In this document: positions 1-39,137 of the stretch, one piece after another
Numbering within the stretch: the stretch's first letter is position 1
Layout of the letters: each line of letters begins with the position of its first letter
DNA from: a virus
Direction: 5' to 3' (one strand)
Length of the DNA stretch: 39,137 nucleotides
IMG/VR virus record: IMGVR_UViG_3300025299_000118
Span: 1-39,137 of that record
Notes under the pieces: model-generated
The model's database searches: none
What the model was told of the DNA's origin: nothing
Seen by the model: only the letters and a program-made list of their open reading frames with translations
Position numbers and translations under genes: made by a program

Positions 1-660
1 TTGACCGCTGAAGACCGCCTACCCTACTGGCCGGCCGCCCTGAACCAGAAGACGGCGGCGGCTTATTGCGGGCTTTCCACTGATCTGTTCAAGAAGCTTT
101 GTCCGGTTAAGCCAATTGAGTTCACGGGCTCGGCCTGGGGAAATCGCTACCTCAGGCAGCGCCTCGACGAATGGTTGCTGTCGCTCGATCCGAACTCTGA
201 CGCTCGTCCACTCGAAGCCAGCGTTCAGCCATCTTCGCGTCAGGTGCGCGACCTGTTTACGGAAGAGCCAAGGAAGGGACCCGGCGGATACTCGATCATC
301 GACGATCCAGCCCACCCGATGCGCGAATGGCATGATCGTCTGGGTTTCGACCCCAAGACTATGGGGCAGGACGACATGACGCGGCTTTTGCAGGACGCCC
401 ATGAAAGATGGGCGGCTTCGATACCTGGTCAGCCACTTGGGAAAAGAGAAAAGCTTGCCCTTGGCCAATTGTCGGCTTTTGGGCCGGATATCCTCGTCGA
501 TTGGAGGCAAATCAAGAACTGCGGCCCGGATACCGAGGAGCGGCTTAAAGCCCGTGGCTTCATCGAAACGAAACCGAGCAACAAGTTTCCAGACCGGATA
601 GGCTTCTACATCCTAACCCAGGCTGGGTATGACGCATGGGAAGCACTGAACGACAAGTGA
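1..660 (+). CDS. AlpA/excisionase-like helix-turn-helix protein, long form
   Basis: 219 aa with a TTG start at the first base of the window, so the true start could lie further left. Residues about 8-60 (NQKTAAAYCGLSTDLFKKL, then GNRYLRQRLDEWLLSLDPN) look like the winged helix-turn-helix seen in excisionase/AlpA-type proteins that rhizobial elements carry beside integrases. The remaining 150 residues are an unrecognised extension ending in a short alpha/beta-like stretch (GFIETKPSNKF..GFYILTQAGYDAW) that resembles a winged-helix tail. Role inferred as DNA binding in excision or regulation. No integrase follows on this strand, so it may belong to a neighbouring element or to the left end of this prophage. 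Confidence 0.6.
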   Translation: MTAEDRLPYWPAALNQKTAAAYCGLSTDLFKKLCPVKPIEFTGSAWGNRYLRQRLDEWLLSLDPNSDARPLEASVQPSSRQVRDLFTEEPRKGPGGYSIIDDPAHPMREWHDRLGFDPKTMGQDDMTRLLQDAHERWAASIPGQPLGKREKLALGQLSAFGPDILVDWRQIKNCGPDTEERLKARGFIETKPSNKFPDRIGFYILTQAGYDAWEALNDK

Positions 661-668
661 GCCTCTGC

Positions 669-797
669 ATGTCCCTGACCACCGCATTCATCTCCGAACT
701 CGTCTGGGCTGCGAACCAGATCGACCATTTGACCGAGTTCGAAAAGAGACGGCTGCTTGATCGCGCCGATGCGACCATCCGCGAGATGCGCGGGTAG
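669..797 (+). CDS. 42-aa small protein downstream of the HTH gene
   Basis: Short ORF starting MSLTTAFISELVWAANQ and ending ATIREMRG. It begins 8 bases after the HTH stop codon in the same direction, so the two may be co-transcribed. The amphipathic helical composition (ISELVWAANQIDHLTEFEKRRLLDRADATIREM) looks like a real small helical protein rather than noise. There is no clear Shine-Dalgarno. Function unknown. Confidence 0.45.
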   Translation: MSLTTAFISELVWAANQIDHLTEFEKRRLLDRADATIREMRG

Positions 798-1022
798 ACG
801 GGCATTGCGGGCGGCAGGCGCGCAAGGGACGTCGTAATCGCTTTGCAAGTTGCTGCGGCACGCGCTCGTAACTTATCCTAATCGAAGTCAGAGACGCCCT
901 CTTGAACGCTGCCGACATTACCAGGCCGCTGAAGGTTTTTCTGGACGGTCGAACTCTCTTGCATCTGCAATCACTAATGTTACCCTGAACGAGTTGCACT
1001 GCTCTGCAGAGGGACATCGACC

Positions 1023-1907
1023 ATGTCGACGTTAAGGGCGCTTCTGATCACTTCACTTTGTATGGTGTCAGCCGCTGCCGGGGCGCAGGAACCCAATTGT
1101 GCATTGAGAGTTTGCCCGGGCAAAGCACCGAACCCCCACGGTGACGCCAATTACCAATTCAAAACGACCAGCCGCGTCTACAAGGATGGCCGGGACGAAA
1201 TGTTCGTCACTTGTGTGCAAAACACGAGCGACAAGGACATGGAGGTTAACTGGGTAATTCCAGGGCCGGAAACGGTGGTACTGAAAGGCTGCGCTGTGAC
1301 CGCCCCGCGGCCCTTCGACACTCGGCAGGTCCTGGACAATCATAAGGGCTGCCTGAGGTACGGGGCATCCTGGAAATGGACGAAAGCCCCCTTCATTCCC
1401 CATGCTACCGACGCGGGCTCAATATCGAGCGAAGTCGGAGACTGTCGCAGCCTTTACATTGTGGACACCCAACCCGTTCCTTCGGAACCTCGCGACATAC
1501 GGATTGAAGCCGAGCGATTTGGATCATCTGTCTACGAAGAATTCCAGCGAACCCTATCCAGGATATTCTACGCTCTCAGCATTGACGTGAACCGCGAGGA
1601 GAAGGTCTATAAAACGTCAATCAAAATAACGATTACCTCTGCATACAAGGACCAGCCAGAGTATTACTCTAAGGGCTTTGAAATTCGGGCGTCCGAAGAC
1701 ATCGGATCTACTGAATACTTGGCCTCAGGCTCCGGAAACGCTCAGGGCGGAGAATTTGTCGATGGTGGCGTCATTGAATATACGCTCCCCATTCCCGAGA
1801 AAGCTGTTCAGAGATTCCTTCGATACCGAGTGCTGTCCTCAGACGACAAGCAAGTCGCGTCATTTGACGTACCCATTTGGGTTCCGGCTTCGAACGTGAA
1901 CCCATGA
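1023..1907 (+). CDS. Secreted hypothetical protein
   Basis: 294 aa. An N-terminal signal peptide is visible (MSTLRALLITSLCMVSAAAGA, with a likely signal peptidase I cut after AAAGA at about residue 21), so the product should be periplasmic or exported. The mature part has several cysteines (NCALRVC, FVTC, KGC, GDC) and beta-rich stretches (YKTSIKITITSAY, IEYTLPIP, FLRYRVLSSD) but no recognised domain. The start is supported by GAGGGA about 9 bases upstream. The last codon overlaps the next gene by ATGA, implying translational coupling to a membrane protein. Function unknown; it could act with the partner at the envelope. Confidence 0.7.
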   Translation: MSTLRALLITSLCMVSAAAGAQEPNCALRVCPGKAPNPHGDANYQFKTTSRVYKDGRDEMFVTCVQNTSDKDMEVNWVIPGPETVVLKGCAVTAPRPFDTRQVLDNHKGCLRYGASWKWTKAPFIPHATDAGSISSEVGDCRSLYIVDTQPVPSEPRDIRIEAERFGSSVYEEFQRTLSRIFYALSIDVNREEKVYKTSIKITITSAYKDQPEYYSKGFEIRASEDIGSTEYLASGSGNAQGGEFVDGGVIEYTLPIPEKAVQRFLRYRVLSSDDKQVASFDVPIWVPASNVNP

Positions 1908-2308
1908 AGGAAGCCGAGGACATATTTGCCGTTGTAGCAGGGGTCGCAATCTCCATAACGATGTTTTATCAACCGATCGAGGGCACCTGGTTAGGCCATG
2001 ATGGTTGGGCGGCGCAGAACTTGAGAATCGCGGCTTTCGTCGGTGCGCCCTGTGGGGTACTTTTGTTTTGGCTGCGAAAGCACATCTGGCGGCCAGTACT
2101 CGCCGCATTGACGGTGGTCTTCCTTCTCGCATTCATCGGTTGCGCCGTCACAAGTGTTTATCTCAGCGACAGCGTGCCAACGTACCCAGACATCGCTGAC
2201 CAGCGGTTCTTCAGAGACATGGTTTGGAAGAATGCCCATTTGTTCATGCTGATATCGGTCACACTCCTGATCTATTCAGCGTTCGCTTATCGTTCCTCCG
2301 CCCCCTGA
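1904..2308 (+). CDS. Four-helix integral membrane protein coupled to secreted protein
   Basis: 134 aa from the ATG that overlaps the preceding stop codon as ATGA; an earlier in-frame start would run further into the upstream gene. About four hydrophobic segments are visible: IFAVVAGVAISITMFY, IAAFVGAPCGVLLFWL, VLAALTVVFLLAFIGCAV and LFMLISVTLLIYSAFAY. No known family recognised. Pairing with an exported protein suggests an envelope function, perhaps lysogenic conversion, but this is inference. Its 3' end overlaps the broken ligase gene on the other strand. Confidence 0.65.
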   Translation: MKEAEDIFAVVAGVAISITMFYQPIEGTWLGHDGWAAQNLRIAAFVGAPCGVLLFWLRKHIWRPVLAALTVVFLLAFIGCAVTSVYLSDSVPTYPDIADQRFFRDMVWKNAHLFMLISVTLLIYSAFAYRSSAP

Positions 2309-2606
2309 CGGTCATTTCGAAGAAGGGTGAAACCGTTGAATTGTCCCCCGGCTTCCCTATCCCCTTAAACGACGGATGCCGCAGCTTCCCGTCCTGTGTC
2401 CACGCTCGGTATTCTACCTCGGCGACGAGCAGCGGCTCCGCGAAGACGGCTCCCTCGCGCTTCAGCGCACCGGGGATTGCGTCGGCTTTGCCGGCGGGAA
2501 AGCGGCGCCAAACTGGTTCTGTTTCGAGCACCGCCCTGAATAGAAGACGGCCAATGCCTAGGGGTGGCGCGTGGTGGCTGTCGGAATTCATCTTCAAGGT
2601 CCGCAT
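2259..2606 (-). pseudogene. C-terminal remnant of LigD-type ATP-dependent DNA ligase
   Basis: The reading frame holds a recognisable end of the ligase OB-fold: VAEVEYRAWTQDGKLRHPSFKGI matches the consensus at the C terminus of bacterial LigD ligase domains (V-AEVE-R-WT-DG-LRH-SFKG). The nucleotidyltransferase core with its KxDG lysine is absent, as are the primase and nuclease domains, and the sequence upstream (LGIGRLLFRAVLETEPVWRRF) is only faintly ligase-like. No plausible start or full-length gene remains, so it is decayed debris. An inverted repeat sits exactly at its truncated 5' edge. Such debris fits an integration-prone chromosomal flank. Confidence 0.6.
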
Positions 2607-2623
2607 GGAATCTGGATGCGGAC
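2599..2623. repeat. Inverted repeat at the broken edge of the ligase remnant
   Basis: GTCCGCAT (2599-2606) and ATGCGGAC (2616-2623) are perfect 8-base inverted arms around a 9-base loop. CTTCA/TGAAG outside them can extend the stem with a 2-base bulge. It coincides with the truncation point of the ligase fragment. It may be a terminator stem without a T-run or a trace of recombination. Confidence 0.4.
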
Positions 2624-2699
2624 TGAAGAAGCAGTAGGATAGAAAGGCGCTATTCTAACACGTCCGGCCTAAACCTAGCCAGAAGTGTTGTATCGGACC

Positions 2700-4580
2700 T
2701 CATACGTCCCCTCTCGCTGCCTCAATTTCCAAAATTTGTCTTACTTCTTTAAGCCCGTCCAGCACCTCATTCCTAGCATAGGGTCCAGGGCCGTTTTGCT
2801 GCACCTCATGCATACGAAAAGCGGCGTCTGGAAAATACGGTTTAAGCAGATGCTTTGCCAAATCTATAAGGCGATTTGACTCCGAAAAAAACGGCATAGC
2901 CTTTGTGTCTTCTAATGCAGTTGAAATATCATCAATTTTCTTGATCAAGAGCAAAGATTGCTTCGGCGTAGGTGGCTCCCGATACTTGCTATGGTAGGCG
3001 TAATATTCACCTCGAACCCTCTCCAATTCTTCTTTTTTCTGATCCCGTTCCCGTTGCCACCGCTCTTCAAGTGCCTGCATCTCGGTATTGTAGGGCTTGC
3101 CTCTGAAACTCTGATACCAAGCGACAAAATCGGCACCTAGTGCGCTCTTAATTTCGTCTATGAGCTCCATATTGGATTCAAGATCAAATTCAATCTCGTC
3201 TGTATACTGTCGAGCCTCTAGATCGAGAATCGAAAAGCACTCTTTACCCAAAGAATGATAAAAGACGATATTTACTATGTTTTCTCGAATGAAACGTCTT
3301 CGAGTAAAAGCATTCTGATCTTCATCGTCAGTCTTCCAGGGGTTCGACGCATATCGAGAAATGAGGAACGGAACATATATCCCGGGAGATGTACTTACTA
3401 TTTTTTTGTAGCACTCGCGCTGCGTTGGAAGTTTCTCCAGAATAGGCTCGATGATGAACCTAACTCGCTCATACCCTTCGCGCCATTCTTCCGCTCCAGC
3501 AGGGGCGAAATCTTTGTCTAAACGCCTCGCAAGCTGCAAAAGCTCACGTGCCTTCCTACCCGGGATTAAGGAAGAATTTTCCAACGTGTTTTTGAGCAAT
3601 ATTAAGAGATAAGGGGCCTCGCTTAAATTCCCGGGTATGCTGTGTAGCGTGGAAATCAGTAGAGCGTCATCCAACCCCTTGACTTGCTCCAGGCCGATCT
3701 TCGTCAAGATTTCTGCAGCGGACGCTGGAGAGAGGGCTTTAGGGGCGGCCATACTGGCGTCAGGAAGGCCCGACTCTTCGGAACTAGTTTTCGTATGCGT
3801 GGGCGTCTCAGGCTGCAGTGACCGGTTCGACTCTGATACGCCGACATTCAAAATCCACCGGCATAGGATTCGATGCTGCATCGCCATCTTGTTAGCCGGC
3901 TTGGCTATTGAGAAATGATCCGAACCGGCAACCCTAAACGCTCGACCGAAATACTTCGTGCCCGAGAATGGCTCGACAAGTTGCTTGCCAAATATTTTTT
4001 TGAAGTAAAGGAATTTATCTTCAACTAATTCTCTGCCTCTAATTTTTAGGCTTTGACTTTCCTTCAAATTTGTAAATTCTTTATCTAAATCTGAGAGCCA
4101 TTGATTATTGCGAACAAACCTCAATATGTCTGCCTGTGCGTTTCCCAAAAACTTACCGATCGGTGAAAGCCAATCAGCGTATTGAGCGCCCAGCGAAGGC
4201 GAGGCTATCAAAAATAGGTCGACGTTCTTATTAGACTTAATTAGGTCGACAGCCTTCTCAACGATGAACTTCCTAACAACGATGCCGCCCATACTGTGGC
4301 AAACAAAGATCAGGCGAGTGCTATCGAAGACTTCATCCAACTCCATATGCTCGGATAGAGCGTCGACAATGTCGCTCACTCGGTAACTGCCGCTGAATAT
4401 TCCAGTTTGATATGTAAAAACATAAATGCCTATCGCAGACATGCCCGGTTCGTCGCGAAGCAGATCTGGCCAGAACACGCCGTTTTCATTTCTCCAACAC
4501 TTTTCGCCGCTTGACATAAATCCGTGCACGAAGATAGCGGTGACGCCTCCGCTTGATTTTCGTACCCACTCGCCGTGCAT
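2700..4580 (-). CDS. Alpha/beta-hydrolase (DUF676/PGAP1-like) with long helical C-terminal half
   Basis: 626 aa from the ATG at 4580; an upstream in-frame TTG would add 8 residues. The N-terminal 245 residues form a serine-hydrolase fold: oxyanion-hole HGF (about 19-21), nucleophile elbow CHSMGG (94-99, Ser96) and terminal GSDHFSIAKP (His222), the arrangement of DUF676/PGAP1-like esterases often attached to STAND or repeat proteins. A Ser/Thr/Pro-rich linker leads into about 360 residues of unrecognised, mostly helical sequence with a charged coiled coil (ALEERWQRERDQKKEELERV). The gene is clearly AT-richer than the phage genes, suggesting recent acquisition. It stands alone without an NTPase or sensor neighbour. 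A defence or toxin-like esterase is possible but not shown. Confidence 0.8.
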   Translation of the reverse strand: MHGEWVRKSSGGVTAIFVHGFMSSGEKCWRNENGVFWPDLLRDEPGMSAIGIYVFTYQTGIFSGSYRVSDIVDALSEHMELDEVFDSTRLIFVCHSMGGIVVRKFIVEKAVDLIKSNKNVDLFLIASPSLGAQYADWLSPIGKFLGNAQADILRFVRNNQWLSDLDKEFTNLKESQSLKIRGRELVEDKFLYFKKIFGKQLVEPFSGTKYFGRAFRVAGSDHFSIAKPANKMAMQHRILCRWILNVGVSESNRSLQPETPTHTKTSSEESGLPDASMAAPKALSPASAAEILTKIGLEQVKGLDDALLISTLHSIPGNLSEAPYLLILLKNTLENSSLIPGRKARELLQLARRLDKDFAPAGAEEWREGYERVRFIIEPILEKLPTQRECYKKIVSTSPGIYVPFLISRYASNPWKTDDEDQNAFTRRRFIRENIVNIVFYHSLGKECFSILDLEARQYTDEIEFDLESNMELIDEIKSALGADFVAWYQSFRGKPYNTEMQALEERWQRERDQKKEELERVRGEYYAYHSKYREPPTPKQSLLLIKKIDDISTALEDTKAMPFFSESNRLIDLAKHLLKPYFPDAAFRMHEVQQNGPGPYARNEVLDGLKEVRQILEIEAARGDV

Positions 4581-4600
4581 TTTGTCGCCCACGCTACTCT

Positions 4601-4911
4601 TCAATCGAGGCGGCTATTGCGCCGCGGTGCAGATTTAAACACGCACCTTACGTGCTGCCAAGTCGTTGTGACATGCGCGAGAACGTCTTGGCGTTTGGCC
4701 TTTTTTGCGGATCGTGAAGAGAAATCGCGGCGGCTAGAGGCTTTCTCTTCTAAATCCAGCGCAGTGTTCGCGTGCGGGAAGAAAAACGGGAATATTGCGC
4801 ACGGCAAGCCGACGTCGTCGAAACCAAGCCAATCGAAGGCGGTCGGCGGGTCGTTGGCGTCTAGTTCGGTGCGGCGCCACTGGTAGCGGGGGCTGGTAGG
4901 GCTCGGTCATG
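4601..4911 (-). pseudogene. Possible frameshifted small-gene remnant
   Basis: The 342-base interval between the hydrolase start and the alpha-CTD-like gene holds no intact gene. On the minus strand an ATG at 4911 opens MTEPYQPPLP, and one frame over the sequence continues as RYQWRRTELDANDPPTAFDW followed by LGFDDVGL, which reads like ordinary coding sequence but has no start. A one-base change in the CCCCCG run would join the two. Family unknown; the case rests only on composition, so confidence is low. Confidence 0.2.
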
Positions 4912-4922
4912 GCTTTCGAGCC

Positions 4923-5114
4923 TTACGTCCGGGCCGGGTCTCTGCCCAAAGCATCACAGATTTTCTGCCACGATTTTGCGCCCATTCCCTTCATCCGCAA
5001 CGCGTCTGTCGTGGGCACGAGCTTCATGTCGTCTGCGGTCTCATACCCCCGCCGTTTGAGCTCGCCGAGCAGCTTTGGGTTTCTCAGCCCTAAATCTGAA
5101 AGCTTCGTGGTCAT
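4923..5114 (-). CDS. Stand-alone RNA polymerase alpha-CTD-like HhH protein
   Basis: 63 aa. The whole protein fits the helix-hairpin-helix fold of the RNA polymerase alpha C-terminal domain: LSDLGLRNPKLLGELKRRGYETADDM, then LRMKGMGAKSWQKICDAL, matching the consensus DLGL..R..N.LK..GI.T..DL....L..I.G.G.KS..EI...L. No alpha N-terminal domain is present. It could bind DNA or contact sigma or activators and so alter host or phage transcription; that role is inference. Shine-Dalgarno is weak (GCGGGC). Upstream lies the gene-free small-RNA-like region on the opposite strand. Confidence 0.6.
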   Translation of the reverse strand: MTTKLSDLGLRNPKLLGELKRRGYETADDMKLVPTTDALRMKGMGAKSWQKICDALGRDPART

Positions 5115-5199
5115 GCCCGCATCAGATCAGGCTTTCGCTCGACACGCAATTTGTAGGATTCTCCAAGAGGCTCGGAACTAATCGCCGCATGTGATAGTC

Positions 5200-5294
5200 T
5201 TAGAACGAGCCCGAGCATCCCTTCCCTCCGCGAGGGCTCACTTGGCACAGCACACGCTTCGGCCCCGATGGTTGCTCTTTGGGGCCATTTTTTT
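5200..5294 (+). ncRNA. Candidate small RNA 1: C/U-loop hairpin plus terminator
   Basis: Within a 430-base stretch lacking a convincing gene, GAGCCC (5207-5212) pairs with GGGCTC (5234-5239), leaving a loop that shows CCCTTCCCTCC, complementary to Shine-Dalgarno sequences. About 20 bases later GGCCCC (5261-5266) pairs with GGGGCC (5281-5286) followed by ATTTTTTT, a good intrinsic terminator. An extended -10-like TGATAGTCT ends at about 5200; no good -35 was seen. This is the general layout of rhizobial small RNAs with anti-SD loops, but no named family is claimed. Confidence 0.35.
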
Positions 5295-5359
5295 GAAGGC
5301 AGGAACCATTCTCGTGTGCCGGCGTTTTCCCCTTGTCCTAACCCGCTTTGCACGATCGG

Positions 5360-5450
5360 GCAGGCACAGAGCTTCACAAAGTCCCCAGTGAAGTCTCTTC
5401 GATAAGCGCCTCTGGCCTCGCCGTCTCCGTACGACGAGGCCTTCATTTTG
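5360..5450 (+). ncRNA. Candidate small RNA 2: hairpin plus terminator
   Basis: CTTCAC (5372-5377) pairs with GTGAAG (5388-5393) around a loop containing GTCCCC. It is followed by a strong hairpin, GGCCTCG (5414-5420) with CGAGGCC (5435-5441), extended by three inner pairs across one mismatch, then TTCATTTTG. The order repeats that of the unit just upstream. Alternatively these are only the 3' end of a longer transcript or the leader of the permease gene at 5547. Confidence 0.3.
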
Positions 5451-5546
5451 TGCTATCCCGAAATGTGGTGAAAACTTTGCTCCGTCCTGATCCTTGAGTT
5501 CCGGATCATGGGACAGTAGAAAGTGCGCCGTTGAACCGAGGTGCAC

Positions 5547-6314
5547 ATGTATCTGCGAACTCACATCCAAGTTGTAAGCGCCCTTCTTGTCCGCGAGGTG
5601 ACGACGCGGTACGGCGGGAAGCCCGGCGGCTACATATGGGCAATCCTCGAACCCACCTCTTACATTGTTATGATGACGCTGGTGGTCGGCGGACTTTCTC
5701 ACCACCCTGCCCTTGGAACGAGTTTCAGCGAATTCTTCGCAACAGGATATCTCAGCTTCTTCTTCTACGCCGGCAGCGTCGCATACCTCACATCGGCTGT
5801 ACGCGCTAACAAGACGCTTCTGAGCTACCCGAACGTCGCCCCCATCGACACGATTGTTGCTCGCGTCATCGTCCAGACGCTTACGACAACCCTGGTATGC
5901 GTCCTAGTTTTTAGCGTCATAATCCTCACTCTTCGAGAACCGGTGTTCATTCAGTGGCAGTATATCCTGCAGTCGGTGGCGGCCACGACCGTTCTTGCAG
6001 CGGGGATGGGCCTCGCAAACTCGGCACTCGCCCCTAAATTCCCCCTCTATGAACAGATCTTCAACATCATCACGCGGCCGTTGATGATCCTCTCCGGCGT
6101 GATGTATCTTCCGGATTTGCTCCCGCATCCCTTTCGCGACATTCTTCTCTGGAACCCCTTGGTTCACTCGACAATGCTGTTTCGAGAGGGTTTTTACCCC
6201 GAGTATCGAGCGACGGAGTTGAGTACCACGTACATGTGGTACTTCGCTCTGGCGGTGTTCGTAATGGGCAATTTGATCTTCACGTTGAGTCGAAGCATCC
6301 TCCGCAACGACTAA
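5547..6314 (+). CDS. ABC-2 type capsule polysaccharide export permease (RkpT/KpsM-like)
   Basis: 255 aa from the ATG at 5547, chosen because GAGG lies 5 bases upstream; a GTG at 5541 is in frame. REVTTRYGGKPGGYIWAILEP near the N terminus matches the signature of KpsM/Wzm-type polysaccharide export permeases, and about six hydrophobic segments follow (YIVMMTLVVGG, SFFFYAGSVAYL, VIVQTLTTTLVCVLVF, SVAATTVLAAGMGLANSAL, LMILSGVMYLPDLL, WYFALAVFVMGNLIF). Such permeases need an ATPase partner (KpsT/RkpS); none is in the window, so it must use a host ATPase or be inactive. It ends at an intrinsic terminator. In a prophage flank it could modify surface polysaccharide and phage sensitivity (inference). 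Confidence 0.85.
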   Translation: MYLRTHIQVVSALLVREVTTRYGGKPGGYIWAILEPTSYIVMMTLVVGGLSHHPALGTSFSEFFATGYLSFFFYAGSVAYLTSAVRANKTLLSYPNVAPIDTIVARVIVQTLTTTLVCVLVFSVIILTLREPVFIQWQYILQSVAATTVLAAGMGLANSALAPKFPLYEQIFNIITRPLMILSGVMYLPDLLPHPFRDILLWNPLVHSTMLFREGFYPEYRATELSTTYMWYFALAVFVMGNLIFTLSRSILRND

Positions 6315-6323
6315 ATTGCTCGA

Positions 6324-6351
6324 GCTTCCTCGAAATCTAGGGAGCATTTTT
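6324..6351 (+). terminator. Intrinsic terminator after permease gene
   Basis: GCTTCCT (6324-6330) pairs with AGGGAGC (6339-6345), including one G-U pair, around an 8-base loop and is followed by ATTTTT. It starts 9 bases after the permease stop codon. Confidence 0.6.
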
Positions 6352-6412
6352 GCGCCTTTCGGCCGCACATGATCTCGTCATAGCCTCTCCCGATCTCAAC
6401 GGAGGACCTGAC

Positions 6413-6679
6413 ATGACCGAGAACGCCCGCCGTCAAATGAAGGCCAGCGAAATCCCCGCATTCGTCGTCGACATGATCGAAGCCGGGTGCGACATCTGCG
6501 CTGTCGGACCCGAAAGCTACGTGATTGGAGATTTGGACGAGCAGGATGCCGCAATCGAGGAGCTTAAACGGATCGAGGAGCGATACGGCGATCGCGCTCC
6601 GCTGAAGCTTGAGATCATCGCCTATCTGTGGTCGATGGGCCGATACATAGAGCTTGGGTCCGAAAGCGCGCGGCAGTAG
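6413..6679 (+). CDS. Small hypothetical protein (88 aa)
   Basis: The start at ATG 6413 (MTENARRQMK) is favoured over an upstream in-frame start because GGAGG lies 7 bases before it. The product is soluble, acidic and helical (DEQDAAIEELKRIEERYG). No family recognised. It is monocistronic between the permease terminator and the convergent lysis-side genes. Confidence 0.6.
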   Translation: MTENARRQMKASEIPAFVVDMIEAGCDICAVGPESYVIGDLDEQDAAIEELKRIEERYGDRAPLKLEIIAYLWSMGRYIELGSESARQ

Positions 6680-6702
6680 GACGCAAGAACGGGCGAGGAA
6701 GC

Positions 6703-6930
6703 CTATTTGTCGAAGCGGTGCAGAAAGGACATCCACAGTCCCTCAAGAATAATCATGACGTGATAAAGAGCGAAAAGACCAATCGCCGCAGCAAATGCCA
6801 AATACCCGAAACCCAAGATCCACATACAGTGTGCGGTTGTGCAGGGATCATTGCTTACGAGGTACGAATAAGACCACGGCACGAACGCTGAAACAGCAAG
6901 GATGATCATCAATCTGTATCTGGTCAGCAT
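6703..6930 (-). CDS. Small two-helix membrane protein (75 aa)
   Basis: Two hydrophobic segments (LMIILAVSAFVPWSYSYLV and MWILGFGYLAFAAAIGLFALYHVMIIL) separated by a short loop with two cysteines (DPCTTAHC). It is the most distal minus-strand gene of the lysis side. It could be a holin-like or accessory envelope protein, but no family is recognised. GAGG is present but about 11 bases from the ATG. Confidence 0.5.
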   Translation of the reverse strand: MLTRYRLMIILAVSAFVPWSYSYLVSNDPCTTAHCMWILGFGYLAFAAAIGLFALYHVMIILEGLWMSFLHRFDK

Positions 6931-7079
6931 AACGGTTCCGCCTCAATTGCGAGGAGAAATCAACTGAAAGCTGCAATCTTGTCAATCGGCTAAGGAATGT
7001 GAAAACCGCCCTTCATCATGTGAGCGGCGCGGTTCTGAGCACGATGGTGGCCGGCGTGGTCGCTTTCATCTCGTCTGCA

Positions 7080-7313
7080 TCACTTTTTCAGCGCGATTTC
7101 AGCGAGCGTTCCCAACGCGAGCCCGATCAGGAGAATGAGAGCCCCTCTATCTATAGCTTGCCCGGTAGATGCTTTCCCCGGCAAGAAGCGAGCCATGGCC
7201 TCGTCATGTGGGCCGATGGTTTCTGTGGCGATTAGGAGACCAATCGCAACTTGGGAAGCCCCCGTTACTAGGACAAGCACCGCGGCAATTCTTGCAAGTC
7301 TTGCAATCCACAT
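7080..7313 (-). CDS. Small two-helix membrane protein (77 aa)
   Basis: Hydrophobic segments at LARIAAVLVLVTGASQVAIGLLIAT and at ALILLIGLALGTLAEIAL with a polar middle; the C terminus is AEIALKK. The ATG at 7313 follows a perfect AGGAGG with 5-base spacing. It lies between other small membrane proteins and the XhlA-like gene, so a lysis-accessory or holin role is possible, but this is positional inference. Confidence 0.6.
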   Translation of the reverse strand: MWIARLARIAAVLVLVTGASQVAIGLLIATETIGPHDEAMARFLPGKASTGQAIDRGALILLIGLALGTLAEIALKK

Positions 7314-7316
7314 AGC

Positions 7317-7333
7317 CCCCTCCTGTGCAGGAG
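7317..7333 (-). promoter_or_regulatory. Hairpin sequestering a ribosome binding site
   Basis: On the minus strand CTCCT pairs with AGGAG across a GCAC loop, placing the Shine-Dalgarno AGGAGG of the 77-aa membrane gene in the 3' arm. The stem is short but GC-rich and could slow translation initiation of a lysis-side gene. Confidence 0.35.
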
Positions 7334-7368
7334 CATTACGAATACCATGGGGCTGATTGGTAGGGAAA

Positions 7369-7776
7369 CTAGCGCCGCAACTGTCCGCCCTCTACGCGCT
7401 GAAGAATCTCCTTGATTACCTTCAGATCCCCGGCCTGCTGGCTCAACAAGCCCTGAAGGTCTTTGATGGCGCCTGCCGTAGACGAAGAAGTCTGCTCGGT
7501 GACCGTCAGCCTGTAGGAAAGGTTGTCGATCTTTCGGACCTCGCTTTCGAGCGAGCGGAATCGTTCCTCGTTGCGCGCCTCGATCGCCTTGACCTCGACC
7601 AGGCGCTCCTTGTGCAAGAGCTCGTGCCCGGCCTTCCAATTCTGAAGCTCCTCGATGTCCCTTCCCTTGTTCACCCAGATCGCCACGCCGCCGGCGCACA
7701 TGCCGATCAGCGTCACCAACTGGATGATCGTGTTGAGGTTCCACTCTAGCTTCTGCGCTCGCTTCGGGAGTTCCAT
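7369..7776 (-). CDS. XhlA-like membrane-anchored coiled-coil protein
   Basis: 135 aa. The ATG at 7776 (MELPKRAQKLEW) is chosen because AGGAG lies 9 bases upstream; a longer in-frame start at 7797 would include that Shine-Dalgarno. One hydrophobic helix (NTIIQLVTLIGMCAGGVAIWV, residues about 15-35) is followed by a long charged coiled coil (ELLHKERLVEVKAIEARNEE, then FRSLESEVRKIDNLSYRL). Topology resembles haemolysin XhlA-type proteins that sit beside holins. It probably helps holin action at the inner membrane, judged from shape and position only. Confidence 0.6.
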   Translation of the reverse strand: MELPKRAQKLEWNLNTIIQLVTLIGMCAGGVAIWVNKGRDIEELQNWKAGHELLHKERLVEVKAIEARNEERFRSLESEVRKIDNLSYRLTVTEQTSSSTAGAIKDLQGLLSQQAGDLKVIKEILQRVEGGQLRR

Positions 7777-7836
7777 GTGACCATGCTCCTGCCCCATTAT
7801 GCCCCTCGTTTTGTCTGCTATGCCGCACTTGATGGG

Positions 7837-7865
7837 AAAGCCGGCTCCCGAGGTTGAGAGCCGGC
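7837..7865 (-). terminator. Hairpin between holin candidate and XhlA-like gene
   Basis: GCCGGCTC (7840-7847) and GAGCCGGC (7858-7865) are perfect 8-base arms with a 10-base loop. Read on the minus strand it follows the 57-aa gene and is trailed only by TTT, so it is a weak terminator or a processing or attenuation site between lysis genes. Confidence 0.45.
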
Positions 7866-7872
7866 CGGATGC

Positions 7873-8046
7873 TTACCGCTGGTTCTTCGGCGCTAGATAG
7901 GTCAGGACCGCCGGCAAGCCGATCGTCAGCGCATAGAGCGCCAGATAGCCATACCAGGGCGTGCCTTCCGGCATGAAGGGAATACCGACAGTGCCGACGC
8001 CAGCGCCACCTGCTGCTGCGGCCAATGCTTTCGAGATGCCGCCCAT
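7873..8046 (-). CDS. 57-aa holin-like membrane protein
   Basis: Short ORF starting MGGISKALAAAAGG and ending LTYLAPKNQR. A glycine/alanine-rich N-terminal helix and a second helix (YGYLALYALTIGLPAVLTYL) give a small two-segment membrane protein with a charged C terminus, as in small holins. Its start abuts the lipoprotein stop codon with no gap and it is three genes from the amidase in the same operon. Holin assignment comes from size, topology and place, not from a recognised family. Confidence 0.55.
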   Translation of the reverse strand: MGGISKALAAAAGGAGVGTVGIPFMPEGTPWYGYLALYALTIGLPAVLTYLAPKNQR

Positions 8047-8358
8047 TTACTGTGCCTCCCTTAGAGCGAGAGAAACCGTCGTGTAGGCGGTCGCCACGAC
8101 GACAAGAGCGTTGGCCGCGGTGACGCTGCCAGGATCGGCGCAGATGACGCGCACGCCGTCGTAGGCTGCCTTCTCCTTGGCGATAGTGGATGCCTTGATA
8201 TTGCCGGAGGCCGAGGCCGCGATGAACGCGGCGTGCGCCGTCTCGAGCAGCGCGCAGGTCTTCGGCAGGTTGTTCTTGATCGTGGTGTCGATCGAGCCTG
8301 TGGTGGTGCAAGCGGACAGCACAAAGGCCGCCGCCGATACGATGATCAGCGAACGCAT
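8047..8358 (-). CDS. Phage lipoprotein of lysis cassette
   Basis: 103 aa from the ATG at 8358. A lipoprotein signal is visible: MRSLIIVSAAAFVLSAC, with lipobox LSAC placing the acylated cysteine at residue 17, then a Thr-rich segment and a helical body (TCALLETAHAAFIAASASGN, VTAANALVVVATAYTTV). A membrane-tethered product next to holin and endolysin could act like an Rz1-type outer-membrane spanin, though the body is longer than typical Rz1 and no Rz partner is evident. Confidence 0.7.
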   Translation of the reverse strand: MRSLIIVSAAAFVLSACTTTGSIDTTIKNNLPKTCALLETAHAAFIAASASGNIKASTIAKEKAAYDGVRVICADPGSVTAANALVVVATAYTTVSLALREAQ

Positions 8359-8390
8359 ATGGTGGTTCCTTCGATGTTGGGAGGTTGGAT

Positions 8391-8915
8391 TTAGAGGCGT
8401 GCTTTGACGTCGGCGCGCATCTTGTCGCCGCATGCTTTGGCGCCGATGACGTTCGGCGCGAACGGGAGGCGGGTGAAATCCCACTTCCCGGCCTGCTTGA
8501 TGCCCAGGTTCGGTTGAACCTCGGCATGGGAAAGGATCGTCTTCGAAGTGACCGGGATCTTATAGAACTCGGCCAGGTGCGCGATCACGTCCATGGCCCG
8601 GTGCCATTGAGTTTCCGTCATCGGGAATTTGCCGGCATGGAACGGGCTCTCGTTCGCGCCAGCCATGCAGGCGAGCGAGACGCCGATCGAGCCGGTGTTG
8701 CAGCCCCGCGTATGGGCGGCATAGTCGTCGTCGGCCGTGTTCACATTCTCGGCAATCGTGTGGTCGCCGCGGACCACGTTGCCGGAGCCCTCGACGATGA
8801 AGTGGTAGTGCTCCTTGTCGAGATCGGATGCTCGATGGGCGCCGGCACTCCAATGCGCGATGATACGGGACATCTTCACCGGCTGGAGCCATGCCAGCGG
8901 TAGGCGGTACGTCAT
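8391..8915 (-). CDS. N-acetylmuramoyl-L-alanine amidase endolysin
   Basis: 174 aa, amidase_2/T7-lysozyme fold. Visible family elements are the first zinc histidine in SRIIAHWSAG, the HYHFIVEGSGNVVRGD strand, GCNTGSIGVSLACM and the second zinc region SHAEVQ. It cleaves the amide between N-acetylmuramic acid and L-alanine in peptidoglycan. No signal peptide or SAR helix is present, so export depends on a holin, consistent with the small membrane proteins downstream. AGAGG lies 6 bases before the ATG. Length is normal for single-domain phage amidases. Confidence 0.9.
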   Translation of the reverse strand: MTYRLPLAWLQPVKMSRIIAHWSAGAHRASDLDKEHYHFIVEGSGNVVRGDHTIAENVNTADDDYAAHTRGCNTGSIGVSLACMAGANESPFHAGKFPMTETQWHRAMDVIAHLAEFYKIPVTSKTILSHAEVQPNLGIKQAGKWDFTRLPFAPNVIGAKACGDKMRADVKARL

Positions 8916-8980
8916 GATTTACCTCTTCGTTAGGAAAACAGGCCACCATCCAGACACGGCATGATGCCGGCTGGGGGAAC

Positions 8981-9106
8981 ATGATGGGCTATGACTGGAG
9001 TGGCGCTCGCGGGCGCCGAATGAAGATCGTGCGACTAGGAACGGCCGTAGCACTGGCGGCCGTCTTGGTGTCAGTTGCTACTCAGGTTGTAACGAAAGCC
9101 TTGTAG
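8981..9106 (+). CDS. 41-aa single-helix membrane peptide
   Basis: Short plus-strand ORF MMGYDWSGARGRR, then a hydrophobic helix (LGTAVALAAVLVSVATQVV) and TKAL. GGGGGA precedes the first ATG closely. It lies 12 bases before another plus-strand membrane gene, forming a pair that runs against the late operon. Function unknown. Confidence 0.4.
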   Translation: MMGYDWSGARGRRMKIVRLGTAVALAAVLVSVATQVVTKAL

Positions 9107-9118
9107 GAGCAGCGTCGC

Positions 9119-9454
9119 ATGGAAATCCCTTGGCATTACATCCATGAGAATTTTGACTGGCTAGGCCACATCGTTGAGGCGCTGTGCATAGCCGTTGTCG
9201 TTGCCGTTTCTGGCATGCTCTTCTACTCGCGCCGCGACGCGATCATCATCGGGCTTGCCTTCGGCGCCGGCCACTTTCATGGCCGCGAGAAGCGCGACTA
9301 TGAAATAAGCGTGCACATGCCGCCACCGCATCTCGAAGCCTACAAATTCTGGCTCTGGAACTGGGATCAGACCACGGACTTTTGGCCCGTCGCCATCGTA
9401 GTTTTTGCGGCACTGCTTTTGATCGCGCGCAGACGGAAGGGCCACCGCTCCTAG
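9119..9454 (+). CDS. Membrane protein with two helices (111 aa)
   Basis: AGGAG lies 9 bases before the ATG. Hydrophobic segments at about residues 15-36 (LGHIVEALCIAVVVAVSGMLFY) and 87-104 (DFWPVAIVVFAALLLIA) flank a polar, His/Pro-rich region (HFHGREKRDYEISVHMPPPH). It ends one base before the stop codon of the convergent 79-aa gene. A plus-strand gene between endolysin and tail-fibre genes is a typical moron position; it may be expressed in the lysogen. No family recognised. Confidence 0.6.
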   Translation: MEIPWHYIHENFDWLGHIVEALCIAVVVAVSGMLFYSRRDAIIIGLAFGAGHFHGREKRDYEISVHMPPPHLEAYKFWLWNWDQTTDFWPVAIVVFAALLLIARRRKGHRS

Positions 9455-9694
9455 CTAACGCGGCATTCGGCCACAGCCCCTCGAAACGAACAACGACAGC
9501 CTATCCTTCATCTGGGCCTTCCAGATTGCCTTGTCTGGATCTTCCTTCCTGTTCAGCTTCACGATGTACCGCAGGGCTCTTCTGATCTCGGCGTCCTTTT
9601 CGGATTCCATCTGATCAAGCTCTGCGTCTGCTTTTTCTAGCTCATCCCGAATGAGGTCCAAAAACCTCAACGGCATGTGAAAACGGTTGCTCAT
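9455..9694 (-). CDS. Small helical protein (79 aa)
   Basis: The ATG at 9694 (MSNRFHMPLRFLDLI) is preferred: GGGAG lies 5 bases upstream, whereas the earlier in-frame start would include that site. Charged helix DLIRDELEKADAELDQMESE followed by a basic region. It lies distal to the tail-fibre genes and could be a small tail or lysis accessory. No family recognised. Confidence 0.5.
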   Translation of the reverse strand: MSNRFHMPLRFLDLIRDELEKADAELDQMESEKDAEIRRALRYIVKLNRKEDPDKAIWKAQMKDRLSLFVSRGCGRMPR

Positions 9695-9803
9695 AGCCGC
9701 TCCCTCAAACACGACGCGATGCGATCGCGCCTTACCTCCTGCCCCTTCTGAAAGCTAGCAGACACTCGTTAGTTTCACCATTTGGAAGAGACTCGGACGT
9801 CCC

Positions 9804-9818
9804 GGGCTCTCAGAGCCC
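9804..9818 (-). repeat. Perfect hairpin with the stop codon as its loop
   Basis: GGGCTC and GAGCCC arms surround the TGA stop codon of the lectin-like gene. No T-run follows, so it is not a standard terminator. Confidence 0.3.
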
Positions 9819-10571
9819 ATAGTAGGAGATCATCGCCCCCATCAGGGCGTTGCGGTGATCGTTGTATTCCGTCTTGGCCAGATCGACGCCGAGGATCAGC
9901 GCGAAGCCGAGCTTGTCGCTGAAGGGTTCCTTGGCGCCAGCGTTCATGATGTAGCAGTCGGCTGGACTGGTGACGGTCGGCAGCGGCAAGGCGCCATCCG
10001 CCGGGTCGAACGTGCCGCCATCCGGATCGTTGTCGACATAGAAGCTGGTGTGCCCGGTGGTGCCGTTGAAGGTGGCGATCACCGCCCGCACGCCAGCGGT
10101 CAGCGCAAACGACCGGTTGCCGCCGCTCTTGTTCGTCTGGATGAAGATGTAGTTCGAGGCGTTCTGGAAGATCTTGAAGTTTTCATCCGGGCTCGAAAGC
10201 AGCGTCCCCCCCTTGGCGCTGTTGATATTCGCGACGAAGGCGAAGCTGATATCCCCGGTGAATTGCACGTTCTGGATCGTCAAAAGATTGTTGGTGACGC
10301 CGGCGCCCTCGATCACCTTGCGGCCGTTCCATCCGGAACCAGGTGTCACCACATCAGGGCACCGCGTCAGCGGTCCGACGACACGATGCTGGCTCCACAG
10401 ATCGTAAGCGTTGATCTCCGGCGCCACGCCCGAGTTCTTCACGCGCAGCGCGTCGGCAAGCAGGCAGTGCCGCTTGCCGGGAACGCCGGCGATCGCATTA
10501 AGCAGCGAGATGTTGAGGATTGGCGTCGATATCTTCGAAGGCGAGCCGGCGAGCTTGATGATGGATGCCAT
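9810..10571 (-). CDS. Concanavalin-A/LamG-like tail-associated protein
   Basis: 253 aa. After an N-terminal segment about residues 90-215 have the beta-sandwich pattern of ConA-like lectin folds: NNLLTIQNVQFTGDISFAFV, GGTLLSSPDENFKIF, NYIFIQTNK, VIATFNGTTGHTSFYVDND. The C terminus (LGFALILGVDL..NALMGAMISYYGL) is also typical of LamG-like phage proteins. It lies 10 bases downstream of the esterase tail fibre, so it probably decorates the tail tip and binds host glycans. No catalytic motif identified. Confidence 0.65.
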   Translation of the reverse strand: MASIIKLAGSPSKISTPILNISLLNAIAGVPGKRHCLLADALRVKNSGVAPEINAYDLWSQHRVVGPLTRCPDVVTPGSGWNGRKVIEGAGVTNNLLTIQNVQFTGDISFAFVANINSAKGGTLLSSPDENFKIFQNASNYIFIQTNKSGGNRSFALTAGVRAVIATFNGTTGHTSFYVDNDPDGGTFDPADGALPLPTVTSPADCYIMNAGAKEPFSDKLGFALILGVDLAKTEYNDHRNALMGAMISYYGL

Positions 10572-10580
10572 GTCGAAACC

Positions 10581-12476
10581 TCAGTTGCAGGCGATGGCGC
10601 CGCAATGCGCCCATTTGTAGGTAGGGTTGCCCGAGGGGTCGTTGCCCATGTTCGTCGAGCTGCGCAGGCAATGCCCTGCGGTCGTCTTGCCGGCGCCGGT
10701 GTAAAGCGCGCCGTAAAGGCCAAGCTCGATCGTGTTGTTCGTGTCAGGCGGTGCCGAGGCGAGCGTGAACTGCACCGTGTTGCCGACGATCGTCGGTGCC
10801 CCCGACATCAGGATCTCGACATCGCTCGAGTCGTAGAATTTGATGCCGAACTGCCCCGGATCCACAAAGCGGGTCGTGTCCTGTGTGAGCGAGCCCGAGA
10901 CGCCGGTGAAGGTCAGTGTCACCGCCGTTCCTGTTCGGCTGGCAGAACTCATCCGCATCGCCGTGTAGGCGCCGGCGGCCAGCACCTTGCCGAGGGTGAA
11001 ACCCTTGTCGCGATAGGCAGCCGACGTGTAGTGCACGCCGTCACCGAGATCCCAATAGTGGTGCGCTCCGGCAGGGATGACGTTGGCGTTTGCAGCGGCC
11101 GCATCGAGCACGCCCTGCGGCGTCTTCACACGCGTGCGGCCAAAGCCGCCGGTGTTTTCCGGGTGCGAGTGCGTCTGGTTCACATAGAGCTTCAGCGCCG
11201 CCGAAAGCCCGGTGATCGCATTGATGTCCGCCTGCAGATCAGCGCGCAGCTGCTGAATGAAGGCCGACCAGGTCGCGGCGCTCGTGTTGCTTGTCGCTTC
11301 GGACTGACCGTCTTCGAGCACGCCGCGGCATTCGGTGATCGTCAGGCCATAGGCATCGGCGAAGGTCTTGATCGCCGCGATCGTCCGTAGAACGTTCAGA
11401 TAGGGGTTGCTGCCTTTGGCAATCTGGGCGCTCGTCGCCGAGCCGATCGCGGCGGTAAAGACGATCACGCCCGTGTCCGACGGCAGACTATCGGCCCACT
11501 GCTTCGCAGCCTGCGCCCATCCGGTCTCGCCAGCATCGGAGTTGCGGATCTCGTAGGCGCTGACGAAGCCGTCATAGCTTTCCGATCGCGCCGGGTACGT
11601 CAGCCAGTTGGCGGCCTGTGTGTTGCCAAGAATACGGACGCCGCGCTTCCCCATGGCAACCTTGCCCGGACCGATCGCCGTCGTCGTCAGCGCAGAAGGC
11701 GAGCCCGGGGAGAGGCCGGCGCCGGTGGATTGCCCGCAGACAAATAGGATCGCAAGTTTGCTGACCGAGGAGAGGAACGGATTGAGCGGCGCAAGCGACG
11801 CCTTTTCACGGAGCGGGGCAAAGTTGCCGTTCGCTTCGAGCATCGCATATTCGACGGCCCCTCCATTAGTTTTCACGATCTCGTAGCTGTCGCCGATGAT
11901 CGAGCCATAGGTCACGCGACGGGGGGCGATCGTCTCATCCTCGTCGGAGGAGCCGGAGCGGATATAGACCTCACCATTCCAGATCACAGGATCAAGGTTT
12001 GCGTCAGCTTCCGTGTTGGAGATCCAGTCACCTTCTGGCGTCAATCCCATGAAGATCGAACCGTCCGCGTTGCGGAACTCCATCGTGAAATCGGCAGAGA
12101 ATGCTTCTGTGATGCCAGTTGCCGGCGAAACGGCGGCATTAACCAGCACCTCAATCGATGGAATGCGAAACGCCCAGGAGCCGGTGCCTACGTCGCCGAG
12201 CTTCTCATACGTGCCGTTGTTCGCAAGGGTCGGATCGTTGGTGACGATACCCTTCACCCCGGCCGCATAACCGAGATCCACATCCATCTCCGCCTTGGTG
12301 GCAAAGAAGATCTCAGAAACCGGGACCGATTGCTTCAGCCGCTCGATTTCCTCGTCGACCTGGTCGACGAATGCGAAGATATCGACCTTATCCGGCTCAT
12401 TCTCGCCGGTGTCTGGCAGTCCTTCGGACTTGAAGAAACGCCACGCATAACGCCCAAGCGATGCGATCACACCCAT
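10581..12476 (-). CDS. Tail fibre/spike with SGNH (sialate-O-acetylesterase-like) domain
   Basis: 631 aa; the ATG at 12476 is chosen because AGAGGAG lies 6 bases upstream. Residues 1-60 include a helical region that could mediate trimerisation or tail attachment. From about 240 the sequence reads LAILFVCGQSTGAG, with the nucleophile serine (Ser250) in a GQS block, and about 230 residues later YWDLGDGVHYTS supplies the DxxH pair (Asp479, His482), as in the SASA/SGNH hydrolase family. It would deacetylate surface polysaccharide during adsorption. The C-terminal 130 residues are beta-rich and may bind the receptor. It lies between tail tip and lectin genes. Confidence 0.8.
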   Translation of the reverse strand: MGVIASLGRYAWRFFKSEGLPDTGENEPDKVDIFAFVDQVDEEIERLKQSVPVSEIFFATKAEMDVDLGYAAGVKGIVTNDPTLANNGTYEKLGDVGTGSWAFRIPSIEVLVNAAVSPATGITEAFSADFTMEFRNADGSIFMGLTPEGDWISNTEADANLDPVIWNGEVYIRSGSSDEDETIAPRRVTYGSIIGDSYEIVKTNGGAVEYAMLEANGNFAPLREKASLAPLNPFLSSVSKLAILFVCGQSTGAGLSPGSPSALTTTAIGPGKVAMGKRGVRILGNTQAANWLTYPARSESYDGFVSAYEIRNSDAGETGWAQAAKQWADSLPSDTGVIVFTAAIGSATSAQIAKGSNPYLNVLRTIAAIKTFADAYGLTITECRGVLEDGQSEATSNTSAATWSAFIQQLRADLQADINAITGLSAALKLYVNQTHSHPENTGGFGRTRVKTPQGVLDAAAANANVIPAGAHHYWDLGDGVHYTSAAYRDKGFTLGKVLAAGAYTAMRMSSASRTGTAVTLTFTGVSGSLTQDTTRFVDPGQFGIKFYDSSDVEILMSGAPTIVGNTVQFTLASAPPDTNNTIELGLYGALYTGAGKTTAGHCLRSSTNMGNDPSGNPTYKWAHCGAIACN

Positions 12477-12504
12477 GATGGGCTCCTCTGCAAAGTAAAA
12501 GAAT

Positions 12505-14961
12505 TCAGACGATGGTGATGGTGAGCGGGCCAGCCTGCGGCCCTTCCTTGCCCGAGCCGTTGGCCGGGAATGCGTAGTAGTCCCACACGCCTTGAGGCGC
12601 ACAGCTCGCGGTCTCGATGTAGGCGATCAGGTCATCGATCGAGCCCGCGAAAGGCGTGTCCTTCCGCATGCCGATGCTGGTGATTGCCTGCGTCGCCGTC
12701 AGCGTTTCGAGGAATGTGCCGTTCGCTGCGCGGTTCGTCCCGTCGGTAAACAGGGTCGCCCCAATGATGCGCGGTCGAACGTTGCCGGCGGCATAGGCCG
12801 AGACATCGAATTTCGTACGCACCTTGTCACCGTTCGCCGCAGTGAAGGCTTGGGTCGCGAACGATGTAGCACCGGCCGCGCCGTTCAACTTACCGCTGCC
12901 AACAGTCCATCCGGTCCCGAGCGTCAGCCCGGTCGAACTGGCAAAGTCGGAGTTTGCCACCCCGTTCACCCTGGTCGCATCGCCGTCGATGTAAGCGAAG
13001 GTCGTTCCCGGCGCCGCTCCGATTGTGATCTTCGTGTGCACCGCCTTGTTGAGCGTCACGCCCGTGGGGACTCGATAGAGATTGATGCGCTTCAGGTGCG
13101 TGTCGTTCGCGGTGGCGAATGTGAAGGTCGCGCGGCCGAGTTGCAGCGATCCGCCTGTGATCGCGAACGAACTCAGCGCGACCGGAGCAACCGGATCCGA
13201 GACCGGCGTCGCGAAGATGTAAGTGGTCCAGGCGGACTTCGAACCATTCGACCAGGTGCGAACCCGGAACCGGTGTTGTATTCCATCGGCGAGATAGTTG
13301 GAGCGCGCGATGCTTTCGCCTTTTTTAGACATCGTTGACTGTGCGGTCTGGTTCGGTCCCTCGGTCGGTTGCCACTCGAACTCATAAAGCAGCGCGTTTG
13401 AAACGAAGGTCCAAGTGGCGACGGCGTAGGAAGCAGTCTCGCCGCCGGCCAGCGCTTGCGTCTTGATCTCGATAGCGAAGCCGGTCGGGAGAGGGACGCC
13501 GGTGGGCACGATCGCTTCCGGGATCGTCGGCGGCTCCCCCTCTTCCTTCTCTGCATCGAACTCATAGAGATTCGCCGGCACGACAATGCCGGAAAACTCG
13601 ACCGTCAGGTTGCGGAAAGAGAATGTCGGTGACGTCGTGATTTCCACGATCGCCTCATTGAGATGCGGCGGCGCATGCACCCGCACGAAACGGTGATAGG
13701 CGATATCACCCGCCGCTTCATAGGTCGCAAGAACGGAAACGCGCGGCGCATTGGCGCGGATCTCGGTGATCTTCTGAATCCGCTGGCAATGGTTGTGCCG
13801 CTCGATCACCTGATTGTCGAGCGTCCGGGTTCGCTCGGTGTCCTCGCCGATATAGGGATTGCCCCAGATCGCCGCATCCACCGTATTGAAGCGGTTCTCC
13901 GGACTGGTGAAGCGGCCACGCACGGCGAGCACCGTCGCCGCCTCGCTGCGGTTCGCCTTAAAGGTCAGGCGATGGATGTCATTTTCCGTGAGCCTTATCG
14001 TCGGCACGACGAACTCGCCTGCATGCACGCCGATCAGGCCGTCTGGACGCTCATAAACGACCAGCTCTGCCGCCTGGTCGAGTAGCCGGCCCACCTGCAC
14101 CTGATCATTGTTCGCGCGAAACCAGATGCCGCCATGGTAGCGCGGCTCGCTGTCCCCATCACGGTTCGTCACCGCTTGGTCGCAGATATCTGCAGCATGC
14201 GCCCAGTCGGGCATATACATGTCCGCCAGGTTCTGCTTTCCACCCCAGGGATTGGTCAGCTGATGCATCCGCAGCAGCGCAAGATTCTGCGCAAATTCGA
14301 AGGTCTCATCGTCGGCGGCATCATGGTCCGGATTCCGCGGATCGAAGACCAGCGCACCGTCGATCACGCTCGAATGTTGCGGCATCTGGTTCGGATAGAC
14401 ATCGAGATAGTCGCCCGAGTCGGCCGTGGCGCAGGAGACCCGCACCGTCGCCAGCCCATCGCCCCGGTGAGCATTGGTATAGATCTCCGGAAACGTCGTG
14501 ACGAGGTCCGCATAGGCTGTTTCTGCCGGCAGGCCGTTGCGTGTCAGAATGCGGACATATCCAGCCATGTGTGCAGGTGTGACGGTGTAGCCGTCACCGT
14601 TTAGCGTCGCCTTCTCGTCGTGCAGGTAGTGCTCGACGAACCCATGGATCCGGTGCCCCGCCGCGCACATGATGTGATAGGCAGTGCCATTCCGCTCTTC
14701 GAGCGCGAGATAGTCAGAGCCCTTCTTCCGGCGGCCCAGAACGATTGGCAGGCTCGGCACGGACTGCTTGAGGTTATAGGCACCGTCGTCGGGCTCCGGA
14801 ACGGCGGGCTTGTCGACGAGCAGGCCCTGAAGCAGCGCTGCGCCGTAGGCCAGACCGGCATAGGCCAGACCCAAGGTGCCGAGATAAAGTGCGTTAGCAC
14901 CAACAACAGTCGTTGCCAGCGACGATACAATCAACGCGGCTAGGTTGATAACAGCGGGCAT
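12505..14961 (-). CDS. Tail tip / host specificity protein (gpJ/GTA gp15-like)
   Basis: 818 aa. It opens with two Ala/Gly/Leu-rich hydrophobic stretches (LAALIVSSLATTVVGANALYL, LGLAYAGLAYGAALLQGLLV) typical of the large tip protein in alphaproteobacterial siphophages. Then comes the tip core (PSLPIVLGRRKKGSDYLALEE, HIMCAAGHRIHGFVEHYLHDEK, LALLRMHQLTNPWGGKQNL, DICDQAV). The C-terminal 350 residues contain fibronectin-III-like strands (YEFEWQPTEGPN, HRFRVRTWSNGSKSAWT). It would form the tail tip that contacts the host receptor. The upstream NlpC-like gene is the usual neighbour, here separated by the plus-strand protease cassette. Confidence 0.85.
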   Translation of the reverse strand: MPAVINLAALIVSSLATTVVGANALYLGTLGLAYAGLAYGAALLQGLLVDKPAVPEPDDGAYNLKQSVPSLPIVLGRRKKGSDYLALEERNGTAYHIMCAAGHRIHGFVEHYLHDEKATLNGDGYTVTPAHMAGYVRILTRNGLPAETAYADLVTTFPEIYTNAHRGDGLATVRVSCATADSGDYLDVYPNQMPQHSSVIDGALVFDPRNPDHDAADDETFEFAQNLALLRMHQLTNPWGGKQNLADMYMPDWAHAADICDQAVTNRDGDSEPRYHGGIWFRANNDQVQVGRLLDQAAELVVYERPDGLIGVHAGEFVVPTIRLTENDIHRLTFKANRSEAATVLAVRGRFTSPENRFNTVDAAIWGNPYIGEDTERTRTLDNQVIERHNHCQRIQKITEIRANAPRVSVLATYEAAGDIAYHRFVRVHAPPHLNEAIVEITTSPTFSFRNLTVEFSGIVVPANLYEFDAEKEEGEPPTIPEAIVPTGVPLPTGFAIEIKTQALAGGETASYAVATWTFVSNALLYEFEWQPTEGPNQTAQSTMSKKGESIARSNYLADGIQHRFRVRTWSNGSKSAWTTYIFATPVSDPVAPVALSSFAITGGSLQLGRATFTFATANDTHLKRINLYRVPTGVTLNKAVHTKITIGAAPGTTFAYIDGDATRVNGVANSDFASSTGLTLGTGWTVGSGKLNGAAGATSFATQAFTAANGDKVRTKFDVSAYAAGNVRPRIIGATLFTDGTNRAANGTFLETLTATQAITSIGMRKDTPFAGSIDDLIAYIETASCAPQGVWDYYAFPANGSGKEGPQAGPLTITIV

Positions 14962-15023
14962 CTCTACACTGGACCTCGTTAGAAGCTGTGCTTATCCTCC
15001 CGCTCGCCTAGAGGGAGACAGGG

Positions 15024-15437
15024 ATGAAAAAGCAGCAAGTAGTTGTATTTACATTGGCCGCGATGCTGGCCGGGTGCGCCTCGCCGCAAGCGATCTCTCG
15101 CATGACGTCGTACCCATCGACGGTCACGCCTGTAAAAATGGCCGACGACACCTATCGTGTGTTTGAGAAACGTGACGAGCAAACAATCATGACTACGCCG
15201 AGCATCGCCGCGTCAGCAGCCATGGGAGCTGCGCGAGGTGCCACGCTCGGCATGGCGAACGTAATGACGCCCGAACAACGCCACGAGGCTGCGGCGCAAC
15301 AATACCTGACTCAAACTGGGCGGCCTCATTGCAGGATCACCAAGGGCTACCTGATCGCCGAACCTCAATATGAATTCAACTACGAGTGCCCTGCGGCAAC
15401 CGTAGGCGGCACCGCCGCCGGCGTGGGCGGCAGCTAA
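15024..15437 (+). CDS. Lipoprotein of reversed cassette in tail operon
   Basis: 137 aa. The signal sequence MKKQQVVVFTLAAMLAGC has a lipobox LAGC with the acylated cysteine at residue 18. The body contains an Ala/Gly-rich segment (IAASAAMGAARGATLGMANV) and PHCRITKGYLIAEPQYEFNYEC with two further cysteines. AGGGAGACAGGG upstream gives a strong ribosome site. It is plus strand inside a minus-strand tail operon and is followed after 20 bases by a trypsin-like protease gene, so the two form an independent cassette. Envelope lipoproteins of prophages can block superinfection; that role is inference. Confidence 0.7.
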   Translation: MKKQQVVVFTLAAMLAGCASPQAISRMTSYPSTVTPVKMADDTYRVFEKRDEQTIMTTPSIAASAAMGAARGATLGMANVMTPEQRHEAAAQQYLTQTGRPHCRITKGYLIAEPQYEFNYECPAATVGGTAAGVGGS

Positions 15438-15457
15438 ACCCAACAAGAGTAGCAAAT

Positions 15458-16264
15458 ATGACCCACGTTTTGGGAAACGCGAAAGAAACATCTTTCAGGG
15501 CGGTTCGGATCGAATTGCTCGACGAAGATCGGACTACTCTGTCGAGAGCAAGCGGGGTGCTCGTGCAGGAAGACCGTGAAGTTTTCCTGTACACCTGCTG
15601 GCACGTGGTGACTGGAATAAATTTCCTCACCCCGGAGCTGCTTGCACCTCCCACAAGACGCAAGTACCTGCGGTTTTTCACGCAAGACTTCCAACAACGA
15701 AGTCCCACCATCCAAGCGATCGGTAATTCTCGCGAGTGGGTGATCGATCTTTATCGTGACGATGGCACGACACCAGTTTGGAAACAGGATCAAACGAAGC
15801 GAGATCACGCTGATATAGAATGCCTCGGGCTGCGGCTTCCGCAATTTAACGACGTTGTTAGAATTCCTGTTTCCCTTCCATCAGAGTTTCAGGAGATTTT
15901 CTGTTTCTCCCTCTCCGACATTTGGCAGTACCTCTCAAATGAAGCGGCTGACGTGGCACTGGTTGGATATCCTTACGGTTTCAGTGCAAGCGGGATAACG
16001 CAGCCGACGCCGATCTTCCTGAAGAGATCTGTCGCAGCGTGGATGGGAACGAATCGGCTGCTTCTGGATGGAGGTGGCGCTCCCGGCATGTCTGGATGTC
16101 CGGTTCTTTGCTACCACGAAGCACGATGGTGGCTGATGGGCATCTACTCAGGTATCATCTTCCCAGACGCACAGCTGCAAGCCACCAATAAACAAGACAC
16201 CACGATGCGTCTCGGCGTGGTGTACGGGCTGCGACTAGCCCGCGGATTTATGGGGTTTCGCTAG
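15458..16264 (+). CDS. Cytoplasmic trypsin-like serine protease
   Basis: 268 aa from the ATG at 15458; a longer in-frame start would run back into the lipoprotein gene. A chymotrypsin-fold triad is visible: His49 in YTCWHVV, Asp119 in RDHADIECL and Ser212 in GGAPGMSGCPVL, with the GYPYG loop (170-174) seen in trypsin-like peptidases of the PF13365 type. No signal peptide, so it should act in the cytoplasm. Such proteases occur as effectors or co-factors in bacterial defence loci, but no sensor partner other than the lipoprotein is present. The 3' end overlaps the convergent NlpC-like gene by four bases. Confidence 0.85.
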   Translation: MTHVLGNAKETSFRAVRIELLDEDRTTLSRASGVLVQEDREVFLYTCWHVVTGINFLTPELLAPPTRRKYLRFFTQDFQQRSPTIQAIGNSREWVIDLYRDDGTTPVWKQDQTKRDHADIECLGLRLPQFNDVVRIPVSLPSEFQEIFCFSLSDIWQYLSNEAADVALVGYPYGFSASGITQPTPIFLKRSVAAWMGTNRLLLDGGGAPGMSGCPVLCYHEARWWLMGIYSGIIFPDAQLQATNKQDTTMRLGVVYGLRLARGFMGFR

Positions 16265-16677
16265 ATTTCCCACATCGCAAGCGGCCGAGCCAACATCGGA
16301 AAGAATCCTTCGACAAATCTCACGCGCCAGCCGGCGCCGTCATGAATGGCGCCAAACTGGCGATGAACATTTGACAAGCTACCAATCACGCCAATCGCCC
16401 CCCTCATTGGCTCGTTGACGCGACGGCCGCCAATGGCAGCTGCGCAAGACTCGACTAGCGCCGTCACGCCACCCGCCGAGCTAATGATCGCCCGAAACCC
16501 GGCCTCACAGTCATAGGTTTCGCGCAAATGCACGGCCGGATCGGGATGACCGCATGCAATGGCCCAGTCTGCAACGGCCAGGCAGCAATCAGTAACGCCC
16601 GGCGACCAAACCTTGCGTGCATGGTCCGCGAAGAATGCATCGAGGGCGTCCACGTCAATTCCACCGCGGCCAGACAA
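16261..16677 (-). CDS. NlpC/P60-like tail assembly peptidase (DUF6950/GTA gp14-like)
   Basis: 138 aa. VWSPGVTDCCLAVADWAIA carries the catalytic-cysteine segment of small NlpC/P60-like tail proteins (W...DC....ADW), and the later part fits the papain-like fold (FGAIHDGAGWRVRFVEGF). These proteins sit at the tail tip and nick peptidoglycan during DNA entry. The only start before the cysteine motif is TTG at 16677, overlapping the upstream gene by 23 bases without an obvious Shine-Dalgarno. Position between hub and tip proteins matches GTA gene order. Confidence 0.75.
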   Translation of the reverse strand: MSGRGGIDVDALDAFFADHARKVWSPGVTDCCLAVADWAIACGHPDPAVHLRETYDCEAGFRAIISSAGGVTALVESCAAAIGGRRVNEPMRGAIGVIGSLSNVHRQFGAIHDGAGWRVRFVEGFFPMLARPLAMWEI

Positions 16678-17224
16678 CAGTCTTGTCGATCAGCATCGGA
16701 ATACGCTCACATATGCGGTCGGGGGGCGCGGAAGGGTTGAGCACCGCCGCGCGCGCCCTCTGATCGATATCGGACAGCACGCCCCCGTTGGTGAGGGTCC
16801 GCAAGGTGAAGCGGTTGATGACATCGACCCTGATCGATGATGTGACTTGCGAGCTGTTCGACACTTTCTCAAAGATGATGTCGTCGATACGACCGGTAAA
16901 ACGAACCTTCGGAAGCCCTAAAGGCTGCTCCCAACGATCGCAATCGAGCGTCAAGATCTGCACCTTGGCACCTATGATTTCGCCTTTTTGATAATCTTCA
17001 TAGGCAAGGTCGGTCGTCAGGCGGTCGAGCCCGGCGATGCCGAGTTTCAGGGTGAAGGCTTCACCGTTGATCACCTGCTCGATCGCGTCGAGGCCACCTT
17101 CGACGAAATTCGCGGCCCTCCAAAGATTCCCCTCTTCATCGTGATAGGCACTCGACCCATCCTGGAACCTCGCCGTGGCGCTCGGAAAAGTCATCACGCA
17201 AAGAATACGAACGAAGTCGATCAT
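16655..17224 (-). CDS. Baseplate hub-like tail protein (GTA gp13 position)
   Basis: 189 aa. RVDVINRFTLRTLTNGGVLSD and KVRFTGRIDDIIFEKVS resemble the beta-rich hub proteins of siphophage tail tips. No strong family signature beyond place, which is between the distal tail protein and the NlpC-like peptidase. The ATG overlaps the preceding stop codon (TGATG), implying coupled translation. Likely a structural baseplate component. Confidence 0.6.
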   Translation of the reverse strand: MIDFVRILCVMTFPSATARFQDGSSAYHDEEGNLWRAANFVEGGLDAIEQVINGEAFTLKLGIAGLDRLTTDLAYEDYQKGEIIGAKVQILTLDCDRWEQPLGLPKVRFTGRIDDIIFEKVSNSSQVTSSIRVDVINRFTLRTLTNGGVLSDIDQRARAAVLNPSAPPDRICERIPMLIDKTVVWPRWN

Positions 17225-17943
17225 CAGAGCAAACCCGCCGCAAGATCAGACCAGTAGTCAACGGCCTCGACGAAGTTGACGGTGTGCTCGCTGATGACGC
17301 TGGGGTTCATCGAAACGTCCATTCCCCTGTCATCCGCCAGGCGCGCGAGGCACGTCGGCAGATTATATTCCACGTAAGAGCCAGCCGGGATCGGCGCACG
17401 CACCGCCGGAAAGATCGGCAACTCCCAGAAGGCGCCGTCGATCGAGAGCGCCGGACCGGTCTCATAAAGCGCGTGCTGATAGCTGAAGCGGGTGCCCGTT
17501 AGATTTGCGCCGGCTGACTGCGCCTCAAGGCGGATGCGCGTAGCGCCGATCTGCACGCTTTCTGCAGCCCGAACCACGATATTGCTGCGGACATAAGGCG
17601 TTCCGTCTGAGTGCGGCGTACCGTCCGAATGCGGCACGCGCACTTCATTGTTGCTCCAGAAGTCGCCGGCCGCATACGGCGCGGTATCCCAGCTCCAGAT
17701 CGGAAGTACGATCAGCCCGGATCGTCCAGCTAGGCCCGTCCTGATCGCATTCCATGTCCGGCGCTGTGCGCTGTTGTGCAGCAGCACGCCATTGAAAGCG
17801 ATGTTCCAAAAGCCGCGATCGGTGCGGATGGTCCGCTCCAACCCATTGATCGTGCGACCGCCGGAGCGCGAAAACGGGACCGGATTGGCGGCGATTTCTT
17901 TCGCTGGCAGGAGGTCGGCAGGCCAGGAGATGAAATCAACCAC
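17224..17943 (-). CDS. Distal tail / baseplate protein (GTA gp12 position)
   Basis: 239 aa from GTG 17943, which has GGAG 6 bases upstream and overlaps the tape-measure stop codon; the ATG 51 bases earlier would lie deep in the tape-measure gene. Early motifs are FISWPADLLPAKEIAANPVPF, GGRTINGLERTIRTDRGFW and LAGRSGLIVLPIWSWD, a pattern seen in phage proteins just after the tape measure. Residues 118-127 contain a small duplicated PHSDGTPHSDGTP. Predicted beta-rich structural protein linking the tail tube end to the hub. Confidence 0.65.
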   Translation of the reverse strand: MVDFISWPADLLPAKEIAANPVPFSRSGGRTINGLERTIRTDRGFWNIAFNGVLLHNSAQRRTWNAIRTGLAGRSGLIVLPIWSWDTAPYAAGDFWSNNEVRVPHSDGTPHSDGTPYVRSNIVVRAAESVQIGATRIRLEAQSAGANLTGTRFSYQHALYETGPALSIDGAFWELPIFPAVRAPIPAGSYVEYNLPTCLARLADDRGMDVSMNPSVISEHTVNFVEAVDYWSDLAAGLL

Positions 17944-20215
17944 GATAGTCTCCGCCTGCTTTGTTGTTTTGATAGCTCGCCATGACGGGCACAACCTGCC
18001 GATTGGCTGCGCCGACGATGGAAGGTGCCGCGCGCTCGATGCGCTGGTCGCTCACGCTCGTAACAAACGGAACCAGATTTCCGCTCTGGTCGACGTCGGC
18101 CGAGAAGGTGACATGCATGCTGCCGCCGGCGCCTCGTTCCTGCCCGGGCTTGGTAATCGATACCGTCTCGTTCGGGCTCGCTCGGAAGGCGACAAGCTGG
18201 CTGTCGATGCCGCCGGCGCCGCCCACCTGAAACTCACCGCCGTTGGCAAACCCCATCAGCGAACCGAGGCCTCCGAAGAGCGTTCCAAGAAACCCGCCCG
18301 ACTTTCCGGCGACGCCGCCGCCAAGCAACGCTTGAAACGCCTGGTTCATCCAAGTCTCGGAAAGCGAACCGAGGAGATCGGCGAGAGCATCCTTGACGCT
18401 CTTCGATCCGTCGATCACCCCCTGGAACGCGCTCGAGAAGCTTTGGCCCAGTGACTGGCCCGCGTTCTCGATCTCGCCGAAAGAACCTTTGACATCGGTG
18501 GCGACGCCGCCGGCGACGTCGACGACCTGGCCGCGCATGCTCTCCATGCCGTTGCCGAGGCCCTGCATGATGAACTGGCCGATCTCAGCCATGACGCGCG
18601 ACGGCGAGTTGATGTCGAAGAAGCCGGTGAACGTGTCCTTGATCCCCGAAGCGATCTCGGCGACCCCGCCCTTAAGCTCCTCCCATTTGTTCTGGATGCC
18701 CTGCCAGAGGCCGGCGATGATGTCGCCGCCGATCTGGATCATCTGGCCGGGCAGGGCCCGGAAGGTCGCGAGGATCTGCTCGCCGAGGCCTGCAAGCGAG
18801 GCAATGATCTTCGCTCGCAACTCCTCGAACTTTGCAATGACTGCGACCAGGGCCTCGGTGTGAAGCTCGACGAAGATATCGACCAGCTTCTTCACCCACT
18901 CCCATGCCACTTTGATCTCCGGCCAGAAGGCGATGATTGCCGTAGTCAGCAACCCAAGGCCTGCCACCACCGCCGCGATCGGAAGGCCGACCGCGGCAAT
19001 CGCGGATGCGATCGCCCCGAGGGTGATCAGCAGCGGACCAAGGACGGCCGCCAGGCCGGCGAGGATCGTGCCCCACTGCAAGAGGGCCGGGCTCGTGCTG
19101 GCAAGCGCATCGATCCAGCCGGCAAGCATCGAAACGAAACTGGTGACCATCGCAAGGAGGCCGCTGTCGGCGATCGCGATTTGCAAGGTCTCGAAGGCAC
19201 CGCCGAGTTTCTCAAGCTCGCCGTTGAACCCTTTCAGACGAGCTGCCGCCTGTTCCTCGGCCGAGGCTGAGCCGATCTTCGCCTTCAGCTCATCGATACC
19301 GGCGCCGCCAGTTTTCATCAGCATGATGGCCGTACGCATCGCATCCGTGCCAAACATGGTACTCATCTTGCTGTTCATCTCCTCATCGGAGAGACCGCCC
19401 ATCTTTGTCTTCAGCTCTTCGGCGATAGCCGTCATGCTTTTCATCGAGCCATCGACATTGAAGAATTTGAGCCCAAGCTCCTCCATTGCCGCCGCGGCCT
19501 GGTCAGACTTCGGCACCAGCGTCGTCAGGAAGGTCTTGAACGACGTGCCAGCGTCCGAACCGCTGGCAAAGGCGGAACTGGTCGCAACGATGGCAGCATT
19601 GAAATCCTCGAAGGTTACGCCGAGATTCCCGGCGACGCCGCCAGCCTGCCCCATCGCCAGACGATAATCGTCAAAGCCGAACTTAGACTCGAGCAACACG
19701 CCAGAGATCCCGTCAACCAGCGGCGCGAGGTCCTTAGCTTCCTTGCCAAAGTTCATCATCACATCGGTCGCGACGTCAGCCGCGGAGGAGAGATCAGCGC
19801 CGGAAGCCGCCGCAAGCTGCATGCTTGCCTGCACCGCACCATCAAGGATCTGGCTCGCCTTCAGGCCATTCTTGGCCAGCATTTCCATGGCATCGGCAGA
19901 CTCAGACGCGGAGAAGCTGGTATCCGCGCCGAGCTGCACCGCCATGTCGCGCATGGCCTTGAACTCGTCTGCCGTCGCACCCGTTGCAGCATCGACGCGG
20001 TTCATCGCCGCCTCGAAGTCGCCGGCGGTTTTCACGGTCATCGCTCCGAAACCGAGGATCGGCGCCGTTAGCGACAGCGACATCGTCTTGCCGAGCGACT
20101 GCATGGAATTGCCGACGCCCTTGAGGGTTTTCATGGCGTCGCCAAGCCCCTTGTCGAACATGGCGGTATCGATGCCGAGAACGACCCGGAGCGAACCAAT
20201 TACGGCAGAGGCCAT
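17936..20215 (-). CDS. Tail tape measure protein
   Basis: 759 aa, TP901/PhageMin_Tail type. LGIDTAMFDKGLGDAMKTLKGVGNSM at the N terminus and the GDFEAAMNRVDAATGATADEFKAM to FSASESADAMEMLAKNGLKASQI region are textbook for this family. About residues 370-430 are strongly hydrophobic (LLQWGTILAGLAAVLGPLLITLGAIASAIAAV), the segment that may insert in the host membrane. The C-terminal third repeats Gly/Met-rich helical patterns. It sets tail length and helps DNA entry. AAGGAG lies 8 bases before ATG, inside the end of the chaperone gene. Length suggests a tail of roughly 110 nm by the usual residue-to-length rule. Confidence 0.95.
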   Translation of the reverse strand: MASAVIGSLRVVLGIDTAMFDKGLGDAMKTLKGVGNSMQSLGKTMSLSLTAPILGFGAMTVKTAGDFEAAMNRVDAATGATADEFKAMRDMAVQLGADTSFSASESADAMEMLAKNGLKASQILDGAVQASMQLAAASGADLSSAADVATDVMMNFGKEAKDLAPLVDGISGVLLESKFGFDDYRLAMGQAGGVAGNLGVTFEDFNAAIVATSSAFASGSDAGTSFKTFLTTLVPKSDQAAAAMEELGLKFFNVDGSMKSMTAIAEELKTKMGGLSDEEMNSKMSTMFGTDAMRTAIMLMKTGGAGIDELKAKIGSASAEEQAAARLKGFNGELEKLGGAFETLQIAIADSGLLAMVTSFVSMLAGWIDALASTSPALLQWGTILAGLAAVLGPLLITLGAIASAIAAVGLPIAAVVAGLGLLTTAIIAFWPEIKVAWEWVKKLVDIFVELHTEALVAVIAKFEELRAKIIASLAGLGEQILATFRALPGQMIQIGGDIIAGLWQGIQNKWEELKGGVAEIASGIKDTFTGFFDINSPSRVMAEIGQFIMQGLGNGMESMRGQVVDVAGGVATDVKGSFGEIENAGQSLGQSFSSAFQGVIDGSKSVKDALADLLGSLSETWMNQAFQALLGGGVAGKSGGFLGTLFGGLGSLMGFANGGEFQVGGAGGIDSQLVAFRASPNETVSITKPGQERGAGGSMHVTFSADVDQSGNLVPFVTSVSDQRIERAAPSIVGAANRQVVPVMASYQNNKAGGDYRG

Positions 20216-20216
20216 G

Positions 20217-20543
20217 TCATCTCCTTGTCAGTGCCGCCGTCCACGCCTCGGCGATGGCGATCTGCTCTTCCATCGTCTGACCCCGACGCGGACCTTTCGG
20301 CGCGCCGTGCGTCAACTCTTTGAGGCGGGGGAGTTTCTTCTGTCGGGCGAGCGCCTCGATGTGCCAGGCGAGCCAGGCCCTGTCGTTGTGCTCGCCTTTC
20401 ATTCGGTCGACGGCGCCGTCGAGAACGACGCCGATTTCACGAGGCGTGAGCCGCCAGAAATGCGAAGGATCCTGTCCGGCCGCGACCCATGACCGTAACA
20501 GCCTGAGCGGGTCTAGACCTTCGCTTTCCGAGGGTTTCCGGGC
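20217..20543 (-). CDS. Tail assembly chaperone, frameshift-only part (gpT-like)
   Basis: 108 residues in the -1 frame after the slippery site, starting ARKPSESEGLDPLRLL. HNDRAWLAWHIEALARQKKLPRL is the conserved helical signature of phage/GTA tail chaperones encoded just before the tape measure. It has no good start or Shine-Dalgarno of its own, so it is expected only as the C-terminal half of a 217-residue fusion with the upstream protein (20217-20869). In lambda the equivalent gpGT fusion recruits tail tube protein to the tape measure. Confidence 0.7.
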   Translation of the reverse strand, partial: ARKPSESEGLDPLRLLRSWVAAGQDPSHFWRLTPREIGVVLDGAVDRMKGEHNDRAWLAWHIEALARQKKLPRLKELTHGAPKGPRRGQTMEEQIAIAEAWTAALTRR

Positions 20544-20869
20544 TTTCCCTTTCCGGTTTCGGCCTGAGGGAATGCCAACCGGAACGCTTCGGCGACCTTG
20601 TTTATGGTCGGCTGCAAGCCTGCTTCCGAGATTAGCAGCCCGACCTCGGCGAGGGTGATGCCGGCATGATGGTCCTGAAGCCCAGCCCAAACCAGCGAGC
20701 GCACGGTGCTGAGACGCAAGGCTTCGGGGTTCTGGATGGTCTTGACGATCGCCGCGACCGGTTGATCGAGTTCCGTCTCAAGCTCGCAGAGCGCATTGAT
20801 CGAGAATGACAAGGTATAGGAACGGTCCCCCACCTGAAGGGGGACCGAGCCGCGAAGAGGGTTCGCCAT
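20513..20869 (-). CDS. Tail assembly chaperone (GTA gp10-like, gpG equivalent)
   Basis: 118 aa. MANPLRGSVPLQVGDRSYTLSFSINALCELETEL, then AGLQDHHAGITLAEVGLLI, fit the GTA gp10/TAC-11 family (beta strands followed by INALCELE and a W-AGL helix). It would coat the tape measure during tail assembly. The last codons contain a slippery heptamer allowing a -1 shift into the next frame to make a longer form. It follows the tail tube gene by 9 bases. Confidence 0.85.
   Translation of the reverse strand: MANPLRGSVPLQVGDRSYTLSFSINALCELETELDQPVAAIVKTIQNPEALRLSTVRSLVWAGLQDHHAGITLAEVGLLISEAGLQPTINKVAEAFRLAFPQAETGKGKPGNPRKAKV
20543..20549 (-). promoter_or_regulatory. Programmed -1 ribosomal frameshift site G GGA AAG
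   Basis: In the zero frame of the upstream chaperone the codons read G-GGA-AAG, the X-XXY-YYZ heptamer identical to the lambda gpG/gpGT slip site. Slipping back one base places ribosomes in the downstream frame, which stays open for 108 further codons. The zero frame stops 27 bases later. No obvious strong pseudoknot was assessed. Confidence 0.8.
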
Positions 20870-20878
20870 GTTCGCTCC

Positions 20879-21574
20879 TTACGCCGCAATCACGTTCGGG
20901 GTGGCCGCGCTGGTGGCGGTGGCGGAGCCTGCCGTGTTCGTCGCAGTGATGGCCACGGTGATCGCGGCGCCAACGTCGCCGACAACCGGGGTATAGGTCG
21001 GGTTGACGGCACCGGCGATGTTCACGCCGCCCTTCTTCCACTGGTAGGAGAAAGAAGGTGCAGCGCTCCAGATGCCCGGATAGGCCGTAAGAACCTGCCC
21101 GACTTGAGCGATCCCGCTGATTGCCGGCAGCACGGAATTGACGGAGGCTGCGGCCGGCGTCGAGACATAGGAGCCGGTGACCTTGAAGGTGACGGTCGCC
21201 GTCATCTTGTCGTCGGTCGGAACCGCCGGTTCATAACCGGTGACCAGGCCGGAGAATATCCACGCGACCGAATTCGGGAAGGTGATGCGGCATTTGACCC
21301 GCGCACCGGCAGTCCGGATTTCGCGGATCTTCGCATCCGAGGCGGAGCCCGGCACGAAGTTCATTTCGAACGATGCTTCGCCCGGGTCCGAAAGACCGGA
21401 GATAAATTCGCGGGTGCGGTTCGGCGACTGCATGTGCGTCGCATCGACGACGTCAACGGTGTCGCTCGGCGGCGTGATGTCGAACACTTCGGCGAGCTCA
21501 ATCCACGTCGCGCCATCGTCCTGGCTGACGTGGAAGAATGAGCCATAGCCGATCGAGGCCAAGGTTTCAGCCAT
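20879..21574 (-). CDS. Major tail tube protein with C-terminal Ig-like domain
   Basis: 231 aa. The first 140 residues show the tube fold pattern (FHVSQDDGATWIELAEVFDITPP, DVVDATHMQSPNRTREFISGL, GEASFEMNFVPG, VTFKVTGSYV), as in lambda gpV/GTA tail tubes. Residues about 148-225 form an Ig-like domain (GIAQVGQVLTAYPGIWSAAPSFSYQWKKGG, TYTPVVGDVGAAITVAITATN) that would project from the tail surface. It lies between the DUF3168-like completion gene and the chaperones. Confidence 0.9.
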   Translation of the reverse strand: MAETLASIGYGSFFHVSQDDGATWIELAEVFDITPPSDTVDVVDATHMQSPNRTREFISGLSDPGEASFEMNFVPGSASDAKIREIRTAGARVKCRITFPNSVAWIFSGLVTGYEPAVPTDDKMTATVTFKVTGSYVSTPAAASVNSVLPAISGIAQVGQVLTAYPGIWSAAPSFSYQWKKGGVNIAGAVNPTYTPVVGDVGAAITVAITATNTAGSATATSAATPNVIAA

Positions 21575-21583
21575 CTTACTCTC

Positions 21584-21970
21584 CTAGTTTGTGTGGTGGA
21601 TGATCAGGTCGACGGACGTTCGGAAAAGCTGCGTCACCTCTCCCGCGTCCGCCGCCGGGAGATCACGTTCGGAATCGATGAAAATCCCTTGGAAGATGCC
21701 GCCCCGATATCCGGACGCGACGCTGATCAATGCGCGTGCTGCCTTCTTCGAGGCTGTGTAGGTTTCGGCGTAAATGTCCGCCTGCACGCGGCTGGTCACG
21801 TATCCGGACGCTCCGCGCATATGATAATCCAACGCCCCGTCGATCCGCTGCAGGACGACATAGGGGAGGCCGGCATCTGTCTGTGGCTTGGCCGTCCAGT
21901 TAACTCTGCTGCCGACGTGCGCTGTCAGCCCAGCCGCTCCAAGCAGCAGGCTCGTCAATGCTTCTTCCAT
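21584..21970 (-). CDS. Tail completion protein (DUF3168/GTA gp8-like)
   Basis: 128 aa. EEALTSLLLGAAGLTAHVGSRVNW, LPYVVLQRIDG, VQADIYAETYTASKKAARAL and the C-terminal LFRTSVDLIIHHTN match the DUF3168 pattern of gpU-like proteins that cap the tail end facing the head. Order, length and neighbours agree. Confidence 0.85.
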   Translation of the reverse strand: MEEALTSLLLGAAGLTAHVGSRVNWTAKPQTDAGLPYVVLQRIDGALDYHMRGASGYVTSRVQADIYAETYTASKKAARALISVASGYRGGIFQGIFIDSERDLPAADAGEVTQLFRTSVDLIIHHTN

Positions 21971-21973
21971 CGG

Positions 21974-22417
21974 CTATTTGCCTTTCGCGGCTTTCTTCGC
22001 CAGGCGCGCGGCGGTCTTCTCAATCTCGACCCAAGTCAGGTTAGCGACCGTGTCCAGCGCCTTGTCCTTGTTCTCGTCCCACGCCGGACGCATGAAAGGT
22101 TGTGCGGGACCGTGGACGCTCCCGAACTCGTCGAGATGTGCGGCAGGGTCGGGACCAGGACCGACGAACATTTCTACGGGCGATTGCTTCTTGTGGAGCC
22201 CCGCCTGCCGGCGAGACAGTTTCGTTCCTACGTCGATGCTCTCGGAGAGATGCATCTCGAACTTCGGCGCTTTCGCTCGCGCAGCCCTCGCAATCGGCTC
22301 TCCGGCCTCCTTCAGCGTCCGTCGCAGCACAGCTTTCGCGTTCGCCCGCGGCAGCTGCTTCAGCGCATTCTCAAGGTCCTTGAGACCTTCAACCTTGACG
22401 GTGATCCCCTTGGCCAT
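21974..22417 (-). CDS. HK97 gp10-like head-tail / minor tail protein
   Basis: 147 aa. MAKGITVKVEGLKDLENALKQLP, then ALRRTLKEAGEPIARAARAKAP-like and HLDEFGSVHGPAQPFMRPAWDE, are hallmark segments of the HK97 gp10 family (GLKEL..L..LP; FG....PAQPFMRPA). It helps join the tail to the connector. Overlaps the closure gene stop codon by one base (TGATG). Confidence 0.9.
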   Translation of the reverse strand: MAKGITVKVEGLKDLENALKQLPRANAKAVLRRTLKEAGEPIARAARAKAPKFEMHLSESIDVGTKLSRRQAGLHKKQSPVEMFVGPGPDPAAHLDEFGSVHGPAQPFMRPAWDENKDKALDTVANLTWVEIEKTAARLAKKAAKGK

Positions 22418-22761
22418 CAGTTGTTCTCTCGAACGGCAGAGATCTCGATGAAGCGATCACGCCCATCGACGGTCTCTTTGGTGCCCTTGATGTTCCAGAT
22501 GTGACCGTCGTAGTTGATCCGGTCGGTCGGCGTGATTGTCTTCGACCAGGCCGTGAACCTGATCACGAAGAAGCTGAGCAGAAACGATCCAACCTGGTCG
22601 GCGGCGAGTATTTCTCGTCGTGCCCGATCGGAGCTATCTTTCCGCTGGGCCCAGACGGTGATGAACGGCGTCCACGTTTCGACCTGACTGTTGAACTCGT
22701 CGACTGTCCTGGTTGCCCTTTCGATGACAATGCGGCGATCGAGGTTTCCGGCCTTTGTCAT
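22417..22761 (-). CDS. Head closure protein (SPP1 gp16-like)
   Basis: 114 aa from the ATG at 22761, which overlaps the upstream stop codon as ATGA; longer in-frame sequence upstream is just the overlapping connector gene. AGNLDRRIVIERATRTVDEFNSQVETW is the typical N terminus of head-tail joining proteins of the Phage_H_T_join family, and RINYDGHIWNIKGTKETVDGR a typical C-terminal strand pair. It plugs the connector after packaging. Confidence 0.85.
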   Translation of the reverse strand: MTKAGNLDRRIVIERATRTVDEFNSQVETWTPFITVWAQRKDSSDRARREILAADQVGSFLLSFFVIRFTAWSKTITPTDRINYDGHIWNIKGTKETVDGRDRFIEISAVRENN

Positions 22762-23060
22762 GCGAGCGTCGGGTCCCGGCGCCCACAAAGCAGGTTTGTC
22801 ACCGCGGCTGATAGAGGCTCCTCCTCCTCGTCCCAAAGGTTCCTTGCGACGATCAGGGTTGCTGCACGAACGTCGTCCGGAGCGTTCTCTTCAGTCCAAG
22901 GATCAGCCTCCCGCTTCACATGCCGCAGAACGATGAGAGAAGCGCGATCGGCGAGTTTCTGAAACTGCGGCGCCAGAGGATCGTTGATCGCCCCGGTTTC
23001 GTCTCGACCGAGCCCAAGGCGCAGCTGGAAATCGAGATCGTCGAGGGAAACAAGCGCCAT
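22758..23060 (-). CDS. Head-tail connector (gp6-like adaptor)
   Basis: 100 aa, helical. VSLDDLDFQLRLGLGRDE and RASLIVLRHVKREADPW, then VRAATLIVARNLWDEEEE, match HK97 gp6/GTA gp6-like connector proteins that sit under the portal. Tightly packed with the closure gene (4-base overlap) and the collagen-like gene (1-base overlap). Confidence 0.85.
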   Translation of the reverse strand: MALVSLDDLDFQLRLGLGRDETGAINDPLAPQFQKLADRASLIVLRHVKREADPWTEENAPDDVRAATLIVARNLWDEEEEPLSAAVTNLLCGRRDPTLA

Positions 23061-23794
23061 CAGCGTGCCTCCGCCGGCAGACCGACGCGAACAGGCGCGG
23101 ACGGCTTCACCTCTTTAGCGGTGCCATCCTTACCGTCGCGGCCCTTCTTCGCAGCAAGCGTCCAGTGCTTGGTGCTACTGTCGGGCTTCTCGGTCGTTTC
23201 GTGGGCGTCGCAGTGCCAGAGGCTTCCGCCCCAGGTGACCGTATCGCCCTTGTTGTAGGTGCCCTCCCGGTAGACACCACGATAGATCATGGCCGGGATG
23301 CCGAGCTCAACCTTGAACGACTGGTCAGCGCGCTCGAAAGACAGAAGCACCGTGCGGCCATCATCCATTAGCGTGGCGTCGAAATCCGAGAGCGAGAAGC
23401 CATCCTTGCCTGGCTCACCGTCTTTGCCGACGACCTTGCCAAGGTTGTAGGGGATCCCATTCGTCGCCGTCAAAATGAGGTTCCCGTCGCGATCGATCAC
23501 TGCGCCGGCGAGCCCGATACCATCATTGCCAGGCTCGCCATTCTTCGCTGTCGGCAGCGCAGATACTTGCCGCTCCACCGCCTCGGACACGAGAGTGTCA
23601 AAATCCGGCAAGTCAGGTGGAATCACGATCGACTCTACCGCGGATTTAAGGTCAGCGAGTTCTTCGCCGAGGTCGTGCGGCATCGGCAACGCGTCGAGGC
23701 GACGTTCCAACGCTTCGAGCCGCTCCGCTATCGGGTCCAACTGCGCCTTCACGATGCCGGCAAGTTCTAGTCCAAATGCCTTGGCGTCAATCAT
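23060..23794 (-). CDS. Collagen-like, CBM-like phage head protein
   Basis: 244 aa. Residues 1-80 contain a helical coiled coil (LAGIVKAQLDPIAERLEALERRLDALP). Short Gly-X-Y tracts follow at about 86-94, 123-133 and 218-224 (GEPGNDG, GKDGEPGKDG, GRDGKDG). Residues 171-212 (YRGVYREGTYNKGDTVTWGG, then LWHCDA and KHWTLA) look like the small CBM5/12-type carbohydrate-binding fold. Its place between portal and connector is unusual; a head-surface fibre or decoration that binds cell-surface sugars is plausible but inferred. Confidence 0.75.
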   Translation of the reverse strand: MIDAKAFGLELAGIVKAQLDPIAERLEALERRLDALPMPHDLGEELADLKSAVESIVIPPDLPDFDTLVSEAVERQVSALPTAKNGEPGNDGIGLAGAVIDRDGNLILTATNGIPYNLGKVVGKDGEPGKDGFSLSDFDATLMDDGRTVLLSFERADQSFKVELGIPAMIYRGVYREGTYNKGDTVTWGGSLWHCDAHETTEKPDSSTKHWTLAAKKGRDGKDGTAKEVKPSAPVRVGLPAEAR

Positions 23795-25179
23795 GCCGCG
23801 AGACCCTTCTGAAATGCCAGCATTGCCTCGGCGACGAAGGCGCGCTGTTCCGATTGTGCAAGCGCTGCCGCATCATCGGAGTTGGTTTTCTGGTCCGCAG
23901 GCGCGGCTACGGGAGCACGATCAGACGAAGAGGATGTATTGAATGGATCGTCTTGCGCATCGCGCTTGGCCAGCGCCTGAAGACTGAAGTTCTGCTGCTG
24001 AAGGTAGACACTGGCGCCGCCAGTGACTGGCTTAAGGTCCAGTTTCCGCCGCTTCTCATCGATCGTCATGATGCCGGAGGCCTTATCAAGGGTTTCCATC
24101 AGGGAAACGCTGTCCATCCGGAGGAGCCCGTCGAGATCGAATTCGGTACCGAGCGATTCACCGGTGCCGAGGCCTTCATCCAGGCAAAGCTCGATGTCTT
24201 CGATCAGCCGCTGCAGGCACTGCGAATAATATTCGACGTTCAGGCTCTGGACGTTGTTGTTCGTCGGCGTCTGCCCGACGCCAATCTTGTAGGGCGGGAC
24301 GTGATAGGTCGAGCAGATCACCTCGCCAGACCATTTCAGCTGCTCGATAAGCTGGCTGTCGATGGCCTTAGCCTTCATCGCCTCGTACTTCAGCCCATCG
24401 CCGAGAACGGCAACTTTGCCAGAGTTCTTTCCAGCGAAATTGGTGTCCCAGTATTCTTTGAGCCGCTTGGCGGTGTCATCCTCGATCGCCCCCGGCGCGG
24501 TGAGCACACCGCCGGGCTGCGCACCGTTCCGGAAGAACATCGTGCTGTCGTTCTGGATCGCCAGACCCTGCATGGCAGCAAGGCCGCCGGCAAAGATCGG
24601 AGACAGGCCGACCAAGGGATGGAAGAAGCAGTTGAATCGGTCGTGGATGATCTCGCGCGCGGGGACGATCACAGCCTGCTCGACGCCGCTCAGGGCATCA
24701 GTGTTCAGCTGGTAGAATACCGCACCACTGTCGGAGACGAGTGGTGTGACGAGATCGGGGTTCAGGACATAGAGCTTGACCACGACGCCGCGGCCGTCGC
24801 GCTGTTTCAGCACATAGGCGTTGCCGCGCTGCAGCTTCGACAGCACCCAGCTTTCCATGAACTGAATGCGGGTCTGCCAGTCGTTCGGCTTGCGCAGCAC
24901 CGGCGAATAGGCAGGGTTCGACGTCTCGGACCAAATCCCGTCGCTGTCCTTCGCCACCAGTTTGATACGAAGCTTAGCGATGTCCGAAGCGATCAGCGTC
25001 CGGCAGGCGAAGTCAGCGTGATTGGACAAGACCGAATCGAACTTGACTTCGACGTCGTGTTGCCATGCGCCCGGAAAGCTTTCCAGGATTGACCACCATC
25101 CCCGACCGCCCTGTGCGGGAGGCGAAAGTGCCTTCTCGACCGCTTTTGCGCGGGAGATGTTGAACCCGAACAGGCGCAT
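23791..25179 (-). CDS. Portal protein (HK97 family)
   Basis: 462 aa. LSNHADFACRTLIASDIAKLRIKLV, LRKPNDWQTRIQFMESWVLSKLQRGNAYVL and GLSPIFAGGLAAMQGLAIQNDSTMFFRNGAQPGGVL are the family signature segments, and STYHVPPYKIGVG is the conserved late motif. The C-terminal 60 residues are low complexity (SSSSDRAPVAAPADQKTNSDDAAAL). It forms the dodecameric DNA channel at one head vertex. Start overlaps the preceding stop codon (TGATG). It lies after the capsid gene, opposite to the common portal-protease-capsid order. Confidence 0.95.
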   Translation of the reverse strand: MRLFGFNISRAKAVEKALSPPAQGGRGWWSILESFPGAWQHDVEVKFDSVLSNHADFACRTLIASDIAKLRIKLVAKDSDGIWSETSNPAYSPVLRKPNDWQTRIQFMESWVLSKLQRGNAYVLKQRDGRGVVVKLYVLNPDLVTPLVSDSGAVFYQLNTDALSGVEQAVIVPAREIIHDRFNCFFHPLVGLSPIFAGGLAAMQGLAIQNDSTMFFRNGAQPGGVLTAPGAIEDDTAKRLKEYWDTNFAGKNSGKVAVLGDGLKYEAMKAKAIDSQLIEQLKWSGEVICSTYHVPPYKIGVGQTPTNNNVQSLNVEYYSQCLQRLIEDIELCLDEGLGTGESLGTEFDLDGLLRMDSVSLMETLDKASGIMTIDEKRRKLDLKPVTGGASVYLQQQNFSLQALAKRDAQDDPFNTSSSSDRAPVAAPADQKTNSDDAAALAQSEQRAFVAEAMLAFQKGLAA

Positions 25180-25463
25180 CAGTTCGCATCCTTTGCCTCT
25201 GCGATCTTTGATCGAAGTGCATCTGCGTCCCAGCCGTGGAATGGCCGCTTGCCAGAGACTTCCTGATATTTTTTGCGCAGAGCCGCCAGATCGTCGACTG
25301 GGGCGCGGACGAGGACCGAGCGCTTGTGAGCACCGGCGCCCGCCGGCGCAGCCTTTTTGACGGCGATCAGTACGCGGGCTTCACGGTCTGACGCTTCGAA
25401 TGCGTCTCCCGGAAGAAGACGGCGGGTTCCATAGGTCAGATGGCGGTTGGCAATCAGTTTCAT
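25179..25463 (-). CDS. Small head protein with HeH/SAP-like C terminus
   Basis: 94 aa from ATG 25463, which has GGAG 6 bases upstream; two earlier in-frame ATGs overlap or precede that site. The N-terminal part (LIANRHLTYGTRRLLPGDAFEASDREARVLI) resembles small head-associated proteins that start with a beta strand pair. The C-terminal LRKKYQEVSGKRPFHGWDADALRSKI looks like a short helix-extended-helix/SAP-type DNA-binding element. It may bind packaged DNA or the head interior. It sits between capsid and portal genes. Confidence 0.6.
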   Translation of the reverse strand: MKLIANRHLTYGTRRLLPGDAFEASDREARVLIAVKKAAPAGAGAHKRSVLVRAPVDDLAALRKKYQEVSGKRPFHGWDADALRSKIAEAKDAN

Positions 25464-25519
25464 CTTCATCTCCAGCAGCGGCAAGGAGGCGGGGTCTGAA
25501 ACCCCGCCAACCGTCTCAA

Positions 25520-27478
25520 TTACGGAGTGACCACCGGAGTGCCGTAATCGGCATTGCCGATATAGGCCACGGCAGATGCACGACGCTTCGCGAAGTTCAA
25601 CGGACGTACGACCTTGATGGCGACTGAATCCGTCTGGAACATCGACACGACGCTGGCATTTGCCGTCGGGGTGTCGGAGGCCCCGTTCGGGGCATCATCC
25701 ATCTGGATTGCCGCCTCGGTGGAGAGGGAGACTTCCACGCCACGGTCGCCGATCTTGTAGATGTCGGACGGCTTCAGCAGGATGAAGTCGCCGGCGCCGA
25801 CGTTGCCACCGGCAACCAGGGTATCGCCGAGGAGCGTGCCGCCGTTCGCCGACAGCCCCGGGAATGCGAAGTTGCCCATGACGTTCTGAATGAGCCCCAG
25901 CGCCTTCGACAGCGATTGCGTGGTGACGAACTGCAGGCCGTCGGCATTATTCGCCGCGATGAAGCCCGCATAGAGCGCCTTCACGTCTGCAATGACGCCT
26001 TCGATGTCCGGGCCCGCGCTGGTGCCGGCCGTGAGACCGTTGAGGATACCCGCAGGGGATACGCCAGCAGATGCGGCTGCCGTTCCGAGGAACGTCTGAT
26101 CGACGCGCTGCCCGGAGGCGTTGACCAAAGCGTCGCGCACCAGCTTCTCAGCCGCCGGCGAGGAGTCTCGGAGCAGTTCCTTCGAGACCACGGCAAGAGC
26201 CGCAACCTTCAGGGGCGTGAGGTTCACGTCGAAGAAATCAGCCTTGCTGACCGGGATCGATTTGGACTGGCCGACCCAGTAGCCGGTCGCCGCGCCGTCC
26301 TGGCCGGCGATGTTGACGTTTGCCGGCACCTCGCGCAGCGGCAGCTTGTCGAACACGGTACGGCTGTACAGGTAGTCGATGAAATCGCCGGTGTAGCGGT
26401 CGATGTGCACCAGCTCTGCGCCCCACTCTCCGGAATCCGTGCCGCCACCAGCGACAGCAGCCTTGATGCTCTCGACAAGCTGCGGATTGCTGCGGCCCCA
26501 GCGCTTGTGAGCCACGCCGACGGCCGACATGTCGTCGATGCGTGCCAGGGTCTTGGCGATCACCATGCGGGTGTAGTTCTGACCCTCGAAGGCCTCGTCT
26601 TTGTCGCCCTTGATGACAACCGGGGCGCCCGTACGAGCAGCGGTGCCGGCAGCGGCCGTTTTGATCGCGCCCGGGATTACTGGCTTCGCCGAGAGCGCCT
26701 GCGTCTTTTCCAGAGCACGAAGACGCTTGAGGTCGCCGTCGATCGCATCAACTTCGCCTTCGAGGGTATCGAACTCTTCCTGTTCGGCCTGGTCGGTCGA
26801 ACGACCTTCTTCCATGGATTTCTGCATGACTTCGGCCATGCGTGCGGCCTTCGCCTGACGGGAGGCTTCCAGCGCCGCGATCTGTTCAGCAATGGTCTTC
26901 ATAGCTGGGTTTTCCTTGATCTTGAGATTGACTGAGTGCTTCGATTTTCCCGCAGCGCCGGGAGCGACAGGCCGATCGTCCGCCTTCGGCTCTTTGCCAG
27001 ACGCGGCGAGCAGAGGGCGGTCGATCGACTTGATGGTAGAGATCACCGCGTCGGCATTGGCCGGCACGGAGACGAGAGAGAGCTCCAGGACCTCAGTGGA
27101 AATGAAACGGATACCGCCGTCATCCATCCAGGAATGCTCGAGCGAGCGAAAGCCGATCGAGACCGCGCGCACGAGTCCGGCCTTGAGTTCGCCCCAGGCG
27201 GTTTCGATGCGGTCGCGCAACGGCCCGGCGTCGTCGATCTTCGGCAGCTTTGCCTCGAACGTGATGCCGTTCTTGGTCGGCTTGTCAAAGGTGACCGTTC
27301 CGACCGGCTTGTCGTGATCGTGCTGGTGAAGGAGCGGCATCGGGTTCTTGAAACGGACGCCCAAGGGCTCCACGATATCGCCGACACGGTCCGGATTCGG
27401 CGTCGTGGCGACGCCGCGGATAACGCGCTCCTCTTCCTCGACCGCTTTCACGGTCAGGACCGAATACATCCTGTTCAT
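25520..27478 (-). CDS. Fused prohead protease and major capsid protein
   Basis: 652 aa, one uninterrupted frame. Residues 1-155 are the HK97 gp4-like (U35) protease: LLHQHDHDKPVG with the catalytic histidine, GLVRAVSIGF with Ser107, and LELSLVSVPANADA. Residues 193-270 form a coiled-coil scaffold (delta-like) domain, and the rest is the HK97 capsid fold (IDYLYSRTVFDKLPLREV, YWVGQSKSIPVSKADF, LAVVSKELLRDSSPAAEKLVRDAL, MGNFAFPGL, FILLKPSDIYKIGDRGVEVSLS). The protease normally removes scaffold from capsid; here both start as one chain. An internal ATG at 26902 (Met193) with AAGGA 10 bases upstream could also give a separate 460-residue capsid precursor. Confidence 0.9.
   Translation of the reverse strand: MNRMYSVLTVKAVEEEERVIRGVATTPNPDRVGDIVEPLGVRFKNPMPLLHQHDHDKPVGTVTFDKPTKNGITFEAKLPKIDDAGPLRDRIETAWGELKAGLVRAVSIGFRSLEHSWMDDGGIRFISTEVLELSLVSVPANADAVISTIKSIDRPLLAASGKEPKADDRPVAPGAAGKSKHSVNLKIKENPAMKTIAEQIAALEASRQAKAARMAEVMQKSMEEGRSTDQAEQEEFDTLEGEVDAIDGDLKRLRALEKTQALSAKPVIPGAIKTAAAGTAARTGAPVVIKGDKDEAFEGQNYTRMVIAKTLARIDDMSAVGVAHKRWGRSNPQLVESIKAAVAGGGTDSGEWGAELVHIDRYTGDFIDYLYSRTVFDKLPLREVPANVNIAGQDGAATGYWVGQSKSIPVSKADFFDVNLTPLKVAALAVVSKELLRDSSPAAEKLVRDALVNASGQRVDQTFLGTAAASAGVSPAGILNGLTAGTSAGPDIEGVIADVKALYAGFIAANNADGLQFVTTQSLSKALGLIQNVMGNFAFPGLSANGGTLLGDTLVAGGNVGAGDFILLKPSDIYKIGDRGVEVSLSTEAAIQMDDAPNGASDTPTANASVVSMFQTDSVAIKVVRPLNFAKRRASAVAYIGNADYGTPVVTP
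26902..26917 (-). promoter_or_regulatory. Possible internal ribosome start for capsid precursor
   Basis: AAGGA lies 10 bases before an in-frame ATG at the scaffold boundary (MKTIAEQIAALEA), so capsid could be made in excess over protease without splitting the gene. Spacing is slightly long. Confidence 0.35.
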
Positions 27479-27492
27479 GTTTGGATTCCTCG

Positions 27493-29340
27493 CTACCCGA
27501 AGACCAGCATCTGGTATCGTTTTTCGACCTGGCCGCCCTCGTAGGAGTGGGCGGCACCGACGGCCATTGCCAGAGCGACAGCGGCGTCGATCTTGTTCGT
27601 TGCCTTGGCCTTATCCAGCCAATAGTTGCCCCAACGGTCTTCGTCCGTAACGGCAGACATCATCGCTGAAATCAGCACCGGATTGCGCCGGAGCCGAATG
27701 CGGCCCTCCGCAATTGCGTCTTCCAGGTCTCGCACCGATCCTGGCATCCACAAGCCCTCTGGATCCCGCTTGCCGGCCTTTGCCGCCTCGGTCATCGCCT
27801 CGGTAGGCTTGCCCTTCTTCGTGCCCCCCTGCGGGTGTTCAACGAACTCGACGGAGATGCCGAGCTTGTCGCACTCCGGCTCGAAACCACGCTTGAAGGC
27901 GTATCGGTCGTAGGCCACGCACTTCACATCGAAGTCGTGCGCGTATTCGGCCACCGCCTGCGCGACGTGATCGAAGCGGATGCTCGATCCCTTCGGCGCA
28001 TGGAGGTGCTTGCCCTTCACCCACACCGAATAGGGCTGTCGATCGGTGATCTCGCGCGCGGCCATGGTGTCGCGCGGCGTCCAAGCTTCCACCCAGGCGT
28101 CAAAGGTCGGTTTCGTGACCTTCTGAACTTTCCCGTCACGGACCGCTTCGACCTCGACTTCGCCAGTCCGGACACACGCGGCGAGCGCTGTGATGTCCTT
28201 GTTCTGCGAAAGGTCCAAGCCGAGCCAAACCGGCTTGTTGAAGTGCTCCGCGATCTCGAAATCAGCGATGCACGGCTCAAGGGCGGCGCGCGTCATCCAG
28301 GCCGTCTCCGCGTCCGTCCAAACGCAAAAGTGAAGCCGGAGGATGTTGTTCAGTTTCGAAGGGATGTCCTTCGCCTGCTTCACGACGCCGGCCAGATACT
28401 CCTCCGTGATCGTCGTGTTGAGCAACGGATTTGCCTTCGGCCAGCACGAAGGGTCGTTCAGCGGGTCATCGTCGACGTCCAGCGCACAAACATACGAGAA
28501 GGCTGTGTCGTCGAGCGCCTCGCCGAGGTAGTGCGCGTCACCGTCCTTTGCATCCCGGTTGCCGGCGGCAACGCGCACAGCGTGTTCGTGTTCTGCCCAG
28601 CAAGCCGAGTTTCGATCCGAACCGCTGTTCGTGATCATCAGCAGAAGAGGCTGCCGACGAAACTTAAAACCACGCTCGAGCATTTCGATGATGCCGCCGT
28701 CGGCATGCTCGTGGAGTTCGTCGACCAGCGCCATGTGCGGCCGAGGACCGGATCCGGTTTTCTTCGTTTCCCTAGAAACCGGGCGGAAGAACGATCCCTT
28801 AGCCAGATAGGCGAGGTTGTATTCCTTCCCGGGCGAGCCGCTGCGCTTGAGGCGCTTGTCGAGATCCGGCGACTTGTCGACCATCTTGACGGCATCGCGG
28901 AACAGAATTCCGGCCTGCTCTTTGGTGGCGCCCGCCGAGTAGATTTCGGCACCGGCTTCACCGTCCGCCATCATGCCGTAGAGGCCGATACCTCCGGCCA
29001 GCGGCGATTTACCGTTGCCCTTGCCTTGCTCGATGTAGGCACGCCTGAAACGCCTCCACCCGTCGAGCCTCTTCCATCCGAAGAGCGACCCGATGATGAA
29101 GTCCTGCGCCGGGTGCGAGCGGAACGGCCGACCCTCGAACTGTCCTTCCGAGAGCTTCAGCTTCTCCTCGAAGAACCGGATGCCCTTCGCAGCTGCGGTC
29201 TCGTCAAAATGCAGATCGTCTCGCCTCAGATCGTCGATGTGACGGTGGCACGCGTTTCGCACGTGGGGCCCGGCAACGATCTTCCCGGCGACAACCGCTT
29301 CCGCGTAAGCCGTGGCGCGGTCAGTCTTCAAAGAACTCAT
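27493..29340 (-). CDS. Terminase large subunit
   Basis: 615 aa, Terminase_1/HK97 gp2 type. Walker A QGKGNGKS (about 105-112), adenine-side GATKEQAGILFRDAV and Walker B MALVDELHEH (203-212) define the packaging ATPase; the C-terminal nuclease shows WLGLDLSQNKDITA with the first acidic residue and a late KIDAAVALAMA segment. It cuts concatemers and drives DNA into the head through the portal. Start overlaps the small subunit gene by 20 bases. Confidence 0.95.
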   Translation of the reverse strand: MSSLKTDRATAYAEAVVAGKIVAGPHVRNACHRHIDDLRRDDLHFDETAAAKGIRFFEEKLKLSEGQFEGRPFRSHPAQDFIIGSLFGWKRLDGWRRFRRAYIEQGKGNGKSPLAGGIGLYGMMADGEAGAEIYSAGATKEQAGILFRDAVKMVDKSPDLDKRLKRSGSPGKEYNLAYLAKGSFFRPVSRETKKTGSGPRPHMALVDELHEHADGGIIEMLERGFKFRRQPLLLMITNSGSDRNSACWAEHEHAVRVAAGNRDAKDGDAHYLGEALDDTAFSYVCALDVDDDPLNDPSCWPKANPLLNTTITEEYLAGVVKQAKDIPSKLNNILRLHFCVWTDAETAWMTRAALEPCIADFEIAEHFNKPVWLGLDLSQNKDITALAACVRTGEVEVEAVRDGKVQKVTKPTFDAWVEAWTPRDTMAAREITDRQPYSVWVKGKHLHAPKGSSIRFDHVAQAVAEYAHDFDVKCVAYDRYAFKRGFEPECDKLGISVEFVEHPQGGTKKGKPTEAMTEAAKAGKRDPEGLWMPGSVRDLEDAIAEGRIRLRRNPVLISAMMSAVTDEDRWGNYWLDKAKATNKIDAAVALAMAVGAAHSYEGGQVEKRYQMLVFG

Positions 29341-29716
29341 CCTTGCCGCCGTCTTCCTTCTCGGAGCGGTTCCGTTCGTCCGTCAGGCCGAGTTCGCTCA
29401 TGTAGGCGCGCATCTGACCGTGCTTCGAAGCAGGGAACCCGGTCGGGTTGAACCTGAATTCTGACCAGAGCTCACAGAAGGCTATCGCCGCCGGCTCCCG
29501 GCTCGCATCCAGCCATGACGCCGGCTCGATGTATTTCTTCCAGGCATTCAACGCCTCGCCCTTGAGACCCTTCGGTCTGGCGAGCTTTCCGAAGCTCTCG
29601 ATGGCCGCGTCTACCGTCTTGCGAAGGTCTTTCTCGCTACCGTGCCTCGTAGCGTTCCGTGTGCCGTCGACCAGGTGTAGCAGCGCCGGTTTCGGCTTTG
29701 CGCCTCGTGTCGCCAT
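29321..29716 (-). CDS. Terminase small subunit (P27 family)
   Basis: 131 aa from ATG 29716 with AGAGGA about 8 bases upstream. MATRGAKPKPALLHLVDGTRN is the classic P27 N terminus (RG.KP.P..L..L.G), followed by AWKKYIEPASWLDASREPAAIAFCELW. It recognises the packaging site and loads the large subunit. The family is associated with cos-type packaging. C terminus is acidic (KEDGGKDEFFED). Confidence 0.85.
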   Translation of the reverse strand: MATRGAKPKPALLHLVDGTRNATRHGSEKDLRKTVDAAIESFGKLARPKGLKGEALNAWKKYIEPASWLDASREPAAIAFCELWSEFRFNPTGFPASKHGQMRAYMSELGLTDERNRSEKEDGGKDEFFED

Positions 29717-29859
29717 GCTGTTTTTCCTCTGGCCGAATTGGCCTTTCCAGAACATCAATCTGCAAATTCGAAAGTTTTGGTTAGGCGCCGGTCCAGGAGG
29801 GGAGCCTGTTCCAGTTCGAAAACACCCCCCCTGCCATGTTTGAGGGGCCTTGAGCCGAC

Positions 29860-30192
29860 TCAGACGGGCCAGCCATCGACACCGATCGTCACAGCCTTTC
29901 GACCCGTCTTCTCCTCAGACTGCTTAGAGCTGTCATGGTGGAGCTTGCACAGGGATTGGAAGGGGCCCGACCAGAACAGCGTCTCGTCGCCCTTGTGTGG
30001 GGTAACGTGGTCGCAGATCATAGCTACAGTGACCTGTCCCTGTGCCTCGCACATCCTGCAGAGAGGTTCGGTCTGCAGCTGCCGGGTCCTGAGCTTCTGC
30101 CACCGTGCTGATTTGTACATGCGTCGGTAGGTCTGCGCCTCTGGACTGCGGTAGTCAGGCTTTGCCATCGACGATGGCGGTTGCGGCCTCAT
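29860..30192 (-). CDS. HNH endonuclease
   Basis: 110 aa. PLCRMCEAQGQVTVAMICDHVTPHKG and FQSLCKLHHDSSKQSEEK give the CxxC/DH/CxxHH zinc and metal-binding pattern of phage HNH nucleases located beside terminase. In HK97 such a protein is needed with terminase for specific cos cleavage, so the same role is likely. The start is uncertain: ATG 30192 has a distant AGG site, ATG 30168 has none. Upstream divergent plus-strand gene begins at 30264. Confidence 0.85.
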   Translation of the reverse strand: MRPQPPSSMAKPDYRSPEAQTYRRMYKSARWQKLRTRQLQTEPLCRMCEAQGQVTVAMICDHVTPHKGDETLFWSGPFQSLCKLHHDSSKQSEEKTGRKAVTIGVDGWPV

Positions 30193-30263
30193 TGTCGAGC
30201 TTGCCTTTCCCTGTACTCTAGGAGAAGTTGAAACTAAGACGGACACGCGCGACGGAGAAGATG

Positions 30264-30590
30264 ATGCCGCCAAAGAAGGGGACGAAAGACTACAACAATG
30301 AAATCACGACGTCTTATTACGGCATCGACCCGAAAACATTCAAAGTCCGGTGCGTTTCCCAAACCCGAGCCGGCAATCTGTCAATGATTACCGATAGCGG
30401 CATCCCCTACTCACACAGCTATCGTCCAGGGGACGCCAAGGCGGAAATCCACTTGGTGTATAGACTGATCGACATTGTCGCGATGCCAATAATGCTAGAC
30501 AACAGTGATAGTCCGGCACTTGTCGCACTGCGGAAAAAGGCCGCCCAAATGAAGGCCGACCACGAAGCGAAGCAGCAAGGCCAACCCTGA
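30264..30590 (+). CDS. Small hypothetical protein (108 aa)
   Basis: GGAG lies 6 bases before ATG 30264; the adjacent ATG at 30261 is also in frame. The N terminus is basic (PPKKGTKDYNNEITTSYYG), the middle beta-like (TFKVRCVSQTRAGNLSMITDSG, AEIHLVYRLIDIVAMPIML), the end a charged helix (VALRKKAAQMKADHEAK). Plus strand, divergent from the packaging genes and 23 bases before the next gene. Unknown function. Confidence 0.55.
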   Translation: MPPKKGTKDYNNEITTSYYGIDPKTFKVRCVSQTRAGNLSMITDSGIPYSHSYRPGDAKAEIHLVYRLIDIVAMPIMLDNSDSPALVALRKKAAQMKADHEAKQQGQP

Positions 30591-30613
30591 AGCGTGCTAC
30601 CCTGGAGGAACGA

Positions 30614-30844
30614 ATGCGAAAGAGCTTGGCCGAACTCCGTGCGGAATATGTAGAACGGCTTGCGACCTTTGATGCTGACATCTCTGACTACGAAAGCGGC
30701 GTTTTCCAGATGAAAGGCAAGCGTCTCGGGGGTGACTGGGTTGACGAAACGCCAAGGCTTTTGGCGCAATGCAAACACATGAAGGCCCAGTACGAGAGCT
30801 TTATAGCCAACATCGACGAGCGGATCGCAGCCGGCGAAGAGTAA
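30614..30844 (+). CDS. Small helical protein (76 aa)
   Basis: GGAGGA lies 5 bases before the ATG. Helical and charged (SLAELRAEYVERLATFDADISDYES, LLAQCKHMKAQYESFIANIDERI). Probably co-transcribed with the 108-aa gene. No family recognised. Confidence 0.6.
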   Translation: MRKSLAELRAEYVERLATFDADISDYESGVFQMKGKRLGGDWVDETPRLLAQCKHMKAQYESFIANIDERIAAGEE

Positions 30845-31068
30845 TGTTCCAACCTCTACCCTCTCCTGAGGGCACAGGTTAAGACATCGGGACGACCGGG
30901 CCGAAGGGATGAAGCACCAATCCCCGAAGCGCACCGGGTGACCGAGGTATCTCGTGAAATAGCGTGTTAAACCGCTTTATCCTGCAACCCAGTAGTAACT
31001 CCCTCTAGCCGACTCAGTCGGTTGCATGATCAATTGCTCATGCACGTAGCAACGGAGAAGCACTTCAA
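30845..31068. other. Gene-free spacer with short hairpins
   Basis: No ORF with a ribosome site was found. CCCTC/GAGGG, GGGAT/ATCCC and CCGAC/GTCGG pairs are present, enough to be a structured leader or terminator region for the gene at 31069, but no T-run or known RNA motif is visible. Confidence 0.3.
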
Positions 31069-31344
31069 ATGTCCAATGGACCAGACTTTATCGACAATCC
31101 CCATGCTCCCGAAGTCTTCGCTGATGCGGCGACGGGTTTCTTCCATATAAACGGTAACATCAAGATCACGTTCGAGTCCTTGCGGGTCGATCACTCGTCA
31201 TCGCCGGGGCCCGTTCACCGTGTGGTGATTGGCAGGCTGACGATGCCGGTCTCGGCTGCGGAAACTTTCGCAAAGGGGCTTCTTGATTTCATCGAGAAGC
31301 AACGCGCTGCAAATGAGGCTCCCGCAAACGCCACCATTCAATAG
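31069..31344 (+). CDS. Small hypothetical protein (91 aa), DUF3467-like flavour
   Basis: HAPEVFADAATGFFHINGNIKITFESLRVD and VHRVVIGRLTMPVSAAETFAKGLLDFIEKQ resemble small alphaproteobacterial proteins of the DUF3467 kind (F-D-A...., N..I.F, R...P...A..L...L...I). Molecular role of that family is unknown to me. GGAG precedes the ATG at about 14 bases. Confidence 0.5.
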   Translation: MSNGPDFIDNPHAPEVFADAATGFFHINGNIKITFESLRVDHSSSPGPVHRVVIGRLTMPVSAAETFAKGLLDFIEKQRAANEAPANATIQ

Positions 31345-31493
31345 GCGAGAACCTCCGCTACCGGGTGACGAACCGGGGCGGGAGTCCTCCCTTCACGCAA
31401 GCCGGTTTCGCCGTTTTTGTGGGTTTGCGCCACTACTAGGAGTTTTTTAACTAGGCAGCCGCTACCTGGAGATAAATTACTTCGGGGCGACAT

Positions 31494-32564
31494 ATGTGGG
31501 AAAAAGTCTTCGGAAAACCAACGGATGAGGACTACATCTCGTCGGCGCATGTTTGGTTTCACATCACCTTGATTGCTGCGGGACTAACGCTGCTCTTTAT
31601 TTTATTCTCGGGTGCCGCTGTTCTCGCGCAGACGAGTGTTAACGCTGCACATAAAGCGTCACAGGCATTCGCACCGTTCTTTGTCGGCGCGATGGCAACG
31701 GTAACATTTTGCGGCGCAATTTGGCGTGGGAAGCTTGGCGCAGAGCAAACTAAGCAGCAGAAGCGCCAGAATGACGCGAAGGTCGAAGAAAACCTCGCGG
31801 GGCTGTTGGTCGAAGGCACCAAACTCCTCGGAGAAAAGATCGACTCACATAAATACGCTGGCATTGCCGCGCTCCAGGCCGTCGCGTGCTCAAAAGACTC
31901 CAATTTTGCTGTGCCGGCGATGGATATCCTAGTGGACGTGATCTCCGAAAACTATGCGAACGCCAAGAAGCGGGTGCTCTATATGACAAGCCGGAAGGCT
32001 GTGAGGGCGGCACACATAGCAGGATCGAAATCTACTAGGAGCGTAGTGATCGACATGACGCTGCTCAATACTCGCGCTTTTCCACGCATTGAAGGCGTTG
32101 CCGAGTTGAAGTTCATCGGAGGCACGATGAGCGCAATCGTTTATAGCCGCTTCCGCGAAATGCCTGAGGTAGAGTTCGAAGGGACAACCGTCGTCGGCGC
32201 GAAAGTCGGAAAAGAGGCGCGCTACTTTGAAGGATGCACCTTCAACGGATGTGAAATCAAATGGATCGACCGGTCTTTTATTGCGAGCAACACCTTCAAC
32301 AGATGTAATTTCTCGGAAGCTGAAACCTCCAAATTCTTGAAGGCGAAGGACATCGCCTCGGTCGCGGAGACGCTTCTTTCCGCCGCCAATTACTATCACC
32401 CTGGAGCTTTGCCCCAGTCACAAGCCGATATTGCCTGGAGCGATGCCCTGGTCTGCAAGCCCAAACGGACCCGGATTGGCAGTACCGCCACAGAAGGCAG
32501 CGCAACACCAATAGATGGGTCCTTCGCGCCCGGGCTAACAGGCAATCAAGTCACGGACAGCTGA
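31494..32564 (+). CDS. Membrane-anchored beta-helix (pentapeptide-like) protein
   Basis: 356 aa. Two transmembrane helices at about 23-46 (WFHITLIAAGLTLLFILFSGAAVLA) and 60-79 (FAPFFVGAMATVTFCGAIW) are followed by a cytoplasmic-type helical region (EENLAGLLVEGTKLLGEKIDSHKYAGIAAL). Residues about 190-285 show degenerate A/F/C-x-x repeats (VAELKFIGGTMSAIV, VEFEGTTVVGAKV, FEGCTFNGCEI, NTFNRCNFSEAE) of a pentapeptide-like right-handed beta helix. Related bacterial proteins pair membrane helices with such repeats, with unknown roles. Plus-strand placement between late and early operons fits a lysogen-expressed moron, perhaps in exclusion (inference). Confidence 0.65.
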   Translation: MWEKVFGKPTDEDYISSAHVWFHITLIAAGLTLLFILFSGAAVLAQTSVNAAHKASQAFAPFFVGAMATVTFCGAIWRGKLGAEQTKQQKRQNDAKVEENLAGLLVEGTKLLGEKIDSHKYAGIAALQAVACSKDSNFAVPAMDILVDVISENYANAKKRVLYMTSRKAVRAAHIAGSKSTRSVVIDMTLLNTRAFPRIEGVAELKFIGGTMSAIVYSRFREMPEVEFEGTTVVGAKVGKEARYFEGCTFNGCEIKWIDRSFIASNTFNRCNFSEAETSKFLKAKDIASVAETLLSAANYYHPGALPQSQADIAWSDALVCKPKRTRIGSTATEGSATPIDGSFAPGLTGNQVTDS

Positions 32565-32579
32565 CAAGTGCCCATACAC

Positions 32580-32631
32580 GGACGGCCTAGATAATCTTCC
32601 GATACTAGTCGGGCTTTCCATCAGGCCGTCC
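32580..32631. terminator. Large inverted repeat between convergent operons
   Basis: GGACGGCCT (32580-32588) and AGGCCGTCC (32623-32631) are perfect 9-base arms with a 34-base interior that itself has CCGA/TCGG. It lies exactly between the end of the plus-strand membrane gene and the stop codon of the early operon. A bidirectional terminator is likely although T-runs are poor. Confidence 0.45.
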
Positions 32632-33421
32632 ACGCGTGCAAACCGGATGTTATCGATTTGCCGGTGCTTTTTGCCTCATCGTGTGCCACCTGTAAACCGG
32701 CCGTATCCTTCAACAAAATTGATCTCTTGAAGACTTCGCATTCAATCTGTTGAAGGGATTTCTCTATCCAGCGGTAGAGCGTTCGTTTAACCCACGCTTT
32801 TTTCTGCGGCTGGCGACGGTTTCGGGTCTCGACGTAGCGGCTCCAATCCCACCCGCGTGCTTTCACCTCTGCGTAGGCGAAGAGAACAACCCGCATTTCA
32901 TGGTTCCAGACCGAAGCAGGCACCCAAGCCAATGCCTCCTCCATCCGGCCTATCCGGTCTCTAGATCGCTTCGCCCGCCGCTCAACGTCGGCGTCGATCG
33001 CGCTGTTGCGATGGCGGGTGTGCATCCCGCCTGTTTCGTGGCTGTCGACGAATTCGAGGGTGAGCAACTCGGCTTCGGATATCAGGAAGTCGGGCATGGA
33101 GTTGCCGTACATCGTCGGCCCCACTCGCCCCGGCATGGCGAGATCCGTGTCGATCGCCTCTATAAGACGCTCCAGAATTGCAGATTGCGCGTCGGTTAGA
33201 GACATTCCTGGATCCGCTTCCCTAAGAAGGCGGGCGTCTGGATCGCCTCGGAAGTCCCGGCCATCGGACTTGTAATAACGCTCGCCACCCAACCGGCTCT
33301 TCCTCCGGTCGATCTGAAATCCGGTAAAGACCTTCAGGCCGGTGCTCGTTTTCCCCTCGGCGACAATCAGCACCTTGCGGCCGGCGATGTCGATGTATTC
33401 GTTTCGGATCGAAATCTTCAT
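32621..33421 (-). CDS. Last gene of early operon, possible late regulator
   Basis: 266 aa from ATG 33421, which overlaps the upstream stop codon (ATGA); upstream in-frame residues belong to the overlapping gene. N-terminal part (YIDIAGRKVLIVAEGKTSTGLKVFTGFQIDRRKS) is alpha/beta. The C-terminal 110 residues (RMEEALAWVPASVWNHEMRVVLFAYAEVKARGWDWSRYV, NRRQPQKKAWVKRTLYRWIEKSLQQI) are helical, basic and have a helix-turn-helix feel like DUF6362 or antitermination-type phage proteins. Being last in the early operon, a late-gene activator is plausible but unproven. Confidence 0.6.
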   Translation of the reverse strand: MKISIRNEYIDIAGRKVLIVAEGKTSTGLKVFTGFQIDRRKSRLGGERYYKSDGRDFRGDPDARLLREADPGMSLTDAQSAILERLIEAIDTDLAMPGRVGPTMYGNSMPDFLISEAELLTLEFVDSHETGGMHTRHRNSAIDADVERRAKRSRDRIGRMEEALAWVPASVWNHEMRVVLFAYAEVKARGWDWSRYVETRNRRQPQKKAWVKRTLYRWIEKSLQQIECEVFKRSILLKDTAGLQVAHDEAKSTGKSITSGLHAWTA

Positions 33422-33858
33422 GCGGCGTCTTCCTCTGGGATCAATGCGTCTGCCAGCAAGCTGCTGATCTTCTCGGCCACTTTCCCCATGCGGCCGTATT
33501 GACCTTTGGCGAGGCGGTGACCGCGTTTGACGATGCGAGCTAGGTTGAGACCTGAGAACGCCCGAACAACCTCGCTGGCGGGCTCCTGTGCGGCATGGGC
33601 GCCGATGTAGTGCCAGACGGCCAGCAAGGTGTAGTCGTCGAAGCATTTCGGGTCGGCGGCCTTTATGCAGCGGACCATGGTTTCGGCCCGGTGTTCATCA
33701 CGGGCCCAAAGGCGTTTCAGCGTTCGGCCGCCATAGACGACATTGGCCGGCCGGGTCTGGAAGCTGCGGCCCTCACTGAAATGACGGACGCGGACTCCGA
33801 ACCCTTCCAGCCAGCGGTGGAAGTTCGCCCCATTGGGGGATCTGACGATCACATTCAC
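33418..33858 (-). CDS. Early-region hypothetical protein (146 aa)
   Basis: Start and stop codons overlap both neighbours by four bases, so it is part of a translationally coupled series. Helical, basic (WARDEHRAETMVRCIKAADPKCFDDYTLLAVWHYIGAHAA). N-terminal NVIVRSPNGANFHRWLEGFGVRVRHF is beta-like. No family recognised. Confidence 0.6.
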   Translation of the reverse strand: MNVIVRSPNGANFHRWLEGFGVRVRHFSEGRSFQTRPANVVYGGRTLKRLWARDEHRAETMVRCIKAADPKCFDDYTLLAVWHYIGAHAAQEPASEVVRAFSGLNLARIVKRGHRLAKGQYGRMGKVAEKISSLLADALIPEEDAA

Positions 33859-34175
33859 TTCCAGATTACCCTCAGCCCCTGATCGACATACTCCTGCGCT
33901 GCTGCACTGGCCTTGTCATATTCCTCGATCGATTTCAGGTGCTTGCGCTCCTCCGGCCCACGCACATGCATGAAGTGATACGAGATCCCTGCTCTGATGA
34001 TCTCCACAAACTCCTTCGGGCTTGGGGTGGGCGGTTTCGGGGAGGCAGCAGAGCGCGGCGGCCGCCGACGCCGTGGCTTCCTCAGCTCAACTGCAATAGG
34101 CTTTGGCTTGTCATAGCCGAGCAGCTTGCGCTCCATCTGGCGGATCTGTTCTTCGGAGAGTTCATCGTCTGCCAT
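33855..34175 (-). CDS. Early-region hypothetical protein (106 aa)
   Basis: Acidic N terminus (ADDELSEEQIRQMERKLLG), a basic Arg/Pro-rich linker (LRKPRRRRPPRSAASPKPPTPSP) and a helical C terminus (EEYDKASAAAQEYVDQGLRV). Linker suggests nucleic-acid contact. Four-base overlap with the downstream gene. Unknown function. Confidence 0.55.
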   Translation of the reverse strand: MADDELSEEQIRQMERKLLGYDKPKPIAVELRKPRRRRPPRSAASPKPPTPSPKEFVEIIRAGISYHFMHVRGPEERKHLKSIEEYDKASAAAQEYVDQGLRVIWK

Positions 34176-34178
34176 GGG

Positions 34179-34625
34179 CTAAAGCTCTCCTCTGGCGGCC
34201 TTCTCGGCCAGATACACAGCAGGATCGATGCGCTTGACCTCGGACGCCGACCCGAAGGTTCCGAGCTTGTGGTCCCGATAGGCGCGCTCGCCGGCCGGGT
34301 CGAACTTCGCCGCCGCGGCAGTGCGTACCCAGTTGGGCGCCCTTGCCGCGTCCACCTTCATGCGGTGCTCCTGCTTGGCCGTCATCTGCTTGCCGGCCGC
34401 CCTGTTCCTACGCTTCTCCTTCTTCGACTTCGGGCGCTGCGGTTTGCCCCAAAGCACCTTCTTGTTGCTCTTCGGCCTGGCCGGCGCGTGCGTCTCGCTG
34501 TCGAGGCGATCAAGCGCCTTCCATGCTGCGGCATTGGACTCGAACGGGCCATCGACGAGTTTCCCGCCTTGGTCGATGATCTGATACTGCCCGTCGTCGT
34601 TGCGGGCGACGTTGAGACTCGTCAT
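34179..34625 (-). CDS. Early-region basic hypothetical protein (148 aa)
   Basis: N-terminal NVARNDDGQYQIIDQGGKLVDGPFESNAAAWKALDRLD forms a small beta-beta-alpha unit, followed by a strongly basic segment (RPKSNKKVLWGKPQRPKSKK, EKRRNRAAGKQ) and a helical tail ending YLAEKAARGEL. Start ATG overlaps the stop codon of a 22-codon mini-ORF (ATGA). Likely nucleic-acid-associated; unknown. Confidence 0.6.
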   Translation of the reverse strand: MTSLNVARNDDGQYQIIDQGGKLVDGPFESNAAAWKALDRLDSETHAPARPKSNKKVLWGKPQRPKSKKEKRRNRAAGKQMTAKQEHRMKVDAARAPNWVRTAAAAKFDPAGERAYRDHKLGTFGSASEVKRIDPAVYLAEKAARGEL

Positions 34626-34690
34626 CGGCTCATCCCCCTAATCCGGCGGTGAAGTTTCCAGCGTGTGATCAAAATTCGGATGAAGATCAT
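34622..34690 (-). CDS. 22-residue coupling mini-ORF
   Basis: Reads MIFIRILITRWKLHRRIRGM then SR. Its ATG overlaps the stop codon of the 91-aa gene and its TGA overlaps the start codon of the 148-aa gene, both as ATGA, so it bridges what would otherwise be a 61-base gap in a coupled operon. The peptide is hydrophobic then basic. It may serve mainly to pass ribosomes downstream, or encode a tiny membrane-active peptide. Confidence 0.35.
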   Translation of the reverse strand: MIFIRILITRWKLHRRIRGMSR

Positions 34691-34962
34691 GCTGCACCCC
34701 TTGGGTTTGTCGCTTCCCATGCCGCCCAGGCCGCGCGCTGCATCTCCAACTGCACAGCATCGGAAAATGCCGCGATCTCGCTATTGATCTGAGAACTCGG
34801 TATTCCTTGCACCTGCAGCCGGGCGTAGAGGCGCCGGCAAGTCAGCTTCCAGAAGCGATCGGCGGCGACACCGTGCTTGCGCTCAAGAACACGGGCGGTC
34901 TCTCGAACAAAGTAGAGTTGGCGATCGATAGGGAACTGGATGATTTCCGCGGTAAGCGTCAT
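34687..34962 (-). CDS. Early-region small protein (91 aa), DUF6074-like
   Basis: ATG 34962 has AGGAG 8 bases upstream; the earlier GTG at 34971 overlaps that site. TLTAEIIQFPIDRQLYFVRETARVLERKHG and FWKLTCRRLYARLQVQGI resemble rhizobial DUF6074-type proteins (IIPFP..R....VR..A..L). Function of the family unknown. Overlaps both neighbours by four bases. Confidence 0.6.
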   Translation of the reverse strand: MTLTAEIIQFPIDRQLYFVRETARVLERKHGVAADRFWKLTCRRLYARLQVQGIPSSQINSEIAAFSDAVQLEMQRAAWAAWEATNPRGAA

Positions 34963-35786
34963 GCCGCGCACTCCTTCCGAAAATCACCCCTCCCATGAGG
35001 CGCCGCCTCTTGGATCTCCGCTGGGGGATGATCCCCCAGACCCACGACCAAACCCGCGCTGCGGCTTTGGCCTATTGTGGGTGCCGATAGCGCCAGTTCT
35101 TTCGGCAGTGACACAGGTGTGTCGCCAATCCCTATTACTTCTACTCGCGACGGACCTGTGCCACGTCGGCGATACCATGTACGACGAGACACACCCTCCG
35201 CCTCCCAGGGCTTGAGTTGACTGGTAGATGCCGCCTCATAGGATTGGCGAGGAATGCGACCGTCGGCCCGACGCTTCTTTTCCTGCCGAGCCCGATCACG
35301 GCTGCGCTTTCCGTCTTTCGCTATCTTCTGTCGTTCCCCGGTAGGAAGGTCGCAGGCACCAACGGTTTTCAGGCCGAGTGCCGATCTCTCGCGAAAGGTG
35401 ACAAAGAGAAGTTTTGCTATCGCATCCGCACCAAGCATCCGTTTGCGGTTTGAGCCGCCAACCGCCATCGCGGAAAGATCGGATTCCGTGGCCCATGGCG
35501 CCCATACGGCCGCCCATGAGATGAGGTCCTGTACACCAGGTGTCATGGCGACGGCGCGGAGATAGACGTGGCATGTTTCGACATCATCCGAGCCCTCTGG
35601 ATCGGGGATGCCATTTCCGTGGCGATGTCGGATGACCGCTTCAATTTCACGAAGGCGAAGCGTCTCAAGCGAGAACTGCCAATCGGCGTGATGCGCCCGC
35701 TTGCGGGCGGGCTTCTCCTTCATGATGACCTTACCGAGCAAGATGAGCTCGGATCCGTCACGGTTCGACTTGTGCGTAGCCCTCAT
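34959..35786 (-). CDS. Early-region DNA-binding-type protein (275 aa)
   Basis: AGAGG lies 5 bases before ATG. Residues about 35-150 are helical (FSLETLRLREIEAVIRHRHG, HVYLRAVAMTPGVQDLISWAAVWAPW, LGADAIAKLLFVTFRERSALGLKTVGACDL). A basic stretch (RSRDRARQEKKRRADGRIPR) leads to PWEAEGVSRRTWYRRR, a helix-turn-helix recognition-like segment common in rhizobial phage proteins. The only sizeable unassigned early protein, so a replication or regulatory role is possible; no initiator motif was seen. Confidence 0.65.
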   Translation of the reverse strand: MRATHKSNRDGSELILLGKVIMKEKPARKRAHHADWQFSLETLRLREIEAVIRHRHGNGIPDPEGSDDVETCHVYLRAVAMTPGVQDLISWAAVWAPWATESDLSAMAVGGSNRKRMLGADAIAKLLFVTFRERSALGLKTVGACDLPTGERQKIAKDGKRSRDRARQEKKRRADGRIPRQSYEAASTSQLKPWEAEGVSRRTWYRRRGTGPSRVEVIGIGDTPVSLPKELALSAPTIGQSRSAGLVVGLGDHPPAEIQEAAPHGRGDFRKECAA

Positions 35787-35795
35787 GTCAGCCTC

Positions 35796-36188
35796 TTAGA
35801 ATGGGAGATCATCGATCGGGCCTGCACTTTGGTCCGACTTGTGTGATTGTTGGGGTTCGTCTGACTTCTTACGGCCACCCGACGGGCGCACCGATCGGCC
35901 GGAGATTATGGCGTCGGCGACGATCTGGAGTTGCTCACGTTTTTCTCCGGATCCAGAAGTCCAGCTGTTGCGCTGAACCCGCCCGCAAGCACTGAGAAGG
36001 TCGCCCTTCTGGTGGCGCAAGAGATCATCCGCAACACGACCGAAGGCAACGATACCAATCCAAAGAGGCGGCGCATCCTGCTCGTCGACACTCACGGCTA
36101 TCCTAGCGACCGCCATCGATTTTCCAGATTGGGTGGGGACGGAGCGAGGGTCCTGGCCGAGACGGCCATAGGCGGAGGCCTGCATCAT
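35796..36188 (-). CDS. ssb: Single-stranded DNA-binding protein (phage SSB)
   Basis: 130 aa from ATG 36188, which overlaps the upstream stop codon as ATGA and has GGGGGA 6 bases before it. An OB-fold pattern is visible: SAYGRLGQDPRSVPTQSGKSMAVARIAVS, then LWIGIVAFGRVADDLLRHQKGDLLSACGRVQRNSW and LQIVADAIIS. A Ser/Gln/Lys-rich linker ends in IDDLPF, the acidic tip that recruits replication and repair proteins. Short compared with host SSB (about 170 residues). It protects single-stranded DNA in phage replication or recombination. Confidence 0.9.
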   Translation of the reverse strand: MMQASAYGRLGQDPRSVPTQSGKSMAVARIAVSVDEQDAPPLWIGIVAFGRVADDLLRHQKGDLLSACGRVQRNSWTSGSGEKREQLQIVADAIISGRSVRPSGGRKKSDEPQQSHKSDQSAGPIDDLPF

Positions 36189-36490
36189 TGAACGTCCCCC
36201 TGTGCCGCAATTTGTTTGAGCTCCTCGGGGACGTGCACCCGAAGCTCCAAAGGGTTTGACCACCCCTGCTCTGGTTCGTTCTCGTCCCCGGTGAGTTCAT
36301 CGTCGGAGCTGTCGAACTCAAGATCATATTCGACCCCAGTTGGACCAACGAAAGGGACGGACCCGATCGACGGCTCATCGTCGCCGCCGTCTTCAAGATC
36401 TGGATCGCCATCAAGCAGATCGAGCATGGCGATCAGTTCTTCGATCTTGGCTTCGATTGACTGGCGCGCCTGCAAGAGTTCCGGGCTCAT
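36185..36490 (-). CDS. Acidic early-region protein (101 aa)
   Basis: Strongly acidic (LDGDPDLEDGGDDEP, EFDSSDDELTGDENEPEQGW) with a helical N terminus (LLQARQSIEAKIEELIAMLDLL). DNA-mimic-like charge is notable but no family is recognised. Start and stop codons overlap neighbours by four bases. Unknown function. Confidence 0.6.
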   Translation of the reverse strand: MSPELLQARQSIEAKIEELIAMLDLLDGDPDLEDGGDDEPSIGSVPFVGPTGVEYDLEFDSSDDELTGDENEPEQGWSNPLELRVHVPEELKQIAAQGDVQ

Positions 36491-36702
36491 TTCAAACCCT
36501 CCAGGATCTCTTCGAGGCGATCACGGACGATCAGAAGCTTGTTGTCGATCTCACCGGACAGTGCCTGGAGAGCGTTGGTGGCATCCGTTGTCAGGCTGCC
36601 GTCTGAGGCCGCCATAAACACTGCCTCATTCAGATAGCGTGTGGTTGCGAGGAGATCGGCGACGTCTCGTATCTTGTGAGCGGTTTGAGTTGGGGTCGTC
36701 AT
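36487..36702 (-). CDS. Early-region small helical protein (71 aa)
   Basis: ATG 36702 has AGGAG 8 bases upstream and overlaps the preceding stop codon. Helical: TAHKIRDVADLLATTRYLNEAVFMAASD, NALQALSGEIDNKLLIVRDRLEEI, the pattern of small rhizobial proteins of unknown role. Confidence 0.6.
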   Translation of the reverse strand: MTTPTQTAHKIRDVADLLATTRYLNEAVFMAASDGSLTTDATNALQALSGEIDNKLLIVRDRLEEILEGLK

Positions 36703-37040
36703 TTGCCGTTCTCCTGAGGACGCACGCCATACAGGCCGAAACGAACAGCCATCTGGTCGTCCGCAGGTTCGATACTCCACCATTCGGTAACAGTGGGGTC
36801 GATGGCACTCGCGCACAGCTTGTAAACTTCTGCAGCGTGCTTCAGACGGCTTTCAGGAGATTGGCCGACGCTCGGATAGTTGAAGCCGGCCGGATGATCG
36901 GCGGGGTAAATGGTGGCGGCAAACTGTCCGCCCGACCATTCCGCCAAGGCCTGCGATAGCTCTTCGGCGAGCCGTTGAACGCGATCGACGATTGGCTCTG
37001 GTTGCCGCTTGGCTACTGTGATAATTGTATCCGTGTTCAT
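36699..37040 (-). CDS. Early-region hypothetical protein (113 aa)
   Basis: ATG 37040 (MNTDTIITVAKRQP) is preferred because AAGGA lies 9 bases upstream. A GTG at 37139 overlapping the HTH stop codon as GTGA is in frame and would add 33 Ala/Ser-rich residues, in keeping with the 4-base overlaps elsewhere in this operon, but it lacks a ribosome site and would run through a strong hairpin. Body: VQRLAEELSQALAEWSGGQFAATIYPADHPAGF, then ESRLKHAAEVYKLC. Unknown function. Confidence 0.55.
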   Translation of the reverse strand: MNTDTIITVAKRQPEPIVDRVQRLAEELSQALAEWSGGQFAATIYPADHPAGFNYPSVGQSPESRLKHAAEVYKLCASAIDPTVTEWWSIEPADDQMAVRFGLYGVRPQENGK

Positions 37041-37072
37041 TTCCTGATCCTTCTGGGGATTGGTGGAACCAC

Positions 37073-37107
37073 GGCTCGGGGAAGTTGCCGCTTCCGCCGA
37101 GCCTTTT
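37073..37107 (+). promoter_or_regulatory. Strong hairpin with T-run near start of early operon
   Basis: GGCTCGGGGAAG (37073-37084) pairs with CTTCCgCCGAGCC (37091-37103), 12 pairs with one bulged base and a 6-base loop, followed by TTTT on the plus strand. It would terminate transcription coming from the left (antisense to the early operon). In the early mRNA the same stem could act in the leader before 37040. Confidence 0.5.
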
Positions 37108-37135
37108 GCTTTGGCCGCTGCAGATCCGGCACTGA

Positions 37136-37342
37136 TCACGCTGCGCGTCCGATTGTCGTCTTGAGACCGAGTTTTTCGGCGAGCGGGACGACAGGCACGA
37201 CAATGCGCCCGCCCACCTTGATCGTCTGAAAATCTCCTCTTTGAGCAGCGTCGTAGGCTGCGTTTCGGGCGAGGCCGAAGAATATTTTTCCCGCGTCAGG
37301 AACCGATATGGTTGCCCTGCTGAGGGCTTCTTCCAATGTCAT
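37136..37342 (-). CDS. Helix-turn-helix (excisionase/AlpA-like) protein, first early gene
   Basis: 68 aa. SVPDAGKIFFGLARNAAYDAAQRGDFQTIKVGGRIVVPVVPLAEKLGL is the small MerR-like winged-helix pattern of excisionases and phage regulators (GLSR..AY.A...G.....KVGGR..VP). AAGGAG lies 7 bases before ATG. First gene of the leftward operon facing the integrase operon, so it may act as excisionase or Cro-like regulator. Confidence 0.75.
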   Translation of the reverse strand: MTLEEALSRATISVPDAGKIFFGLARNAAYDAAQRGDFQTIKVGGRIVVPVVPLAEKLGLKTTIGRAA

Positions 37343-37381
37343 TCTGAAACTCCTTTGCGCTATCGACGTCAGCAGCGCTAC

Positions 37382-37455
37382 TTGTGCTGATTTTTGGAGC
37401 GTAACGAACCGTTAAGGAATTTACAATACCTGCTTGTGCTTGTTGTGCCGATTTT
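37382..37455. repeat. TTGTGC operator-like repeats
   Basis: TTGTGC occurs at 37382, 37434 and 37443; the first and last extend to TTGTGCyGATTTT. One overlaps the plus-strand -35, one its spacer, and one lies just beyond the minus-strand start point, where a repressor would block both promoters. Confidence 0.45.
37398..37426 (-). promoter_or_regulatory. Candidate leftward early promoter
   Basis: On the minus strand TTGTAA (37426-37421) and TACGCT (37403-37398) are separated by 17 bases. It would start a leader of about 50 bases before the HTH gene ATG at 37342. Confidence 0.45.
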
Positions 37456-37462
37456 GTATCTT
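37434..37462 (+). promoter_or_regulatory. Candidate promoter for repressor-integrase operon
   Basis: TTGTGC (37434-37439) and TATCTT (37457-37462) are separated by exactly 17 bases. The start point would be about 17 bases before ATG 37486. The -35 itself is one of the TTGTGC repeats, suggesting autoregulation. Confidence 0.45.
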
Positions 37463-37485
37463 TTTGTCGAAGTAGGGGACCTCCG

Positions 37486-37974
37486 ATGGTAAAACCACGC
37501 GAAAACCGCGTTCCAATCATGATGTCAGAGGACGAGCTTACCGCCGTTGATGACTGGCGTTTTCAGAACCGCATAGCGACGCGGTCCGACGCGATCCGGC
37601 GGTTAACCGCCTCCGGCCTGAAGTTGCACGAGGGAGCGGAAAGTTACGCTGATCGCATCAACAAACTAGCGGAAGAGATCGCCCGGCTCGAAGACGAAGT
37701 GACTAAGAAAACTTATGAGATAATTCCGTATCAGAACGGCGACATCGATATGGAGAAGCTAACGAAACAACAAATGCTTAAGTTGTTTGGTATTCTTCTC
37801 GAGGTTCTCGCCGAAGCTTCTAGTCGAACGATGACCGTAGAGAATGAGAACCGTAGGTATATCCAGGAAAGTCTTAGCCAGAGCCACAAAATCGAATTCG
37901 GTGTTTTCGCCACATTCTCACGCATGTCTGAGTGGCTTCGAGGATTGTTCGGGATGGCGGGGGAGGGCAAGTAA
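37486..37974 (+). CDS. Ribbon-helix-helix-like candidate repressor
   Basis: 162 aa; GGGGA about 7 bases before ATG. Residues 1-50 (ENRVPIMMSEDELTAVDDWRFQNRIATRSDAIRRLTASGL) match the strand-helix-helix plan of MetJ/Arc-type DNA-binding proteins: a short basic strand, E-L..VDDWR and R-SDAIR-L. A coiled coil follows (YADRINKLAEEIARLEDEVTKKTYEI) and a helical C-terminal domain. No CI-like or LexA-like repressor exists in the window, so this gene, divergent from the early operon and coupled to integrase (TAATG), is the best lysogeny repressor candidate. Role inferred. Confidence 0.65.
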   Translation: MVKPRENRVPIMMSEDELTAVDDWRFQNRIATRSDAIRRLTASGLKLHEGAESYADRINKLAEEIARLEDEVTKKTYEIIPYQNGDIDMEKLTKQQMLKLFGILLEVLAEASSRTMTVENENRRYIQESLSQSHKIEFGVFATFSRMSEWLRGLFGMAGEGK

Positions 37975-39137
37975 TGAAGGGACATATCCGCGAACGCTCG
38001 CCCGGCCGATGGGCCATCGTCATCGACGTCCCCGATCCCGAGACAGGTAAGCGCCGCCGTAAATGGCATAGCTTCGCCGGAACGAAGCGCGGCGCGCAGG
38101 TCGAATGTGCCAGGCTGATCTCGGAGCTCAAAGGCGGCATCTACATAGAGCCTGACCGCACGACTCTGACTGCCTTCCTAAGGCGCTGGCTGGAGCACGT
38201 TAAGCCGTCGGTATCGCGCAAGACACATGAGCGGTACACCGAGCTATGCGAGAAAGGCCTTACGCCACTCCTGGGCGATGTGACTCTGTCGAAGGTGAAG
38301 ACCGAGCGGATTGATGGCGCCCTATCCAAAGCGCTCGCTAGCGGGCGTCACGATGGTAAAGGTGGACTTTCGCCGACGACTGTGCGCCATATGCGCCGCG
38401 TGCTCGTGATGGCTCTTAACCAAGCTGTGACGTGGGAACTCATGCCGAAGAATCCGGCTGCACTTAGTAAGGCGCCAAAGCTGGAGCGCAAGCCTATGCT
38501 CGCCTACAACGCAGCGCAGACGGCAGCGCTGCTTCAAGCGGTTGAAGGCAAGCGATTGCACATCCCGGTTTTACTGGCGGTGATGTGTGGGCTAAGACGC
38601 GGCGAGATCGCGGCGCTCCGATGGAAGCATATAGATGTCCTGCACGCGCGGGCTTCCATCGTCGAAAGTGCCGAACAGACGGCCGAGGGCGTCAACTACA
38701 AAGAACCTAAGTCAGGGAGGAGTAGAGTAGTTGATCTCTCCTCATCTGTTGTAAAGGCGCTAAAGACGCACAGGGCGCGTCAGGCCGAGATGTTGTTGGC
38801 ACTCGGCATTCGAAGCACTGATGAGACATTCATCGTTTCCGACCACGAGGGTAGCCCACTAAAGCCTCGCATGCTGACAGACGGATGGATGCGGCTCCTA
38901 GAGGGGCTGGATCTGCCGCGCATTCGCTTCCACGATTTGCGTCATACTCACGCAACGCAGTTGTTGGCCGCCGGCGTTCATCCAAAAATCGCTAGTGAAC
39001 GTCTTGGGCACTCGACAATCGGAATTACGCTCGACCTCTACTCACACGTGATGCCCGGGATGCAAGCTAATGCAGCCGCCCAGATTGATGACATGATAAG
39101 TCGTGCTGCGGTTGAAAACGGTAATGGCAAAGGGTAG
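37974..39137 (+). CDS. int: Tyrosine recombinase (phage integrase)
   Basis: 387 aa from ATG 37974, overlapping the upstream stop codon by one base with GGAGGG 6 bases before it. N-terminal arm-binding part GHIRERSPGRWAIVIDVPDPETGKRRRKW, core-binding SAM-like domain (LTAFLRRWLEHVKPSVSRKTHERY), and a catalytic domain with Arg in MCGLRRGEIAALRW, Lys in YKEPKSGRSR, HDLRHTHATQLL, GHSTIGITLDLYSHV with the tyrosine nucleophile. All active-site residues are present, so it should integrate and excise. attP is usually next to int; it would lie just past the end of the window. Confidence 0.95.
   Translation: MKGHIRERSPGRWAIVIDVPDPETGKRRRKWHSFAGTKRGAQVECARLISELKGGIYIEPDRTTLTAFLRRWLEHVKPSVSRKTHERYTELCEKGLTPLLGDVTLSKVKTERIDGALSKALASGRHDGKGGLSPTTVRHMRRVLVMALNQAVTWELMPKNPAALSKAPKLERKPMLAYNAAQTAALLQAVEGKRLHIPVLLAVMCGLRRGEIAALRWKHIDVLHARASIVESAEQTAEGVNYKEPKSGRSRVVDLSSSVVKALKTHRARQAEMLLALGIRSTDETFIVSDHEGSPLKPRMLTDGWMRLLEGLDLPRIRFHDLRHTHATQLLAAGVHPKIASERLGHSTIGITLDLYSHVMPGMQANAAAQIDDMISRAAVENGNGKG

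Follow-up and report, generated by a model that had tools for sequence, protein, structure and literature searches.

Analysis of a 39,137-nucleotide stretch of viral DNA (IMG/VR record IMGVR_UViG_3300025299_000118; here called the window) revealed an open reading frame (ORF) on the minus strand (25520 to 27478) that is, in all likelihood, a nested gene for two proteins in one frame, with a 652-aa protease-bearing fusion as the minority product and a 460-aa capsid precursor as the second product. The shell protein on its own is very probably made from the second start, and capsid would presumably be in excess over protease. Protease-capsid fusion is already known as a kind from PHROG 617, from the PAJU2 record, and from thaumarchaeal proviruses; the internal start is the new part. 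The features of the locus are as follows.

27487 to 27491, minus strand: GAGGA, Shine-Dalgarno (SD)-like site of the full-length (protease) start ATG at 27478, from the sequence; SD energy, -6.4
25520 to 27478, minus strand: protease-delta-capsid fusion ORF; open frame, Pfam, PHROG 617
27032 to 27343, minus strand: Peptidase_S78 domain, residues 46 to 149; Pfam; H53 and S107 are unchanged throughout the alignment of 56 fused proteins
26903 to 27043, minus strand: unstructured linker, residues 146 to 192, carrying the putative internal ribosome-binding site; AlphaFold2 pLDDT of <50 over residues 146 to 193
26913 to 26917, minus strand: AAGGA, SD-like site of the putative internal capsid start, 10 nt upstream of the ATG
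26900 to 26902, minus strand: ATG codon of M193, the putative internal start; all 123 fused representatives have a start at or near the aligned position
25520 to 26902, minus strand: predicted product of the internal start, a nested capsid precursor of 460 aa and 47.8 kDa made up of the delta domain and the HK97-fold capsid; profile and Foldseek matches
26693 to 26893, minus strand: delta (scaffold) domain formed by two long helices (residues 196 to 262); AlphaFold2 model, homology to residues 4 to 67 of 9gyi_B
26600 to 26689, minus strand: unstructured stretch, residues 264 to 293, likely maturation cleavage region and approximate mosaic junction; AlphaFold2 model and DNA comparison
25562 to 26320, minus strand: Phage_capsid core, residues 387 to 639; Pfam, Foldseek to HK97-fold capsids

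The ORF is a single open frame of 652 aa (68.7 kDa) without a stop. It opens with a prohead protease of the S78 (U35) type, continues through a disordered linker into a delta (scaffold) domain, and closes with a capsid of the HK97 fold. Pfam analysis placed both Peptidase_S78 (PF04586) and Phage_capsid above their cut-offs (34.9 bits versus 21 and 67.7 bits versus 24.2, respectively), which confirms the claim of an earlier note on this DNA that protease and capsid lie in one frame. The HK97-type major capsid model TIGR01554 was also passed (68.2 versus 27.5 bits), and residues 2 to 644 aligned to positions 10 to 625 of the PHROG 617 profile (626 positions, "major head protein") with an E value of 1.1e-122. 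The invariant residues H53 and S107 are those that we take to be the active-site His and Ser of the S78 protease. The fusion ORF missed the equivalog cut-off of TIGR01543 (42.0 versus 59 bits), and by this model the predicted protease is not of the HK97 gp4 equivalog type.

An AlphaFold2 model was generated from an alignment of 56 fused proteins (mean pLDDT, 72; pTM, 0.49). The model revealed an ordered protease, an unstructured region (residues 146 to 193), helices (196 to 262), a second unstructured stretch (264 to 293), and then the capsid core. Foldseek comparison of the capsid part revealed resemblance to the HK97-fold capsids of Bxb1, R4C, HK97 Head II, and D3 (matches include 2ft1 and 9d9x). 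The earlier note had placed an internal ATG, with AAGGA 10 bases upstream, at the scaffold boundary. Both the spacing (first base of M193 at 26902) and the location proved correct: M193 closes the linker with a pLDDT of <50, and the delta helices begin at residue 196, so that the putative internal start coincides exactly with the beginning of the delta domain. Profile comparison aligned residues 4 to 67 of a stand-alone PDB "Major head protein" (9gyi_B) to residues 8 to 73 of the internal product. Judged by its length and domain order, the predicted 460-aa product is a canonical HK97-type capsid precursor.

Relatives were gathered by scanning with the fusion protein of the window, or with alignments of it, as seed; the best 80 of 481 and the best 80 of 593 candidates were taken, and the sample is therefore not random. 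Profile classification of 212 sequences yielded 148 fused genes, 20 genes split by an in-frame stop, and 36 split into another frame; five sequences without a protease, two without a capsid start, and one unclassified sequence were left out, and 204 were kept. Removal of near-copies resulted in 163 representatives, of which 123 were fused and 40 consisted of two genes (13 in-frame and 27 other-frame splits). Full-length fused relatives were present in phage records, GTDB genomes, and IMG/VR. A closely related gene, 92% identical, is carried by a prophage of Sinorhizobium medicae USDA1037 (L001). A sequencing error that hides a stop between the domains, which the earlier note had named as a possible objection, is ruled out by these many independent fused relatives. 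The same note's statement that normal HK97-type phages keep separate genes was too strict, since fused forms are common and recognized as such (PHROG 617 and the NCBI models NF045540 and NF045541).

The neighbors of the ORF in the window form the usual head module, with the terminase upstream (27493 to 29340) and a small gene (25179 to 25484), the portal gene (23791 to 25179), and head-tail genes downstream. The portal gene (minus strand) matches positions 29 to 442 of the PHROG 2271 profile and overlaps by 4 bases the gene that follows it (23060 to 23794, minus strand), whose match lies at the extreme C-terminal end of the portal proteins of PHROG 2271 (profile positions 682 to 857 of 859). 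From these matches, the two genes look like another case of a pair that other phages carry as one fused gene and the window carries split. Two further observations were made in relatives. The capsid gene of a split relative, Stenotrophomonas phage SOVA965 (L053, 3181 to 4586), is recorded as two annotated pieces that overlap and lie in different frames, for which a frameshift, a sequencing error, or something programmed are candidates. In Rhizobium phage RHph_X2_26 (L052), an SGNH hydrolase-type gene (4928 to 6142) is located between capsid and portal.

To compare the internal start across relatives, start codons were chosen by nearness to the profile start; the SD was not used in the choice. 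All 123 fused representatives had a start codon (114 ATG, 8 GTG, and 1 TTG) at the aligned site or close to it. In 111 of them, it lay no more than two codons from the first position of the profile; an ATG falls that close to a randomly chosen in-frame position of the fused genes with a chance of 11%. The SD energy at the internal site averaged -8.13 and was -5 kcal/mol or better in 110 of the 123, compared to a mean of -2.48, with 16% at -5 or better, for the 1,713 remaining in-frame ATGs of these genes. The SD was weaker than -5 in 13 fused relatives, and five of the 123 (L031, L032, L033, L077, and L208) kept the internal ATG with no SD motif by the motif list used. The fold energy of the 50 nt around the internal start was -8.5 kcal/mol versus -14.0 kcal/mol elsewhere in the gene, and the fold was weaker in 120 of 123 representatives. 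All 40 split representatives carried a start codon of the capsid gene at the aligned place (37 ATG and 3 GTG); in the four annotated splits inspected (SOVA965 and the Moraxella phages Mcat9, Mcat4, and Mcat7), the deposited capsid start is the aligned codon.

If the full-length fusion were the only product, it would assemble as such, every subunit would begin with a protease, and the protease domain would cut itself off. The single open frame is compatible with this scheme, as is the unstructured linker, which could be cut. Nevertheless, the scheme is improbable, because it does not account for the joint conservation of a start codon, an SD, and weakly structured RNA at a single site, nor for the coincidence of that site with the capsid start of the split relatives.

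The SD at the internal site was written in all three codon phases (87/22/9) and by 41 different tripeptides. It is therefore the signal in the RNA that is conserved, and not the peptide. Shuffling of synonymous codons gave a mean of -6.39 (standard deviation of replicate means, 0.20), and none of the 200 shuffles reached the observed mean. Taken gene by gene, the observed SD was seldom better than that of the gene's own codon shuffles (only 5 of 123 were in the lowest 5%), so that the codon signal is a collective one. The median SD was -5 or better in 21 of 21 loose protein clusters, which shows that the signal is not confined to one lineage. Pairwise synonymous conservation at the internal site was not clearly raised (0.62 to 0.65 versus 0.48 to 0.63 elsewhere). 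Taken together, the comparison strongly supports the internal capsid start as an evolutionarily maintained signal.

The distribution of both gene designs was studied on a capsid tree of 160 rows, from which three short rows had been dropped (FastTree; long branches are unsure). The fused or split label changes at least eight times on this tree, and six changes are forced by well-supported (starred) branches. The starred clade that holds the window is a mixture of 17 split and 11 fused rows (28 in total), and most of the fused rows fall into a large clade that is predominantly fused (92 of its 98 rows). The split relatives in the clade of the window would fit the idea that the internal start is a relic of a separate-gene ancestor and is no longer important. 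This idea is very unlikely, since the start is kept in fused relatives that are only about 40 to 60% identical and that differ in peptides and codon phases, since most fused rows belong to the mainly fused clade, and since the synonymous choice favors the SD.

DNA comparison revealed that the window is mostly 70 to 100% identical to the fused relatives L047 and L023 through the protease, the linker, and the delta domain. From about 240 nt past the internal ATG, the identity to these relatives drops to near 50%, and the capsid body of the window is 71 to 86% identical to that of the split phages L015, L021, L039, and L004. The window is therefore a mosaic, with protease and delta domain from a fused lineage and a capsid body nearest to split phages. 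This pattern of identity indicates that protease and delta domain travel together. By its position, the mosaic joint is near the expected cleavage region.

SD-like sites within genes have been proposed to pause ribosomes. A pause of this kind at the internal site could let the protease domain fold before the capsid is made, with no start involved. A pause needs no start codon, yet ATG, GTG, or TTG was found in 123 of 123 fused representatives, and the SD spacing was typical of a start (7 to 10 nt in 92 of 118); there is accordingly only a slight chance that pausing explains the site. Conservation of a K-E-G-like linker peptide for a protein reason, such as a cleavage site, with the SD likeness arising by chance, can practically be dismissed: amino acid choice does carry much of the SD signal, as the average of the synonymous shuffles attests, but the many tripeptides and the three codon phases that encode the SD, and the contribution that codon choice adds beyond all 200 shuffles, speak against it.

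The nested-gene reading leads to the following mechanism. Ribosomes at the first start (27478) would produce the 652-aa protease-delta-capsid fusion, and ribosomes at the second start (26902) would produce the 460-aa delta-capsid protein, which would serve as the bulk shell subunit. The fusion would be a minority subunit whose own delta and capsid parts carry the protease into the prohead by coassembly. The protease may then cut after the delta domain, around residues 264 to 293, thereby freeing itself and trimming all subunits. The internal start, which the earlier note had suggested as a way to make excess capsid, is backed by the start codon, the SD, the open RNA, and the capsid starts of the split relatives. 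The excess of capsid is an inference, and the internal SD of the window is no stronger than that of the protease start: SD energies were -5.4 for the internal start and -6.4 for the protease start. The fold energy of the 50 nt around the start was -8.9 kcal/mol at the internal start versus -14.2 kcal/mol at the protease start, and many relatives have a far stronger internal SD (about -12). With SDs about equal in the window, a less structured internal start, and stronger internal SDs in many relatives, the ratio of the products is not readable from sequence alone. A rule that the internal SD is always stronger than the protease SD was not seen, as it was stronger in only 70 of 119 relatives.

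Other protease-capsid fusions were analyzed in a survey of 398 Pseudomonadota genomes. Nineteen long S78 frames were taken. Four of them (L299, L303, L307, and L317) turned out not to be fusions in the chosen frame and were removed ahead of counting; the other 15 are fused to a capsid by Pfam. To pass the junction test, an ORF had to have a start, in the interval from -10 to +60 residues around the protease end, whose SD energy was -5 or better. Such a start was found in 14 of the 15 ORFs, compared to 17 of 76 equal control windows further on. The fusions of this survey include those of 508 to 542 aa (L300 to L302) and NF045541-type genes with the Phage_capsid_4 model. The NF045540 profile, which describes a ClpP-like prohead protease/MCP fusion, matched in 388 of the 398 genomes, and only the seven genomes above the cut-off were used, with one locus each (L325 was below the cut-off). 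In six of these seven ClpP-like fusions, the end of the protease is closely followed by a weakly structured site with an ATG and an SD energy of -5 or better. The ATG is located at a shared (E/D)F..|MP motif; the junction peptide is fairly constant in this set, and its SD could partly reflect the protein. Two ORFs lack a clear junction start, failed the junction test, and are negative cases for a general rule of nested fusions, namely, L306 from the S78 survey and L324 from the ClpP-like set. A profile-based pass over NF045541 revealed a start codon at a linker column in 15 of 29 distinct ORFs, with an SD of -5 or better in 14 of the 15; the variable linker aligns poorly, and the other 14 ORFs were counted neither way.

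The occurrence of the same arrangement with a nonhomologous protease points to a shared need, probably one of protein ratio. Because NF045540 and NF045541 have related capsid parts, their internal starts may descend from one. We lean toward the view that protease-capsid fusion genes in general are nested. The capsid would keep its own ribosome start whatever the protease (S78 or ClpP-like), and the fusion would act as a dosing device, in which the long form brings the protease into the shell as a set minority and the short form builds the shell. A single stop codon could then switch fused and split forms without changing the products.

PHROG 617 has the domain order and length of the window protein, and its phage members, including ORF003 of Pseudomonas phage PAJU2 and PP_55 of Escherichia phage JLK-2012, are about 38 to 41% identical to it over 99%. 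Genes of the PAJU2 and JLK-2012 types have the same internal start with an SD. In contrast to the reading proposed here, the fused PHROG 617-type records inspected are annotated as single products with the second start unannotated; the PAJU2 ORF003 record reads "prohead protease fused capsid protein." NF045541, a prohead protease/MCP fusion (about PHROG 4523), resembles the window in that S78 is fused to capsid with an internal ATG and SD at the junction, whereas it is a distinct family that matches Phage_capsid_4. Membership of the window ORF in NF045541 was rejected (41.7 bits versus a cut-off of 525, over residues 43 to 249 only). NF045540 shares protease-capsid fusion with the window, and its protease is nonhomologous by family name. 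The HK97 gp4 protease and gp5 capsid share the S78 protease, the delta domain, and the HK97 fold with the window; in HK97 itself, they are encoded by separate genes. In-frame internal starts inside a head protease gene occur in lambda C/Nu3 and Mu I/Z, where the nested product is scaffold only, while that of the window would be a whole capsid precursor. Neither an internal capsid start in protease-capsid fusions, nor a whole capsid as nested product, nor a rule across kinds of fusion was found described in the literature searched, most subscription papers lying outside it. In the accessible text of one report, the thaumarchaeal proviruses Nvie-Pro1 and NCAV2-Pro1 have a protease fused to an HK97-type capsid, and related thaumarchaeal proviruses have both fused and split forms; unlike the reading for the window, that text makes no mention of an internal start (PMC6563490).

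A fused gene faces the problem that a 1:1 ratio puts a protease on every shell subunit, to which a nested start would be a simple answer. The results suggest that many fused major capsid proteins are annotated without their true main product. This bears on annotation and on the reading of virion proteomes, in which the virion subunit would be expected to derive from the second start. The comparison also indicates that the two-gene design and the putative single nested gene have replaced each other repeatedly in evolution.
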